Origin: Thiospirochaeta perfilievii
Lineage (GTDB): Bacteria; Spirochaetota; Spirochaetia; DSM-2461
NCBI RefSeq assembly: GCF_008329945.1
Contig: NZ_CP035807.1
Coordinates: forward strand, 558,001 to 622,000
DNA length: 64,000 nucleotides
Direction: 5' to 3'
Shown one piece after another: positions 1-64,000 of the stretch; the first letter of the stretch is position 1, and every line of letters starts with the position of its first letter. A model generated the notes under the pieces. The model was given only the letters and a program-made list of their open reading frames with translations. It made no database searches and was not told where the DNA came from. The translations under genes were made by a program, and so were the position numbers.

Positions 1-270
1 TTGTTAACTCTAATACCTGATGGATCAAAACTTCTATCAGTTAGTATTAAAGATGGTGTAGCATACCTGAATTTTAATGAAATGTTTAGGTTCAACCCAC
101 TAGGAGTGGAAGGTTATATAGCACAAATAAAACAGATTGTTTATACCGCAACTGAATACGAAACTGTTGAGAGTGTTTTATTTAGTATCGATGGAGCTAG
201 GCAGGAGTATTTAGGCCCAGAAGGTGTTTACATTGGTCGCCCTATCTCTAGGGCTGATTTAGAATTATAA
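1..270 (+). CDS. GerMN-domain protein, C-terminal fragment
   Basis: Only the last 89 codons are in the window; the gene starts upstream. The visible part matches a GerMN (sporulation/germination GerM-like) domain: a beta-rich start, a central SVLFSIDG segment and the closing YLGPEGVYIGRP block, which is the most conserved part of the family. GerMN domains occur in envelope proteins of many non-sporulating bacteria, so this does not imply spores. The exact role is unknown. Its stop codon overlaps the 3' end of the convergent ArsR-type gene by 6 bases. Confidence 0.75.
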   Translation: MLTLIPDGSKLLSVSIKDGVAYLNFNEMFRFNPLGVEGYIAQIKQIVYTATEYETVESVLFSIDGARQEYLGPEGVYIGRPISRADLEL

Positions 271-552
271 TGTAAGGTTTATATTCTGAATAATACTCTT
301 AACAAAATCATCTACAATGTTATAAATTCTTTTATTTCCATCAACCTTAGAAGTAACAATTCCTGCATCCTTTAGAATAGCTAAATGCTGGGATATAGAT
401 GGCTGTGATGTATTTAGACACTGCCATAGATCTCCAACACAAGAGGATTTATCCTCAATTAAAATTAATATTTTCATTCTAAGAGGATGGCCTATAACTT
501 TAAGTTTTTTAGCGTACTCGTTAACTAGTTCATCATTTTTGCATTTTTCCAT
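265..552 (-). CDS. ArsR-family winged-helix transcriptional regulator
   Basis: A 95-residue protein with the ArsR/SmtB fold. The sequence reads LKVIGHPLRMKILILI (helix 1), then the recognition helix around SQPSISQHLAILKDAGIV, then the wing KVDGNKRIYNI. Three cysteines (residue 4 and two near SSCVGDLWQC, one just before the DNA-binding helices) could form a metal- or thiol-sensing site, but the classic ELCVCDL box is not intact, so the ligand is unclear. The gene is divergent from the cysteine desulfurase across 74 bp and could regulate it. There is no Shine-Dalgarno; a TATAAT lies exactly 6 nt before the ATG, so the mRNA is probably leaderless. Confidence 0.88.
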   Translation of the reverse strand: MEKCKNDELVNEYAKKLKVIGHPLRMKILILIEDKSSCVGDLWQCLNTSQPSISQHLAILKDAGIVTSKVDGNKRIYNIVDDFVKSIIQNINLTL

Positions 553-558
553 AAATGA

Positions 559-587
559 ATTATAGATAAATAATTATTTGTTCGCAA
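559..587 (-). promoter_or_regulatory. Leaderless sigma70-type promoter of the ArsR-type gene
   Basis: On the minus strand: TTGCGA, a 17-nt spacer, a perfect TATAAT, then 6 nt and the ATG at 552. This places +1 on the A of the start codon. Confidence 0.7.
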
Positions 588-591
588 GTAT

Positions 592-620
592 TTAGATTTA
601 TTTGATTTATATTATATAAT
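592..620 (+). promoter_or_regulatory. Candidate leaderless promoter of the cysteine desulfurase
   Basis: A perfect TATAAT at 615-620 ends 6 nt before the ATG at 627, and there is no ribosome binding site. The -35 at the 17-nt position is poor (TTAGAT), so the promoter may need an activator or be weak. Confidence 0.5.
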
Positions 621-626
621 AAAAAA

Positions 627-1775
627 ATGATATATTTAGATTGGGCTGCAACAGCTAAACCAAAAAAAGATATTTTAAGAGAGAGCTTAGAGGAGAGTTT
701 AACACTTTATGGGAACCCTTCTTCTGTTCATGATACAGGTGTAAGCTCTAAAGAAGTATTAAACAGAGAGAGAGATAATATTTCAAAAATTCTAAATTGT
801 GATAACTCACAAATCTACTTTACTAGTGGAGGAAGCGAGTCAAATAATCTAATCCTATTATCTTTTTTAAAGAAGCATGGAACTGGGGAGGTTATAACAA
901 CTTCAATTGAGCACCCTTCGGTGGGGGAACCAATTGAGACACTAAATCAATTTGGATGGAAAATAAAAAGAATAAATCCAGATACAAATGGAATTATACA
1001 GTGTAATAAGGTATTAAAAAGCATAAATGATAAGACAAAAATTATATCAATTATATATGTTCATAACGAGACAGGAGTAATACAACCTTTAAAAGATATT
1101 GTAGAGTCTGTACGTAAGAAAGAAAATGAGATTGGTAAAAAAGTCCACATACATATTGATGGTGTACAAGCTGTTGGTAAGATAACAATTGATTTAAAGG
1201 ATTTAGATATCGACTCCTTCTCAATATCCGGTCATAAATTTGGTGGCCCAAAGGGTATTGGTATTCTCTACCTAAAAAAACCTAAAAATGTATTATATAG
1301 AGGTGGTGGTCAAGAAGGTGGTATTAGACCTGGGACAGAGGATCTTTTTGGTATAATTTCTATATCTAGATGCTTAAAAGAAGCTACTGAAAATTTAGAT
1401 TCCCGAGTTTGTGAAATAAATAGATTGATGGATCAACTTATTTTAGGGGTAAGGGAAATTGGTGTTAAAACAATTCCTAAAAACAGAGGTTTATCCGATG
1501 ATAATTTTATTCCCAATATTCTCTCCCTTACATATCCACCACTTCCTGGAGAAGTAATAAATAGGGTTTTAAACTCTAAGGGATTTATGATATCAACAGG
1601 CAGTGCATGTTCTAGTAATAAAAAAAGCACCACTAAGGGTATACTCTCCATGGGTATTTCAGAGAAAGAGGGATTTTCATCTTTTAGGGTATCTATTGGC
1701 CGGGATACAACAGAAAAAGATATCGAAAACTTTATAAAAGCCTTAGAAGAGACATTAAATGAACTTGCCCCATAA
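627..1775 (+). CDS. Cysteine desulfurase (NifS/NifZ type), partner of ThiI
   Basis: A PLP-dependent class V aminotransferase-fold enzyme of 382 residues that removes sulfur from L-cysteine and carries it as a persulfide. Visible landmarks are the N-terminal YLDWAATA, the cofactor lysine in SISGHKFGGPKG, and the catalytic cysteine loop STGSACSSNKK. It lies 25 bp upstream of thiI. In Bacillus subtilis such a thiI-linked desulfurase (NifZ) feeds sulfur directly to a ThiI that lacks a rhodanese domain. The ThiI here also lacks that domain, so tRNA 4-thiouridine is the likely main output. A role in Fe-S assembly cannot be excluded. Confidence 0.93.
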   Translation: MIYLDWAATAKPKKDILRESLEESLTLYGNPSSVHDTGVSSKEVLNRERDNISKILNCDNSQIYFTSGGSESNNLILLSFLKKHGTGEVITTSIEHPSVGEPIETLNQFGWKIKRINPDTNGIIQCNKVLKSINDKTKIISIIYVHNETGVIQPLKDIVESVRKKENEIGKKVHIHIDGVQAVGKITIDLKDLDIDSFSISGHKFGGPKGIGILYLKKPKNVLYRGGGQEGGIRPGTEDLFGIISISRCLKEATENLDSRVCEINRLMDQLILGVREIGVKTIPKNRGLSDDNFIPNILSLTYPPLPGEVINRVLNSKGFMISTGSACSSNKKSTTKGILSMGISEKEGFSSFRVSIGRDTTEKDIENFIKALEETLNELAP

Positions 1776-1800
1776 ACTTAGGATGTGATAAGTTATTATC

Positions 1801-2964
1801 ATGGAAGATTTATACTTAATTAAAATCGGTGAGATCTCTTTAAAAAAGGGAAACAAAAAGATTTTTGAGAAACAACTAAAGGATAATATTAAAAATGGCC
1901 TTAGGGATTACAAGACAACTGTAATAATTAGAAGCGGCCGTTTTTATTTAACAATACATGACAGCGAAGAGAGTGTGGTTCATGATGTTCTCTCTAAGAC
2001 CCAGGGGATAGTATCCTTCTTTAAAGCACACATGTGTGAAAAAAACATGGATTCAATTAAAGAGGTAGCTTTTAATCTTGTTAGACAAAACCTGGAAAAT
2101 AATAAGGGTAAAACATTTAAAGTTGAAACTAGACGAACTGACAAATCACTTAAAATGGATTCTTATGAATTCTCTGCAGAGCTAGGAGGATTAATATTAG
2201 ATGAGTTTAAAGATATACTATCTGTTAATGTTAAAAACCCAGATTTTGTTATAAACCTAGAATTAAGGGAGCACGCTTACATATACGGTTTTGGAGGTAG
2301 AGGACCGGGAGGTCTACCTGTAGGTAGTGCAGGAAGAGGAATGTTGCTCTTATCTGGAGGAATAGACTCACCTGTTGCAGGTGTAATGATGGCAAAAAGA
2401 GGGGTAAAGCTGGATGCTATATACTTCCATACACCACCATATACATCAGAAGAGTCCTTTAATAAGGTCGTTGATTTAACCAAAATAATATCACCTTGGT
2501 GTAGTGGTTTAAACCTTTTTACCGTGCCTTTTACTAAGATACAACTGAAAATTAATCAAGAAGTTCCTGCACCATATGCAACTCTTATGGGTCGGGCATG
2601 TATGATGAGAATAGCCAATATAATTGGAAAGAGACGGAAGGCTTTATGCCTTGTAACTGGAGAAGCTGTGGGTCAAGTTGCAAGTCAAACGATTCAGAGC
2701 CTACACTTTACAGGTTCAAACAGTGAACTTCCTGTTTTTAGACCATTAGTTGGTATGGATAAGGATGAGATAATTAAGATATCTAGAAATATAAAGACAT
2801 ATGAAACTTCAATCCAGCCATTTGATGATTGTTGTGCAATGTTTGCTCCTCCCCACCCAGAAACAAGACCAGATTTTGTAAAGACAACTGAGATTTTCAA
2901 CTCATTAAATATTGAAGAGATGTTAATCGAAGCAGCGGAAGAAGCAGAGTACCATAAACTATAA
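1801..2964 (+). CDS. thiI: tRNA 4-thiouridine synthase ThiI, rhodanese-less
   Basis: Adenylates uridine 8 of tRNA and exchanges it for sulfur delivered by the neighbouring desulfurase. The order is an N-terminal ferredoxin-like/THUMP region (about residues 1-165, including the GGRGPGGLPVG linker), then a PP-loop ATP-pyrophosphatase core with SGGIDSPVAG near residue 185, and a late DDCCAMFAPPHP segment typical of the family. At 387 residues it ends where E. coli ThiI would begin its rhodanese domain, so sulfur transfer must be direct. The start ATG has no good ribosome binding site, and coupling to the upstream gene is likely. Confidence 0.95.
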   Translation: MEDLYLIKIGEISLKKGNKKIFEKQLKDNIKNGLRDYKTTVIIRSGRFYLTIHDSEESVVHDVLSKTQGIVSFFKAHMCEKNMDSIKEVAFNLVRQNLENNKGKTFKVETRRTDKSLKMDSYEFSAELGGLILDEFKDILSVNVKNPDFVINLELREHAYIYGFGGRGPGGLPVGSAGRGMLLLSGGIDSPVAGVMMAKRGVKLDAIYFHTPPYTSEESFNKVVDLTKIISPWCSGLNLFTVPFTKIQLKINQEVPAPYATLMGRACMMRIANIIGKRRKALCLVTGEAVGQVASQTIQSLHFTGSNSELPVFRPLVGMDKDEIIKISRNIKTYETSIQPFDDCCAMFAPPHPETRPDFVKTTEIFNSLNIEEMLIEAAEEAEYHKL

Positions 2965-2970
2965 AATTAC

Positions 2971-2999
2971 AATCATGGCCTTTATCAAAGGCCATGATT
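2971..2999. terminator. Bidirectional hairpin between thiI and hisF
   Basis: A perfect 13-bp stem (AATCATGGCCTTT with AAAGGCCATGATT) and a 3-nt loop lie between the convergent stop codons. The minus-strand exit (GTAATTTTAT) is moderately U-rich, the plus exit is not. Confidence 0.7.
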
Positions 3000-3006
3000 A
3001 CACTTA

Positions 3007-3774
3007 CTATACAATTCTTACAGATACTCCTAACTCTTTTAATTCATTTTTAATACTAGAGACTGTGTAATCACCATAATGAACCATACTAGCAATAAGT
3101 GCTGCATCAGCCTTTCCTTCAGTTAATACATCGGCTAAGTGTTTTGGAACTCCAGCCCCACCAGATGCAACAACAGGAACTGAAACAGCCTCTGATATCA
3201 TTTTTGTTAAGTTCATCTCGTAACCTGTTTTCATACCATCAGCATCAATTGAGTTTAAAACAATCTCCCCAGCACCTAACCTAACACCCTCTTTTGCCCA
3301 CTCTAAAGCGTCCCACTGTGTCTCATTTCTTCCACCACTAGTAACAATTCTATATCCCGAGGGACAGGTATCATCAGCCTTAGCATCCATAGCTAAAACT
3401 ATACACTGATTACCAAAAACTTCAGCACCCTCTTTAATGATATTAGGGTTTCTAACAGCTCCTGAGTTAAGACTAACCTTCTCAGCCCCCGCATCAATAA
3501 CGGCTCTTATATCTTCTAAACTATTAATTCCACCACCAACTGTAAAGGGTATAAATATCCTCTTAGCAACCTCTTTCACAACGTCAATCATAATTCCACG
3601 CTTATCACTTGAAGCAGTAATATCATAAAAAACTAGTTCATCAACACCTTGTTTGTAATACTCCTCTGCCATTAAAACAGGATCACCGATATCTACATTA
3701 CCCTTAAATTTTATACCCTTTGTAGTCTTTCCATCCCTTACATCTAGGCATACAACAACTCTTTTCTGAAACAT
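3007..3774 (-). CDS. hisF: Imidazole glycerol phosphate synthase, cyclase subunit HisF
   Basis: A (beta/alpha)8 barrel of 255 residues that uses ammonia from HisH to turn PRFAR into imidazole glycerol phosphate and AICAR in histidine synthesis. The catalytic aspartates are in place: Asp11 in VCLDVRDG and the one in VLAMDAKAD. Phosphate-binding loops VGGGI and ASGGAG are also visible. A Shine-Dalgarno (AGAGG/TAGG) precedes the ATG. No other his gene lies nearby, so hisH and the rest of the pathway must be elsewhere. The gene is divergent from HPr. Confidence 0.97.
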
Positions 3775-3832
3775 ATCCTACCTCTTTTACTATTTTAGCA
3801 AAAAGTTGTAATTAAAAAAAGAGTTATTTCTT

Positions 3833-3861
3833 TTGCAGTTTTATTGTTATATATGTATAAT
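3833..3861 (+). promoter_or_regulatory. Leaderless promoter of the HPr gene
   Basis: TTGCAG at 3833-3838, a 17-nt spacer, TATAAT at 3856-3861, then 6 nt and ATG at 3868. The predicted +1 is the A of the start codon. Confidence 0.65.
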
Positions 3862-3867
3862 GGCAAT

Positions 3868-4140
3868 ATGGTAGAAACATCTGCAAAGATTCACAACAGT
3901 AAAGGTATACATGTAAGACCAAGTGGTTTAATTTTTAAGGCTATAATGAATTATGGTGGGGAAATTCTAATAATTAAGGATGGAGTTACAACTCCTCTTA
4001 GAGATATTATATCAATATTAACCCTAGGTTTAGCTTATAATGATGAGATAACAATTAGAGTAAGTGGTGTAAACGAAGAAGAGATGATAGATATTTTAAA
4101 GGATCTATTTGAAAAAGATTATAGATTTGAAGAGCAGTAA
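3868..4140 (+). CDS. ptsH: Phosphocarrier protein HPr with Asp at position 46
   Basis: A 90-residue HPr of the PEP:sugar phosphotransferase system. The ATG at 3868 is chosen over a TTG at 3844 because it gives the standard HPr length, sits 6 nt behind TATAAT and puts the active histidine exactly at residue 15 (GIHVRPSG, with Arg17 and Pro18). The residue that is normally the regulatory Ser46 is Asp here (PLRDIISILTLGL, counted from the ATG). In laboratory work on Firmicutes HPr, S46D mimics the kinase-phosphorylated form and slows transfer from enzyme I. No EI or EIIAB gene is in the window, so the protein could be a PTS carrier or a mainly regulatory one. Confidence 0.9.
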   Translation: MVETSAKIHNSKGIHVRPSGLIFKAIMNYGGEILIIKDGVTTPLRDIISILTLGLAYNDEITIRVSGVNEEEMIDILKDLFEKDYRFEEQ

Positions 4141-4178
4141 AGGGGTTTTTTACAGTATATTACTATAATAACCCCTTT
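4139..4178. terminator. Inverted repeat between the HPr gene and leuB
   Basis: A 9-bp stem (AAAGGGGTT with AACCCCTTT) and a 22-nt loop lie between convergent genes. It is probably a shared terminator, although the loop is long and the T-run is inside it. Confidence 0.5.
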
Positions 4179-4197
4179 AATACGAAAGTTAATTTAC

Positions 4198-5265
4198 TTA
4201 AGCTTCTTTTATATATTGGCAAAGAATATCACCCATTTGTGAACAAGTAATTGACTTCCCTCCACATGCAATATCCCCAGTTCTTTGGCCTCCAGTAACA
4301 GCTTTATCAACAGCATCTCTTATAGCTTTAGCTGCAGCATCTTCATTAAAAGATGACTCTAACATCATAGCTAAAGATAATATTTGTGCAATTGGATTTG
4401 CAATATTTTTACCTGCAATATCCGGTGCGGAACCTCCTGATGGTTCGTAGAGACTTATACTCTCTCCATATGAAGCTGATGGTAACATACCAAGTGATCC
4501 ACAAATGGCAGCAGATTCATCGGATAAAATATCACCAAAAAGATTTGTTGTTAATATTACATCATACTGAAGTGGATTTAACATTAGCTGCATTGCCGCA
4601 TTATCCACATATTGATGGTTTAATGTTACTTCTGGATACTCTTTTGCAACCTCTTCTACAACCCTTCTCCACAGTTTAGAACTAGATAGAACATTTGCCT
4701 TATCTACTGATGTAACCCTTTTGTCTCTTTTCATAGCAATATCAAAGGCAGCCCTTGCAATCTGCTCTACATTCTCTTTTCTATATCTCATAGTATCAAA
4801 AGCTTCATCTTCTTCTAACATTTTTGGTTGACCAAAATATACACCGTAGGCTAGTTCTCTTACTGTTACAAAGTCAACTTTATCAGTTAGAATCCTCTCG
4901 GAAAGTGGAGACATCTCCTTTAACTCTTCATATATAACTGCAGGTCTAATATTAGCATATAAATTTAATAATTTTCTTAAGGCTAATAATCCTCCTAATT
5001 CTGGAGTTAGTTCAGGTGGAAGATTTTCCCACTTTGGTCCACCAATACTCCCAAGAAAAACAGCATCAGACTTAAGACAGATCTCCTTTGTCTCCTCTGG
5101 TAAAGGGTGTCCAGCAGCATCATACCCAGCTCCACCAATTAATCCCTCTGTCAAATTACAAGAAAATCCAAATTTTTCTTCTACTACTTTTAAAACTCTA
5201 AGAGCCTGAGCCATTACCTCAGGACCAATACCATCACCTGGTAAAACTGCAATATTATATGCCAT
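4198..5265 (-). CDS. leuB: 3-isopropylmalate dehydrogenase LeuB
   Basis: The third step of leucine synthesis: NAD-dependent oxidative decarboxylation of 3-isopropylmalate. The 355-residue protein begins with the diagnostic NIAVLPGDGIGPEV. It has the LRKLLNLYANIRP substrate loop, the TDKVDFVTVRE segment and the EPSGGSAPDIAGKNIANP coenzyme-binding signature, all typical of LeuB rather than isocitrate dehydrogenase. It starts 18 bp after leuA and shares its operon; AGGGGATAAAA precedes the ATG. leuC and leuD are not in the window. Confidence 0.97.
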   Translation of the reverse strand: MAYNIAVLPGDGIGPEVMAQALRVLKVVEEKFGFSCNLTEGLIGGAGYDAAGHPLPEETKEICLKSDAVFLGSIGGPKWENLPPELTPELGGLLALRKLLNLYANIRPAVIYEELKEMSPLSERILTDKVDFVTVRELAYGVYFGQPKMLEEDEAFDTMRYRKENVEQIARAAFDIAMKRDKRVTSVDKANVLSSSKLWRRVVEEVAKEYPEVTLNHQYVDNAAMQLMLNPLQYDVILTTNLFGDILSDESAAICGSLGMLPSASYGESISLYEPSGGSAPDIAGKNIANPIAQILSLAMMLESSFNEDAAAKAIRDAVDKAVTGGQRTGDIACGGKSITCSQMGDILCQYIKEA

Positions 5266-5283
5266 TTTTATCCCCTATTTATT

Positions 5284-6927
5284 CTATTCTACTCTATTTA
5301 ATGCACATAAAAGTGCTTTTATTGAAGCTGTATTTATACTTGAGTCTATACCTACTCCAAATATAATCTGTCCCTTAACTTCCATCCCTATATAAGCTAC
5401 AGCCTTTGAGTCAGCACCCTCTGTTAATGAGTGTTCACTATAGTCATGGAATTTTATATCACTACTTATTACTTTTTTTACTGCATTGAAAAAAGCATCA
5501 ATTGGTCCATTTCCAAAACTTGAAATATCTATTTTATCAGTTTTATACTCTAATTTTGCACTAATTTTAGTTTCTAATGAACTTGTGTTAATTGTATAAT
5601 CTAACAGTCTGTATGGACCATCTACCTCTAGATACTCACTATTAAATGTTGAAAATATATATTCAGGTGATAACTCATTTCCTGTTTTATCAGTTATTTT
5701 TTGAATTATTTGACTAAATTCAGGATGCATTGACTTTGGAAGTTTATATCCATAACTATTCTCAAGAACAAAAGCTACACCACCCTTACCTGATTGTGAA
5801 TTAATACGGATTATCTCCTCGTATACCCTGTTTAAATCAGAGGGATCTATAGGTAGATATGGAACTTCCCATATATGACTATCCGAATTATTATGGGCTT
5901 CTAGACCCTTTTTAATAGCATCCTGGTGGGAACCTGAAAATGCTGTGTAGACTAAATTCCCAGCCCATGGGTGTCTAGGACCAACCGTCATTCTTGTACA
6001 TCTTGAATAGATCTCAACTATTTTATCAATATTGGAAAAATCAAGCTTAGGATCTATACCCTGGGTGTAAAAGTTCATTCCTAAATTGATAATATCAACA
6101 TTTCCAGTCCTCTCACCGTTTCCAAATAGTGTACCCTCTACCCTATCTGCACCAGCTAACAAGCCTAGTTCAGTTGCTGCTGTTGCTGTTCCCCTATCAT
6201 TATGGGCATGAAGACTAATTATAACACTATCCCTATCTTTTATATTTTTACAAAACCACTCAATTTGATCAGCGTGTACGTTGGCTGTTGACATCTCAAC
6301 TGTTCCTGGTAAATTTAGTATTAGTTTATTAGTAGGTGTAGGTTTTATTACATCCATTACAGCTTCACAAATATCCTTTGCATAATCTAATTCTGTTCCA
6401 GTAAAACTTTCTGGGGAGTATTCATATCTAATGTTTCCAGAAAAATTCTTTGACATCTCTTTAATTAATTTTGCTCCAGAGACAGCAATCTCTTTTATTT
6501 CATCCTTACTCTTTTTAAATACAACTTTCCGTTGTAAAGTTGATGTTGAGTTATAAAAGTGAACAATAGCATTTTTAACACCTTCTAACGCTTCAAAGGA
6601 TCTTTTTATTAAGTGATCTCTAGATTGAGTTAAAATTTGAATATGTACATCATCTGGTATTAGATTATCATCTACTAGCTTTCTTAAGAAATTAAACTCT
6701 GTTTCAGACGCTGATGGGAATCCAACTTCAATCTCTTTAAATCCCATTTCCACTAAAAGATTAAAGAACTCTACTTTCTCATTTATACTCATAGGAATAG
6801 GTAGAGATTGATTCCCATCCCTAAGATCTACACTACACCAGAGAGGAGCCCTATCCAATTTTTTAGACGGCCATTCTCTATTATCCAACTTTACTGGTGG
6901 ATACTGTTTATATTTTGTATAGTCCAT
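5284..6927 (-). CDS. leuA: 2-isopropylmalate synthase LeuA
   Basis: Condenses acetyl-CoA with 2-ketoisovalerate, the committed step of leucine synthesis. At 547 residues it belongs to the longer LeuA type seen in yeast and actinobacteria: an N-terminal lid (KYKQYPPVKLDNREWPSKKL), a TIM barrel with the metal-binding SVDLRDGNQ and the HAHNDRGTATAA signature, and a C-terminal LeuA dimer domain (from about residue 420) that normally mediates leucine feedback. A strong AAGGAGGGG ribosome binding site precedes the ATG. It is first in the leuA-leuB operon and has a leader of about 100 nt. Confidence 0.96.
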   Translation of the reverse strand: MDYTKYKQYPPVKLDNREWPSKKLDRAPLWCSVDLRDGNQSLPIPMSINEKVEFFNLLVEMGFKEIEVGFPSASETEFNFLRKLVDDNLIPDDVHIQILTQSRDHLIKRSFEALEGVKNAIVHFYNSTSTLQRKVVFKKSKDEIKEIAVSGAKLIKEMSKNFSGNIRYEYSPESFTGTELDYAKDICEAVMDVIKPTPTNKLILNLPGTVEMSTANVHADQIEWFCKNIKDRDSVIISLHAHNDRGTATAATELGLLAGADRVEGTLFGNGERTGNVDIINLGMNFYTQGIDPKLDFSNIDKIVEIYSRCTRMTVGPRHPWAGNLVYTAFSGSHQDAIKKGLEAHNNSDSHIWEVPYLPIDPSDLNRVYEEIIRINSQSGKGGVAFVLENSYGYKLPKSMHPEFSQIIQKITDKTGNELSPEYIFSTFNSEYLEVDGPYRLLDYTINTSSLETKISAKLEYKTDKIDISSFGNGPIDAFFNAVKKVISSDIKFHDYSEHSLTEGADSKAVAYIGMEVKGQIIFGVGIDSSINTASIKALLCALNRVE

Positions 6928-7040
6928 TTTCCCCTCCTTGGTTGCATAGGCGAGCAGTAATTTTTATTACGACCCCAAAAGTATATCTTTGTTACAAATT
7001 GTAATTTTAAGCATTACAATCCTTTAAGAATACTTAAGTA

Positions 7041-7069
7041 ACTTTACTAATTATTCAGAGTGTTTTCAA
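7041..7069 (-). promoter_or_regulatory. Candidate promoter of leuAB
   Basis: TTGAAA, a 17-nt spacer and TAAAGT on the minus strand give an mRNA leader of about 107 nt before leuA. The leader holds a 15-codon ORF (7014 down to 6967) behind AAAGGA. The -10 matches 4 of 6 bases. Confidence 0.45.
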
Positions 7070-7078
7070 GATTAAAGC

Positions 7079-7107
7079 AAAAAAAAGACTGCATAAATGC
7101 AGTCTTT
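7079..7107 (-). terminator. Rho-independent terminator of the sugar ABC operon
   Basis: A 10-bp perfect stem (AAAGACTGCA with TGCAGTCTTT) with a TAAA loop. Read on the minus strand it runs straight into TTTTTTTT, so it ends transcription from the permease genes and the micro-ORF. Confidence 0.85.
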
Positions 7108-7123
7108 ATCTATATTGGGTGAA

Positions 7124-7177
7124 TTATTTTGGGAGGGCTAGTAAAACCCTTATTAGTTCTTTGTATAGTTCTTCCAT
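7124..7177 (-). CDS. 17-residue micro-ORF at the end of the sugar transport operon
   Basis: An ATG-led ORF, MEELYKELIRVLLALPK, lies 42 nt after the last permease and before the operon terminator. An AGGTGAG ribosome binding site stands 5 nt before the ATG. The residues alternate as in an amphipathic helix (EELYKELIRVLLAL), which would suit a membrane-surface or protein-binding micropeptide. I do not recognise the family. An ORF of this length can occur by chance; the ribosome site, position and hydrophobic pattern are the only support. Confidence 0.4.
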   Translation of the reverse strand: MEELYKELIRVLLALPK

Positions 7178-7219
7178 TAACTCACCTATTATGCTTAAAC
7201 TTTATTATATATATTAAAA

Positions 7220-8074
7220 CTATCCCTTAATTGCTCCTCCAACTACACCTTTAGTTATATGCTTATTAAAAATTGCATATAAAATTATCATAGGTACAAT
7301 TGAAATTACTAAACCGGCCATTTGTAAGTGATACTCTGGAGTCCTAGGGTTAGCAAATGCAATAATCGTAGGTGGTAATGCCTTAGTAAATCTATTTGAT
7401 AATATAAATCCAAGTAAAAATTCGTTCCAAGTACCAAGAGCAGTAATTATAGCAACAGTTGCCATTACAGGTTTTGTCATTGGTAATATAATGTGGAAAA
7501 ATGTTAAAAATCTTCCAGCTCCATCAATCTGAGCAGATTCAACTAGAGAGTCTGGTAAACCTTTAATAAAGTCAGTAGCCATAAATACAGCCATAGGCAT
7601 ACCAACGGCAGAGTAAGTTAAAATAATTCCTAATCTAGCATTGTCTCCTGTTAAACCAGCGGATCTTAACATTAAAAACAGTGGTATTAAAACAGACTGT
7701 GTAGATATTAGTATACCTAATCCAACAGCAGATTTTAAAATAAGTGTAAGTCTTTTAAATGGGGATTTAGCAAATACATAAGCTGCCATCATAGAGCCCA
7801 TAACAACAATAATAAGTGTAAATACAAGATATATAGTAGAGTTTAAATAACCTAAACCAATATTACCAACTTCCCATGCTTCTGAAAAGTTTCCCCACTG
7901 TATTACTTCCGGGAAAGCTAAAGGTGCATTCTGAATCTCCTGTTTTGTTTTAAGAGATGAGTAACCAAGCCAAAATAAAGGATAAGTGGTAAATAATACA
8001 AAAGCTATAAAAATTGCATTTATTCCTATTTTTGTTGGGATTGTTTGTTTATTTATCTGATTTGAGTTTTTCAC
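7220..8074 (-). CDS. Sugar ABC transporter permease, MalG type
   Basis: An inner-membrane permease of a CUT1 carbohydrate importer with six predicted membrane helices. The coupling (EAA) loop is visible as ESAQIDGAGRFLTFFHIILPMTKP, which docks the ATPase. The GTG at 8074 is preferred to an upstream ATG because AGGAGG lies 6 nt ahead of it and it nearly abuts the stop of the MalF-type gene; this gives 284 residues, the usual size. No ATPase gene is in the operon, so a shared MsmK/UgpC-like ATPase is expected elsewhere, as is common for CUT1 systems. Confidence 0.9.
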   Translation of the reverse strand: MKNSNQINKQTIPTKIGINAIFIAFVLFTTYPLFWLGYSSLKTKQEIQNAPLAFPEVIQWGNFSEAWEVGNIGLGYLNSTIYLVFTLIIVVMGSMMAAYVFAKSPFKRLTLILKSAVGLGILISTQSVLIPLFLMLRSAGLTGDNARLGIILTYSAVGMPMAVFMATDFIKGLPDSLVESAQIDGAGRFLTFFHIILPMTKPVMATVAIITALGTWNEFLLGFILSNRFTKALPPTIIAFANPRTPEYHLQMAGLVISIVPMIILYAIFNKHITKGVVGGAIKG

Positions 8075-8075
8075 C

Positions 8076-8990
8076 TTAAGCCTCCTGAAGTGGGTCGAGT
8101 TTTTTACCTGCCCAGTTTGATATAGCAATAAGAACTAAACTTATTGATACAATTATCACAGAAACTGCGGATCCAAATGCCATTTTATATGCTTTAAAAC
8201 CTCTATGATACATATAAGTAGCCAAAACAATATTATTATTACCAAGCCCTTTACCATCATTTGGTGCCATTGCATAGATTAAATCGAAACTCTTTAACGA
8301 TCCAGCAATAGCTAGAATTGAATTAATAATTATTATTCCAGATAGTGCAGGAGCTATTATTCTAGCAAAAATCTGCATCTCAGATGCACCATCAATAGAA
8401 GCAGCTTCAACTATCCCACCATCTAATTTTTGCATATTAGCTAAAAACATTAACATATAAAAACCAGTATATATAAATAACATACCAATCAGTATAGGAA
8501 TCATAGCCTGCCCTGGCTCTAAGAACCATCTAAAAGTAAATTTAGGGTCATTTGTAATAAGTCTTACAAGCCCTGTAGCAGCACCTCTTATATCAAAGAA
8601 ACTTTGAAAGATTCGTCCAATAACTACTGTAGATATAACTTGAGGCATAAAAACCATAGCCTGATAAAAACCAGGAGCTTTAACCATATTTCTAAATAAG
8701 AAATAAGCTAATAATAGACCAAGAGGTATTTGACCAAAAACAGATAGAGCAACAACTAACATATTGTTTTTAAAACCAAGCCAAAATACAGGATCTGAAA
8801 AGATTACTTTAAAATTATCAAATCCAATAAAACCCCACTCCTGATTAGGTCTAAAGTCATTGTTTGTAAAGGCTATACCTAAACTAGCTAATATAGGCCC
8901 TGCAATAATTGCCAAGTAAAGCACCATGCAAGGAGCTACCATAACTATGTAGAATAGAAGGTCCCCTCTTTTACGTAATTTGTTTTTCAC
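8076..8990 (-). CDS. Sugar ABC transporter permease, MalF type
   Basis: The partner permease of the MalG-type protein, 304 residues with about six membrane helices and no large periplasmic insertion. The EAA loop reads EAASIDGASEMQIFARIIAPALSG. It follows the binding-protein gene after a 91-nt gap that contains a strong hairpin, and is translationally close to the next permease (1-nt gap). Confidence 0.92.
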   Translation of the reverse strand: MKNKLRKRGDLLFYIVMVAPCMVLYLAIIAGPILASLGIAFTNNDFRPNQEWGFIGFDNFKVIFSDPVFWLGFKNNMLVVALSVFGQIPLGLLLAYFLFRNMVKAPGFYQAMVFMPQVISTVVIGRIFQSFFDIRGAATGLVRLITNDPKFTFRWFLEPGQAMIPILIGMLFIYTGFYMLMFLANMQKLDGGIVEAASIDGASEMQIFARIIAPALSGIIIINSILAIAGSLKSFDLIYAMAPNDGKGLGNNNIVLATYMYHRGFKAYKMAFGSAVSVIIVSISLVLIAISNWAGKKLDPLQEA

Positions 8991-9007
8991 TATACTCTCC
9001 CATAGAC

Positions 9008-9055
9008 AAAAGAAGTACAGAGATCTCCTTTTAATAAAAATCCTGTACTTCTTTT
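9008..9055 (-). terminator. Intercistronic hairpin between binding protein and permeases
   Basis: A 13-bp stem (AAAAGAAGTACAG with CTGTACTTCTTTT) with a 22-nt loop. On the minus strand the exit is GAAGTACAGAG-stem-CTTCTTTT. Such hairpins after binding-protein genes usually stop part of the transcripts or protect the upstream mRNA, so more binding protein than permease is made. Confidence 0.65.
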
Positions 9056-9081
9056 TTTAAATATTTTTATACTAATTAAAA

Positions 9082-10344
9082 CTAGTTTGCTTCGTAGATA
9101 GCCTGTGTCTCTTCAGCTAACTGCATAGGAGTTTTAGTTCCTAACCAGATTTCAATTATACCGTCACAGTAGTGACCATTTGTAGTACCATCGATATAGT
9201 CACCAACAGTATCAGTAATTTGACTTAAGCTAGCAATATATTCAGCAGCTGGCTCAGTTCCTTCTTTGTAAACAATATCACCTTTTACTTTAAATGTTGG
9301 TACAGCACCAGAGTATAATGCTCTTACAATAGAAGCATCTTCTCCAGTCATATATTGTAATAATTTAGTTGCAGCAGCTTTTCTTGCTGGATCTAAAGTA
9401 GCAGACTTCATGATAGAGTAACCAGCAGAATAACCACCGTTTCCTGAACCTGGAGCAACTTCACCTGGTACAGCAAAGAATTTGTTCCATGTAAAGTTAG
9501 GAAGAGTTACTTGAGCAGCTCTCCAACCACCATCAATAAAGTATAAAGCTTCGTTGTTATTAAACTGAGCTAAAGATACACCGTAGTCTGCTTGTAATGT
9601 ATCTTCTGTTACAAGACCATCATCGTACATTTTCTTAATAAATTCAAATGCTTTTACAGTAGGCTCATCAGTAAACTTAGCTTTTTTAGCAATTAAGTCT
9701 TTAGCGTGTTGAGCTCCACCAAATCGACCAACTAATACAGAGTATACAAAAGTATTGTGAGCCCATGCTGTAGCACCTGGGTAAGCTAATGCAAATTTAC
9801 CAGCAGCTTTAGCAATTTCGTTTTGAGCTAACATCTCTTCATAAGTTTTAGCAACAGTTAAACCTAACTCTTTTAATAAGTCATCGTTAGAGTACATAAC
9901 TGTATGAGCACCTTTTGATACAGGAATTGAAAATAATTCACCATTAGCACCACCACCAATTAAAGCAGCAGGATCATATTGTGTTGCATCAACAAATTGT
10001 AATTGATCAATCTCTTCACCAGCATCTTTAACAGGTTGATGTCTTGAACCACCATTCCACATATATGCAAGATCTAATTGCTCACCACCAGCTAACATAG
10101 CTTGTAATTTTTGGTGATATAACTCGTCGTATTGCATATCCCATTCAACTTCAATCTCAGGGTTTGCAGCGATAAAGTTCTCAATATTAATTTGAAACTG
10201 CTTACCATCAGGAGTACTTGCGTCCCCATAACCTAAAACAACTAATTTTACTTTTTCAGATGTTTCTGCATTGTTACTTGCAAAAGCACTTCCAACTGTT
10301 AATAAAGCAACCATTAACATTAAAACAACATTTCGAATTTTCAT
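9082..10344 (-). CDS. Sugar ABC transporter substrate-binding protein (family 1)
   Basis: A periplasmic binding protein of the CUT1 system, 420 residues. A signal peptide is clear (KIRNVVLMLMVALLTVGSAFA) with an AFA cleavage site; there is no lipobox cysteine, so it should be soluble in the periplasm. The body has the family-1 features: a DLAYMWNG hinge-strand segment, VMYSNDDLLKELGL, and a late YSAGYSIMKSATLDPARKAAATKLLQYM helix. The ligand is unknown; the linked GH94 and GH9 enzymes point to a beta-linked di- or oligosaccharide. It is codirectional with, and 32 bp after, the ROK regulator. Confidence 0.93.
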   Translation of the reverse strand: MKIRNVVLMLMVALLTVGSAFASNNAETSEKVKLVVLGYGDASTPDGKQFQINIENFIAANPEIEVEWDMQYDELYHQKLQAMLAGGEQLDLAYMWNGGSRHQPVKDAGEEIDQLQFVDATQYDPAALIGGGANGELFSIPVSKGAHTVMYSNDDLLKELGLTVAKTYEEMLAQNEIAKAAGKFALAYPGATAWAHNTFVYSVLVGRFGGAQHAKDLIAKKAKFTDEPTVKAFEFIKKMYDDGLVTEDTLQADYGVSLAQFNNNEALYFIDGGWRAAQVTLPNFTWNKFFAVPGEVAPGSGNGGYSAGYSIMKSATLDPARKAAATKLLQYMTGEDASIVRALYSGAVPTFKVKGDIVYKEGTEPAAEYIASLSQITDTVGDYIDGTTNGHYCDGIIEIWLGTKTPMQLAEETQAIYEAN

Positions 10345-10376
10345 TAAATTCCTCCAATTTAATTATATCAATAAAA

Positions 10377-11525
10377 TTAGGAAAAGATATTTTCCCAATT
10401 TATATCGCAAATACTATCTACCTCTGATATCTCTGGCACCCTAAAAAGTTTTTCCAAAAACATACAAGCAGAACCAACAGCAACATCATACTCTCCAAAA
10501 TTGGATCTTACAAAGTTACAACCAGAGATCTCTTTTGATATGTAGTGATCACTATACTCTGTCTCAATTAGAGCATTTATCCTATCCGTATAACGGCTAA
10601 CATCACCACCAACAACAACTCTCTCTGGGTTTAAAACAGATATTATAGGAGTAAAATTAAGTAACAACTCCTCTAATACTTCATCTGTTAATACACCTTG
10701 AAGTCTACTAAAAGACCTCTTAGCCTTATCTGAACCAAACTGATAATCATCTTTACTTCTCCAGAAAAGACTTTTAAATTCACCTGACTGATTATTAAAA
10801 CCAGGATAAACCTTATTATCAATTACAATTCCCATACCAAAACCAATACCAACTTCAATATTATGTACTAAGTAGTGTTTGTTAAGCTCTCCTAATAAAA
10901 ATAGAAAATTCCCATCTCTATCATTATTAAAAAATATCTCACCCCACGCACAACAGTTAGCATCATTCTCAATTAAAAAAGGAAACTTATACAACTCTTG
11001 TAATTTATTTCCAATTTCATAGTCAAAAATCTTAAATGGATCTGATTTAATAATAGTCCCTGAAGACGTATCAACATTACCAGGAAGACCTATTGTACAT
11101 CCTAGAATCTTTTTTACACCTTCAAAATCAGATCTTACCCTCTCAATAGCAAGGGTTACAATTTCATCTAAGGTAAGTATCTCATGTAACTTTATCTCTT
11201 CTTTAAAAACAACTGATCCATCTAAACACAATATTGCCAGCTTACACTTATCAGGTTGTATATTAAGACCTAAAACATAACCAAAATCAGCTTTAATTCT
11301 TAAATTTATAGGTTTTCGTCCCCCCTTAGGCATAGACTCACCTACATTTGCAACCTCAATTAAGTTGTTTTCAAGTAGAACAGATACAATATTTGAAACA
11401 GAAGTTTTATCCATCTCAATATCCTTCGAAATATCTACCCGACTAATCCCTTCACTCTTCCATATACTTCTAGCAACCAGGGCAAGGTTATGTTGCCTTT
11501 GAAAACTCTTATTTGATGCTTTCAT
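10377..11525 (-). CDS. ROK-family transcriptional regulator of the sugar locus
   Basis: A 382-residue repressor of the NagC/XylR/Mlc type. An N-terminal winged helix (about residues 15-75, SRVDISKDIEMDKTSVSNIVSVLLENNLI, then SMPKGGRKPINL) is followed by a ROK sugar-kinase-like domain (LGLNIQPDKCKLAILCLDG; IENDANCCAWGE). The zinc motif CXCGXXGCXE found in most ROK proteins is absent; the equivalent region reads GEFKSLFWRSKDDY. It heads the leftward operon with the binding protein and permeases and probably senses the imported sugar. AGGAGG/AGGG lie ahead of the ATG. Confidence 0.92.
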   Translation of the reverse strand: MKASNKSFQRQHNLALVARSIWKSEGISRVDISKDIEMDKTSVSNIVSVLLENNLIEVANVGESMPKGGRKPINLRIKADFGYVLGLNIQPDKCKLAILCLDGSVVFKEEIKLHEILTLDEIVTLAIERVRSDFEGVKKILGCTIGLPGNVDTSSGTIIKSDPFKIFDYEIGNKLQELYKFPFLIENDANCCAWGEIFFNNDRDGNFLFLLGELNKHYLVHNIEVGIGFGMGIVIDNKVYPGFNNQSGEFKSLFWRSKDDYQFGSDKAKRSFSRLQGVLTDEVLEELLLNFTPIISVLNPERVVVGGDVSRYTDRINALIETEYSDHYISKEISGCNFVRSNFGEYDVAVGSACMFLEKLFRVPEISEVDSICDINWENIFS

Positions 11526-11545
11526 CTATTATCCCTGCCTCCTAG

Positions 11546-11568
11546 GTTAGTAAGTTAACTTAACTAAC
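11546..11568. promoter_or_regulatory. Probable ROK-regulator operator
   Basis: Arms GTTAGT and ACTAAC flank a self-complementary AAGTTAACTT core. TTAGT...ACTAA dyads are the known operator form of XylR/NagC-type ROK repressors. The site lies 20 bp before the ROK gene and between the two arms of the locus, so it is well placed for autoregulation. Confidence 0.65.
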
Positions 11569-11844
11569 ATCAATCTACTCCCCTTTATGTAGCCTGTCAA
11601 GAAAAAAAACGAAAATAATAAAAACACCTTCTAACCCTTATATTTAGGGGTTAAACAGCTATATTATCGTGAAAACTAGAACAAAACAAGCCGAATAAAA
11701 CAAAATATTTCTAACATTTATTTTTTTATTTTATAATCATCATAATAAAAAAAATAACAATAAGTATTTAAAATCATACAAACTAATTGCTTTTTCGCTA
11801 AAACCGTATAATAATGGGTTAATAATCAATTTAAGGAGTTTTAA
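11569..11844 (+). promoter_or_regulatory. Leader and promoter region of the GH94 operon
   Basis: This 276-bp AT-rich gap has no convincing ORF. It contains a TATAAT at 11807-11812 with only a weak -35, a 6-bp dyad (TAACCC with GGGTTA, about 11632-11652) that could be a second regulator site, and an AAGGAG ribosome binding site 7 nt before the GH94 ATG. Confidence 0.5.
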
Positions 11845-13899
11845 ATGAGCTGGAAGCTTACTGATAAACATTTTATACTTACAAATCCACAGGAGTTGCG
11901 AAGTTGGTATAACTATATATCAAATTCTGACTATGGAATTAAAATATCCCATTTAGGAGATGCCTACTCAACAACAATAAAGGAGCCTAGAACTGTTGTA
12001 ACAAACTATGATTTTTTTACACCAAATAAAGGTAGATTTGTATATATAAAAGATTCCGATACAATCTGGAGTCCCTCATTCTATCCTGTAGAAGAGAGTC
12101 TTGACTCCTATAAGTGTTTACACGCTCCAGGTTACACTCAGTTTGATTCAATTAAAAACGATGTTAGGGTTTGCCATTCTATATTTTTACCACAAAAAGG
12201 AACCTTCGAGATTGGATTAATTAATATTAAAAACCATTCAAATAGGGTTAAAAAAATATCAGTAACTCCGGAGGTTGAATTTCTACTATATGACTCCTTT
12301 GGTGTTGATCCTGTATACTACTCATGGTATACAAACTCATCCTATGAAAAGGATACTAACTCATTAATCTTTAAAAAGTTACAGGGTGGAGCTGATACAG
12401 TTACTGGATTTTTTACTTCAACTCTCTCTCCATCATTTTATGACGCAAGTTTTTTTGCTTTTAAAGGTAACGGTTCACAAAGAAAACCTGAGTCTGTTAT
12501 AAATGGACAACTTAAAAATTCCACTAGTGGTGGTGATCCATATATAGGTGCATTCCAATTTGACTTAGAGTTAAAACCAGGAGAAGAGAGGGAGTTTGCA
12601 ATTTTTCTAGGAGTTGATAAAAATAATATTCAACTAATTAAAAAAGATTTCCCTACAACAGATGAGGTAAAAAAAGAGTTCACTATTGTTAAAGAAGATT
12701 GGCTAAAAAAGATAAATAAGGCTGAAATTGAACAACTTGATGATAGTATCTTTAAAAACTACTTAAAAACATTCTTCCCATATCAAATTTATCAACAGTC
12801 CGAAGGTTTAGTTAGAATACCTTTTAGAGGATATAGGGATGTAGCCCAGGACGCTATGAGTCTAAGTTATTACAACCCAAAGGGTGCTAAAGATATTATT
12901 CTTACAATGTGTACTAAACAGTTTGATAATGGTCGTTGTCTACGACAGTGGAATACTGGTGGTGGTTTTAATGATGAGAGAGATTTCAGAGATCTTGCAT
13001 TTTGGTTACCTATAGCAGTTGAACGTTATATACAAAATACTGGGGATAAAGGGATTTTAGATATTAAAATGAAATACTTCCAGTCAGAAACTGAAGAGAG
13101 TGTCTACTCCCACTGTATAAAAGGAATTAATTACAGCCTACAAATTGGTGATCATGGCCTTGTAAAAATGGGAGTTGGGGACTGGAATGATGCTCTATCA
13201 GGCCTTGGCCTAGAAGGTGGAAGTGTTTGGCTAAATCAATTTGCCTACTACGCCCTTGAAAAATTAGAAATATTAGATAATTTAACAGTAGAAAACCATA
13301 ATCTAAATATAAACTCTTTAAAAGATACCCTATACAAGGGAGTAATGGAGTATTGGACTGGCGAGTGGTTTGGAAGAGGAATTTCTGATAAAGGTGTAAA
13401 ACTAGGACTTGAAGATAGGATTTTCCTTCTTCCCCAAGCATGGTTTACAATATCTGGAATGGGAAAACGAGATCCAGAAAAAGCGTCTATTGCCCTAGAT
13501 AATATGGTTAAAAAACTTTCTACACCAAACGGATTAATGATCTGTGATCCAGGATGGGATGAACCTGATGAAACTGTTGGGAATTTATCAGCCCTAGCCC
13601 CAGGATTAGCAGAGAATTTTGCAGTATATAATCACGCCTCACTTTACGGTGTATACGCCCTTTTAATGGCTAACAAGAATAGTGAAGGTATGGATTTCTT
13701 AAAAAGAGCACTTCCTATGTATAAGGATTATACTCAAACACGTAGTGAACCATTTGTATTAGTAAACTACTACAATGGTGGATATTATAAAGATAAAGAA
13801 GGAAATGGAGGTATACCTTGGCTTACTGGAACAGTTTGTTGGTTAGCCCTTGGACTTTTTGATTTTATCATCCCCAAAAAACTAAAAATAGAAGAATAA
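11845..13899 (+). CDS. GH94 glycoside phosphorylase (cellobiose/chitobiose-phosphorylase-like)
   Basis: Cleaves a beta-linked disaccharide with phosphate to give a sugar 1-phosphate plus free sugar. The architecture is an N-terminal beta-sandwich (to about residue 280), a linker helix region, and an (alpha/alpha)6 barrel. Visible signatures are FRGYRDVAQDAM, RQWNTGGGFNDERDFRDL and the catalytic-acid loop VGDWNDALSG, equivalent to the GDWNDG of family members; a phosphate-pocket-like VGNLSALAPGLAENFA follows. At 684 residues it is over 100 shorter than known cellobiose or chitobiose phosphorylases (about 800), so substrate cannot be assigned. There is no signal peptide, so it is cytosolic. Confidence 0.88.
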   Translation: MSWKLTDKHFILTNPQELRSWYNYISNSDYGIKISHLGDAYSTTIKEPRTVVTNYDFFTPNKGRFVYIKDSDTIWSPSFYPVEESLDSYKCLHAPGYTQFDSIKNDVRVCHSIFLPQKGTFEIGLINIKNHSNRVKKISVTPEVEFLLYDSFGVDPVYYSWYTNSSYEKDTNSLIFKKLQGGADTVTGFFTSTLSPSFYDASFFAFKGNGSQRKPESVINGQLKNSTSGGDPYIGAFQFDLELKPGEEREFAIFLGVDKNNIQLIKKDFPTTDEVKKEFTIVKEDWLKKINKAEIEQLDDSIFKNYLKTFFPYQIYQQSEGLVRIPFRGYRDVAQDAMSLSYYNPKGAKDIILTMCTKQFDNGRCLRQWNTGGGFNDERDFRDLAFWLPIAVERYIQNTGDKGILDIKMKYFQSETEESVYSHCIKGINYSLQIGDHGLVKMGVGDWNDALSGLGLEGGSVWLNQFAYYALEKLEILDNLTVENHNLNINSLKDTLYKGVMEYWTGEWFGRGISDKGVKLGLEDRIFLLPQAWFTISGMGKRDPEKASIALDNMVKKLSTPNGLMICDPGWDEPDETVGNLSALAPGLAENFAVYNHASLYGVYALLMANKNSEGMDFLKRALPMYKDYTQTRSEPFVLVNYYNGGYYKDKEGNGGIPWLTGTVCWLALGLFDFIIPKKLKIEE

Positions 13900-13915
13900 A
13901 CATAGAGAGGTCTAA

Positions 13916-15595
13916 ATGAAAATATATATTAGTCATCCAGGTTATACAGTCTCCACAAGTAAAAAAGCTGTTTTAAAAACCACAAAAGAGTTCGCAACTA
14001 AGAGTTTTAATATAATTGATAGAGAAACAAATCAGGTTGCCTACACTGGATCTATCCAACGTGTTGGATATGTGGAAAAGTGGAAGGATTGGTATTTCTT
14101 TACATTAGACTTCTCTAATTTTAAAACCTTAGGTAGGTACTATATTGATATAGATGGATCTACCTCGGAGGTATTTAATATTGTTGAAACCATATTCGAC
14201 TCTAACCTTCACAATGAGATATTATGTTATTTTAGATCCCATAGGTCTGTAGGAAAATGGGACAGACATGATAAAAATGCCTCCTTTATTGGGGAAAGAA
14301 GTGATACAAAGGATGTTAGTGGTGGCTGGTATGATGCCTCTGGGGATTACAGTAAATATTTAACACACCTAAGTTACGCAAACTTTATGAATCCTCAACA
14401 AATCCCAGCATCTGTTTGGCATATGTTAAAACTATCTGAAAATGCCAGAGAGAGTGGTTCAAACACTTTTAAATTCAATGCAAAAATTGTTGAAGAGGCT
14501 CTATTTGGTGCTGATTTTCTAGTTAGAATGTTTGATGAGAAGGGATTTTTCTACCAAGTAGTATTTGATAAATGGTCAAAGGACCCTAATCAGAGGGATA
14601 TATGTTGTTATGAGACCCAAGCAGGGAATAAGTATGATAACTACCAAGCAGGATATAGACAGGGTGGTGGCGTAGCTATTGCTGCACTTGCAAAGGCAGC
14701 TGCCTTTGATGATAGTTATAGTGAATTTGATTCTGAGATATATTTAGATATTGCAGAGAGGGCTTTTGACCACTTAGAGTCAAATAACTTAAAATACTTA
14801 GATGATGGTAAAGAAAATATAATTGACGACTACTGTGCCCTACTTGCTGCAACAGAGCTATATAAAGCATCAAAAAAAGAAAAATTTAAAATAGCAGCTG
14901 ATAAGAGAGCTAGATCACTAATGAGCAGACAGATGTCTGACAGTGTTGCTAATAACTGGTTTAGAGCTGATGATGGAAACCGACCCTTCTTCCACGGGGC
15001 TGAAGCTGGATTTCCTATAATAACTCTTATTGAGTATTTAGATATTACAGACCAAAAAGAGGTAGTTCTTGATGTAATTAAAAAATCATTAGAGTATGAA
15101 TTAAATATAACCAAGGAAGTAAAGAACCCATTTGGATACGCTAGACAGTATACTAGAAATACTGAAGGTGTTCAAAAGAGTGCTTTTTTCCTACCCCATA
15201 AAAACGAGACAGGTTACTGGTGGCAGGGAGAGAATGCTAGGTTAGCATCATTAGCTGCCGCAGCGTATTTAGGTTCAAAACTATTTAATAAGGATACTGA
15301 GTTCTCTAATAGTTTAATAGAGTACGGTAATAACCAGATCCACTGGATTTTAGGATTAAACCCTTATGATATGTGTATGTTATATGGTAGAGGAAGAAAT
15401 ACTCCAGATTATCACGAATCATGGCCCAGTTATCCAGGGGGGATTTGTAACGGTATTACAAGTGGTTATTTAGATGAGGATGATATTGACTTTAGCCCAG
15501 AATCCGCAAATACTATGGATAATACATGGAGGTGGGGCGAGCAATGGATACCACACGCTAGTTGGTTTTTATATGCATCCTCGATTATAAAGTGA
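13916..15595 (+). CDS. Cytosolic GH9 glycoside hydrolase with N-terminal Ig-like domain
   Basis: A 559-residue inverting hydrolase. Residues 1-85 look like the CelD-type immunoglobulin domain that precedes many GH9 catalytic domains. The (alpha/alpha)6 barrel follows, with the catalytic-base motif GGWYDASGDYSKYL, the YWWQGENARLASLA segment, the NQIHWILGLNPYDMCMLYGRG block and a late glutamate (RWGEQWIPHASW) in the place of the catalytic acid. No signal peptide is present, so it acts on imported oligosaccharides. The nearest analogue by context is Vibrio VC0615, a cytosolic GH9 in the chitobiose phosphorylase/ABC operon. Substrate could be cello- or chito/chitosan-oligosaccharides. It lies 16 bp after the GH94 gene. 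Confidence 0.88.
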   Translation: MKIYISHPGYTVSTSKKAVLKTTKEFATKSFNIIDRETNQVAYTGSIQRVGYVEKWKDWYFFTLDFSNFKTLGRYYIDIDGSTSEVFNIVETIFDSNLHNEILCYFRSHRSVGKWDRHDKNASFIGERSDTKDVSGGWYDASGDYSKYLTHLSYANFMNPQQIPASVWHMLKLSENARESGSNTFKFNAKIVEEALFGADFLVRMFDEKGFFYQVVFDKWSKDPNQRDICCYETQAGNKYDNYQAGYRQGGGVAIAALAKAAAFDDSYSEFDSEIYLDIAERAFDHLESNNLKYLDDGKENIIDDYCALLAATELYKASKKEKFKIAADKRARSLMSRQMSDSVANNWFRADDGNRPFFHGAEAGFPIITLIEYLDITDQKEVVLDVIKKSLEYELNITKEVKNPFGYARQYTRNTEGVQKSAFFLPHKNETGYWWQGENARLASLAAAAYLGSKLFNKDTEFSNSLIEYGNNQIHWILGLNPYDMCMLYGRGRNTPDYHESWPSYPGGICNGITSGYLDEDDIDFSPESANTMDNTWRWGEQWIPHASWFLYASSIIK

Positions 15596-16749
15596 TAAAA
15601 AAATACTATTTAGATAACAGAAAATATAACTTTGAAACAAGTATAAAAAAGATTGTTAAAATTGATGATAATTTATACGACATCGAACTAAAAGAGACAT
15701 ATTTCTACCCAGAGGGTGGAGGTCAACCTGCTGATAGGGGAACAATTGATTCCCTTGAAGTAGTTGATGTTCAAAAAAAGAGTGGTGGTGTAGTCCACCG
15801 TGTTAAGGGGGAGCCTAAAGGCCCTCTTGTTAACTGTATTATTGATAAAAATCATAGAGATCACTATATGGTACAGCATACAGGACAGCACTTAATCTCT
15901 GCAGTTTTAAAACATGAGTTAGATATAGATACACTATCTGTTCACTTAGGGAATTTATATACAACCATAGAGATAAATAGGTCTGATATTCTAGATAGTG
16001 AGATAGCAGTTTTAGAAGACAAAATTTATGATCTAATATCTCAAGGAAACAGAGTTATATACCATGAAACTGATGACGAGGGATTAAAGAACTTCAACAT
16101 TAGAAGAGAATCAAAATATAAGGGTTATATTAGAATTGTAGAGATAGAGAACTTTGACTTTGTACCATGTGGAGGAGTCCACCTCTCCAATATACATGAA
16201 ATTGGTTTAATAAAGATTGTTGGATATGATAAAATACGGAGTCATATTAGACTTAATGCTCTAATTGGTAAAAATGCATATATAGATTACAGGACAAAAG
16301 ACAGAGTAACTAACATTCTTAATAAGGAGTTATCAACCCAAACAGAGGATATTCCTAACAGTATCAGCCAGCTTAAAAAAAATATTGATACATTAAAGCT
16401 AGATAAAAAAAATATAAGTGAACTCTATATAAAAAAACTAGAGACAGAGATTAAAAGCAGTAGAGAAACAGTATTTATATATAACAATATTCCAAAAGAG
16501 ATAGTTCAAAAATTAGGTGTAAAACTGACAAATACCCTAACAAGACCTACCCTTCTAATAAATAAGCATGAAGGATTAAACTGGATTTTAATTGATTCTA
16601 AAAGTGAAGAAGTAAACTACTCTAATTTTAAAGAGAACTTAATGCCTCTAATAAATGGAAAAGGTGGAGGTAAAAAGAGTATATGGCAGGGTACAGGCGA
16701 TCTAGATGGTATTGATACTTTTATAGATAAGTTCAAACTTTTGGCTTAA
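15592..16749 (+). CDS. AlaX-type alanyl-tRNA editing protein (AlaX-L)
   Basis: Hydrolyses Ser- or Gly-tRNA(Ala) mischarged by AlaRS. The 385-residue form carries an N-terminal TYFYPEGGGQPADRG segment, the metal site HTGQHLISAVL plus CGGVHLSNIHEIG (HxxxH and CxxxH), and a C-terminal DHHA1-like domain ending in NGKGGGKKSIWQGTG, which defines the long AlaX-L type. The likely start is a GTG at 15592 that overlaps the GH9 stop (GTGA), so translation is coupled to the hydrolase. Its tail overlaps the convergent transporter by 17 bp. The pairing with sugar enzymes has no obvious metabolic logic. Confidence 0.88.
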   Translation: MIKKYYLDNRKYNFETSIKKIVKIDDNLYDIELKETYFYPEGGGQPADRGTIDSLEVVDVQKKSGGVVHRVKGEPKGPLVNCIIDKNHRDHYMVQHTGQHLISAVLKHELDIDTLSVHLGNLYTTIEINRSDILDSEIAVLEDKIYDLISQGNRVIYHETDDEGLKNFNIRRESKYKGYIRIVEIENFDFVPCGGVHLSNIHEIGLIKIVGYDKIRSHIRLNALIGKNAYIDYRTKDRVTNILNKELSTQTEDIPNSISQLKKNIDTLKLDKKNISELYIKKLETEIKSSRETVFIYNNIPKEIVQKLGVKLTNTLTRPTLLINKHEGLNWILIDSKSEEVNYSNFKENLMPLINGKGGGKKSIWQGTGDLDGIDTFIDKFKLLA

Positions 16750-18247
16750 GAAGAACAAACTTAGTATCCCCATCTATGTTATAACTGATATCTTCGATAT
16801 CAACCTTCTCTCCAACAATAATATTAACATCTCCATTTAACCATGAATCTTTTATTTGCTCCCAATTCTTATATATTTTAATCTGAGCATTGGGAAACAC
16901 ACTCTTTAATAGATCAGTTTTATCATGATTTATTAGTGCTATTTCCTCCTCTACACCTCTAAAGTAGCTTCTTAAATTTACTCCAACTGGAGTATTTTGT
17001 AAAAGAACCCCTAACTCTCTCTCTATAAAATCAACACTATTAGGTTTTGATATTATAGAACTACAAACCATATTTAAAACTGTTGTAATTAAGGAAACAA
17101 TTGGAAACAATATAACTGATATAGAGATAATACTACTTGCAACAGTAGATAATGGTATTCCAAAGGGTTTTAATAGGGAATATAACATGGATATAATTAA
17201 TAGATATCCAAAGTTTATTGATAAAAAACCAGCTAATATAGAAAAAAGTAGAATAAAACTCAAATTCCCTATGGATAACTCTATGTTGTAGATCTGCAGT
17301 ATAAAGATTGTTGTTAAACTATAAAAAAAGCTGCTACCAAAATTTCCAAAGGTAAAGCCTAGAGGTAGAAATAAATTTGTACTCTCCTTATCAAACTTTA
17401 GCTTTTTGCTCATTACAGTGATTACAAAGGGTAGTTTTACAAGGGGAGAGGGTGTTGCTAAACTTAATAAAAGAGATTTAGTTGTGTAAATAAAGACATT
17501 AATAAATTTTTGATGGCTTTGACCCCAAATAATTATAAGCCCCAACAAACTTATAATAAGTCCTATAATATAAAAAATAAGAATATAGTTACTTGAGAGT
17601 TTTATAACATCTAATTGCAGATCTGAAAAGCTAGATGCTATTAAACAGAAAACTCCCAATGGTGTAAAAAAGCTAATCCAGTTTATTACAATTAGTAAGC
17701 CAGAGGATATTCCATCTATAAAGTTAAATACAGTCTCACTTTTTTTAAAATTTATAGCCCCAACAGAAGCACCTAAGAGTAGAGAAAAAATCGATATAAC
17801 AAATAGATTACTCTTTAATATTGATAAAAAAATATTACTCGAGATAAGACTTTCTGCCTGCTTTTTTAGTGATAGTGGCTCAAAACTCGTAACCCTACTA
17901 GAACTAAAAAAACTATTAGAAATACCTAAACCAGGTTTTCCAACTACCCCAGTTATTATACCTAAAACTGAACTTATAATTGTAAATAGCATAATAAATA
18001 ATAGTATCTTAAAAATGTGAGACTTAAATTTAGGAAATCTAGCAAGGGATGCTGAACTTGAAATTACTGATGTAATAAATAAGGGTAGTGAAAATAGAGT
18101 AATTATTTTGATAAAAAGCTCACCATAAACAAATAATTTACTAGAAAACAGAGGATAATTTACACCAAAAAATAGACCTGCAACTAAGCTAACTAGTATT
18201 GTTATAGGGTTATAGAACACTCTTGTTATATTTCCGTCCATTCTCAT
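16733..18247 (-). CDS. Divergent DAACS (dicarboxylate/amino acid:cation symporter) with soluble C-terminal tail
   Basis: A 504-residue membrane protein of the GltPh/DctA fold. The start at 18247 is chosen because AAGGAG lies 8 nt upstream; an earlier ATG has no such site. Eight helices and two hairpins can be traced. In hairpin 1 the usual serine-rich SSATLP-like turn reads ATPSPLVKLP, and the NMDGT cation/substrate motif of helix 7 is replaced by GNFGSSF. After the last helix, about 100 polar residues follow (from RELGVLLQNTPVGVNL), where canonical members have almost none. The substrate is therefore unpredictable. Function as a transporter is inferred from fold only. Confidence 0.8.
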   Translation of the reverse strand: MRMDGNITRVFYNPITILVSLVAGLFFGVNYPLFSSKLFVYGELFIKIITLFSLPLFITSVISSSASLARFPKFKSHIFKILLFIMLFTIISSVLGIITGVVGKPGLGISNSFFSSSRVTSFEPLSLKKQAESLISSNIFLSILKSNLFVISIFSLLLGASVGAINFKKSETVFNFIDGISSGLLIVINWISFFTPLGVFCLIASSFSDLQLDVIKLSSNYILIFYIIGLIISLLGLIIIWGQSHQKFINVFIYTTKSLLLSLATPSPLVKLPFVITVMSKKLKFDKESTNLFLPLGFTFGNFGSSFFYSLTTIFILQIYNIELSIGNLSFILLFSILAGFLSINFGYLLIISMLYSLLKPFGIPLSTVASSIISISVILFPIVSLITTVLNMVCSSIISKPNSVDFIERELGVLLQNTPVGVNLRSYFRGVEEEIALINHDKTDLLKSVFPNAQIKIYKNWEQIKDSWLNGDVNIIVGEKVDIEDISYNIDGDTKFVLLKPKV

Positions 18248-18335
18248 ATATAATCTCCTTTTAATTACTATAATTATAGTGCTCATTATGGCTCATTTCA
18301 CTATTTTTTTTATTTGCTCCCTTTAGACAACTCCA

Positions 18336-18364
18336 TTGACTTATACCCTTAAGAATATTATGTT
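18336..18364 (+). promoter_or_regulatory. Leaderless promoter of gshAB
   Basis: TTGACT at 18336-18341, a 17-nt spacer, TATGTT at 18359-18364, then 6 nt and the ATG at 18371. No ribosome binding site is present. A TATAAT at 18367-18372 overlaps the start codon and would begin transcription inside the gene, so it is not used in this reading. Confidence 0.6.
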
Positions 18365-18370
18365 TTTATA

Positions 18371-20674
18371 ATGGAAAATGTATTAAATGCTATCATAAAT
18401 AACGGCCTAGAACGGGAACTTATCTGTGGAGTTTGGGGCCTTGAAAAAGAGAATATAAGAGTTGATAGCAATGGAAAATTAGCACTAACACAACACCCAT
18501 TAGGGTTGGGAAATAAGATAGAACATCCATATATAACAACAGATTTTTCTGAGAGCCAGGTTGAAGTTATAACTCCTCCCTGTAAATCTATGGATGAAGC
18601 CTATTTTATGCTTGAAAATTTACACGATATTGTAACTGAAAACCTAGAAAAAGATGAGTACCTTTGGCCTAGTAGTATGCCACCTATAATACCTAAAGAT
18701 GAGGATATTCCTATTGCAAACTACGGTAATTCTAGTGAAGCAAAAGATAAAATGGAGTATAGGAACTATATAGCTAAAAAATATGGCAAACATAAACAGC
18801 TAATAAGTGGAATCCACTACAACTTCTCTTTTAACGAAGATTTTCTTAAGAAACTTCATGTTTTAAGTAGTGTTAATGAGTCTTTTTATGATTTTAAAAA
18901 TGGAATATACCTTACAGCAGCACGTAATTTATTAAAACATCAATGGCTTTTAACATATCTTTTAGGGGCAAATGTAGCAACTCACTCATCATATAAACAC
19001 TGTTGTAATAAGGATAGAGAAAATATTAAGGAAGAGGTTCTATTTAAAGGTGCGTGTTCATACAGAAATAGTCTCTGTGGTTATAGAAACAAAGAGGATT
19101 TTAGGGTCTCCTTTGATACTTTAGAAGAGAATATTAGAGACTTAAAAAACCTAATATCCCAGGGGCACCTACGGGGAGTTAAAGAGTATTATAGCCCTGT
19201 AAGGTTAAAGAACAGTAAGGATACTGATACTTTTGAAGCTCTAGAAAGGGATGGGATTGAGTATATAGAGTTAAGAATGATTGATTTAAACCCTCTATCT
19301 AAGGTGGGTATTTTTAGGGAAGATCTATCCCTTGTTCACCTCTTTATACTTTCTAGTCTGCTCTACCCATGTAGTAGTTATAACCATAAAGAACAGAAAA
19401 AAGCGATGGAAAATCAGAATGAAGTTAGTTTTAATGGTCATAATCTGTCTAAAGAGTTAAGGGATGAGGGGTTATTCTTTTTTGATAGAATGGAGAAAGT
19501 CTTAGATAAACTCTCTATCGATTGTGGTTACTATAATGATATTATTAGGGCTGCGAAGAGAAAACTATCCCATAAAGAGGAGTTATACTCTTATAAGGTT
19601 TATAATCTTGTTTTAAATGAAGGTTATATAAATCACCATCTCTCAATCTCTAAAGAGAATAAAAAGATAAGTCTAAATGAGAGTTACTCTTTAAAGGGGT
19701 ACGAAGACCTTGAACTATCAACTCAGATACTACTAAAAGAGGCGCTATTAAAGGGGCTTAGGGTTGAAGTATTAGATAAGAGAGAGAATTTTATATCAAT
19801 TAGCAATAAAAGAAAGATAGAGTATATTAAGCAAGCTACTAAAACATCACTAGACAGTTACTCTACTGCCTTAATAATGGAAAATAAAGCGATTACTAAA
19901 AAAGTACTACTTAAAAGTGGTATATCTGTTCCAAACGGTGGTATATATACAGGTATAGATAGAGCATTAATGGATTTTAATAAGTATTTAAAGAGTAAAA
20001 TTGTAATTAAACCAAACAATACAAACTTCGGAATAGGTATAACCATATTAGAAGCAAACTTCTCAATAGAGCAGTACCAAGAGGGTCTAGAGTTGGCCTT
20101 TAATAATGATGATACAATTCTAATTGAAGAGTTTTTTAAAGGAAATGAGTATAGGTTCACAATAATCGATGGAAAAGTTGCAGGAATACTTCAAAGGGTC
20201 CCAGCCAATGTAGTTGGAGATGGGAAGTCAAATATTTTAGAACTTATAGAGATTAAAAATAGAAACCCACTTAGAGGAAGAGGATATAAAAAACCCCTAG
20301 AGCAGTTAAAAGTTGGAAGTGAAGAGTTATTCTATTTAAAGAGTAAAAATTTAACCCCTAATTACATACCCCAAAAGGATGAAATAGTTTTTTTAAGGGA
20401 GAATTCCAACATTAGTACAGGTGGTGATAGTCTAGATTTTACAGATTTAATTGATACTAGTTACAAGGATGAAGCAGAGAGGGCGGCCAAGGCGGTTGGA
20501 GCAAATATAACAGGTGTAGATATGATGATTGAAAATATACAAAACAGAAGATCAGATACAAATGCAACTATAATTGAACTAAACTTTAACCCTGCAATCC
20601 ATATACACTGTTACCCTTTTAAAGGAAAAAATAGACGGTTAGGACTGCAGGTATTAAATGCCCTTGGCTTCTAA
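18371..20674 (+). CDS. gshAB: Bifunctional glutamate-cysteine ligase/glutathione synthetase
   Basis: Makes glutathione from Glu, Cys and Gly in one 767-residue protein. Residues 1 to about 450 are a GshA-type ligase (GVWGLEKENIRVDSNGKLA, TTDFSESQVEVITPP, and YIELRMIDLNPLSKVGI). The rest is an ATP-grasp domain with VIKPNNTNFGIGI, IEEFFKGNEYRFTIIDGKV and the metal-ligand IIELNFNPAIHIHCYP. This is the GshF/GshAB architecture known from streptococci, Pasteurella and others, usually tied to peroxide defence. The stop lies 1 nt from the convergent pdxT stop with no room for a terminator. Confidence 0.95.
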   Translation: MENVLNAIINNGLERELICGVWGLEKENIRVDSNGKLALTQHPLGLGNKIEHPYITTDFSESQVEVITPPCKSMDEAYFMLENLHDIVTENLEKDEYLWPSSMPPIIPKDEDIPIANYGNSSEAKDKMEYRNYIAKKYGKHKQLISGIHYNFSFNEDFLKKLHVLSSVNESFYDFKNGIYLTAARNLLKHQWLLTYLLGANVATHSSYKHCCNKDRENIKEEVLFKGACSYRNSLCGYRNKEDFRVSFDTLEENIRDLKNLISQGHLRGVKEYYSPVRLKNSKDTDTFEALERDGIEYIELRMIDLNPLSKVGIFREDLSLVHLFILSSLLYPCSSYNHKEQKKAMENQNEVSFNGHNLSKELRDEGLFFFDRMEKVLDKLSIDCGYYNDIIRAAKRKLSHKEELYSYKVYNLVLNEGYINHHLSISKENKKISLNESYSLKGYEDLELSTQILLKEALLKGLRVEVLDKRENFISISNKRKIEYIKQATKTSLDSYSTALIMENKAITKKVLLKSGISVPNGGIYTGIDRALMDFNKYLKSKIVIKPNNTNFGIGITILEANFSIEQYQEGLELAFNNDDTILIEEFFKGNEYRFTIIDGKVAGILQRVPANVVGDGKSNILELIEIKNRNPLRGRGYKKPLEQLKVGSEELFYLKSKNLTPNYIPQKDEIVFLRENSNISTGGDSLDFTDLIDTSYKDEAERAAKAVGANITGVDMMIENIQNRRSDTNATIIELNFNPAIHIHCYPFKGKNRRLGLQVLNALGF

Positions 20675-20675
20675 A

Positions 20676-21230
20676 CTATATTAAGCTCTTAAAATATTTA
20701 TAAAACGTATCATTATTTGTTACCTCTGGGTGAAAAGAGGTAACAAATATATTTTTAGACCTTACTGCGATAGGTTCTCCATTATAAATTGATAAAACTT
20801 CAATACTACTTCCTAGTTCTACAATTTTAGGCGCTCTAATAAACCTTACTTTAGACTTATTATTAAAAAAATCTATTTCAGTTTCAAAACTATCAACCTG
20901 GGAGCCATAACCATTTCTATCCACAACAATATCAATTAAACCTAGGGGAGAAAAACTATTACAGAGTATCTTTTTTGAGAGAAGAATTAACCCTGCACAA
21001 GTTCCCCATATTTTTAGACCACGGTTAGAGGCTTCTACTAATGCTCTATCTAACCCTTTAATTTTAAGAAGTCTAATTAAAGTTGTACTCTCTCCACCAG
21101 GAATTATTAATGCATCAATTTTATTTAAATCCGATGGATGTTTTACCAAAATAGTTTTATCACAATTTGATAAAACTATATTACAGTGCTCTTCTACTGA
21201 ACCCTGAAGAGCTAAGACACCTATAACCAA
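20676..21230 (-). CDS. pdxT: Pyridoxal 5'-phosphate synthase glutaminase subunit PdxT
   Basis: A class I glutamine amidotransferase of 184 residues that feeds ammonia to PdxS. The start GVLALQGSVEEH, the PGGESTTL loop, the nucleophile elbow IWGTCAGLILL and the catalytic TSFHPEVTNN histidine-glutamate are all present. The start codon is TTG at 21230, directly after the TAG of pdxS, and AAGGGG within the end of pdxS lies 8 nt upstream. The two genes are thus translationally coupled and match the 12:12 complex stoichiometry. Confidence 0.96.
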   Translation of the reverse strand: MVIGVLALQGSVEEHCNIVLSNCDKTILVKHPSDLNKIDALIIPGGESTTLIRLLKIKGLDRALVEASNRGLKIWGTCAGLILLSKKILCNSFSPLGLIDIVVDRNGYGSQVDSFETEIDFFNNKSKVRFIRAPKIVELGSSIEVLSIYNGEPIAVRSKNIFVTSFHPEVTNNDTFYKYFKSLI

Positions 21231-22103
21231 CTACCAGCCCCTTACTGAGAACTCAGTTTCTACCTGGGATGCAACGACAGACTCCATACACTCCCCAAGC
21301 CCTTGGGAAACTTTAGCCAATAAATGGATATCATCATAGTATGCCACAGCCTCTACAATAGCCTTAGCCCTCTTAGCCGGATTAGAAGATTTGAAAATTC
21401 CTGATCCAACAAAAACTCCATCGCACCCTAACTGCATCATTAGAGCAGCATCTGCAGGTGTAGCAATTCCTCCTGCTGCAAAATTTATTACAGGTAAACC
21501 ACCTAATGCTTTTACCTCTTTTACCAGTTCGAAAGGAGCTTTTAGATCTCTAGCTATTGTCATTAACTCCTCATCTGAAGCTAATTGAACTCTTTTAATA
21601 TTTTTTGTCATCTCTCTCATATGTCTTACAGCTTCAACAACATCCCCTGTTCCCGCTTCACCCTTTGTTCTAATCATAGAAGCCCCTTCTCCTATTCGTC
21701 TTAAAGCTTCTCCTAGATCCCTAGCCCCACAAACAAATGGAACCTTATATTTTGTTTTATCAATGTGATAATCCTCATCTGCATAGGTTAAAACTTCACT
21801 CTCATCTATAAAATCAACTTCTAAAGCCTCTAAAATTTGTGCTTCAACAAAGTGTCCAATCCTAACTTTAGCCATTACTGGAATAGATACTGCATCTTGT
21901 ATCTCTTTAATCATTTTAGGGTCAGACATTCTAGAGACTCCCCCATCCTTTCTTATATCAGATGGAACTCTCTCTAGTGCCATAACAGCTACAGCCCCTG
22001 CTGCTTCTGCAATTCTAGCTTGTTCAGGATTAATTACATCCATAATAACTCCACCTTTAAGCATTTTAGCTAGGTCTCTATTTATCTCAACTCTACTCTT
22101 CAT
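21231..22103 (-). CDS. pdxS: Pyridoxal 5'-phosphate synthase subunit PdxS
   Basis: A TIM-barrel lyase of 290 residues that makes PLP from ribose 5-phosphate, glyceraldehyde 3-phosphate and ammonia. The conserved KGGVIMDV start, the catalytic-lysine segment [35 protein letters not shown] and the [12 protein letters not shown] phosphate loop are all visible. GGAG precedes the ATG. The gene is divergent from its likely activator PdxR. Confidence 0.97.
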
Positions 22104-22124
22104 ATATACTCCTACAAAACCTTA

Positions 22125-22287
22125 ATTGTACCCATACAATACTATAAATAAATCTATAATTACGGTACAATTAAACTCTTTATTTGCTTAAATCTACAAT
22201 CTACCTTAAAATGTGTCAATACAATTAAGTAAAAGTAGATCATATTGTAAATAATTCCATATCAAAGTATTATTGTATCGAAACAAT
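22125..22287. promoter_or_regulatory. Cluster of ATTGT/ACAAT boxes between pdxS and pdxR
   Basis: The divergent gap carries repeated half-sites: a dyad ATTGTACCCATACAAT (22125-22140), GTACAATT near 22165, TACAATCTA near 22195, AATACAATT near 22218, ATATTGTAA near 22243 and ATTGTATCGAAACAAT (22272-22287). MocR-type PdxR proteins bind repeated sites in just this position, so these are candidate PdxR boxes. Confidence 0.6.
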
Positions 22288-22298
22288 CAGAGGGACTT

Positions 22299-23654
22299 AT
22301 GGATTTAAAAGATATAAAGCTAGAAAAAAATGGAGAACACCTTTATATTCAACTTTTTAATGAGTTAAAAAAACTTATTACTAACCAGACTATTAAAGAT
22401 AAAACAAAACTACCTCCTATAAGAGATTTTGCAACCAGCTTAAACGTAAATAGCGTAACAATTATTAATGCGTATAAGTTATTAGAAAAAGATGGTCTTA
22501 TATATAAAAAAGTGGGTAGTGGCTCTTTTGTTAGTTATAATAAGAACTCTATAGATATAGGGTATATGGATTTTAGTGGAAAAGATTCAAATATAGACTC
22601 TTTTCCGTTAAAAGAGATTTCAGGATCGATTGTAAAAATCCTTGAAGATGATGGAGTTAACGCATTTAAATATGAAGATCCAGATGGTTATTTACCTCTA
22701 AAAGAGGCCTTAGCCAACTATTTTAAATTTTACAACATAACAACAAGGGCAGAGCTAATACAAATTGTTTCAGGAGGGCAACAGGCAATAGACATAGTAT
22801 CCAAAGCCCTTTTAGATTTTGGAGACACTGTTATAACTGAGCAACCAACATATCATGGAGCAGTAAAAAGTTTCTTAAGTAGAGAGGCTAGGATAATAAG
22901 TATAGATATACAAAAAAATGGTTTAGATATTGATGCTTTAATTTCAAAAATTGAAGTTAGAAAACCTAGCTTTATATATATAATGCCTTACAATCAAAAG
23001 CCTACCGGAGTAACATATAGCTATGAAAATAGAGTACAACTTTTAGAAATTGCTCATAAATATGGATTTTACATTTTAGAAGATGATTTAGGCAGTGAGT
23101 TAGAGTTTGATTTAAATAATAGAAGCTTAAAAAGCCTAGATAAGTATGACCGAGTAATATACATAAAAAGCTTTACCCCCCTATTTATGCCAGGGCTTCG
23201 ACTAGGGTGTATTATCCCCCCGGAGAAGATTTTTAATAAATTTTTAAACATTAAAACTAGTACAGATATATCCACTCCTGGGCTAATTCAAAGGGCTTTT
23301 ACAAACTATCTAAATAATAATAACTGGAATGAGTATTATAAAACTTTATCAATTAATATACGAAGTAAAAGCTTATTAATTAAAGATATACTTATGTCAG
23401 ATTTTAAAGATTTAATATCCTTTGATAGTGAGTTAAATTCACCCCATTTCTGGATAAAACTTTTAAAAGGAGATAGTAGAAGATTAAGAGATATATGTAT
23501 AATATATGGTATTGATATAACTCCAGGGGAAACTATAGGTGTTGACTACTCAAACTACTTTTTACTAAATACAAAAAGTATACCTAAAGAGAATATAGAG
23601 CCAGGTTTAATTATATTGAAAAAAGCTATAAATTTACTCTATTTAGAATATTAA
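22299..23654 (+). CDS. pdxR: MocR/GntR-family regulator PdxR
   Basis: A 451-residue fusion of an N-terminal GntR winged helix (about residues 10-78; LPPIRDFATSLNVNSVTIINAYKLLEKDGLIYK) to a class I aminotransferase-like domain. The aminotransferase half keeps the cofactor lysine region (VIYIKSFTPLFMPGLRLGCII) and the DPDGYLPLKEALANY segment. Proteins of this type sense pyridoxal phosphate and activate pdxST when it is low. Divergent placement from pdxS supports this. AGAGGG precedes the ATG. The 3' end overlaps the next, convergent gene by 4 bp. Confidence 0.9.
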   Translation: MDLKDIKLEKNGEHLYIQLFNELKKLITNQTIKDKTKLPPIRDFATSLNVNSVTIINAYKLLEKDGLIYKKVGSGSFVSYNKNSIDIGYMDFSGKDSNIDSFPLKEISGSIVKILEDDGVNAFKYEDPDGYLPLKEALANYFKFYNITTRAELIQIVSGGQQAIDIVSKALLDFGDTVITEQPTYHGAVKSFLSREARIISIDIQKNGLDIDALISKIEVRKPSFIYIMPYNQKPTGVTYSYENRVQLLEIAHKYGFYILEDDLGSELEFDLNNRSLKSLDKYDRVIYIKSFTPLFMPGLRLGCIIPPEKIFNKFLNIKTSTDISTPGLIQRAFTNYLNNNNWNEYYKTLSINIRSKSLLIKDILMSDFKDLISFDSELNSPHFWIKLLKGDSRRLRDICIIYGIDITPGETIGVDYSNYFLLNTKSIPKENIEPGLIILKKAINLLYLEY

Positions 23655-24313
23655 ACACTTTTAGAGCTAAGTATAAACTGATTATTTGAAAATATATCTA
23701 AAAGCTTTTTACAAAATGTATCACCCTGACTACTAGAGTGGTATTTGTCAGTTACATCGATATATACACCATCATCTATCTGTCTTGATGTTATATATAT
23801 TATATCACTTCCACTATCAATCTGTTTAGATACCATATATAGAGTACTTAGAAGAGTTGAAATTTTATCTTCCTTTGAAATTGAAACAATATCAATATTA
23901 AAATAACAACCACCACCATACTGCTTGTAAATAGCTAAACAGGTAATAGCACCAGATACAAAATCCTTATATTTTAAGTTTAAATTACTTTGATTAAAAA
24001 CATAGGTTAATAGACGAGTATCTACAACAAAGAGATACTCTATAACATCTGTAGTATTATAAAAATACTTTCTTAGCTGCTCAATCTTATCAATAACATT
24101 AAATTCAGACTCATCTAAACAGCTACTAACAGCAAGCTCAACTCTCTCTATTCTATCAATAGATTTATTAATATAAAAAATTGTAAAAAAATAAAGAGGG
24201 GTTATTAAGATATAAATATTAAAATAGGATGATAAAGCTATACCAAACTTTATATATAGCCCCAGAGTGATAGTAGATAATAGTATTATACATCTTCTTT
24301 CAGTAATTAACAT
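23651..24313 (-). CDS. Membrane protein of unknown function with ATPase-like C-terminal remnant
   Basis: I do not recognise this 220-residue protein. Two hydrophobic helices fill residues 8-50, followed by a soluble part with several cysteines. The last 90 residues resemble the N-box and following strands of a GHKL (histidine-kinase) ATPase in spacing: KISTLLSTLYMVSKQI, then DIIYITSRQIDDGVYIDVTDK. The catalytic Asn is missing and the DxGxG box is replaced by DKYHSSSQG. It may be a degenerate kinase-like partner; this is an inference from pattern only. It lies 35 bp after the methyltransferase gene in the same direction. Confidence 0.6.
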   Translation of the reverse strand: MLITERRCIILLSTITLGLYIKFGIALSSYFNIYILITPLYFFTIFYINKSIDRIERVELAVSSCLDESEFNVIDKIEQLRKYFYNTTDVIEYLFVVDTRLLTYVFNQSNLNLKYKDFVSGAITCLAIYKQYGGGCYFNIDIVSISKEDKISTLLSTLYMVSKQIDSGSDIIYITSRQIDDGVYIDVTDKYHSSSQGDTFCKKLLDIFSNNQFILSSKSV

Positions 24314-24348
24314 TTATGTTCCATTTTTTTAAATTTATTTTAATTATA

Positions 24349-26259
24349 TTAGTTTTGAGCTATATCACAAGGATTTTTTTTTAAATGTTCAAAATCAATA
24401 TCGTAGATCAAGGAAATATATCTATCTATTACCTCAAAATCAATATCATTATTAATAAAATCCTTAGCGAGGGTGTTTAAATCCTCAATTTGTTTTTTAC
24501 TAAGTATTGGTATGGGTAGGGATTCAATATCACTACGAAGTATTTTTATAGCGTTAAACTTTTTTCTAAAAATAAATTTAAATAGGGATGAGTTTAAGAT
24601 AACACCAATAACCTTTATAGGAATGTCCTCTATTTTCGGAATCATTATATTTGCGCTATTTAGTGTAAGGTGTTTATTATTATCATAAGCAAAAACCAGT
24701 TCCTTATTAATAAATTTATATACTAATTTCTCTTTAGCCCTATATAGATCAATAGGAGCACACTGCTGATATAACTGGGGATTAAAATTGATATAACTAG
24801 TAGGGGGTAATAGTGTCATACAGGATAGATCCTTTCCCTTATATATAGGTTCCATACCATCCTTATAAATAGATGATAAGTGTTTTGAATTATTTCCAGT
24901 AACAATACCTAAAGCCCATTTAGCCCTACCCTTTAAAGTTAAATGGGGATAAGAATAAACTTTATCAATTAATTCTTGATCATTATTATCACAATATATA
25001 TCAATAATATTGTTTGTATTGCTTAAAAATCTACTTCCTTCCACCTGGTATGTGTCCATATCCGTTTTAATTGTTGTAATTGATCCTTTACTTCTAAAAT
25101 TAATCGACCCATCTAACCTAATAACCGATGAGAATACATTTTTAAAAAGTCGGCCACAACTCTCTATATAGTCAAGGCAGGAGTTATTTAAAAGATAGGA
25201 TCTAATATCTTTATGGTTTTTAACATAGAGAATGGATTCTGGAAGTACAAAAGAGTATTTTCCCCCTATCTCTAGATGGTTTATTGCAAAGTGTATAAAG
25301 TATGAAAAACTCTCCTTAGATTGTATACTAACATACTTCTCCTTTAAAAGTTCTAAGTCAATTTTACTAAATTTTGCACCCCAGGGAGGATTGGTTGCTA
25401 TAAAGGAGAAGTTTTTCTCCTTAAAATCTAAAAGAGAGTTCATATGATAGATGTTTGGTTTAAAATCCCTATCCTTATAGTAGAGAAGTAGATTAATTCT
25501 AGTTATATTTACAGCATTTTCATCTATATCAGCCCCCCATATTCTACTGGGATCACCTATTTTTTTTGCCATTAAAAGTAAAAACTGCCCTGTACCACAA
25601 CAGGGATCCAAAACCTTTCCAATTAGTAAATTATCATCAACAATCTGTTCTACAAGTGATGTGGGAGTATAGTAGGAGCCTAATTGGGACTTCTCCCCCT
25701 CATGCATTATTGACTGATAGATAATACCTAGAAAGTCAATCTCCTTAGGTAGAGGAGCTTCTAATAAAAATTTACAAAACCTATTATCTTCTTTAATCTC
25801 CCCATTACTAATAGTAGAAAACCATGATTTTAGCTCAAAATAGACACTCTCTCTTTTAAAGTAGGACTTATCCTCAAACTTAATAGCTTTATATAGGGTG
25901 CTCTTTTCTATATCCCCACTATTAATAAGTGCATTTATTGATAAAAGGAAAAGAGCTTGGGAAGGCTTAATATTATACTCTAAAATAAAATGAATAATAT
26001 CCTCTATTAATACTAGGGAGTTCTGATTATTTACATACTCTAATGGGATAAAATGTGTTCTAGAACTGCTTTTATTCGCCCTAGAGTCTAGTCTTTTTAT
26101 CTCTCCAGTACGAATTTTATCTTTTAAATCCTCAACTTCCACATTTGAGTACAGGTTATTATGTATAGCCTTAATGTATCCATGCCGTTCCCAATTTTTT
26201 AAACTAGCAACAGAGATACCTAATATAGAAGCTGCTTCATTTTTAGTAAGTAAATTCAT
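24349..26259 (-). CDS. DNA adenine methyltransferase with N-terminal MerR/Xis-like HTH
   Basis: A 636-residue amino-methyltransferase. The first 50 residues are a helix-turn-helix of the MerR/excisionase kind (LTKNEAASILGISVASLKNWERHGYIKA). The SAM-binding motif I is LDPCCGTGQFLLL near residue 217, and the catalytic motif IV is NPPW near residue 288, an N6-adenine type. The C-terminal 250 residues hold a target-recognition-like region with paired IPKIEDIPIKVIG and IPILSKKQIEDLNTLA segments as in Type IIG and TaqI-like enzymes. No nuclease domain or nearby restriction gene is seen, so it looks like an orphan modifier. Start chosen by a leaderless promoter. Confidence 0.85.
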   Translation of the reverse strand: MNLLTKNEAASILGISVASLKNWERHGYIKAIHNNLYSNVEVEDLKDKIRTGEIKRLDSRANKSSSRTHFIPLEYVNNQNSLVLIEDIIHFILEYNIKPSQALFLLSINALINSGDIEKSTLYKAIKFEDKSYFKRESVYFELKSWFSTISNGEIKEDNRFCKFLLEAPLPKEIDFLGIIYQSIMHEGEKSQLGSYYTPTSLVEQIVDDNLLIGKVLDPCCGTGQFLLLMAKKIGDPSRIWGADIDENAVNITRINLLLYYKDRDFKPNIYHMNSLLDFKEKNFSFIATNPPWGAKFSKIDLELLKEKYVSIQSKESFSYFIHFAINHLEIGGKYSFVLPESILYVKNHKDIRSYLLNNSCLDYIESCGRLFKNVFSSVIRLDGSINFRSKGSITTIKTDMDTYQVEGSRFLSNTNNIIDIYCDNNDQELIDKVYSYPHLTLKGRAKWALGIVTGNNSKHLSSIYKDGMEPIYKGKDLSCMTLLPPTSYINFNPQLYQQCAPIDLYRAKEKLVYKFINKELVFAYDNNKHLTLNSANIMIPKIEDIPIKVIGVILNSSLFKFIFRKKFNAIKILRSDIESLPIPILSKKQIEDLNTLAKDFINNDIDFEVIDRYISLIYDIDFEHLKKNPCDIAQN

Positions 26260-26265
26260 ATCTGT

Positions 26266-26294
26266 ATAATAAATAGTTTATCCCTTGGTTACAA
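26266..26294 (-). promoter_or_regulatory. Leaderless promoter of the methyltransferase gene
   Basis: On the minus strand: TTGTAA, 17-nt spacer, TATTAT, 6 nt, ATG. No Shine-Dalgarno is present. Confidence 0.6.
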
Positions 26295-26318
26295 GGTTAA
26301 TTTTATTCTATAAATATC

Positions 26319-26347
26319 TTGAAACTTATTAAGTTATAAGGTTTATT
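26319..26347 (+). promoter_or_regulatory. Leaderless promoter of the small outer-membrane-like protein
   Basis: TTGAAA at 26319-26324, 17-nt spacer, TTTATT at 26342-26347, 6 nt, ATG at 26354. It stands back to back with the methyltransferase promoter. A TATAAT directly before the ATG is an alternative -10 but would start inside the gene. Confidence 0.5.
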
Positions 26348-26353
26348 ATAATA

Positions 26354-26851
26354 ATGAAAAGAATATATATAGTTTTATTTGTTTTAATTTCAACTTTTAC
26401 CTTTGCCCAAGAAGATAGAACATCCTTTGTTATATCTGGTGGGACACAGTATTTAGATAACTTTTTTGTAGATTTTGGTTTTTCTATTATTAAACCATTA
26501 GCTGGAAATAAAGAGTTAGATATAAAGGTATCTTTAGATCTAAGAACTGAGAATGATGGTGAGAGTGTTAAACCTGAGTTTAATATCCCTGTTTATTTTG
26601 ATATAAATTTTTTATTCCCAATAGGTGAAAAGCTTACTTATTTAGTTGGAACTGGTATCACTCCTACACTAAGACCTCTAGGTGATGAAAGTATCTTTTT
26701 AATTGGACCAAATGCAAAAATGGGCTTTAGATATAAGATCCATCCATCAATGAGCCTACTACTTGAAGCAACACAATCCCTATTAATAGGTCCACCAAAC
26801 TGGATGTATTCAGCTACCCAGATAATTTTTGGAATTAACTTCTTTATTTAA
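26354..26851 (+). CDS. Small exported beta-barrel-like protein
   Basis: 165 residues with a clear signal peptide (KRIYIVLFVLISTFTFAQ). The mature part is made of alternating strands such as SFVISGGTQYLDNFFVDFGFSII and a final TQIIFGINFFI whose last residue is hydrophobic/aromatic in context, as in eight-stranded outer-membrane barrels. No family is recognised. It is divergent from the methyltransferase, and a dyad (26866-26914) follows it. Confidence 0.65.
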   Translation: MKRIYIVLFVLISTFTFAQEDRTSFVISGGTQYLDNFFVDFGFSIIKPLAGNKELDIKVSLDLRTENDGESVKPEFNIPVYFDINFLFPIGEKLTYLVGTGITPTLRPLGDESIFLIGPNAKMGFRYKIHPSMSLLLEATQSLLIGPPNWMYSATQIIFGINFFI

Positions 26852-26865
26852 ATTAACAATAAAGC

Positions 26866-26914
26866 TTAACCATATAAGGTGGATAAAGATTGATATACGA
26901 CCCTATATGGTTAA
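26866..26914 (+). terminator. Hairpin after the small exported protein
   Basis: An 11-bp stem TTAACCATATA with TATATGGTTAA, extended by GG/CC pairs, lies 15 nt after the stop. No U-run follows, so it may be a weak terminator or an mRNA end stabiliser. Confidence 0.45.
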
Positions 26915-26935
26915 TAATGAAATTGTTGGTATAAT

Positions 26936-28464
26936 ATGGAATTATCAAAAAAAAAATAAGAAAGATATACTACCTATCAGGTTCTCTAATATTAATAATA
27001 ATAGTTATTGCAATATCTGTTCCATTTAATTTCCTTTTAAACATAGAGTATAATAAAAAGATATCCCAACTTTCAGATAGCATATTAAAACAGAAACATG
27101 ATTTTTTAACCGAGTTAGTAAATGAAAAGATATCTGATATTGATTATATATCTACATTAACCAAAGATGAACTTGAAATCTTCTCTAATACCGCAATATT
27201 CCAAATCCAGACAATATTAGACAACTATAAAAAGCCTGAAGAGATTAGGTTAACTATTAATCGCTTTTTACAAAGTGCAAACCTAAGCTCTATTTCTTAT
27301 AATATTACATATAATGGTAGAATTATATCCAACGTTATTGACCCATCTAAGCCAACTTTGTTAAGTAAAAAAGTGAGCTATAGAGATAGTGGAAGTATAG
27401 AGATAATTATTTACGCAGAAGATTATAACTCAATTGTAAAAAAAAGAGTTATAAAGTCTATTAGAAACTCTAAACTCTCAGATAACGGATATTTTTGGAT
27501 AAATGAAATAATTGATTTTGATGGGGGTGATAACTATGCAATTAGATTAGTACACCCTAATCTTATAGAGACCGAAGGGAATTATCTTTCAACTAACTTT
27601 AAAGATAATCATGGGAATCAACCCTATTTAACTGAACTTAATGGAATAAAGAGTGATGGTTACGTCTTATTTGATTACTATTTTAAAAAGCTGAACAGCT
27701 CTAAAGTCTCCCATAAACTATCCTATTCAAAGCTTTATAAACCATTTAACTGGGTTGTTGCAACTGGGATATACTTAGATGATGTTGATGAATTTATATC
27801 AAACGAAAAAAATATAATGGAGACTTCATTAAGAAGAATAAGAGTAGCCTCGGTTTTTGCCATTCTTATAGCCATACTTATATGCGGTATTATAGTTTGG
27901 TTTTTTGAAAAAGTTATTAGTACTATGATTAAAGAATTTAACCTAGATATTAATAAAGCCTATAAAAAGTTAGAAGTGATAGCTTATAAAGATACCCTAT
28001 CTGGCCTATTAAACCGTAGATCAATGGCCCATCATATGGATGAGGAGTTATCTAGGGCTTCAAGAAATAATACCTATTTTGGAATCATTATGCTGGATAT
28101 AGACCACTTTAAAAATATTAATGATACATATGGCCATGATATTGGTGATATTGTAATACAAAAAGTTTCCCAAGTTTTAAAAAATACATGTAGAAGTGAA
28201 GATAAGCTAAGTAGATGGGGAGGTGAAGAATTTTTAATATTAGCAATTTCCCCTAACATAGAGAACTTAATATCCATGGCAGAGAAGATTCGAGTGGCTA
28301 TTTCTGAATTAAAGATACCAGTAAACAAGGAAGAGATAAGCGTTTCAGCTACATTTGGATTATCTTATTATAATGGTAATAAAAATATAAAAGAACTTAT
28401 AAAAGAGGCTGATGATAACCTATATATCGGTAAAAAGAGTGGCCGTAACCGAGTTGTTTCTTAA
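26936..28464 (+). pseudogene. Cache-GGDEF diguanylate cyclase interrupted at an A10 tract
   Basis: Makes cyclic di-GMP. Read with one extra A in the tract at 26947-26956 it forms a continuous protein of about 510 residues: ATG at 26936, one membrane helix (SGSLILIIIVIAISVPF), an extracellular sCache_2-like sensor (YFWINE; WVVATGIYLDDV), a second helix, and a GGDEF domain with the active site RWGGEEF and an RSED inhibitory site 5 residues before it. As written, the ATG frame hits TAA after seven codons. The rest of the frame has no ATG, GTG or TTG before 27358, which lies inside the sensor and would lose the first helix. It could be a true mutation, a slippage-controlled gene or a sequencing error. 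Confidence 0.75.
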
Positions 28465-28526
28465 AAGAGTATTTAATATGTAACATAATTCCTGTAAGAT
28501 TAGAAATATTTTTTTAAGGACACTAA

Positions 28527-29444
28527 ATGAATTCCATACTTTCAATTCTACCTATAACACTACTTTTCTTGTTAGGACTACTTATTAAGAAAAAAGGGAT
28601 ATTAAAGCAATCGACAATTAAGGACTTAAAACTTATAGTGGCTGATTTTGCACTTCCAGCCCTGGTTTTTAAGGCTTATTTAGATGTTATAATTGATTCA
28701 GGTAATATTGTCATTGTATTAATAATGTTTACTATCCCACTAATTATGGGATTAATTGGTAAACTTCTATACTATCCTTTAAAAATAAACAGTAGTTATT
28801 TCCCCTACCTATTAACAGGATTTGAAACAGGAATGTTAGGTTATGCCATATTTATTGCTTTTTTTGGTACTGATCAATTAAGTAGCCTGGCAATAGTGGA
28901 TCTAGGCCAGGGTCTATTTGTATTTTTTGTATTGCTTCCATCCCTAAAAAAGATGATTGTAGGTAAACAATCTTTAAAAGAGACTACAATCTCATTTATA
29001 AAATCACCTGTAATAATCGCAATATTAGGAGGACTAACATTAGGTAGCTTAGGTTTTAATCTAGAGAGTAACCCACTTCTTACCTCTTTTTCAGGGTTCT
29101 TAGATATTGTAGGAAGCTTAACAATGCCTTTAATAATGATTAGTCTTGGATACGAGATTGAGTTTAAAAAAGATGGTTTTATTAAAGCCTTTAAAACTAT
29201 CCTTATCAGGAAGACAATACTTATATTAATTGCAATCCTATTTAACAAGTACATAATAATTGGCCTATTAAAACTCCCAGAGATATATACATCCGCAGCT
29301 TTTATAGTTTTTCTAATGCCACCACCCTTTGTAATTTCTATATTTATGGACCAAGATGATAAAGACAACCTAGGGTATGTTACAAATACCCTTTCAATAA
29401 GCATAATAGTCTCAATTGTGTTATTACTGTTTATTCTCTCCTAG
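28527..29444 (+). CDS. AEC-family transporter (auxin efflux carrier type)
   Basis: A 305-residue inner-membrane protein with about ten hydrophobic helices in two repeats, a pattern of the AEC family that includes bacterial malate/malonate and other organic-anion carriers. Conserved small motifs such as [11 protein letters not shown] and [18 protein letters not shown] are visible. The substrate is unknown. AAGGAC lies 6 nt ahead of the ATG. Its 3' end overlaps the convergent metal ATPase by 14 bp. Confidence 0.85.
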
Positions 29445-31551
29445 TTTTTTTTGACTTCCACCTTAATAACCTCATCCCATTAAATACAACTATTAAGCTA
29501 GCACCCATGTCTGCAAAAACAGCCATCCACATGGTTCCAAATCCAAGTATTGTTAATAGTAGGAATATCATCTTTATACCTAACGCAATAACAATATTCT
29601 GAACTAAAATCTCTCTAGTTTTTTTAGAGAGTAGGATAAGTTGGGGAACTTTTCTAATATCATCATCCATGATAATTATATCTGCAGTTTCAATTGCAAT
29701 ATCTGTTCCAATACCTCCCATGGCAATACCAATATGAGCATTTGCCAAGGCAGGGGCATCATTTATTCCATCACCAGTCATTGCCACCACAGAGTTTGTT
29801 TGTTTTAACTCATTAATAATGGAAGTTTTATCCTCTGGTAGAAGACCACCTTTATAATCATCTACACCAGCTTGTAGACCAATATATCTAACAGTTCTTA
29901 AATTATCACCAGATAAAATTGTAGATTTGATACCTAACTTATGTAGGTATGATATAGCCTCCCTACTACTCTCCTTAATTGTATCTGAAACTCCAAATAT
30001 AGCTAAAGCCTCTATATCATTAAAAAGAATTGTAACAGTTTTACCTTCCTCTTCTAACTTATTAACAGTTTCTTCTAACCGAGCATTAGATTTACCATAT
30101 TTTTCGATAAATCTTTGATTACCAAGATAATAAGTTTTGCCATTAATAACTCCATGAACACCCATCCCTGGTGTAGCACTAAACTCTGAAACCTCCCCTT
30201 CTATCTCTTTAAAATCCTTAGTATACCCTCTAGTTATTGCCTGGGATATAGGGTGGTTAGAGCTTCTTGCTAGTAGAATACCAATATCTAAGATATTTTC
30301 TTCTCTACCAATTACTATTTGATCTACTAGTGCTGTATCACCCTTTGTTATTGTTCCTGTTTTATCAAGGGCTATATAGTCTATTTTAGCTGCCTGCTCA
30401 AGATAGACTCCCCCTTTAACAATTACTCCTAAACGGGAAGCCATTGCTAAACCACTTACAATGGTAACAGGTGTAGATACAACAAGGGCACAGGGACAAC
30501 CAATAATTAATAGAACAAGGGCTCTATATATCCAAACTAACCATGGTTCAGCAAGTATAATAGGTGGTAGAATAGCTATTAGTAGTGATATACCCATTAT
30601 TATTGGGGTATAATATTTGGCAAATTTATCAACAAACCTCTGGGTTACAGAACGGTGACTCTGAGCCTCTTCTACTAACTGAATTATTCTAGATAGTGTT
30701 GAGTGGGACTTATCTGCAGTAACCTCTATATCAATTTCACTATTCTTATTTATTGTTCCTGCAAAAACCTCTGCCCCTATTAACTTCTCAACAGGTGTAC
30801 TCTCACCAGTTATTGCAGACTGGTCAATATAACTACTTCCCCTACATACTAAACCATCATGGGAGATTAACTCTCCAGGTCTAACCCGTATAACCTGTCC
30901 AACTTCCACAACTGTAGAATCGACCTCTAGTAGTACCCCATCTGCCTGTATAACAACTGTTTTATTTGGGCTTAGGTTCATTAAACTAGATATTGCATTC
31001 CGGGCTTTATCTAGGGATAAACCTTCTATCTTTTCTGAAATTGTAAATAAAACCATAACCATGGCTGCTTCGGGCCAAACTCCAATAATAAGAGCGCCAG
31101 TAACTGCAATACTCATTAATGCGTTTATATTAAGATTACCACTTGTTATAGCTAACAAACCTTTTTTATATGTGGTTACCCCACTAATAATCACTGCACC
31201 AAGGGCTAATAGAGCTGGAAGATAGGGGTGGAATAGTTCAAGAATTTCTGAAACCTCCGAGAGTATAGCCAGTAAAAGGGCAAATATTATTGGGCCCCAA
31301 CTCCTATAGATAGACTGTTTTTTCTTTTCAATAATATCATCATCTAGATCTATGGCATCAAAACCTAACTCATTTATAGAGTATTTTAAAATCCCTATAT
31401 CATCTAAACTGTGCTCTACAGTTAAAACCCTCTTAATAAGGTTAAATCCCAAGGATTCAACGCCATCAAGCTTCTCTAGTTTATTACGTATCATAGCCTC
31501 TTCAGTTGGGCAATCCATCTCTTGGATACTGTATCTTTTAATCTTATTCAT
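29431..31551 (-). CDS. P1B-type heavy-metal ATPase (Cd/Zn/Pb export)
   Basis: Pumps soft divalent metals out of the cytosol. The 706-residue protein has an N-terminal metal-binding domain with MDCPTEE (a single cysteine, as in CadA2-type pumps), then the membrane ion site [12 protein letters not shown], the actuator TGES (AITGESTPV), the phosphorylation motif [10 protein letters not shown], an HP motif (SNHPISQA) and the hinge [12 protein letters not shown]. The CPC motif plus the CadR-like divergent regulator argue for Cd/Zn/Pb rather than Cu. GGAG precedes the ATG, and the promoter has the long spacer typical of MerR control. Confidence 0.95.
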
Positions 31552-31572
31552 TATTCTCCATCCTTATTGATT

Positions 31573-31603
31573 AATATCAACCCTGTAGTTACTATAGGGT
31601 CAA
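31573..31603 (-). promoter_or_regulatory. MerR-type promoter/operator of the metal ATPase
   Basis: On the minus strand TTGACC and GATATT are 19 bp apart. Between them lies a dyad with arms ACCCTGTAGT and ACTATAGGGT (31580-31600, 9 of 10 pairs). This is the classic twisted promoter of ZntR/CadR/PbrR activators. Confidence 0.85.
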
Positions 31604-31613
31604 GGATGTTTAA

Positions 31614-32066
31614 ATGAAAATTGGAGAATTATCAGATCAGACTGGTTTAACTGTTGAAACTATACGTTATTATGAAAAAAAATCCCTACTGCCAGAGCCT
31701 AATAGGACTGCTAGTAACTATCGTGATTACTCAAAAATTCATCTAGAGAGACTACTTTTTATTAAAAACTGTCGTAGCCTTGATATGAGCCATGAAGAGA
31801 TAAAGGCTCTACTACTGTTTCAAGATAGAAAAGAGGATGACTGTACATGTGTTAATATTATAATTGAGGAACATTTAGAACATGTTACCCAGCGTATGGA
31901 GCAACTAAAGAGTTTACAAAAACAACTTATAAATCTAAAGAAACAGTGCAAGGGAGGTTTATCCCAAGATGATTGTGGCATTATTAAAGAGTTATCTAAT
32001 AAAAAAAGATACAAAAAAAGTAGACATAATCATATCTCTTTAGATAATAAGATTCATAAAAAATAG
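31614..32066 (+). CDS. MerR-family metal sensor (CadR/PbrR type)
   Basis: Activates the divergent ATPase when metal binds. The winged helix is at the N-terminus (MKIGELSDQTGLTVETIRYYEKKSLL), followed by the long dimerisation helix. Metal-site cysteines occur where CadR/PbrR has them: DDCTCVN at the start of the helix and KKQCKGG...DDCGII at its end. The C-terminal tail is Lys/His-rich (SRHNHISLDNKIHKK), again like CadR. It starts 13 bp from the operator dyad. Confidence 0.92.
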   Translation: MKIGELSDQTGLTVETIRYYEKKSLLPEPNRTASNYRDYSKIHLERLLFIKNCRSLDMSHEEIKALLLFQDRKEDDCTCVNIIIEEHLEHVTQRMEQLKSLQKQLINLKKQCKGGLSQDDCGIIKELSNKKRYKKSRHNHISLDNKIHKK

Positions 32067-32079
32067 TTACTCGATTACA

Positions 32080-32253
32080 TTATTTTAAAAACTTCTTTTT
32101 TAAGTATTCAGACTTCTCATAAGTAGTTTTTAAAGATTTAGCAGATGGGCTTCTAAGTCCCATCTTAATTATATTCCTGTTTTTAAGATTATCCTGTAAA
32201 TCATTTTTTTCAATAAATTGATCAATGAAACTCTCTAACTCTTGGATATTCAC
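32080..32253 (-). CDS. 57-residue hypothetical protein
   Basis: A short ORF led by GTG with a near-perfect GGAGGAG site 3 nt upstream and a TATAAT about 45 nt before it. The product is charged: an acidic N-terminal helix (NIQELESFIDQFIEKND), a middle GLRSPSAKSLKTTYEK, and a basic end (EYLKKKFLK). I recognise no family. It ends 13 bp from the convergent metal-sensor gene. The strong ribosome binding site and the absence of other content in this 350-bp gap support it being real. Confidence 0.6.
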   Translation of the reverse strand: MNIQELESFIDQFIEKNDLQDNLKNRNIIKMGLRSPSAKSLKTTYEKSEYLKKKFLK

Positions 32254-32331
32254 AACTCCTCCATATATTTATAGTACTAAGTATTATAATAGACATAATT
32301 CTATATAATTTCAAGGAACTGTTGTTTAATT

Positions 32332-32367
32332 AGGTATTTATAATTAGTACACTAACTATAAATACCT
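32332..32367. terminator. Hairpin downstream of the dCache chemoreceptor gene
   Basis: An 11-bp stem AGGTATTTATA with TATAAATACCT, continued by TTAG/CTAA after one mismatch, 50 nt past the chemoreceptor stop. No clear U-run follows on either strand. Confidence 0.5.
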
Positions 32368-32416
32368 GTTTATCAATTAAAATTTAAATTTTGATAACTC
32401 TACTTATAAAATGTCA

Positions 32417-34525
32417 TTACTCTGTTTTAAATCTTTGAATCTCAGACTCTAAATCTGTAGTATTATTAGAAAGATCTAATGCAAGTTTTTTAATGGTTTC
32501 TGAGCCATTAGCAATACTTGAGCTGTCTCCAGAAATAGCAGTAACCTTATCTAAAACACTTTGGGATATATCTTTTATCAGTTTTATTGCTAGGCTCATA
32601 TCAATAGCGCCTTGCTTCATATCTACAGCTCCATCCCTTACTTTAGTACTTACATCTTGAAGAATATACATAGCTTCAATTATCTGCTCTCCACCATTTG
32701 ATAACTCTTCTGTAGCAAGGTTAATTTCAGATAGTGCTTCAGAAACAGATTTAACCTCGGAGTTAATCTCTAAAAAGGCACTGTTTGTTTCACTACTAGC
32801 ACTTGTGGCTTGATTAACTTGGGCCCTTATATTTTCAAGAACCTTTGTAATTGAAGAAGCATTACTTCCAGTGGATTCTGAGAGTTTCCTTATTTCATCT
32901 GCAACAACAGCGAATCCCTTTCCCTCATCACCTGCATGGGCAGCTTCTATTGCAGCATTCATCGATAGCAAACTTGTTTGAGAAGCAATATCGTTTATTA
33001 TTGTTACCATATTAGATATTTCACTTACACTATCGTGGATATCATTAACCAAGGAGTTCATTAGAGTTACTTTCTCTCCACCTACCCTAGTTGTTTCGAC
33101 AAGTCTAAGTGTAGATTCATACTTGTTAGTTGTTATTCCTGATACATTTTTTAAAGATGCAACCATTTCATTAACAGAGGCTGTAGACTCTTCAACAGCG
33201 CTAACCTGGTTCTCAACTTCCCGATCTAACTCCTCTAAGCTATTCTCTATTTTTTTCTCAATTGTTAAGCTATTAGTAACTTCATTATCAAGCTTAAATA
33301 TCTCGTTAGTAATATTCTCAACATTAACAGATATTTTAAGGCTGGTCTCTGCAGACTCCTTAGCCTCATCATTTAGAATATTTTTTATTTTCTGGGTTTC
33401 TGCTGATCTTAGTTTTATATTACCAACAATCTGCCTTAAGCTAGAAACAAACTCATTTATACCACTAGCTAACTCCCCAACTTCATCATCACTTTTAATT
33501 GAAATTTTTTGAGTTAAATCCCCTTCCCCTTCAGAGAGAATTAAAATCTTTTTATTTAAGGATTTTAAAGGTGAGCTTGCCATCTTTGTTAATAGAGAGA
33601 TAATTACTATTGAAAGTATTAAACCTACTAACACAGATGTTATAATTAATATTCTATCCATATTTTTAACTGGTGTCATATATGGATCAACATAAACTGA
33701 TGCACAATAAATATTATTCCCAGCCTTTGCATATGACATAAACTTATTTTCATTATTAAAATTGTAGTAGAAGTTACCTCTATCACCCTCAAGTAGTTTT
33801 TTGCCCCAATCGTAATCTTCACTAACATTTACTCCAATAAAGTCTCTATTTTTATGTTTTAAAGTAACTCCACTATTATCAATAATAAAGGTTGATCCAC
33901 CATACTCATCAACTTGAAAAGTATCAATTAAGTTTTGAAGATCAACTCTTTTTAAAACCTCTTGAACTACATGGGCACTCATACCTATCTGCACTATTCC
34001 AGGTTTATCTACTCTTGAAACTCCAATATACTGGAAAAGAAGATTATCTGTTCCTCTTAATTGGGGCTCCTGGGCTAATGTATATTTATTATCATTTAAG
34101 ATTTTAATAAATGGTTTTGTTTGATCAGTGGTATTAAAGTCAAAACCAAAAAATCCTGGAACTGACCCCCACATTAAAACACCATTTTCGTCTGTTACAT
34201 GGATCTCATCAACTCCAATATTCTCTGCAATTTTAGCGTACTCTTCTGTCGAAATATTTTCAGCATTATCACCAAGGTAGATAGCTAGTAACTGGGCTAT
34301 TTGTATATAGTTATCAGCCATAGCCCTAGAAATTACTTCCACCTGGTTATTTCGATCAAGAGACTGACTTATTAACACTTCTAATGAAAATTTTGTGCTT
34401 GTAATAAGATCCTCTGTGAGGATTTTTTTAGTTGTATTGTGTGCTATAAATGACACTGTAAATAACCCTAAAAAGAGAATAAATAGCGATGGTAATAATA
34501 TCTTAGATGATAAAGAAAACTTCAT
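32417..34525 (-). CDS. Methyl-accepting chemotaxis protein with dCache sensor
   Basis: A 702-residue receptor. The layout is a membrane helix at residues 8-30, a large periplasmic double-Cache-like sensor (about 35-290, with MWGSVPGFFGFDF and GNNIYCASVYVDPYMTPV), a second helix, a HAMP domain (SSPLKSLNKKI...SDDEVGELA), and a signalling coiled coil whose tip reads SQTSLLSMNAAIEAAHAGDEGKGFAVVADEIRKLS. It signals to CheA/CheW, which are not in the window. AAGGAG precedes the ATG. The ligand is unknown. Confidence 0.94.
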   Translation of the reverse strand: MKFSLSSKILLPSLFILFLGLFTVSFIAHNTTKKILTEDLITSTKFSLEVLISQSLDRNNQVEVISRAMADNYIQIAQLLAIYLGDNAENISTEEYAKIAENIGVDEIHVTDENGVLMWGSVPGFFGFDFNTTDQTKPFIKILNDNKYTLAQEPQLRGTDNLLFQYIGVSRVDKPGIVQIGMSAHVVQEVLKRVDLQNLIDTFQVDEYGGSTFIIDNSGVTLKHKNRDFIGVNVSEDYDWGKKLLEGDRGNFYYNFNNENKFMSYAKAGNNIYCASVYVDPYMTPVKNMDRILIITSVLVGLILSIVIISLLTKMASSPLKSLNKKILILSEGEGDLTQKISIKSDDEVGELASGINEFVSSLRQIVGNIKLRSAETQKIKNILNDEAKESAETSLKISVNVENITNEIFKLDNEVTNSLTIEKKIENSLEELDREVENQVSAVEESTASVNEMVASLKNVSGITTNKYESTLRLVETTRVGGEKVTLMNSLVNDIHDSVSEISNMVTIINDIASQTSLLSMNAAIEAAHAGDEGKGFAVVADEIRKLSESTGSNASSITKVLENIRAQVNQATSASSETNSAFLEINSEVKSVSEALSEINLATEELSNGGEQIIEAMYILQDVSTKVRDGAVDMKQGAIDMSLAIKLIKDISQSVLDKVTAISGDSSSIANGSETIKKLALDLSNNTTDLESEIQRFKTE

Positions 34526-34660
34526 ATATACTCCTTAATGTATAAACCTAAATATTAATATATTTCAAAAGGCTAATATATATTTAATACATTACATAGT
34601 AAAGAACACGAATTAGCTATTTCTAAATTTTAAGACTAAAAAAAAATATTTGCAAACTTT

Positions 34661-35650
34661 TTACTGCCATACCTGTTTTTCTGATAAAATAGGGGACTTA
34701 TTATCTATAGCTTTATGCATTAATATAGATATATATGAGTCTTGTAAAGCCTCCTTTAAAGGATAGAACTCAACTCCAGTATCTATATATCTCTTCATTC
34801 CCATTAATATATCAAGAACTAACTTTTGGTCAGTATTAATATAATCATCTAATTCATACGGGATATATTTAGTTTTTACTATATTATTTTTATTAAGATA
34901 TGTAATTATATTGTTATTAATCTCCCCTCTAACACCCTGTACGACTATGTTTTTACTTATAATATCAGAAAAATACTGTACGCCTGAGAAGTTGTATAAA
35001 ACACTCTTTCCATTTTTAAACTCTATTGTTATTATATTTCGCTTAAATTCCCCTATACTTCCATCTAGAATTTTACCATCTCTAGAGTCTGTTGTAGTTA
35101 CTTTCGAATTAATACTACGACCAAAAATTGTAAACTCTTCATCTGTTACTCCTAGAGCTTGGCGAAAAATACTAGCGGCATGGTGATCGTGGATTGATGA
35201 TATAGAGATAAATTGTGTTTCCCCAATTATACCTGATTTAATATTATGTAAAATCTCCTTATAATAAGGATATAGAAAATACTGTTCTGCTACTTGTAAC
35301 TTAGACCCGGAACCAGTTCTAAGAGACCACAAACTTGTAAGATCCTTTACTCTTACAGCCCCAGGAGTCTCTACTAAAACCGGTATACCTAACCCTAGAT
35401 ACTCTTTAGTTACAAAAAAAAGATCACTTTTACTTACGGCTACTACAATAAAGTCAGGTTTACTATTAATTAGCTCTTCCTTTAGAGTAGTTACTGTTAT
35501 ATCAAACTCTTGTTTAAAAAGTTTAGCCTTACCTCGGCTTCTAAATAACATAGATGTTAACTCTAATAGTTCAGGATTTTGCTTTACGGATCTTATATAA
35601 AACTTTGATCTCCAGCCAGAACCAACAATTGCAAATTTAATTTTATCCAT
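34661..35650 (-). CDS. Gfo/Idh/MocA-family oxidoreductase
   Basis: About 329 residues with an N-terminal Rossmann fold (KIKFAIVGSGWRSKFYIRSV) and a C-terminal alpha/beta domain. VLVETPGAV stands where most family members have the catalytic-lysine motif EKP, so Lys is replaced by Thr; a Lys-less enzyme may have lost or changed its chemistry. HDHHAA later in the protein is histidine-rich. The ATG at 35650 fits the fold start best; a TTG 33 nt earlier is also open. Substrate unknown, probably a sugar derivative. Confidence 0.8.
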   Translation of the reverse strand: MDKIKFAIVGSGWRSKFYIRSVKQNPELLELTSMLFRSRGKAKLFKQEFDITVTTLKEELINSKPDFIVVAVSKSDLFFVTKEYLGLGIPVLVETPGAVRVKDLTSLWSLRTGSGSKLQVAEQYFLYPYYKEILHNIKSGIIGETQFISISSIHDHHAASIFRQALGVTDEEFTIFGRSINSKVTTTDSRDGKILDGSIGEFKRNIITIEFKNGKSVLYNFSGVQYFSDIISKNIVVQGVRGEINNNIITYLNKNNIVKTKYIPYELDDYINTDQKLVLDILMGMKRYIDTGVEFYPLKEALQDSYISILMHKAIDNKSPILSEKQVWQ

Positions 35651-35733
35651 ATTCCAACTTTCCCCTTGTTGATATAACTTCAAATAGTTTATGTTTTAAA
35701 ACTATACATAAAATATCTATTTAAGCTAACCAT

Positions 35734-35763
35734 TATCCCTATGGATATAGATAAATAGGGATA
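35734..35763. repeat. Inverted repeat in the gap before the RRM gene
   Basis: A 9-bp dyad (TATCCCTAT with ATAGGGATA, 12-nt loop) lies in a 226-bp gap with no ORF. No U-run follows, so it is a possible operator for the oxidoreductase gene rather than a clear terminator. Confidence 0.4.
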
Positions 35764-35876
35764 CCTAAAGGAGTATAATTAATAATATATAATAAATTAC
35801 TGTTATTTATAGTCTAAGTAGAGGGGATATTCACAGTAGGAACACCATGGATTTGATATAAAAAATATTATTTTTT

Positions 35877-36122
35877 TTATTTAAAATCCTTAGCTCTCTT
35901 TACGCTAATGAGTTTACCCTCTACCCTACTCTTATGTAAATTTTTAATAGCTAGAAGTCCCTCTTTTTCATCATCCATTTCAACAAAACCAAAACCTTTT
36001 GATTTCCCGGTTGCCTTATCCATGATTATAGTTGTGGATGAAACCTTCCCAAAGGGTAGAAATATTTTTGTTAATTCATCTTCTGTCATCTTTCTTGAAA
36101 GATCTGTTATTTGTATATTCAT
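35877..36122 (-). CDS. Small RRM-domain RNA-binding protein
   Basis: A stand-alone RNA recognition motif of 81 residues with RNP2 (IQITDL) and RNP1 (KGFGFVEM) in the expected order. Such single-RRM proteins occur in cyanobacteria and spirochaetes and are often cold- or stress-linked RNA chaperones. Nothing like a Shine-Dalgarno precedes the ATG; TAAATT stands 6 nt before it, so this may be another leaderless gene, though its -35 is weak. Confidence 0.93.
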   Translation of the reverse strand: MNIQITDLSRKMTEDELTKIFLPFGKVSSTTIIMDKATGKSKGFGFVEMDDEKEGLLAIKNLHKSRVEGKLISVKRAKDFK

Positions 36123-36219
36123 ATGGATAATTTAACAGATTTATGGTGAATAGTATATTACTTTTCCAATATATTTAAACTATAGATTAATTCTAATAAT
36201 TATTCTAAAAATACAGATT

Positions 36220-36966
36220 ATGGAATATTTAAATAGAATAAAATTATTAGTGATTCTTCTTTTTACCCTTTCACCTATCTACTCAAATAATGACTTTTCT
36301 CCTAAGGCTACAGGTAGAGTATTCTACAAAGAGTTCTATAGTCTTCAGTATAATGAAGAGTATGAGCAGGCGGACTGGGTTTACTATCGGCTAACAAAAG
36401 ATATGGTTTATGGGGATGAAAAGAGGAGAGACTCCTTTAAAGTAGATAGTGATATAGAAACAGGTTCTGCAGCTTTAAAGGATTATAAGAGCTCTGGTTT
36501 TGATAGAGGACATCTTGTCCCAGCAGCAGATATGAAAATATCTAAAAAAGCTATGTCTGAATCCTTTTATATGAGTAATATGAGCCCTCAAAGACCTGGT
36601 TTTAATAGAGGTATTTGGAAAAAACTTGAAAGTTTTGTTAGATTTTGGGCTGTGGAGAATGAAGAGCTTTATATTGTAACAGGCCCTGTATTTACAGAGG
36701 AGACCTATCTTACAATTGGAGAAAATAGAGTAGGGATTCCAGAATACTTTTATAAAGTCATTTTAGATTATAAGGGTGAAGAGATTAAAGCTATAGGTTT
36801 TTTACTACCTAATAAAAAGAGTAGTATACCAATTATGAAGTATGCACTTAGTGTAAATGACATTGAAGACTTAACCGGCATAGACTTCTTTTACAATTTA
36901 CCAGATGACATAGAAGAGTTTATTGAAAAAGATATAGATATTAATCTTTGGCCTACAGATAGATAA
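36220..36966 (+). CDS. Exported DNA/RNA non-specific endonuclease (NucA/NUC1 type)
   Basis: A secreted beta-beta-alpha-metal nuclease of 248 residues. A signal peptide (about 1-23, KLLVILLFTLSPIYS) is followed by the catalytic DRGHLVPAADM motif, where the histidine is the general base, and SNMSPQRPGFNRGIWKKLE, which supplies the metal-binding asparagine. It may degrade external nucleic acid for nutrition. No Shine-Dalgarno is visible ahead of the ATG. No immunity gene is seen, which fits an exported scavenging enzyme. Confidence 0.93.
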   Translation: MEYLNRIKLLVILLFTLSPIYSNNDFSPKATGRVFYKEFYSLQYNEEYEQADWVYYRLTKDMVYGDEKRRDSFKVDSDIETGSAALKDYKSSGFDRGHLVPAADMKISKKAMSESFYMSNMSPQRPGFNRGIWKKLESFVRFWAVENEELYIVTGPVFTEETYLTIGENRVGIPEYFYKVILDYKGEEIKAIGFLLPNKKSSIPIMKYALSVNDIEDLTGIDFFYNLPDDIEEFIEKDIDINLWPTDR

Positions 36967-36968
36967 TA

Positions 36969-36993
36969 CCCCCTACCCTTAAAGAATAGGGGG
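36969..36993. terminator. Bidirectional hairpin after the nuclease gene
   Basis: A 7-bp GC-rich stem CCCCCTA with TAGGGGG and an 11-nt loop between convergent stop codons. Confidence 0.6.
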
Positions 36994-37000
36994 CTTATAT

Positions 37001-38869
37001 TTATAGTAGTCCTTCATACTCCTTAACAGGGGCATCATTTAAAAATAGTTCAATTATCTCTCTCCCTAGGGGATCAAGATCATCTTCTAGAAAGAGGGAT
37101 ACTTCTTCCTTAAAAAAGTCTACTAACATTTTAGCCCCCTGATCATAGACCTCGGTTCCAACTTCTGGCTGTGTTTCGACCCTTAACATACCCTCAGGAA
37201 TATTAAATGACCCAACTTTTGCAGTTTTAGGAGTATATCCAAGTAGTGGGCAACGGGCAGGAATTAAATTATCTTTATCAAAAAAAGTTTCAGGATAGGA
37301 TGTAAGAACAGACCTTCCTAACCACTCTGACATAAATTTAACATTCCATGCACCAACATTTTGATTAGGAGTAATTGTATATTTTACATCTCCTGAGTCC
37401 TTTATCTGATTTAAAAGTAGGTTTGCTTGGGTTACTTTCCGTCCTGTTGCAAACGGCCAGTATGAACCTACTCCCTCAGATTGCATTAGTTTCCCACCCG
37501 CTGTTATTGATGGATTAGCATGCCCTCTTGGAGATACAAGTCTCCAAACCCATGCTAGAGCTGGAGGTAATATATGCACCATTCCAACTATACCGTAGGA
37601 GACATGACCTTTATATGTAGCTGGTGATCTTAATCCAAAGTTCCGAACATCCACATCAACTGTCTCTTCTAATATTCCCGGAACAAACCTACGTGGCATT
37701 ATTACCCTTGGATTTGGACATGGAACTCCTGGCTCATCCTCTGTATGTTCCCAAACTTTTATAGGCTCTCCCTCTACAGATTTTAGATTTAAAAATATTA
37801 GAGGTTCTGGTGCTTCTAGAGTCATATGCTCCATATGGGGATCAATTCCTTTATGGGTAACATGGTCAACTCGTAAAAACCATGCGTCCTCTGCATCACA
37901 TGCACTTAGGGTATCCTTTGTTGCACCATGTCTTGGATGACACATAGCCATATCGTCTGTTATTGGATATAACTCATCTTGGTTTTCCATTTTAATTGTA
38001 GGAACTTCTCCAGTTACTAGGTTAGTTCCTAGAACTAAATCACCATCGGAATTTCTATGGGGTTGCTCTAACATCTCAGACTTACCTGCACCAGAAGCAC
38101 CTTCATGCATTAAAACAGTTTCACCTTTAATAGAGTTTACTGCTTTTACTGTGGATGCATGTAGTGTAATCCAATCTTCCTGTTCTCCTATTGTAAGAAG
38201 TGCTCCATAAACTCCTTTTTTAGCAGAAGGTCCTGGGTATAGGTTGTTAGAAAAGATCTCATGTAATCCGTTGTGTCTATTATGTACAACAACCTGTTTT
38301 CCATTGTAGTGGGTGTGTCTAAATGGAGGAGCAACAAACATAACTGATCGAACTTGAAAATTATCATCTATTTTTTCTAATGTAACTAATCCTTGTAGAT
38401 CAGCTAAACCCGCAATAAAGAATCCCATATTTTTAGGTGCAATAAGTATTCCACCATACTGTTTCCCATGGGTAAATGGTTTTCCAATATAATATGCAGT
38501 AACAGATAGGTCCTGTTCTTGTAACCATTTCAACATTTCTGTCCGAGTATTTGAAAAACTCTCACCAAATCTTTCCATATAAGTTGGTTTATCAGTTGGT
38601 AATTCATCCCCAATAACCATACACTCAGGGTCTCTTCTTCTCATGTAGGGTTCAAAATAGTTTACCGCAACCCCATTTGACCTCTTCTCTGTAATAACTT
38701 CGTCAATAACACCTTGACCAGGAATTTGATAAGAGGTTGTAAATGAGGTGGAACCCGGTCCACCTAGGGCTAGTTCGATTAATTCATCCCTAGTAGATGG
38801 ATAAATTACTGATGGAGCGTTATCTAAAACACTTTGAATATCCTTTGGTAATCCCAATTTTTTATACAT
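37001..38869 (-). CDS. Large PEPCK/HprK-like P-loop protein of unknown function (DUF4914-like)
   Basis: 622 residues. The centre holds a Walker A of the PEP carboxykinase/HPr-kinase kind (HEGASGAGKSEMLEQ, near residue 255) and a second acidic motif ITDDMAMC about 60 residues on, like the LVADD of HPr kinase. Preceding APPFRHTHYNGKQVVVHNRHNGLHEIF is rich in histidines that could bind metal. From memory it matches the DUF4914 family; this was not checked. It is not a normal PEP carboxykinase. AAGGAT lies ahead of the ATG. It follows a PadR regulator 58 nt upstream and is probably cotranscribed. Phosphotransfer or nucleotide-dependent decarboxylation are both possible. Confidence 0.75.
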   Translation of the reverse strand: MYKKLGLPKDIQSVLDNAPSVIYPSTRDELIELALGGPGSTSFTTSYQIPGQGVIDEVITEKRSNGVAVNYFEPYMRRRDPECMVIGDELPTDKPTYMERFGESFSNTRTEMLKWLQEQDLSVTAYYIGKPFTHGKQYGGILIAPKNMGFFIAGLADLQGLVTLEKIDDNFQVRSVMFVAPPFRHTHYNGKQVVVHNRHNGLHEIFSNNLYPGPSAKKGVYGALLTIGEQEDWITLHASTVKAVNSIKGETVLMHEGASGAGKSEMLEQPHRNSDGDLVLGTNLVTGEVPTIKMENQDELYPITDDMAMCHPRHGATKDTLSACDAEDAWFLRVDHVTHKGIDPHMEHMTLEAPEPLIFLNLKSVEGEPIKVWEHTEDEPGVPCPNPRVIMPRRFVPGILEETVDVDVRNFGLRSPATYKGHVSYGIVGMVHILPPALAWVWRLVSPRGHANPSITAGGKLMQSEGVGSYWPFATGRKVTQANLLLNQIKDSGDVKYTITPNQNVGAWNVKFMSEWLGRSVLTSYPETFFDKDNLIPARCPLLGYTPKTAKVGSFNIPEGMLRVETQPEVGTEVYDQGAKMLVDFFKEEVSLFLEDDLDPLGREIIELFLNDAPVKEYEGLL

Positions 38870-38927
38870 ATAACATCCTTTATATTTGTGATATACAGAA
38901 AAAGACCTGTATTAATAATATTTTCTT

Positions 38928-39239
38928 TTATACTTCATTTAGTTCATTAAATAGAAACATAGCTTTTTCTTTAGCTATTGCAAGAACACCATCACCCTCA
39001 GTTGTTATACTGTAATAGTTTCTATTTTTTCCATTTTCTAAACGAGTCTCTTTTTTAAGAAGCTCACTTTCCTCCATTTTTGCTAAAAGTGGATAGATAG
39101 TCCCTGGACTAATTTGATACCCATAACTATTTAACTGCTCTATCATCCAAAGTCCAAAAAATGGTTTTTTTTTCGCCTGTATTAAAATATGTATCTGCAT
39201 AAAACCTAATAACATTTTTTTTGGTACTTTATTTCTCAT
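38928..39239 (-). CDS. PadR-family transcriptional regulator
   Basis: 103 residues with the PadR winged helix: LLGFMQIHILIQAKKKPFFGLWMIEQLNSYGYQISPGTIYPLLAKMEESELL, then the wing and C-terminal dimer helix. The family usually represses its own operon and a linked gene, and responds to small hydrophobic ligands. It shares an operon with the P-loop protein. An AAGGAG site precedes the ATG, and a GATATC repeat cluster sits directly upstream. Confidence 0.9.
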   Translation of the reverse strand: MRNKVPKKMLLGFMQIHILIQAKKKPFFGLWMIEQLNSYGYQISPGTIYPLLAKMEESELLKKETRLENGKNRNYYSITTEGDGVLAIAKEKAMFLFNELNEV

Positions 39240-39250
39240 GGCAACTCCTT

Positions 39251-39282
39251 GATATCAATACTCGATATCTAAAACTGATATT
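39251..39282 (-). promoter_or_regulatory. Candidate PadR operator
   Basis: Two GATATC palindromes (39251-39256, 39264-39269) 7 nt apart form a larger dyad, with a third TGATAT half (39277-39282). They overlap the ribosome-site side of the regulator gene, as expected of an autorepressor site. Confidence 0.5.
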
Positions 39283-39360
39283 AGCAAAACTAATTTATAA
39301 AGTCAATATTTCTAATAAGTAAATATGATATTTTGGTTAAATTTCAATTTATCCTAAGGT

Positions 39361-39389
39361 TTGACATATAAATAACAACAAATTACTAT
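39361..39389 (+). promoter_or_regulatory. Near-leaderless promoter of the PfkB kinase
   Basis: A perfect TTGACA (39361-39366), 17-nt spacer, TACTAT (39384-39389), then 5 nt and ATG at 39395. No ribosome binding site lies between. Confidence 0.6.
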
Positions 39390-39394
39390 TAACT

Positions 39395-40342
39395 ATGAAG
39401 AAAAGAGTGTTAACAGTTACATTAAATCCAGCGGTTGATTTCACTATAGAAGTACCTAATTTTAAAATTGACTCTATTAACAAAGCTACACATAGTAGAA
39501 GAGATCCAGGAGGTAAAGGGATAAATGTATCTACTGCTCTATCTGATGGAGGTTTTATAACCAGTGCTACTGGGTTTATCGGAAAGGAAAATAGAGATAT
39601 TTTTACTAGTCACTTTAGAAAAAAGTCAATAATTGATAATTTTATATACGTAGATGGTTTAACCCGGGAGGGAATAAAAGTTACTGATACAGAAAATGAA
39701 ATTACAACTGATATTAACTTTAATGGAATAGATTTAAAACAGAAGGATATCGACAATTTTATTATTAAATATAAAAAGATTATTAAGGGTTTTGATTTTG
39801 TAATACTATCTGGTAGCCTTCCTAGAAGTCTTCCTTATGACTTTTATACTCTACTTGCAAAAATAGCTAGGGAGAACAGGGTTTTTGTGGCTTTAGATAG
39901 CAGTAAAGAAGCTCTTCTATCCAGTATTAATTCTGGTTTTATAAACTTAATAAAACCCAATATAAATGAGCTTACGGAGATATATCCAGAGATACAAAAA
40001 GCAACCAATAGAGAAAAAACTGTGGATCTTTTAGCAAAAAAGTTACTTCAAAAAGTTGAGATAGTAGCCCTATCCCTGGGAGAGGACGGAAGTAAACTGT
40101 ACACAAGAGATAGAATATATATTGCGAATGCTCCTAAAGTAAAGGTCAAAACAACAGTAGGTGCTGGAGATACATTTTTAGCTGGGTTTATTTTTGGATT
40201 AATTAATACTTGTACTATAAAAGATGCACTAAAAACTGGTGTAAGTTGGGCTACATCAAAAATAACAAAATATGGTCCAGGTTTATCGAAAACTAATCCT
40301 CCACAATTGTTTTGTGAAAAAATATTAATAGAGGAAAAATAA
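39395..40342 (+). CDS. PfkB-family kinase (1-phosphofructokinase/tagatose-6-P kinase type)
   Basis: A 315-residue ribokinase-fold sugar kinase. The N-terminal VTLNPAVDFTIEV, the GGKGINVS loop and the C-terminal anion-hole/base motif TTVGAGDTFLAGF are all present; LNPAVD and GGKGINV are typical of the FruK/LacC branch, which phosphorylates fructose 1-phosphate or tagatose 6-phosphate. No fructose PTS gene is adjacent, so the substrate is open. Confidence 0.9.
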   Translation: MKKRVLTVTLNPAVDFTIEVPNFKIDSINKATHSRRDPGGKGINVSTALSDGGFITSATGFIGKENRDIFTSHFRKKSIIDNFIYVDGLTREGIKVTDTENEITTDINFNGIDLKQKDIDNFIIKYKKIIKGFDFVILSGSLPRSLPYDFYTLLAKIARENRVFVALDSSKEALLSSINSGFINLIKPNINELTEIYPEIQKATNREKTVDLLAKKLLQKVEIVALSLGEDGSKLYTRDRIYIANAPKVKVKTTVGAGDTFLAGFIFGLINTCTIKDALKTGVSWATSKITKYGPGLSKTNPPQLFCEKILIEEK

Positions 40343-40395
40343 GTAATTAGACTATAGAAGATTTTATATTATATAATATAAGGAGAGGAGAACTT

Positions 40396-41418
40396 ATGAA
40401 GGTACTATTTATCGGTGGGACAGGAACTATTAGCACGGCTATTTCTAAAGAATTAATACAAATGGGTACAGATTTATATATACTAAATAGAGGTAGTAGA
40501 AACGATACTCTTGGTAGTCGTGGTGTAAAATACCTAACCTGCGATGTATATAAAGAAGATGAAGTTAGGGAATTAATAAAGGAATTAACATTTGATGTAG
40601 TGGCAGATTTTATAGCCTTTGATACTTCAGCCCTTGAAAGGGATTATAGGTTATTTAAAAATAAAACTAAGCAGTTTATATTTATAAGTTCTGCCTCAGC
40701 ATATCAGAAACCTTTATCTAATTATAAAATAACTGAGGGTACAACCCTATCAAACCCCTTCTGGGAGTATTCAAGAAATAAAATAGCTTGCGAAGAGTTC
40801 CTATTTAAAATGTATAGAGAAAATGGATTTCCTATAACTGTAGTTAGGCCAAGCCATACCTATGATGATAGATCCATTCCCCTTGGAGTTCATGGAGATA
40901 GAGGTAGTTGGCAAGTAGCAAAGAGAATGTTAGAAGGGAAAAAGGTTATAATACACGGAGACGGTTCATCACTGTGGACAATGACATCAAGTATAGATTT
41001 TGCTAAAGCTTTTATCGGTCTAATGGGAAATAGTCACTCTATAGGAGAGTCTGTTCAAATAACTTCCGATGAATCTTTAACATGGAATCAGATATATAGT
41101 TCAATTGCAGATGCATTAGGTGTTGAGTTAAAACCATATTATGTTCCTTCAGACTTTCTAGATGCAGTGGGAAAGTATGACTTTAAAGGTGGCCTAATTG
41201 GAGATAAGGTAAATAGTGTGGTATTTGACAATAGTAAATTAAAAAATTTAGTTCCTACATTTACTCCATCTATTAGATTTGATCAAGGAATTAAGAGAAC
41301 AGTAACTAATATTTTAAATAGTCCAGACCTACAAGTAGAAGATAAGGAGTTTGATATTTGGTGCGACAGAGTAATCCAGGCATTAGAGGTTGCTAAAGAG
41401 GGTTTAAATCATAGTTGA
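40396..41418 (+). CDS. NAD-dependent epimerase/dehydratase family protein (extended SDR)
   Basis: A 340-residue Rossmann protein. The nucleotide-binding start KVLFIGGTGTISTAISKEL is followed by an SDR core (FIFISSASAYQKP; YSRNKIACEEFLFK with the YxxxK pair seen as YSRNK). The C-terminal half resembles sugar-nucleotide epimerases and the CSP41-like branch. Substrate unknown. AGGAGAGGAG precedes the ATG. The tail overlaps the convergent AraC remnant by 15 bp. Confidence 0.82.
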   Translation: MKVLFIGGTGTISTAISKELIQMGTDLYILNRGSRNDTLGSRGVKYLTCDVYKEDEVRELIKELTFDVVADFIAFDTSALERDYRLFKNKTKQFIFISSASAYQKPLSNYKITEGTTLSNPFWEYSRNKIACEEFLFKMYRENGFPITVVRPSHTYDDRSIPLGVHGDRGSWQVAKRMLEGKKVIIHGDGSSLWTMTSSIDFAKAFIGLMGNSHSIGESVQITSDESLTWNQIYSSIADALGVELKPYYVPSDFLDAVGKYDFKGGLIGDKVNSVVFDNSKLKNLVPTFTPSIRFDQGIKRTVTNILNSPDLQVEDKEFDIWCDRVIQALEVAKEGLNHS

Positions 41419-42051
41419 TCTATAATCCTGATTTAAAGATGTATGACGATACTCCCCAGGTGTTACTCCATAATATTTTTTAAATACTTTTATAAAGTAG
41501 TTTGGACTCCAATAACCTACTCTTTTGCTAATGTCCTGGATCTGTATAGAGTTATCCTCTAACAGCTCTTTAGCCAATAACATACGTTTATTCTTTAGAT
41601 AGTTAGAGAAGGAGTCATTACATACATTTTTAAAGATACGGCTAAGATAAAAAGATGAGAACCCCATCTCATCTGCAATACTTGAAAGAGATATATCTTC
41701 ACCTAGTTTAGAATCTATTATCCTTTTAGCAATACGCACATAATCTATTGTTTTATCGTCCTCATTAAATGAGACTATACTCTCCCCTACTTCTAATAGA
41801 AAGTTATATATAAGAGTCTGAGTATTCTCTCTTGTTCGAACATGATATAGAGACACAAAAAACCTGTCTATTCTTTTATTATTTGATTCCATAGAGAAGC
41901 CCTGCTCTTCTAATCTAGAGATTATGGTTCTTATGAATAAAACATAAAAACTTAAAACATCTACAGAAGAACTATTAACTGAATCTATATCTATAAGTTT
42001 AAACTGCTTATTTATTAAACTCTTAATATTTTTTTGATCATTATTCTTAAG
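41404..42051 (-). pseudogene. AraC-family regulator, N-terminally truncated
   Basis: The C-terminal two-HTH domain is intact (DISLSSIADEMGFSSFYLSRIFKNV and QIQDISKRVGYWSPNYFIKVFKKYYGVTPGEYR). The same frame stays open upstream past the first ATG (41892) for some 50 codons (for example SVDVLSFYVLFIRTIISRLEEQGFS) and then runs into the start of a remnant coding on the other strand. AraC regulators of this layout have 100-500 further residues. A fragment from 41892 (162 residues) could still be made, since AGGG stands about 8 nt ahead, and might bind DNA without its sensor. Confidence 0.75.
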
Positions 42052-42052
42052 G

Positions 42053-42391
42053 GATAAGGAGTATGGTGGACTTTACTCATTTGTTGATATCCAAGGAAAA
42101 CAACCATCCCAGGTTGAGTGGGATATGAAGTATTGGTGGCCCCATTGTGAAACTATATATGCCCTACTTCTAGCCTATGAAATTACAGGTGATAAAAAAT
42201 ATGAGCACTGGTTTAATCTGGTACATGAGTATACGTGGGAAAAATTTCCAGATAGGGAAAAGGGTGAGTGGTTTGGATACCTAAGACGTGATGGCTCTGT
42301 CCAGGTAAATCTGAAGGGGAATCACTTTAAAGGCCCTTTTCATATTCCCCGGTTTTTAACTAAAGTTATAACTCTACTAGATACTATGTAA
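42053..42391 (+). pseudogene. N-acylglucosamine 2-epimerase family, C-terminal remnant
   Basis: Only the last 112 codons remain of a gene that normally encodes about 390 residues. They are well preserved: DKEYGGLYSFVDIQGK, QVEWDMKYWWPHCETIYALLLAYEITGDKKY and EWFGYLRRDGSVQ are the family's C-terminal signatures. The frame is open to 42038 with no start codon before an internal ATG at 42125. It abuts the AraC remnant head to head. Confidence 0.85.
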
Positions 42392-42409
42392 ACAATCATT
42401 TATTCCATA

Positions 42410-42437
42410 AAGGAGTGTCTATTATTTGACACTTCTT
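42410..42437. repeat. Dyad overlapping the chemoreceptor promoter
   Basis: AAGGAGTGTC pairs with GACACTTCTT (10 bp, one G-T, 8-nt loop). It could be the old terminator of the epimerase remnant or an operator, since it covers the -35 of the next promoter. Confidence 0.45.
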
Positions 42438-42454
42438 AAACATACAAATATACA
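42426..42454 (+). promoter_or_regulatory. Promoter of the sCache chemoreceptor
   Basis: A perfect TTGACA (42426-42431), 17-nt spacer and TATACA (42449-42454). The leader of about 66 nt contains a dyad ATCCAAT/ATTGGAT (42491-42513) just before the AAGGAG ribosome site. Confidence 0.65.
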
Positions 42455-42526
42455 TCCTTATCTCCATTTTTTTGCTTTATTTTTTTTTAAATCCAATTAT
42501 ACTGGTATTGGATAAGGAGTATATTG

Positions 42527-44350
42527 ATGATTAGATTTAATACAGTTAAAAATAAGTTGAGCTTACTTATGGTTTTATCTGTGGTTTTGTTAACCTTAAT
42601 ACTACAGTTAAGTTCATATATTACTACCAATAGATATATGAAAAAACTGACTATAAGTGTTTTAAAAACCAAACTTGACGGGGATATTGAATCCTCAAAA
42701 AATCTATTAAATATTCACTTTGGAAGTTTAACCCTAAAAGATAGTCGTCTAATAGATTCAAAGGGTAACTCTATAGAAGGGAACTCTTTGTTTGTAGACC
42801 AAGTTTTGGATCAATTAGGAGTATTATGTACTATCTTTGTCAGCAAGGAAAGTGATTTTACAAGGGTTTCAACAAATATAAAAGATGCAAATGGAGAGAG
42901 GGTTTTAGGAACAAAACTAGGTTCAAATAGCGCAGCATTTTTAGATATTTCAAATAAAAAACGATATATTGGAGAGGCAGTTATTTTTGGAAGTAATTTT
43001 CTAACAATGTATGAACCAATATTAGATAGATCAAATAAACTAATAGGAATTCTTTTTATAGGGATACCTATGACAAATATTGAAGACACAATTACTATCT
43101 TCATAAAATATATACTATTAAATACATTCCTTTTTGCATTAGTAATATTAATAATAATTTTAATAATTCAAAATATATTCCTAAATAAAACTTTAGCTCC
43201 TTTGAATAAGACAATAGTTATGCTTAAAGATATCTCCCAGGGGAATGGTGATCTTACAAAAACTATCGAAATTAATTCAAATGATGATATGAAGGATCTA
43301 GGAGATTATTTCAATTTAACAATTGCAAAAATTAGAGAATTAATTTTATCTGTAAAAAAAGAATCTTATACGCTTAATAATATAGGGGAGGATCTATCAT
43401 CAAATATGACTGAAACTGCTGCAGCTATTTACCAGATAACCCAAAATATTAGTAGTACAAAGGAGCAGTCACTAAAACAAGCCTCGAGTGTAGATAATAC
43501 CAAAAAAAATATGGATCAGATAATTGAGAGTATAAATACATTGGATGAATCCATCTCTAGTCAGTCTGCAAATATTGTAGAGTCATCATCAGCTATTGAA
43601 CAGATGTTAGCGAATATAAGAAGTGTTGGAAATACCATCGAAAAAAATACTAGCTATGTAAAAGAGTTAAAAAAGGTATCAATAGAAGGTAAAAGTGGTG
43701 TAGACAATGTATCTAATGTGATTAGTAATATTACAAACGAATCAGAAGGTCTATTAGAAATTAGTACAATAATTCAAAAAATAGCCAGTCAAACCAACTT
43801 ATTATCTATGAACGCAGCTATAGAAGCCGCCCATGCAGGGGATTCAGGGAAGGGTTTTGCTGTTGTTGCAGATGAAATAAGAAAATTAGCTGAAGACTCG
43901 GGTAACCAGGCTAAAATAATAAGTTCTGTATTAAAAAAGATGAAAAGTTTAATTGACTCAGTTTCAAGTTCTATTTTAGAGGTTTCTCAGGTTTTTAATA
44001 AAGTTACAGATAAGATAAATATTGTCTACACACAAGAGATATCAATTAAAAATGCCATGGATGAACAAAACCATGGAAGTAACGAAATTCTTACAGCAAT
44101 AAATGAGCTAAATAGAATTACAAATGAAGTAAAAGAGAGATCTTCATTGATGCTTAGAAATAGTAGTGATGTATTAGAAGAGATGAATTTATTAACCATG
44201 ATTACAAATGAAATAAATAACGGAATGGATGAGATGAATGTAGGAGCTGGAGAGATTAATACTTCAGTTTCCGAGGTAAATAGAATAAGTGGTGATAATA
44301 AAAATAGTATAAAGGTTTTAACTGACGATATTGATAAGTTTATAGTTTAA
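42527..44350 (+). CDS. Methyl-accepting chemotaxis protein with single-Cache sensor
   Basis: A 607-residue receptor. The ATG at 42527 is 7 nt after AAGGAG; a TTG one codon earlier is less likely. One membrane helix (LSLLMVLSVVLLTLILQLSS) leads to an extracellular sCache-like domain (about 40-185), then a second helix, HAMP (KTLAPLNKTIVMLKDIS), and the signalling tip SQTNLLSMNAAIEAAHAGDSGKGFAVVADEIRKLA. The first six residues of the tip are almost identical to the receptor at 32417-34525, but the sensor is different. Ligand unknown. Confidence 0.94.
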   Translation: MIRFNTVKNKLSLLMVLSVVLLTLILQLSSYITTNRYMKKLTISVLKTKLDGDIESSKNLLNIHFGSLTLKDSRLIDSKGNSIEGNSLFVDQVLDQLGVLCTIFVSKESDFTRVSTNIKDANGERVLGTKLGSNSAAFLDISNKKRYIGEAVIFGSNFLTMYEPILDRSNKLIGILFIGIPMTNIEDTITIFIKYILLNTFLFALVILIIILIIQNIFLNKTLAPLNKTIVMLKDISQGNGDLTKTIEINSNDDMKDLGDYFNLTIAKIRELILSVKKESYTLNNIGEDLSSNMTETAAAIYQITQNISSTKEQSLKQASSVDNTKKNMDQIIESINTLDESISSQSANIVESSSAIEQMLANIRSVGNTIEKNTSYVKELKKVSIEGKSGVDNVSNVISNITNESEGLLEISTIIQKIASQTNLLSMNAAIEAAHAGDSGKGFAVVADEIRKLAEDSGNQAKIISSVLKKMKSLIDSVSSSILEVSQVFNKVTDKINIVYTQEISIKNAMDEQNHGSNEILTAINELNRITNEVKERSSLMLRNSSDVLEEMNLLTMITNEINNGMDEMNVGAGEINTSVSEVNRISGDNKNSIKVLTDDIDKFIV

Positions 44351-44444
44351 TTATATTAATTTTACGATAATATTGGCACATTTTACACTAAACTAGTTTA
44401 CAATTATAAAATGAAAGATTTGTTTTACTAGCAAGAGGTTAATA

Positions 44445-47390
44445 TTGGTAAATAAAAAGTTTTATATATTTCTAATTATTTTAAAATCTTTACTATTAGA
44501 AGCAAGTGATACCCCATATATATTTGATATAATAAATAAGGAGCAGGGGCTCTCTAGTAACGCAGTCTCAAGTATTCAGCAGGATAGTAGAGGTTTTTTA
44601 TGGTTAGGAACAAAGAGTGGTTTAAATTACTATGATGGTTATGAGTTTAAAGTTTTCCATAATGACCCCTTTAATGATAACTCATTAGCCCATGACCTAG
44701 TTCAAACCCTATATATAGATAAGGATGATACAGTTTGGGCTGGTACATATAATGGTATATCTCGACTTGATATAGCTACAGAAAAATTTACTAATTATGT
44801 TTATAACAGTGAAGATGAGAACTCAATTAGTAATCCAATTGTTACAGGGTTAGATAGGGACAATTTTGGTAATTTATGGATTGCAACACTAGGAGGTTTA
44901 AATAGACTAAACCTAGAAACAGGGAAGATTGTTAGATACCTTAACAATCCAGAAGACTCTACCTCACTAATGAATAATGTTGTTCGATCTGTAATGGTTG
45001 ATTCCAAAAATAGAGTTTGGATAGGGAATTTATCTGGATTAGACCTTTATAATCCCACAACCGATAGTTTTATTCATTACCCATATATAGAGGGTATAGA
45101 GAATGGATTACCTAGCCCAAATGTAATGAAGATTATAGAGAGGGGGGAGGATATTCTCTATATAGGAACTTGGGGTGGTGGAGTTACAAAATTTAATATC
45201 AAAACAGATACTTATACAAACTTTCCAACATTAGACAATAGAATTTACACTCTAAACTTCGATAATAATGGTTTTTTGTGGGCTGGGTCCTGGGGTGGAG
45301 GTATATCTATTATTGATGTAGATAGTGGAAACATAAAGCAGTTATCAAGTACAAAAAATTTAGCTGGTGGAATTAGTTCTGATACTATATACTCCCTCTT
45401 TCAAGATAATACTGGTATTTTTTGGATTGGAACTAATGGTGGTGGTCTAAATAAGTTAAACTACCAAAAACAGCAATTAAACTTTTTAACTTATAACAGT
45501 GAGGAGAAAGAAGGCCTATCTTCAGGAAAAATTGATGTTATTTTTAAAGGTAAAAATGATAATTTATGGTTGTCGATTTATAATGAGGGTTTAAATATAT
45601 ACAATCCAAAAACTAAAAAGGTTAAACATTATAGGCAGGATAATAAGGATCCAAACTCCATAAGCAGTAATATTATTGGAGATATTTATGAAGATAGTAT
45701 AGGCAGAATATGGCTTGCAACTAATGATGGATTAAATATATATAATCCAGATAAAGATAATTTTGAAAAGTTCACAGATAGTTTTATCAAAGAGCAGGGA
45801 ATTTCAGATACATATACAAAGATAGCTGAGGATAAGGAAAATAATTTATGGATAGGTACATATTTTAACGGCCTATTAAAAATGGACTTAGATTTAAAGA
45901 ATATCAAACATTACAATAATTTATCAGATAATTTAACTAGGGAAATTGTTGTTAGAGAAAATGGTGATATCTGGATAGGAACAAACCGTGGCCTAAACAA
46001 GTACAATCCTGAAACCAATGACTTTACCCACTATTTTTTGGACAAAACAGATATAAAAGGAATAAATAATAATAATATACGTAGCATAATAGAGGATAGC
46101 AATAAACATCTTTGGATTGGAACATTAGGCGGTGGAGTTATGCGCTATAATGATAGTGATAATACATTTACCCACTTTACAACGAATAATGGCTTAAGTA
46201 GCAACTATGTTATGTCAATGGCTGAAACTAATGACAATCAGATATGGATTGGGACTATGAATGGTGTCTCTATAATAAATATTTTAACATACGAAATAGA
46301 TACAATTACTAAAGAAGATGGTTTAGTTGATATGGAGATGTCCGAGGGTATTTTAGTTGATAAGAACAAGGTGTATCTTGGATCTTTTGATACTCTATCT
46401 CTATTTGAGAAATCAGAGAAAATTATAAATAAATATAGCCCCTTGGTATATATAAAATCAGTTAAATTAGGGAATAAGTTAGTACCGGGATTAAACCCTT
46501 ATACAGATAAAACAAAAATGGAAGTAGATTACGCAGATGCCCGTTATATAACTTTTAATTTTGTTGGACTTAGCTATCTACACCCTTTAAAAACTGAATA
46601 TTCATACAAACTGGAAGGATTTGATAAAAAGTGGAGTAAAAGAGATCCCCGTAATTTTGCTCTTTACACCAACCTCTCCCCCGGGAGATATAGACTACTT
46701 GTAAAAGCAGTTAATAATGATAATGTATGGTCATATAAAGAAGCTCAGCTCGAAATTGTAATAAAACCACCTTTCTGGAAAACATGGTGGGCGTATTTAT
46801 TGTATATAATAATTATATTAGTTTTCATATATCTACTTTTTGGTTTTAAAGCCGGAATGGATAGAAGAAAAAGATTACTTGAATTAGAAATTATAAATAA
46901 AAAGAATATAGACTTAAGTATTAGGGACCCATTAACTGGGATATATAACAGAAGATATCTAAAACAGAGGTTTGATATAGAGATTGAGGCGTGTATTGTG
47001 TATGGAACACCAATTTCAACCCTTATGTTGGATATAGATAACTTTAAAATATTTAACGACACCCATGGACACTTAGCTGGAGATAAATGCCTTATCTCCG
47101 TTGTTAAGGCTGTGCAAAAAGTATTAAACAGACCAGATGACTCATTTGTTCGTTATGGTGGTGAAGAGTTTTGTATATTACTTCCAAGAACCGATTTAGA
47201 AGGGGCAAAGATAATTGCTGAAAATATTAGAAAGTCTGTAGAGGAGACTGGCATAGTTACAGTAAGTATTGGTGTTTATACTAAAATCCCAGTTTCTACA
47301 GATGTAAGTAATAAACTTATAAAATGTGCAGATGAAGCGTTGTATCTAGCAAAAAAGCGGGGTAAAAATAGATTTGAAATAGGAGGATAA
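44445..47390 (+). CDS. Two-propeller (Reg_prop/Y_Y_Y) sensor diguanylate cyclase
   Basis: 981 residues. A short signal/anchor is followed by two sets of Reg_prop repeats, each with the GxLWIGT or GFLWLGT core (for example QQDSRGFLWLGTKSGLN, GDIWIGTNRGLNKYN), forming periplasmic seven-blade propellers. A Y_Y_Y domain follows (TEYSYKLEGFDKKW; LYTNLSPGRYRLLVKAVNN), then a membrane helix, and a cytoplasmic GGDEF with VRYGGEEF and an RPDD inhibitory site. This is the input half of Bacteroides hybrid two-component sensors joined to cyclic-di-GMP output. The start is TTG at 44445 with AGAGG ahead. The ligand is probably a glycan fragment. Confidence 0.9.
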   Translation: MVNKKFYIFLIILKSLLLEASDTPYIFDIINKEQGLSSNAVSSIQQDSRGFLWLGTKSGLNYYDGYEFKVFHNDPFNDNSLAHDLVQTLYIDKDDTVWAGTYNGISRLDIATEKFTNYVYNSEDENSISNPIVTGLDRDNFGNLWIATLGGLNRLNLETGKIVRYLNNPEDSTSLMNNVVRSVMVDSKNRVWIGNLSGLDLYNPTTDSFIHYPYIEGIENGLPSPNVMKIIERGEDILYIGTWGGGVTKFNIKTDTYTNFPTLDNRIYTLNFDNNGFLWAGSWGGGISIIDVDSGNIKQLSSTKNLAGGISSDTIYSLFQDNTGIFWIGTNGGGLNKLNYQKQQLNFLTYNSEEKEGLSSGKIDVIFKGKNDNLWLSIYNEGLNIYNPKTKKVKHYRQDNKDPNSISSNIIGDIYEDSIGRIWLATNDGLNIYNPDKDNFEKFTDSFIKEQGISDTYTKIAEDKENNLWIGTYFNGLLKMDLDLKNIKHYNNLSDNLTREIVVRENGDIWIGTNRGLNKYNPETNDFTHYFLDKTDIKGINNNNIRSIIEDSNKHLWIGTLGGGVMRYNDSDNTFTHFTTNNGLSSNYVMSMAETNDNQIWIGTMNGVSIINILTYEIDTITKEDGLVDMEMSEGILVDKNKVYLGSFDTLSLFEKSEKIINKYSPLVYIKSVKLGNKLVPGLNPYTDKTKMEVDYADARYITFNFVGLSYLHPLKTEYSYKLEGFDKKWSKRDPRNFALYTNLSPGRYRLLVKAVNNDNVWSYKEAQLEIVIKPPFWKTWWAYLLYIIIILVFIYLLFGFKAGMDRRKRLLELEIINKKNIDLSIRDPLTGIYNRRYLKQRFDIEIEACIVYGTPISTLMLDIDNFKIFNDTHGHLAGDKCLISVVKAVQKVLNRPDDSFVRYGGEEFCILLPRTDLEGAKIIAENIRKSVEETGIVTVSIGVYTKIPVSTDVSNKLIKCADEALYLAKKRGKNRFEIGG

Positions 47391-47541
47391 TGGATATTTA
47401 TGCATGATTTATGCATATTTAGATAAAAATGGGTTGTTTTAATACGAAACATATACTATGTTGTTATTCGCTTAGCATATAGGTAGGTCTTATATAGTGC
47501 TTAGTTTTAAATAAATTTATAACAATAATGAGAGAAGCTAA

Positions 47542-48885
47542 ATGAAAACAACTAGAAATATTTTACTTTTTATTATTCCATCTTTAGTAGGAATACTCCT
47601 ATTTATGACCCCGGTTCTTTACAATGGAAGTGTTACAATCCCTGTAGCCATACTTGCAAAGATTCTTCTAAACTTTGTAGGTTCAATCCAGAGGGAGATA
47701 GTTACTATCCTAATAGCTGTATCATCAGTTCTATCCCTAATATTTACTACATTAAAACCTACATGGTTAAAAAATAACTCCTTTATTAAATCAATTTTTG
47801 TAACTACGATCCCTTGGTTAATTATTCGAGTAATTGGTGCAATTTTTGTTCTTTTAACCTACTTTAATATTGGTCCTGAAGCTATTTATAGTGGATCTAC
47901 AGGAGGACTACTTTTAAACGATCTATTAACTGTTCTTTTTTCAGTATTTATTTTTGCAGGACTATTTCTTCCCCTACTTCTAAATTTTGGACTACTTGAA
48001 TTTTTTGGGACACTTCTTACAAAAATTATGCACCCTCTATTTAAACTACCAGGACGAGCGGCTATTGATTGTATTACATCATGGCTAGGAGATGGAACAG
48101 TAGGAGTTATGCTTACAAATAGCCAATATGAAGATGGAATTTATACCCAACGAGAAGCAGCTGTAGTTGGTACTACATTCTCTGCAGTTTCCATTACATT
48201 TAGCATGGTAGTAATAACTCAAGTTGGCCTTGAACATCTATTTGTTCCATTTTATCTTACCACATGTGCAGCAGGTATTGTAGCAGCAATCATTATTCCT
48301 AGAATCCCCCCCTTAAATAAAAAAAGAGATACATTTATTAGTGGAGAAGAAGAGTCTAAAAATGATGAAGCAATTCCAACAGGAAAACACCTTGTTAGTT
48401 ATGGTTTTGAACTCTCCTTAAAACGGGTATCTAAGATTAAAAATATTGGATCTGAGATGATTCATGGCTGTCAAATTGCATTAGAAATGCTTTTTGGGGT
48501 ACTCCCTGTTGTAATGGGAATTGGAACTTTAGCTCTAATCCTAGCAGAGTACACTCCTTTATTTAACATTTTAGGTGTACCATTTATACCATTTTTAAAA
48601 CTACTTCAGATACCAGAGGCAGAAGCTGCTGCAGGAACAATAATTGTTGGATTTGCAGATATGTTTATTCCTTCAATTTTAGCAACTTCTATTCAAAGTG
48701 AATTAACTCGATTTATTATAGCAGCTCTTTCTGTTACACAGTTAATATATATGTCAGAAGTTGGTGCTCTTCTTTTAGGTAGTAAGATACCGGTTAAGTT
48801 TTGGGAACTATTTGTTATCTTTCTTTTAAGAACAGTAATAACTCTTCCTGTAATAACATTATTAGCACATTTTGTAATAGGATAA
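47542..48885 (+). CDS. YjiH-family/nucleoside-recognition (Gate) membrane protein
   Basis: 447 residues with about ten hydrophobic helices. Two Gate-type segments are visible (RAAIDCITSWLGDGTVGVMLTNSQYEDGIYTQREAAVVGTTFS; EAAAGTIIVGFADMFIPSILATS). The family is found in many bacteria and is thought to move nucleosides or other small solutes, without firm proof. GAGAGAAG precedes the ATG, and a good terminator follows. The 150-bp gap before it contains TTTATGCAT twice, but no ORF. Confidence 0.82.
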   Translation: MKTTRNILLFIIPSLVGILLFMTPVLYNGSVTIPVAILAKILLNFVGSIQREIVTILIAVSSVLSLIFTTLKPTWLKNNSFIKSIFVTTIPWLIIRVIGAIFVLLTYFNIGPEAIYSGSTGGLLLNDLLTVLFSVFIFAGLFLPLLLNFGLLEFFGTLLTKIMHPLFKLPGRAAIDCITSWLGDGTVGVMLTNSQYEDGIYTQREAAVVGTTFSAVSITFSMVVITQVGLEHLFVPFYLTTCAAGIVAAIIIPRIPPLNKKRDTFISGEEESKNDEAIPTGKHLVSYGFELSLKRVSKIKNIGSEMIHGCQIALEMLFGVLPVVMGIGTLALILAEYTPLFNILGVPFIPFLKLLQIPEAEAAAGTIIVGFADMFIPSILATSIQSELTRFIIAALSVTQLIYMSEVGALLLGSKIPVKFWELFVIFLLRTVITLPVITLLAHFVIG

Positions 48886-48903
48886 GCAAGCTTATATATA
48901 TCT

Positions 48904-48949
48904 AACAACCTATTCATAATTAATAAAATGAATTAGGTTGTTGGTTTTT
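48904..48949 (+). terminator. Rho-independent terminator after the YjiH-type gene
   Basis: Stem AACAACCTA...TTCAT with ATGAATTAGGTTGTT (one bulged base), then GGTTTTT. Confidence 0.85.
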
Positions 48950-48961
48950 AATCTATACAAA

Positions 48962-49396
48962 TTATAATATTATCCTATTAATATAACTTTTTAATATCTT
49001 AAATACATCCTTAAATATTGGATCGTAATTAAAAGAGAGTTTTTTTGGTAAACTATCTAAACCTACCCAACTCCAACCATCACACTTATCAGGTTCTGGA
49101 TTTTTTAATATTTCTCCCTCTTTAATAGTTGAAATAAGAAAAATAGAGATACTATGAAACTCTCTATCAAGAAATAAGTTCTCCCCAATTGTAGCTATTT
49201 CAATATTTTCAATTTCAATACCTACTTCTTCAAAAACTTCCCTTTTTGCACACTCTATTAAAGTCTCTCCAAATTCAAGATGACCACCTGGGAGACTATA
49301 ACCCTCCGGTTTATATACCCTTCTACCCATTAAGATCTGACCATACTTATTAAAGACAACAACACCTGTACCAATACTTGGTTTTTTATTAATCAT
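48962..49396 (-). CDS. NUDIX hydrolase (MTH1/NUDT15-like)
   Basis: A 144-residue nucleotide pyrophosphatase. The Nudix box GX5EX7REUXEEXGU is complete: G-HLEFG-E-TLIECAK-REVFEEVGI. GVVVFNKYGQILMGRR before it and SWVGLDSLPKK after it are typical of the ADP-ribose/MTH1-like group. It may clean oxidised nucleotides or hydrolyse nucleotide sugars. No clear ribosome binding site precedes the ATG. Confidence 0.92.
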   Translation of the reverse strand: MINKKPSIGTGVVVFNKYGQILMGRRVYKPEGYSLPGGHLEFGETLIECAKREVFEEVGIEIENIEIATIGENLFLDREFHSISIFLISTIKEGEILKNPEPDKCDGWSWVGLDSLPKKLSFNYDPIFKDVFKILKSYINRIIL

Positions 49397-49448
49397 ACTC
49401 TATTCTATATTCCAAACAAAATTATGAAAATATAAAGTTAACAAGTAG

Positions 49449-50642
49449 CTATGTAGATAAAACTTTTTCTAATAGTTCACTAAGTTCCTCAAGATTATAT
49501 GGTTTTTTCAATATTCCATTTAATCCCATTTTTTCCATTTTACGAATATCATCGTTATCAGAATATCCAGAAATAAGTATTATTTTAGAGTTTCTATTAT
49601 ACTCTCGTATTTTAATAAACTCTTCATAACCATTCATTTTAGGCATCATGAAGTCTGTAATTACAATAGAGATCTTATTCATATTCTTTTTATAAATCTC
49701 TACAGCTTCAAAGCCATCTGAAGCTGTAATAACACTGTATCCTAGGGCTTTAAGACTTTCATTTCCAACTAGTCGGTTAATCTCCTCATCATCTACAAAT
49801 AAAATAAGTCCCTTCCCCTTTTTAAGAATCCCTTTATCCTCTTCTATAATAGGGTCAGATGTTAGAGGTAGAGTAATCCTAAATGTTGAACCTTTAGATA
49901 CTTCGCTTTCAACCTCAACAGCTCCTTTATGCTCTAAAATAACATCATGTACTACAGCTAAACCTAAACCGGTACCCTTTCCATGGCTCTTTTTAGTATA
50001 AAAAGGTTCAAATATTTTAGAAAAGTTATTCTCACCTATACCATAACCACTATCTGTAATTTCAACGTAGAAATATAAACCTATATCTAATTTAAAGTCA
50101 TAACACCTAAACTCTTCATTATATTTTATATTTCCTGTTTTTATCTTAAGATTTCCCCCCTGAGGCATTGCTTGAACAGCATTTACACATAAATTAAGCA
50201 AGCTGTTATGTATTTCATTCTCATCACCGTTAATAATAAATGTTTTAGCATCAAGAATTGTCTCAATTTTTATATTTTTATTTATGGTATTAAATAGTAT
50301 TTCTGTAATTTCATTAATAACCGTGTTCATATTTACAGGCTTAAAAAGTGTTTTATTATTTCGATTAAATGATAAAAGTTTTGCTGTAAGATTTGTTGCT
50401 CGGTTGGATGATTTCAATATTAATTTAACATAACCTAAAGCTTTATCACTAAGATGTAGGGATTCCATCTGCAAAAGTCTAGCAGAACTAACTATCCCAT
50501 TCATGATATTATTAAAGTCATGGGCAATACCCCCAGCTAACTGACCTACTACATCTAGTTTGCTTTTTTCTAATAGTTGTTTTTGAAGTTTCTTTTTAGA
50601 AGTTATATCATTTGCAACTGTTAAGTAGAGGCTACGTTCCAT
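49449..50642 (-). CDS. Kinase core and receiver fragment of the split hybrid kinase
   Basis: 397 residues in one frame. HisKA with the phospho-histidine in LAGGIAHDFNNIMNG, an N-box LLNLCVNAVQAMPQGGNL, the G-boxes DSGYGIGENN and GKGTGLGLAVV, then a receiver with acidic pocket VDDEE, phospho-acceptor VITDFMMPKMNG and lysine ILKKPYN. The ATG at 50642 is internal to the original gene. If made alone it would be a soluble, input-less kinase. Confidence 0.85.
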   Translation of the reverse strand: MERSLYLTVANDITSKKKLQKQLLEKSKLDVVGQLAGGIAHDFNNIMNGIVSSARLLQMESLHLSDKALGYVKLILKSSNRATNLTAKLLSFNRNNKTLFKPVNMNTVINEITEILFNTINKNIKIETILDAKTFIINGDENEIHNSLLNLCVNAVQAMPQGGNLKIKTGNIKYNEEFRCYDFKLDIGLYFYVEITDSGYGIGENNFSKIFEPFYTKKSHGKGTGLGLAVVHDVILEHKGAVEVESEVSKGSTFRITLPLTSDPIIEEDKGILKKGKGLILFVDDEEINRLVGNESLKALGYSVITASDGFEAVEIYKKNMNKISIVITDFMMPKMNGYEEFIKIREYNRNSKIILISGYSDNDDIRKMEKMGLNGILKKPYNLEELSELLEKVLST

Positions 50643-50667
50643 ATATGGCTGTCCAATATTAATTGTA

Positions 50668-51144
50668 TCAATCCCAGTTTTTTACTTCTTGGTCAAAACA
50701 TATTAATTCATACTCACCTTTTGTTAATATGGAAGCATTGTTAGTTGTTGAACCTATATTATCTCTTATATTGGTTAATCCTATATTTAATAAATCCCTA
50801 ATTGTTGGTATAGAACTAATCGTATAACCAGAAACTTCAATCCAACTATTATTTACATAAATAATTGTTCCATCATCTTCTGATATCATCATTGGTATTG
50901 GTGCTTGATTTATAACAGATTTAAACCTTTCTTCACTTCTTTTTAGTTTCAACTCAACATTTTTTATATTTGAGATATCTATAGATGTACCTAATATAAT
51001 AGCACCTCCAAATGAGTTACTTTTAATTCTCTGTAAACTTGTATGGTACCACGTAGTCTCTTTATTCATGTTTAAAGAGTGACTATCGTAAACTATGGAA
51101 TCTTTTCCACTATTTAATAGTTTATCAATCTTAATAAAATCCAA
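50668..51144 (-). CDS. PAS-PAS fragment of the split hybrid kinase
   Basis: The middle fragment. Frame 0 is open from about 51220 (LNRLGLNEKDIIGKS) and the listed ATG is internal. It encodes the end of a first PAS domain and a second PAS (SEERFKSVINQAPIPMMISEDDGTIIYVNNSWIEVSGY). It has no ribosome binding site of its own and is unlikely to work alone. Confidence 0.6.
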   Translation of the reverse strand: MDFIKIDKLLNSGKDSIVYDSHSLNMNKETTWYHTSLQRIKSNSFGGAIILGTSIDISNIKNVELKLKRSEERFKSVINQAPIPMMISEDDGTIIYVNNSWIEVSGYTISSIPTIRDLLNIGLTNIRDNIGSTTNNASILTKGEYELICFDQEVKNWD

Positions 51145-51212
51145 GAGTTGAGATAATGAACTATCCTGTACTGATTTACCAATTATATCTTTTTCATTTA
51201 AACCTAACCTAT

Positions 51213-52130
51213 TTAACAGGGAGAATTCACAGTAATAAGTCTACCTGTCTCATTTACTACAAAAATAAAGGAGTCTATACTATCTATAATTAAACTAAGT
51301 TTTTCCTTCCCCTCTTTAAGTTTAAATATTGTATATTTTGTTAATAAAAAAAGTATTAACGCTATGATAATTTGTATGAAAAAAGCTGGTGTTACAAGTT
51401 TTCTTCCATAAAAAAATCCAATTTGAACTCTCCAAAATCCAGATGGTAAATGGACTATAACCTCTTCAGAAAATAGATTATCTTTAAACCCTGAATCAAA
51501 AACTATATGGCTCTCACTATTATAGTTATTATATTGTGAAATTAAGTATTTATATTTTTCTAAATCTAATGTGAGTTTTTTAATTATATCATCAAGTTTC
51601 ATCATATAACCTACCTGCCCCCAGTAGGAACCATTAGGCAATACTATTGGTAACCTTGTAATAATAATACCTATACCACCTTGGACTACCTCATCAGGTG
51701 GTGTAATAACTACATCTAAATCCTCTTTTACCCTTAATGCATTCTCTTTAAATCTAGGAATTTCTACTAGATTAATATTAAGCATACTCTTATTAGCCTC
51801 ATATGGATATAAATAAATTGCTGTAGTATCTTTAAATACCCCAATATTACTAATAATATTTCTATCAGAGTGTACAACACTATGTACAAAATAGTTTAAC
51901 TCTTCTATATCTACCTCAGTATGAATACTTAAATATGTAGTAACTCCAATCATCTTACTTATATAGTGATTAGTAACAGAGTTCACTTTTGATTCAACTA
52001 AAGCCAAGTTCTGTATCATATCCTGTTTTTCATCTGAAATTCTTCTGGAAAAGTCCGTATAAATAGCAATAATTAAACTAAGGAGGATTATATATGGGAT
52101 TGTATTTAACAATAATTCCGATCTCTTCAA
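51213..52130 (-). CDS. Sensor (extracellular) fragment of the split hybrid kinase
   Basis: 305 residues: a helix at 10-26, a CHASE-like extracellular domain (about 27-245, with HYISKMIGVTTYLSIHTEVD and GGIGIIITRLPI), a second helix (FFIQIIIALILFLLTKY) and the start of a PAS domain that stops at ITVNSPC. The ribosome site before the ATG is GGGGGG-like. On its own it would be a membrane sensor without output. Confidence 0.8.
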   Translation of the reverse strand: MKRSELLLNTIPYIILLSLIIAIYTDFSRRISDEKQDMIQNLALVESKVNSVTNHYISKMIGVTTYLSIHTEVDIEELNYFVHSVVHSDRNIISNIGVFKDTTAIYLYPYEANKSMLNINLVEIPRFKENALRVKEDLDVVITPPDEVVQGGIGIIITRLPIVLPNGSYWGQVGYMMKLDDIIKKLTLDLEKYKYLISQYNNYNSESHIVFDSGFKDNLFSEEVIVHLPSGFWRVQIGFFYGRKLVTPAFFIQIIIALILFLLTKYTIFKLKEGKEKLSLIIDSIDSFIFVVNETGRLITVNSPC

Positions 52131-52200
52131 ATAGCCCCCCTTTTAATAATTATTAGTAGAGAAATAACTTATTGCAATTAAATTAAAAAATATGACTCTA

Positions 52201-54075
52201 CTACTTTCTCATATTTCTAGCCAAAACCTTACTAAGTTCAGAGATTTTATATGGTTTTGAGATAAAATCTGCTACCCCTTGTTCAATTAAAACTTTTATC
52301 ATCCCATTTTCAGCATTACCAGATGTAATAACTACGTTGCAATTTTCATCTATCTCTCTCATTTTATAAAATGCTTCTGAACCACTCATTTTAGGCATAA
52401 TCATATCCATAAGAACCAAATCAATCTCTAAATGATTTTTACGAAATATTTCAACTGATTCTTCTCCATCTTTAGCTAATAAAACTTTATATCCTAGAGA
52501 TTCAAGAAGATCTTTATTTAATATTCTATTAAACTCCTCATCATCTACTACTAAGACTGTACTTGAACCACTAAAAATAGGAGTTATCTTATCCTCCTTT
52601 TCAATAGCATTATCTGAACATGGTAGTAATATAGAGAATATTGTACCTACTCCTTCTTGGGATTGAACATCTAAACTACCTTGATGATCCTTAATAGTGC
52701 TATATACTGTAAATAAGCCTAATCCAGTCCCCTTCCCCTGTTCCTTAGTAGTATAAAATGGTTCAAATATTTTTTTAATATTATCATTTGGAATACCACA
52801 ACCTGAATCTTTTATACCTATTTCTATATACTCTCCAGGTAAAATATCAAAGGTGCTTGAATCACAATAATTTTTATCAATAGAGATATTTTTTGTATTA
52901 ATATGGATTTGGCCACCAGAGAGTATTGCATGACTAGCGTTAATACAGATATTTAATATTGAGCTCTCTATGGCTGAATAATTACCAATAAATTTTCTTT
53001 TTGTTGCACCTTTGTTTATTAGTATTTCAATTTTTTTATCTATTGTACCTTCTAGAATCGAAACAACATCATCTAATATTTTATTAATATCAATTGTTGA
53101 AGTTGTAACTGTTCCTTTTCTACTAAATATCATTAATTTTTTAATAATATCTGTCGCCCTTTCTGAAGATTTAAGAATAAGATCTGCGTAGATAATACTC
53201 TTTTCATCAAGATTTCTTTTAGGTGATTTAAGAAGTTGAGCAGCACTTATTATACCGGTTAATACATTGTTAAAATCATGAGCCATTCCACCTGCAAGCT
53301 TACCAATAGAATCCATCTTGTTCTTATGTTGTAGTTGTTCCTGTATTTTTATTTTTTCAGTGATATCAACCTTAGTTGCTATAAAATGAGTGATTTTTCC
53401 CCTTTGATATAGAGGAGATATTTGGGCATCCTCCCAATAAACTTCTCCACTCTTTTTTTTGTTTATAAATGTCCCTTTCCATGTATCTCCAGATGTTATA
53501 GTACTCCATACCTCTTTATAAAAACTATCATCTAACTCTCCACTTTTTAGTACTCTTGGATTTTGACCTATAAGCTCTTTCTCTGAATAACCTGTAAAAC
53601 TACAGACCTTTTTATTAACATACTGAATATCTCCATTTGTATTTGTAATAACGATAGAAACTGGACTTTGATCAAATGCAGCTTGATAGATTTCTATATT
53701 TGTTTTCATCTTTTTAAGACGTTTATCCTCCATAGGTATCCACTTTTTTAATAGAATAAAGATGATTAACAGTGAAACTACTAAATTTAAAATCTTAGGG
53801 AAAAAAACTATTTGTGGTTGGGACAGAAAATCAAATATATAGATTGGTAATAAGCCAGAAAGGGATGTATACCAGAACCCAAAGTAAGTACTCTCTAAAA
53901 GAGTTCTTAATGAGTCAATAGAGAGAATTATAAAAAGAGTTCTTAACAGTGTATCGCTATATTTTTTCCTTTTTATTCTTCTAATATAGAAGCTAAAAAT
54001 GAATAACCATAATAGGATTAGCATCCAATAAACTAAAGGTGTTAAATATCTAAAGAGAGAATATATTGATTCCAT
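52201..54075 (-). CDS. Intact hybrid histidine kinase (paralogue of the split one)
   Basis: 624 residues. The ATG at 54075 is chosen because GGGGGG lies 5 nt upstream; an ATG seven codons earlier is alternative. Three or more helices (residues 1-115) lead to a PAS domain (QAAFDQSPVSIVITNTNGD), HisKA (LAGGMAHDFNNVLTGIISAAQLL), HATPase (ICINASHAILSGGQ; DSGCGIPNDN; GKGTGLGLF) and a receiver (VDDEE, LVLMDMIMPKMSG, ISKPYK). Its kinase half is closely related to the split gene just downstream, so the two look like a tandem duplication with changed sensors. Confidence 0.93.
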   Translation of the reverse strand: MESIYSLFRYLTPLVYWMLILLWLFIFSFYIRRIKRKKYSDTLLRTLFIILSIDSLRTLLESTYFGFWYTSLSGLLPIYIFDFLSQPQIVFFPKILNLVVSLLIIFILLKKWIPMEDKRLKKMKTNIEIYQAAFDQSPVSIVITNTNGDIQYVNKKVCSFTGYSEKELIGQNPRVLKSGELDDSFYKEVWSTITSGDTWKGTFINKKKSGEVYWEDAQISPLYQRGKITHFIATKVDITEKIKIQEQLQHKNKMDSIGKLAGGMAHDFNNVLTGIISAAQLLKSPKRNLDEKSIIYADLILKSSERATDIIKKLMIFSRKGTVTTSTIDINKILDDVVSILEGTIDKKIEILINKGATKRKFIGNYSAIESSILNICINASHAILSGGQIHINTKNISIDKNYCDSSTFDILPGEYIEIGIKDSGCGIPNDNIKKIFEPFYTTKEQGKGTGLGLFTVYSTIKDHQGSLDVQSQEGVGTIFSILLPCSDNAIEKEDKITPIFSGSSTVLVVDDEEFNRILNKDLLESLGYKVLLAKDGEESVEIFRKNHLEIDLVLMDMIMPKMSGSEAFYKMREIDENCNVVITSGNAENGMIKVLIEQGVADFISKPYKISELSKVLARNMRK

Positions 54076-54237
54076 AAGATGCCCCCCAAAATGCAATTTT
54101 TTTAATTTTTAAACAAATTATAGTACACAAATATTCTCTTTTCAAAAGTTTTATACTTTGATTATATCCTCCAAGTTAAGAACATTTAATAAACTACATT
54201 TAAATGTTTTATTTTTTAAATATATAATTAAACAAAA

Positions 54238-54251
54238 TGTTTACGTAAACA
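54238..54251. promoter_or_regulatory. LacI-type palindromic operator before the beta-helix gene
   Basis: TGTTTACGTAAACA is a perfect 14-bp palindrome with a central CG, the form bound by many LacI/GalR-family regulators. It lies 55 bp before the ATG at 54306. No LacI-family gene is in the window. Confidence 0.6.
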
Positions 54252-54305
54252 CTACCCTGTGTTAATCTTATTAAAACATAATAAATTAATACAGAATGGG
54301 GTTTT

Positions 54306-55961
54306 ATGATAAATTTATTGAATAATAAAATTTTTAATAATGTGTTTCTTTTTGATTCATCAATGGATATGAAATACATAGAAAATTTTATAGATAATAT
54401 TGGAAACAAACAGAGATATGACGAGTTCAGTTTAAATCGATATACCTTTCTATTTAAGCCTGGAACCTACAATATAGATATAACTCTAGAATACTATATG
54501 CAGGCTGTAGGCTTGGGAAAGAGCCCTTACGATGTGGTAATTATAGGTTCAGTTCAGTCGATAACTACAACAAAAAATAGTAATGTAACCACTATGTTTT
54601 GGAGATCTGCTGAGAATTTTACAGTAAAGCCAAGGGATAAAAATGAACCAATAGTATGGGCTGTATCTCAGGCAGCTCCATATAGAAGGATGAACATAAA
54701 AGGTGATCTTGTTTTTGACCAAAATGGTTGGGCAAGTGGAGGATATCTTGGCAACTCATTAGTTGAAGGTGTTGCTGGGACCAGAAGTGGGCAGCAGTGG
54801 TTTACCATTAATTCAGAACTTGGGAGCTGGTTTGGAGGTCAGTGGAATAGGTTTTTTATTGGAACAAAAGGAGCCATGGAGGAGAATTGGCCTAAAGAAC
54901 CTATAACCAACGTAGATAATACAGAAGTACTAAGAGAGAAACCTTTTCTAACTATAAATGGGGATGGAAGTTTTAGTCTATTTAGACCATCAATAAAAGA
55001 GAATTCTATAGGAGTTAGCTGGAAGGAAAACAATGAACCAGGAAATTTGATACCCCTTGATAAGTTTTATATAACGGATGTAAACACGGATACTTCATTT
55101 ACAATAAATAAAGCTCTAGAGAGAGGAAAACATCTATTAATTACTCCTGGTATTTATAAGCTGGATGAACCAATTATTATCAATAGAGAAAATACAGTAG
55201 TTTACGGTATGGGAATGGCAACACTTATACCTGTTTATGGTAAATCAGTTATCGAAGTAAAAGATATTCAAGGTGTATCAATTTCCGGCCTAATTATTGA
55301 TGCGGGGGAAGTGGAGTCTAAAAGTTTAATCCGAATTGGAGAAAATAAATTATCAACCAATAACTTCTCAGATAATCCAATAACAATACATGACTTAATA
55401 TGTAGGGTTGGAGGCATGCTTCCAGGTAGAGCTGAAACCTGCTTAGAAGTGAATAGTAATTATGTAATATTAGACCATTTATGGTTGTGGAGGGCCGATC
55501 ATGGAAATGGTGTTGGATGGTCAGATAACAGGTGTTCTACCGGAGTTATTATTAATGGAGATCATGTAAAAGCTTATGGTCTTTTTGTAGAACATTTTCA
55601 AAAGTACCAAACCCTTTGGTTAGGTGAGTATGGAAAAACATTTTTCTATCAGTCAGAGTTACCCTATGACCCACCTAACCAAAATAGTTGGAGTACAAAA
55701 AACAGACTAGGTTACGCCTCATATAAAGTTGGAGATCATGTTCATAACCATGAAGCTTATGGTTTAGGTATATATGCATTTATGGGTATAAAAGATAATA
55801 CTGATAAGAATGTACATATTGATTGCGCTGTTGAGACACCAGAGAGACCTGGAATTAATATCCATCATATTACATGTTTCTCTAAAGGTTATGGTACAAT
55901 ATATAACTGTCTAAACAGTAGAGGTGGTTCAGTTCAGCCAGGTTGTTGTTATTACTATTAA
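54306..55961 (+). CDS. Right-handed beta-helix protein, probable carbohydrate-active, unknown substrate
   Basis: 551 residues with no signal peptide. The last 330 residues show the repeated short strands and Asn/Gly-rich turns of a pectate-lyase-like parallel beta-helix (VYGMGMATLIPVYGKSVIEV, ISGLIIDAGEVES, LDHLWLWRADHGNGVGW). It resembles, from memory, a family of actinobacterial and Paenibacillus proteins that databases name inconsistently and that may be GH55-like; not verified. Conserved acidic residues in RADHGNGVGW and KYQTLWLGEYGK are candidate active-site positions. GGGG precedes the ATG, and a LacI-type operator suggests sugar control. Confidence 0.65.
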   Translation: MINLLNNKIFNNVFLFDSSMDMKYIENFIDNIGNKQRYDEFSLNRYTFLFKPGTYNIDITLEYYMQAVGLGKSPYDVVIIGSVQSITTTKNSNVTTMFWRSAENFTVKPRDKNEPIVWAVSQAAPYRRMNIKGDLVFDQNGWASGGYLGNSLVEGVAGTRSGQQWFTINSELGSWFGGQWNRFFIGTKGAMEENWPKEPITNVDNTEVLREKPFLTINGDGSFSLFRPSIKENSIGVSWKENNEPGNLIPLDKFYITDVNTDTSFTINKALERGKHLLITPGIYKLDEPIIINRENTVVYGMGMATLIPVYGKSVIEVKDIQGVSISGLIIDAGEVESKSLIRIGENKLSTNNFSDNPITIHDLICRVGGMLPGRAETCLEVNSNYVILDHLWLWRADHGNGVGWSDNRCSTGVIINGDHVKAYGLFVEHFQKYQTLWLGEYGKTFFYQSELPYDPPNQNSWSTKNRLGYASYKVGDHVHNHEAYGLGIYAFMGIKDNTDKNVHIDCAVETPERPGINIHHITCFSKGYGTIYNCLNSRGGSVQPGCCYYY

Positions 55962-55993
55962 ATAAACGTTCTGTTACTAAACTATATAATGCC

Positions 55994-56032
55994 CCCCTTT
56001 AAAATAATTAAATTCTAGATATTCTAAAGGGG
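55994..56032. terminator. Inverted repeat between the beta-helix and permease genes
   Basis: An 8-bp stem CCCCTTTA with TAAAGGGG and a 23-nt loop between convergent genes. Probably a shared terminator. Confidence 0.45.
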
Positions 56033-56034
56033 AG

Positions 56035-56778
56035 TTAATTTAAATGGATATGCCAAGGTACTATTTTCTTTTCTATAATATCTAAAGAGAGATACAGACC
56101 AAGACCTGTAAAACTTAGCATAATGATTCCAACATACATTTGAGGATAATCGACCATAACCCAACTATTCATAATATAATAACCAATACCAAAAACTGTT
56201 GCAAAATTTTCACTAAAAAACAGTACAGATAAACTTATTCCAATACTTATTCGAATTGCAGATAATATAGAAGGTAATATCCCTGGGAGTGTAATTTCAA
56301 AAAGTATCTGCTTCTTAGTTAATAAAAATACCTTAGCGAGATAGTCATACTCTTTAGGTAGTTGTTTTGTTCTATCCCTAACAGCAATTGTAATAGGAAA
56401 AAATAAAATTGAACTAATAAGAATAATCTTAGGTGTATTCCCCAATCCAAAAAGAACCATAATAATTGGCAAAAATGCGATTTTAGGTATAGGATACAAT
56501 AAATACAATATTGGTGAAAAAATAGAGTCTAACTTTTTGATTTTTGCAGTAATTATTCCAACTGGAATTCCAATAGTAAGAGATATAAATAGGCTGCTAA
56601 TTATCCTTAATATACTTGCTAGAAGATGTAAAAAAATAGTCCCTTTACTAAACTCAATAAAGAGCTGTTTAATAACTACACTCGGTAAAGGTATTATTGG
56701 TTTATTGATAATAATGGAGAATAGAAACCAAATAACAAATATAGTTGATATACCTAATAAAATAGACTTCTTATTCAT
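56035..56778 (-). CDS. ABC transporter permease, SsuC/TauC/ThiX type
   Basis: 247 residues with six membrane helices and the short coupling loop ITLPGILPSILSAIRISIGISLS that marks the BPD_transp_1 family of sulfonate/nitrate/thiamin-precursor importers. It overlaps the ATPase gene by 8 bp, third in the operon. Confidence 0.9.
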   Translation of the reverse strand: MNKKSILLGISTIFVIWFLFSIIINKPIIPLPSVVIKQLFIEFSKGTIFLHLLASILRIISSLFISLTIGIPVGIITAKIKKLDSIFSPILYLLYPIPKIAFLPIIMVLFGLGNTPKIILISSILFFPITIAVRDRTKQLPKEYDYLAKVFLLTKKQILFEITLPGILPSILSAIRISIGISLSVLFFSENFATVFGIGYYIMNSWVMVDYPQMYVGIIMLSFTGLGLYLSLDIIEKKIVPWHIHLN

Positions 56779-57484
56779 AAACGTTGGCCTCTTTTAATGA
56801 TTGACGAACTTGACAACAGACTTCAAAAAATGACGGATCACTACGTGAGTTATTAATACTATAACTAGGATTATCAATTTTTTTAATAATCTTTTTTTGT
56901 TCCATTATCAAAATTGATTTACCAAGATAAACAGCTTCTTCTATATTATGAGTAACCAATATTAAGGTTAATCCAAATAGATCTGCTGTCTCCTTTAGTT
57001 GATTTTGTAGAAGCTCTTTGGATATCTCATCCAATGCTGATGTTGGTTCATCTAATAACAAAAGGTCTGGACTGTTTAGAATAGTTCTTGCTAAGGCTGC
57101 TCGTTGTCTTTGACCACCACTTAGTTGGGAGGGATATTTATAGGCCTGATCCTGAATATTATACATTTTTAGTAAATCCATAGCCTCTTCTTTTTTTCTT
57201 TTATTATTTTTAAGGCCTAAGAGGGTGTTATTTAGTATATTTTTCCAGGGAAGAAGCATATCTGTTTGAAATAACAAACCTTTTTTCATAGGTTTGTTAT
57301 ATGTATTACTAATATTACCAGAGGTGGGTTTTAGCAGATCTGCAAGAAGATATAAAATACTTGTTTTCCCACAGCCACTGGCCCCCACTATTGCAAGGGT
57401 TTCACCTCTATCTATACTAAAGTTAATGTTATCTAAAGCATGTTCGCTTCCATACCATAAATCAACATTTTGCAATGAAATCAT
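56771..57484 (-). CDS. ABC transporter ATPase, SsuB/ThiZ type
   Basis: 237 residues. Walker A GASGCGKTS, Q-loop LLFQTDML, signature LSGGQRQR, Walker B LLLLDEPTSALD and the switch histidine VTHNIEEA are all intact. It overlaps the binding-protein gene by one base and drives the import of its ligand. Confidence 0.95.
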   Translation of the reverse strand: MISLQNVDLWYGSEHALDNINFSIDRGETLAIVGASGCGKTSILYLLADLLKPTSGNISNTYNKPMKKGLLFQTDMLLPWKNILNNTLLGLKNNKRKKEEAMDLLKMYNIQDQAYKYPSQLSGGQRQRAALARTILNSPDLLLLDEPTSALDEISKELLQNQLKETADLFGLTLILVTHNIEEAVYLGKSILIMEQKKIIKKIDNPSYSINNSRSDPSFFEVCCQVRQSLKEANVYE

Positions 57485-58383
57485 TATTTAATAAAACTAG
57501 TATCAAAGAGATCTTTATCGGTTAACTCTATTTTATGCTTACTTATTTCTGCAGTCCAAGTCATAATCTTTTTAGTGAACTCTGAACTTGGAACTGTTGG
57601 ATTAGTATAAATAGGTAACTCTATAGAGTCTTTAACTGTTGGAGGTAAATTAGGGATAGAACGAATTAATACTTCTCTAGCTAAATTTGGATTTTCCTGA
57701 AGTGCTAATACAGCCTGTGCATAAACTGAATGAAATACTTTTATAGAACTCTTCTTATCTTTTAGTGATTGATTAGTAAAAACCAGGATATCAAGACTTT
57801 CTTTAGGAATCCCTGGGTATGATTTTTTTATTAAGCCTTTCATCTGGCCAATTGATGCCAATGGTTCAGGGAATAATCCCATATCTATATGACCTGCAGC
57901 TACTGCTTCTAGACGCATAGGTATAGCATTAATAAAAACTTTAGAATAACCTTGATCTTTCATATATTCAGATACTAGATAATTAGAAACACTAACCTCC
58001 ATCATACCAATTTTAGGGTTAGTTTGATAATCAAAATTGGGATTGATTAGTAGTGGAAATGATCCGTTTGTTGATAGTGTACCTTTAATTGGGAACCCAG
58101 CTGCTACATTACTAATAAGAGCCACCATATCTGTCATTGCCCCATCTATACTATTGGTCTGTAGTGCAGTTTGTCTATTCCCTGCATCTGTAAAAATTGT
58201 TAACTCAACATCAATTCCGGCTTTGGTAAAGAGTCCTTGTTCCTGGGCGTAGAAAAAAGGTGCTGTATCCACAGCAGGCATTAAGCCTATTTTTAATTTT
58301 CCATTGTCATTTGTGTTTTTACAAGATGATAATACTAAATAAAAGATCAATGTTAAAAGTAGAAATGTAATATTCTTTTTCAT
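57484..58383 (-). CDS. ABC substrate-binding lipoprotein, SsuA/NMT1 (THI5-like) type
   Basis: 299 residues. The signal peptide ends in a lipobox with cysteine at LVLSSC, so it is a lipoprotein anchored in the periplasm. The fold signature KIGLMPAVDTAPFFYAQEQGLFTKAGIDVEL is that of aliphatic sulfonate, taurine or pyrimidine-precursor binding proteins. There is no TPP riboswitch or sulfur regulator site visible upstream, so the ligand stays open. Confidence 0.9.
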   Translation of the reverse strand: MKKNITFLLLTLIFYLVLSSCKNTNDNGKLKIGLMPAVDTAPFFYAQEQGLFTKAGIDVELTIFTDAGNRQTALQTNSIDGAMTDMVALISNVAAGFPIKGTLSTNGSFPLLINPNFDYQTNPKIGMMEVSVSNYLVSEYMKDQGYSKVFINAIPMRLEAVAAGHIDMGLFPEPLASIGQMKGLIKKSYPGIPKESLDILVFTNQSLKDKKSSIKVFHSVYAQAVLALQENPNLAREVLIRSIPNLPPTVKDSIELPIYTNPTVPSSEFTKKIMTWTAEISKHKIELTDKDLFDTSFIK

Positions 58384-58516
58384 CTATTTAAAATCCTAAA
58401 AAAATAATTTAACTTAAAAACTATATCATAAACTAGATGGAAATAGGAATAGTATGCTCTATTTGATTGCTTGAAGATAGATATTATGAAATACTTCATA
58501 AAAAAGGAAGATTCTG

Positions 58517-59020
58517 TTGGAAATAAAAAAAATATTACACTTGGGAAAAATGTATTTTATTGCTTTACGCCCATTTTCATTAACACTAGCCTTTGCCTCT
58601 ACTTCTTATGGAATATTAGCTGCATTTATAAATGATTTACTTTTTACTGATAGATTTTGGCATGACATTTTGTTAATTATATTAATAACTATTGCGGGAA
58701 TAGCTTCTCAAGCAGGGGCGAATCTGATTAATGATTATTTTGAAGGTAGTTTTAAATATAAAAATAGTTCAAAAAAAACACGAAATTTTCTTGGCAGACA
58801 AAGAACTAATTTTGATATATTTGTTTTTATATCCGGAATAGCTGCACTTGGTATAGCAGGTTTAATAGGTATATATTTAATTTATTTAACAGATTTATGG
58901 ATGTTAGTTATCGGGTTAATTGGTTTAATAGGTTCATACGCATATACCGGAGAACCTTTTGTATACAAAAGAAGAGCCCTAGGGGTTCCTTTATCATTTG
59001 TTTTAATGGGACTATTTTAA
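58517..59020 (+). pseudogene. UbiA/MenA-type prenyltransferase, C-terminally truncated
   Basis: The 167 residues cover roughly the first half of a UbiA-family membrane prenyltransferase: RPFSLTLAFASTSYG, the aspartate-rich substrate motif GANLINDYFEG (helix 2), and the YTGEPFVYKRRALGVP loop. The frame then stops at GLF with TAA. A full MenA has about 290 residues and needs the second aspartate motif, which is missing, and no other frame continues the family downstream. The start is TTG at 58517 with AAGGAAG ahead. It is likely inactive. Confidence 0.8.
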
Positions 59021-59148
59021 TAACCTTAATAGTCTCCTTAATAGTATAGAGTAGATATAAAGTAACATAGATAAATAATATAAAACTTGATTAATTAAGA
59101 AACTGAAAGTCTATAAATATGGTAAGTGGGTATAGGTACTATATTTAA

Positions 59149-59174
59149 CCCCTGGTAACAATTTTGACCAGGGG
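59149..59174 (-). terminator. Hairpin after the D-lactate dehydrogenase gene
   Basis: An 8-bp stem CCCCTGGT with ACCAGGGG and a 10-nt loop, about 27 nt past the stop. The minus-strand exit is TTAAATAT, only partly U-rich. Confidence 0.55.
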
Positions 59175-59200
59175 TAATTAGTCATATTTTGTACAACTTA

Positions 59201-60187
59201 CTATGCTAAAATTTCCCATGGGTTTTTTTCCCCATTTTTAAAATAGTAAAGACTTTTTAATCCACATTCAACCATGTCGTAAACAGCTTGATCTGTATAA
59301 AAAGCTAGGTGTTGTGTTAATATAACATTTGGCATACACCTTAGAATAGACATATTATGATTAACAAAAGATTCAAAACGTTTATCGTTATGGTAAATAC
59401 CTACTTCACCTTCTAAAACATCTAGACCTGCAGCACCTATTTTCCCCTGTTCTAGCCCATTAATTAGAGCTTCAGTATCTATTAGCTCTCCTCTTGCTGT
59501 ATTTATAATAATGACATTCTCTTTCATTTTACTAATTGTATCTCTATTTATTAAGTGATGGTTCTCCTCAATATAAGGTGCATGGAGGGTAATGATATCC
59601 GATTCTCTATAGAGTGTTTCTAGATCAACATAGTTCATATAATCTTTTATCTCATCATTTTGATAGAGATCATACCCTATTATTTTTGAACCAAAACCGC
59701 TAATATTTTTTATAACTGTTCTACCAATTCGACCGGTACCAATAACACCGACAACTAGGTTTTTCATCTCTAGGCCTCTTAAACCTCTTAAAGAGAAATC
59801 CTTAGCCTCACCTCTTAGTAGAGATTGTTTTGCATTTCTTATACACATTAACATTAACATTAGGGTAAAGTCTGCAACACAATTTGGGGAATATGATGCA
59901 CTACTTACTCTAATTCCGTACTCCTTTGCCGCTTCTATATCAATATTATTGTATCCAGCACTTCGTGATGAAATATACTTAACCCCTAAGGAACTCAATT
60001 TTTTTAGTACTTCTCTAGAAGCATCACAATGTCCTAAAATAGTAACATACTCATATCCAGCAGCTTCCTCTGTATTACCTAAGTTTAACCCATCTGTTAC
60101 ATATTTAAGCTCGACTTGTAACTCTGCAGAAACTTTATCAAACCCATATTGCTCATCTTTTCTAGCTGCATAAGCTATTATCTTCAT
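59201..60187 (-). CDS. D-lactate dehydrogenase (D-2-hydroxyacid dehydrogenase)
   Basis: 328 residues. Reduces pyruvate to D-lactate with NADH, regenerating NAD in fermentation. The NAD motif GVIGTGRIGRTV, the arginine-bearing NTARGELIDTEAL and the catalytic histidine region TQHLAFYTDQA are as in LdhA/VanH. AAAGGTG precedes the ATG. It lies 12 bp after the PTS-IIC-like gene, in the same operon. Confidence 0.93.
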   Translation of the reverse strand: MKIIAYAARKDEQYGFDKVSAELQVELKYVTDGLNLGNTEEAAGYEYVTILGHCDASREVLKKLSSLGVKYISSRSAGYNNIDIEAAKEYGIRVSSASYSPNCVADFTLMLMLMCIRNAKQSLLRGEAKDFSLRGLRGLEMKNLVVGVIGTGRIGRTVIKNISGFGSKIIGYDLYQNDEIKDYMNYVDLETLYRESDIITLHAPYIEENHHLINRDTISKMKENVIIINTARGELIDTEALINGLEQGKIGAAGLDVLEGEVGIYHNDKRFESFVNHNMSILRCMPNVILTQHLAFYTDQAVYDMVECGLKSLYYFKNGEKNPWEILA

Positions 60188-60199
60188 TCAATACACCTT

Positions 60200-61228
60200 T
60201 TAGAATTTAATCTCGTAATCTTTTTCTTCTACGTAGTTTAGTTTAGTAATAAACAGATATTTACATATAATTCCTATTACTATAGGTGCTACTACAAAAA
60301 TTAGTATAGTTAAAAATACATTCCCTACTGTATACCCAACAGCTGATAAATGATTTATAGGTCCAATTAGACCACTAATACCAAACCCAGCACTCATAGG
60401 TGTTCCTTGGATATTAAATAATCCTGCAAAAACTCCAACTACTGCTGCATTAACCAATATAGGCAAAATCATTTTAGGATTTTTCGCAAAGTTAGCCATC
60501 TGCATTTTAGGAGAACCTAAAAAATGCGCAAGACTTGTACCTGTTCCATTTACTTTAAAGCCTAATATGGCCAATCCAAAACCAGCGGAGCAAATACCTA
60601 GGTTTGCAGCACCAGAACCAAGTCCTGATAAAGAAATAGCCAATGCGACACCAACTGTGGATACAGGTGATATAATTAGAAATGCGAATGTTACAGATAT
60701 CAAAATACCCATTATTACTGGCTGTAAGGTTGAAAAGACATTTACTAAAGAACCTATATACCCTGTTAACCTAGAAACATAGGGTAGAGTTGTCAACCCA
60801 ATAAGTCCTACAACAATAATTACAATTGTAGGTACTAATAGAATAGTATAAGCTTTTAATTTATTACCTATAAGTAGTAATAATGCTACAGCGATTGATG
60901 CTGTAATACCTGCATTAATAACATCTCCTAGCCCTGCTAATAAGAACCCAGATTCAGTTATCTTTATAGCACCAGAACCTATCATAGTTGTTATAGATAA
61001 AGTTCCAGCTTGAATTGGGGAAAATTTGAATTGTCTTGCAATACATAAACCCATAATTGCAGATAGTAGCCTTGATCCAATTTGTATTATTACTAATATT
61101 GTAGTAAAACCTAATGCTTTACTAATCTCTCCTAGTAATGCAAATGGTACTAATGCAACAACTATTCCAGTACTCATACCTGTAAGAATTTTAATAAAAT
61201 ACTCTTTCACATTTATTTTGTTTTCCAT
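60200..61228 (-). CDS. PTS EIIC-like (PTS_EIIC_2) membrane protein
   Basis: 342 residues, about ten helices, and glycine-rich motifs (ISLSGLGSGAANLGICSAGFGLAILGFKVNGTGTS, AGFGISGLIGPINHL) that match the stand-alone PTS EIIC_2 family. No EIIA or EIIB domain or gene is adjacent, so it may be a transporter that does not depend on phosphorylation. In other bacteria it is found beside 2-hydroxyacid dehydrogenases, as here. AAGGAG precedes the ATG. Confidence 0.8.
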   Translation of the reverse strand: MENKINVKEYFIKILTGMSTGIVVALVPFALLGEISKALGFTTILVIIQIGSRLLSAIMGLCIARQFKFSPIQAGTLSITTMIGSGAIKITESGFLLAGLGDVINAGITASIAVALLLLIGNKLKAYTILLVPTIVIIVVGLIGLTTLPYVSRLTGYIGSLVNVFSTLQPVIMGILISVTFAFLIISPVSTVGVALAISLSGLGSGAANLGICSAGFGLAILGFKVNGTGTSLAHFLGSPKMQMANFAKNPKMILPILVNAAVVGVFAGLFNIQGTPMSAGFGISGLIGPINHLSAVGYTVGNVFLTILIFVVAPIVIGIICKYLFITKLNYVEEKDYEIKF

Positions 61229-61251
61229 TGAAATCTCCTTGTAATGTATTC

Positions 61252-61282
61252 AATGTAAACGATGACCTAAGAGCACAGTCAA
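61252..61282 (-). promoter_or_regulatory. MerR-type promoter of the PTS-IIC/LDH operon
   Basis: On the minus strand TTGACT and TACATT are 19 bp apart, the long spacer of MerR-activated promoters. The spacer carries the sequence ATGACCTAAGAGCACAGT (61262-61279, plus strand), which recurs before the regulator gene. Confidence 0.75.
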
Positions 61283-61327
61283 TAAAAATTTAAGAATATT
61301 TATATTTTTTTATAGATAATAATAAAC

Positions 61328-62137
61328 CTATTCAACTAGAACCTGTAATTCCATGATCATTTCATCTTCATTATCTGTAAAAGATCTATCAACAATACAA
61401 AAATCATAAAAATCTCCAATAGCTTTATAGTTATTGTTATTTAACCAATCCATAAGAAATGTTACGGCTTTTTCATTATAATATGATCCCATATGATACA
61501 TGCTTATATATTTACCCCTTGGAAGAATATTCTGTCCCTGGATTTTGAAATCTGTAGGTAGAAGAATAAAAGAGCCAGATCTCTTAGGTAACTGTTCTCC
61601 ATTGTTAAAATATATAGAACCATACTCTTGATGAGAAAAGTGGTCTAACTCTCTTAAACGGCCTAAAACCTTTCTATATGCTAACATTATTCCTTCTTTA
61701 TCATTCTGTTCAGCATCTAACATAAAAACTTTTCTTGTATCATGAATCTGAATAGAGGGTCTATTAAGGTCATTTTTATTGATCTTTTTGGCACGTTCAT
61801 AGAAATTAATAAGATACTCGATACTTCTTTTTTTTTGAGAGAGTTTATCAATATCTTCTGATACAATATTTAACCTTTTATGTAATTCGCTGATCATGAG
61901 TTCATGGGTCCGATTTTCTAGAAGATATTTTGTTTCTGATAAGGAAAACCCTATATCCTTTAAATAAATGATCTGTTTTAAAATTGGAAAATTTTTTCTA
62001 GAATAATATTTATAATTATTTAATCCACCAATTTGATCTGGTTTAAATAAGTCTATTTTATCGTAATATCTCAACGTTTTTTTTGTAATATTATGTAGTT
62101 TGGCTACATCACCCATTTTATATAGTTTTTCTGGCAA
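61328..62137 (-). CDS. MerR-family regulator with GyrI-like effector domain (BmrR type)
   Basis: 269 residues. The N-terminal helix-turn-helix (YKMGDVAKLHNITKKTLRYYDKIDLF) and wing lead through a coiled coil to a C-terminal GyrI-like ligand-binding half (KYISMYHMGSYYNEKAVTFLMDWLNNNNY). BmrR-like members sense amphipathic molecules and activate transport. The start is TTG at 62137 with AGGAG 8 nt ahead. The gene is 100 bp from the operon promoter and carries its own copy of the operator. Confidence 0.9.
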   Translation of the reverse strand: MPEKLYKMGDVAKLHNITKKTLRYYDKIDLFKPDQIGGLNNYKYYSRKNFPILKQIIYLKDIGFSLSETKYLLENRTHELMISELHKRLNIVSEDIDKLSQKKRSIEYLINFYERAKKINKNDLNRPSIQIHDTRKVFMLDAEQNDKEGIMLAYRKVLGRLRELDHFSHQEYGSIYFNNGEQLPKRSGSFILLPTDFKIQGQNILPRGKYISMYHMGSYYNEKAVTFLMDWLNNNNYKAIGDFYDFCIVDRSFTDNEDEMIMELQVLVE

Positions 62138-62154
62138 AAAAAGCTCCTAAAATC

Positions 62155-62172
62155 ATGACCCAAGGGCACAGT
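62155..62172 (-). promoter_or_regulatory. Second copy of the MerR/GyrI operator
   Basis: ATGACCCAAGGGCACAGT matches the copy at 61262-61279 in 16 of 18 bases. It lies just upstream of the regulator start, where it could block transcription (autoregulation). Confidence 0.6.
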
Positions 62173-62263
62173 ATATTTAGGTTAGTATAATATATGATGG
62201 ATAATTTGGGGATACAATTACTCTTTTTGAATTCTACTGTATAATTTTTCTATATATGCATAT

Positions 62264-63736
62264 ATGGAAGACCTAATAAACAGTAAGTCAAAAGAACTTT
62301 TTGGTATAAACTATGTATTCCCCTTTCAAAGGCTTGTTATATCTAATACATTGGCAGCAGCAGGATATTTCTCTGAAGATGATAGATTAGAGAGCATTCC
62401 AAGGCAGATTGTTTTACTACCAACAGGAGCTGGGAAATCCCTCTGTTTTATGTTACCTGGGGTATTATTAGAAGGTATGACACTAATAATATTCCCCCTA
62501 CTCTCTTTAATGGCAGACCAGGAGAGAAGAATAATAGAGGGAGGGGGATCTGTTACCATATTAAAAGGGGGAATGTCTAAGGATGAAAAGGATGAGGCAT
62601 ATAAACTAATTAGAACAAACAGTGTAAAATTCATTCTTACAAACCCAGAAACCCTAGGAAGTGTTAAAATACTAGATCTATTAAGTGGTGCTGAGATTAC
62701 CCATGTAGTTATAGATGAAACCCATACTGTTAGTCAGTGGGGGGAGAGTTTTAGACCTACATATTTAGAGGTAGGAAAACATATTAAAACAATTGGTGTA
62801 GATTTAGTTACAGCCTATACAGCAACAGCATCTGAATATATTTTAGAGAGTGTAATTAAACATATATTTTTAGGGGAGCAGGTAAATATTGTTAGGGGCA
62901 ATCCAGATAGGACTAATATTCACTACTCTGTTATTCCATCTATATCCAAGGATGAGACACTTATAGAGTTAGTTAAAAGTGTAGAAACACCAGCAATTAT
63001 TTTCCACTCATCAAGGGTCAGTGCCGAAGTAACAAATAGACTATTAATAAACAGGTTAGAAAGGGATGATATTGTATACTATCATGCTGGATTAACAAAA
63101 GATCAGAAAAGTAGAATCGAAGAGTGGTTTTTTACATCTGACACTGGAATACTAAACGCAACTTGCGCCTACGGAATGGGTGTTGATAAGCAAAATATTA
63201 GAAGTGTAATCCATTTAGAAGTCCCCTCCTCCATAGAGGCATTTTTACAGGAGTCAGGGCGGGGAGGACGGGATAGAAAACTTGCAAAATCTTTTTTAAT
63301 AACAACAAGGGTTAATAAAAAAAGTAGAATACTAGATGCTATTAATACAGGGTTATGCCGTAGAGAAGTTCTTCTTAGGCTTATGGGACATGAGATAGAG
63401 TTCTGTTCGGGATGTGATATTTGCGATAATAGTTTTCAAGCAGTTGAAACAGGATTTATACAAATTACCCAGTTCCTGATAAAAAATCGATTTATATATA
63501 ATATAGATCAGTCAGTAAATATTTTAAAAGGTTTTTATACATTTACTGCTAAACAGGAACAGTATCACAATGCCTGTGGTTTTGGTATTCTTTCCAGGTG
63601 GGATAAGGACTCTATTAAAGATAGTATAAATATACTAACTAAAAGTAATGTTATTATAAAAAGATGGGGGAAATTAGGTTTAACTAAACATTTAATTATA
63701 GGGGATGAAACTTCTCCATCCCCAAATACCCTATAA
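62264..63736 (+). CDS. RecQ-like ATP-dependent DNA helicase
   Basis: 490 residues of SF2 helicase: motif 0/I QIVLLPTGAGKSLCFMLP, motif II VIDETHTVSQWG (DETH in place of DEAH), motif III TAYTATAS, motif V CAYGMGVDKQNI and motif VI QESGRGGRDRK. A RecQ-type zinc site follows (CRRE...CSGCDICD). No HRDC domain is seen, so it is a short form. It unwinds DNA during repair. A near-leaderless promoter is possible (TTGAAT, 18 nt, TATATA, 7 nt, ATG); TATAAT at 62240-62245 is an alternative. Confidence 0.9.
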   Translation: MEDLINSKSKELFGINYVFPFQRLVISNTLAAAGYFSEDDRLESIPRQIVLLPTGAGKSLCFMLPGVLLEGMTLIIFPLLSLMADQERRIIEGGGSVTILKGGMSKDEKDEAYKLIRTNSVKFILTNPETLGSVKILDLLSGAEITHVVIDETHTVSQWGESFRPTYLEVGKHIKTIGVDLVTAYTATASEYILESVIKHIFLGEQVNIVRGNPDRTNIHYSVIPSISKDETLIELVKSVETPAIIFHSSRVSAEVTNRLLINRLERDDIVYYHAGLTKDQKSRIEEWFFTSDTGILNATCAYGMGVDKQNIRSVIHLEVPSSIEAFLQESGRGGRDRKLAKSFLITTRVNKKSRILDAINTGLCRREVLLRLMGHEIEFCSGCDICDNSFQAVETGFIQITQFLIKNRFIYNIDQSVNILKGFYTFTAKQEQYHNACGFGILSRWDKDSIKDSINILTKSNVIIKRWGKLGLTKHLIIGDETSPSPNTL

Positions 63737-64000
63737 TCTATTTAAGTTATATCCATCTTTTTCTAAAAGATCTATTAAACTACCCTCTCCGCATAAGTGA
63801 CCAGCTCCTACTACAATAAAGTAGTTATCACCAGTTTCTAAATAATTTTTAACTTGTTCTAACCAGTTTTTATTTCGTTGGAAAAGAAGTCGGTCTAAAG
63901 CCTCCTTAGAACCTGGAATATCTTGCCCTTCAGAAGTCATAATTTTATAGATAGCTTCTGTATCTCCAGAAATCCAAGCATTCATTAGTCCATTAAAAGT
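63731..64000 (-). CDS. TraB/GumN-family protein, C-terminal fragment
   Basis: The frame is open to the window edge (ATG at 63985 is probably internal). The last residues show the TraB/GumN end motif NKNWLEQVKNYLE...NYFIVVGAGHLCGEGSLIDLL, where the histidine of GAGHL belongs to the proposed active site. Members are putative membrane or exported metalloproteases of unknown target. It overlaps the convergent RecQ-like gene by 6 bp. Confidence 0.75.
   Translation of the reverse strand, partial: TFNGLMNAWISGDTEAIYKIMTSEGQDIPGSKEALDRLLFQRNKNWLEQVKNYLETGDNYFIVVGAGHLCGEGSLIDLLEKDGYNLNRL

Follow-up and report, generated by a model that had tools for sequence, protein, structure and literature searches.

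The window, that is, the whole 64,000-nt stretch of DNA analysed here (G000:C1:558001-622000 of the 3.70-Mb, two-contig genome), carries near its beginning a divergent pair in which the genes of an ArsR-family regulator and a NifS-like cysteine desulfurase are separated by 74 bp (553-626). In the original prediction, this space was described as two leaderless promoters standing back to back, and promoters of the same fixed geometry were said to recur at other genes of the window. The features concerned are listed below, where each promoter is read from the sequence as -35 box, spacer, -10 box and distance to the ATG.

265..552, reverse strand: ArsR-family regulator (HTH_5; Pfam PF01022, 1.8e-12), predicted leaderless, ATG at 552
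559..564 (-10) and 582..587 (-35), reverse strand: arsR promoter, TTGCGA-17-TATAAT-6-ATG(552)
591..596, forward strand: weak nifS -35 TTTAGA, spacer 18, the best -35 found
615..620, forward strand: nifS -10 TATAAT, 6 nt from the ATG
627..1775, forward strand: NifS-like cysteine desulfurase (Pfam Aminotran_5, 3.7e-60), predicted leaderless start
3833..3861, forward strand: HPr promoter, TTGCAG-17-TATAAT-6-ATG (-35 3833-3838, -10 3856-3861)
3868..4140, forward strand: HPr-like protein (Pfam PTS-HPr, 2.6e-16), ATG at 3868
18336..18364, forward strand: gshAB promoter, TTGACT-17-TATGTT-6-ATG (-35 18336-18341, -10 18359-18364)
18371..20674, forward strand: gshAB, glutamate-cysteine ligase plus ATP-grasp (Pfam), ATG at 18371
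24349..26259, reverse strand: N6 DNA methyltransferase with TaqI-like specificity domain (Pfam), ATG at 26259
26266..26294, reverse strand: methyltransferase promoter, TTGTAA-17-TATTAT-6-ATG (-10 26266-26271, -35 26289-26294)
26319..26347, forward strand: small-OMP promoter, TTGAAA-17-TTTATT-6-ATG (-35 26319-26324, -10 26342-26347), -10 ambiguous
26354..26851, forward strand: small protein of 165 aa (small OMP), no Pfam match, ATG at 26354
39361..39389, forward strand: pfkB promoter, TTGACA-17-TACTAT-5-ATG (-35 39361-39366, -10 39384-39389)
39395..40342, forward strand: PfkB-family sugar kinase (Pfam, 3.7e-42), ATG at 39395

We have checked the six promoters named in the prediction (arsR, HPr, gshAB, methyltransferase, small OMP and pfkB) letter by letter, and their boxes and spacings are all as described; the neighbouring leuA (6927, reverse strand) does have a clear Shine-Dalgarno (SD) sequence, as had been claimed. 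For the arsR-nifS space, the back-to-back arrangement stands in that both sides show TATAAT at 6 nt from the start, but nifS lacks a TTG -35. Since the arsR -35 and the best nifS -35 are three bases apart, the 74 bp hold hardly more than two core promoters. A palindrome search and an alignment found no conserved operator shared by the arsR-nifS intergenic regions. As to the small OMP, its TTTATT is overlapped by the better -10 matches TATTAT (d = 4) and TATAAT (d = 1), where d is the number of nucleotides between the -10 and the ATG. Together with the methyltransferase it makes a second divergent pair (starts at 26259 and 26354), with 94 bp between the genes (26260-26353) and promoters near both starts. 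In the HPr promoter, an extra in-frame ATG lies at 3853, inside the spacer; it is absent from the congener G002, so the start is likely at 3868.

To see the geometry at genome scale, we sampled 60 spread 20-kb stretches plus the window (1.264 Mb, about one third of the genome; GC content 32.6%). Codon usage called 925 genes, and 916 first ATGs were examined, the start being taken mechanically as the first ATG; as the -10 we accepted TATAAT with at most one mismatch, or TANNNT. TATAAT stands at d = 6 before 60 of the 916 starts and TANNNT before 85; each distance in the ranges d = 2-5 and 7-10 gives 14-27 for TATAAT and 21-43 for TANNNT. Permuted hexamers, used as the control for TATAAT at these starts, give no comparable peak. 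The full pattern TTG-N20-TANNNT-Nd-ATG is found at 21 gene starts for d = 6 and 13 for d = 7, while the other distances from 0 to 20 yield 0-5 each. In the d = 6 set, TTG is present at spacer 17 in 16 of the 60 genes and at each other spacer in 0-4. The proposed scan against background, run on this sample, returns a clear excess at d = 6 over both other distances and permuted hexamers. The wording 'exactly 6' needs relaxing, as 6 is the mode and 5, 7 and 8 occur too.

The genes with this box differ from others in several further respects. An SD-like sequence precedes 7% of the d = 6 set, compared with 56% of all genes. Part of this loss is geometric, because a -10 at d = 6 overlaps part of the SD zone, but the scarcity goes beyond geometry, since genes with a box at d = 4, 5 or 8 retain SD-like sequences in 22-35% of cases. 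A divergent upstream gene is seen in 54% of the d = 6 set (28% of all genes), and 79% are either divergent or at least 60 nt from the upstream gene (60% of all), as expected for genes that come first in their transcription units. The excess is confined to ATG, with none for GTG, TTG, CTG, ATT, ATA or ATC, although few GTG and TTG starts were available for comparison. In some of the Deinococcus and Mycobacterium lineages, GUG serves as a start codon too. The predicted leaderless genes are no richer or poorer in A behind the start codon than would tell them from the others, and divergent pairs leaderless on both sides number 7 of 91, against 4.6 expected, which is no clear excess.

When a -35, a -10 at d = 5-7 and the lack of an SD are demanded together, 98 genes qualify; the same demands in seven control windows are satisfied by 8-26 genes, on average about 18. 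This leaves about 80 of the 916 genes in excess, i.e., 8-9%, or roughly one in twelve. Chance alone should account for about 18 of the 98, so any one gene may be a false positive (around one in five). The 16S 3' end carries the normal anti-SD sequence (7 matches); with the anti-SD intact, SD-led and leaderless genes would coexist in this genome.

The excess extends to the class Spirochaetia. TTG-N20-TANNNT-N6-ATG is commoner than the corresponding N9 version in all 41 class genomes, in 38 of them at p < 0.05, and the pooled counts are 2943 and 1204. Treponema putidum has 111 at d = 6 and 60 at d = 9, while an Eggerthellaceae MAG, serving as negative control genome, shows no excess (5 and 13). 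In one family member (G005, 171 starts sampled) the peak is slight: TANNNT occurs 5 times at d = 6 and 8 times at d = 7, where most of the surrounding distances have 0-6.

Orthologues of individual genes show which promoters have been kept. The gshAB gene of congeners G001 and G002 retains TTGACT-17-TATnTT-6-ATG while the spacer has diverged (protein identity 70%); the full-length fused gene is found in the three same-genus genomes only, among the 41 class genomes searched. HPr in G002 has TTGCAG-17-TATAAT-6-ATG, the same geometry as in the window, and the methyltransferase orthologue there has TTGTAT-17-TATTAT-5-ATG. For gshAB, HPr, the methyltransferase and arsR alike, spacer sequences have changed while the boxes were kept. 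Beyond the genus, HPr orthologues are mostly not leaderless. Of the other orthologue pairs examined with G002, most have SD-led starts in both genomes. Long conservation is seen at arsR, where TTG-17-TANNNT-(6-8)-start is present in 12 of 15 distinct class orthologues, always with a spacer of 17, compared with a control rate of 0.7% per site.

Across the class, 12 of 35 nifS homologues have the promoter (spacer 17-18): 9 of the 15 whose locus also contains arsR, but 3 of the 20 whose locus does not. The relatives of nifS come nearly all from Spirochaetales MAGs and Treponema. Its closest orthologue (L074, G002:C5; 61% identity) has an SD-like AGGA where the leaderless promoter would stand, and no arsR was detected in the fetched locus. 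Judging from these sequences, a switch of nifS from leaderless to SD-led in the G002 lineage is possible.

Some other features of this locus deserve mention. Downstream of nifS, after 26 nt, lies thiI (tRNA/thiamine sulfur transfer), with arsR divergent (265-2964 of the window). A cysteine pair (CVsdLWqC) is retained within the helix-turn-helix of the ArsR orthologues, most of which also have a KVCGHP cysteine that is absent from the window ArsR. Possibly this ArsR monitors sulfur transfer by sensing a thiol, a metal or persulfide. In addition, GTTCGCAAGT is common to the nifS/arsR intergenic region and the region before an rlmN-like gene (L066:3260-3310), which itself has a -10-like TATTAT 6 nt before its ATG; in the form TTCGCAAGTNNTT it occurs genome-wide at those two places only. 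That these two promoter regions have GTTCGCAAGT/TTCGCAAGTNNTT in common may be chance.

In our reading, this geometry very probably marks sigma70-type promoters that yield leaderless mRNAs. Such promoters would be ordinary ones of the housekeeping sigma factor, with the -10 ending about 6 nt ahead of the start codon. With sigma70-type promoters, RNA synthesis as a rule begins about 7 nt past the -10, so at d = 6 the predicted start is the A of the ATG. Transcription would begin on that A or within 1-2 nt of it, the mRNA would have a 5'-terminal AUG and no SD leader, and the ribosome would initiate at this AUG. Where transcription starts, which sigma factor acts and how the mRNA is translated are what we infer here from the sequence. 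This leaderless mode would operate beside SD-led initiation for roughly 8-9% of genes, which would mostly be first in their transcription unit and often one half of a divergent pair.

Could the mRNAs carry very short leaders instead? In many genes, transcription from the same promoters might begin slightly ahead of the ATG, giving leaders of 1-5 nt, and both the excess at d = 7 (the 13 full patterns above) and the distances of 7-8 in several arsR orthologues fit this. The mode, however, is exactly 6, which points to the A as the usual start, and distances of 7 or 8 would give a leader of 1-2 nt, functionally leaderless; we regard this reading as rather unlikely. The promoters might also be mimics, in that AT-rich leaders without SD (e.g., A/U-rich and bound by S1) resemble a -10 while the real promoters lie further upstream. 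A genome of such low GC content, in which 406 of the 916 starts are non-SD, would be a natural setting for it, but composition cannot attain a single-base peak coupled to TTG at spacer 17, and the permuted hexamers have no such peak, which makes it very improbable.

Wrong start codons are a further alternative, for the mechanical choice of the first ATG could leave the true, SD-led start downstream and the promoter serving a normal leadered mRNA. This is slightly less probable still, as nifS, HPr, gshAB, the methyltransferase and several arsR share their start residue with homologues (offset 0). Least probable of all, to a degree that we consider negligible, are chance matches picked by eye from one window of AT-rich DNA. 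The -10 consensus is loose, and the window ATGs at 7357 and 57301 fit the whole pattern though they are not at called gene starts, but the excess over controls in the remaining genome and in 41 related genomes refutes chance for the promoters as a group, even if about one in five single calls may be of this kind. Overall, the prediction that leaderless promoters of fixed geometry recur is backed by both the d = 6 statistics and the orthologues.

A wider claim is more tentative: leaderless initiation might be a class-wide second mode in Spirochaetia, with the leaderless state kept by selection across genera, above all at the nifS-divergent arsR. Perhaps an autoregulator functions best leaderless if it is squeezed into a two-promoter space, or if it has to be made while SD-led initiation falters.

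The leaderless mode here is not new in kind, since it was predicted in Spirochaetes in 2011 (PMC3160421) and mapped in Leptospira (PMC5243855). The original prediction had called it hardly documented for genomes of this kind, which is only partly right: these two studies precede it, and the literature searched gave no TSS map for Thiospirochaeta. That literature likewise gave no specific papers on leaderless mRNAs in Borrelia or Treponema. Of the 18 spirochaete genomes treated by Zheng et al. 2011 (PMC3160421), 6 had leaderless genes predicted from the same geometry (mean 3.9%, range 1.8-6.9%), and these 'TA-led' genes resemble ours, with the first T of TANNNT about 12 bp before the start, no SD and a preference for operon-first genes. 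Our share of 8-9% was obtained by another method, and we additionally tested and found the -35 at 17 nt, as well as conservation at the level of orthologues. In Leptospira interrogans, a member of the same phylum but another spirochaete lineage, dRNA-seq measured primary TSSs no more than 10 nt from the start codon in 430-450 genes and exactly at it in 170-184, while leaderless transcripts here are predicted; apart from sigma54, its authors report no shared promoter motif, in contrast to the clear TTG-17-TATAAT here (PMC5243855). Deinococcus and Mycobacterium, with 1174 and 505 leaderless mRNAs as cited in PMC5243855, are alike, as far as that citation goes, in having the -10 right before the start codon and SD-led and leaderless genes side by side, and unlike in being high-GC lineages with more leaderless mRNAs. 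Beyond these studies, the present analysis contributes the class-wide excess, the clear -35 and the long conservation at arsR.

In this way, a feature measured in Leptospira is extended, on sequence evidence, to another spirochaete lineage, with a testable list of 98 predicted genes from the sampled third of the genome; some 80 of them are expected to be true. Programs that find genes with the help of SD motifs may set start codons wrongly in this genome. Because arsR combines conserved boxes with freely varying spacers, selection on leaderlessness becomes directly testable.
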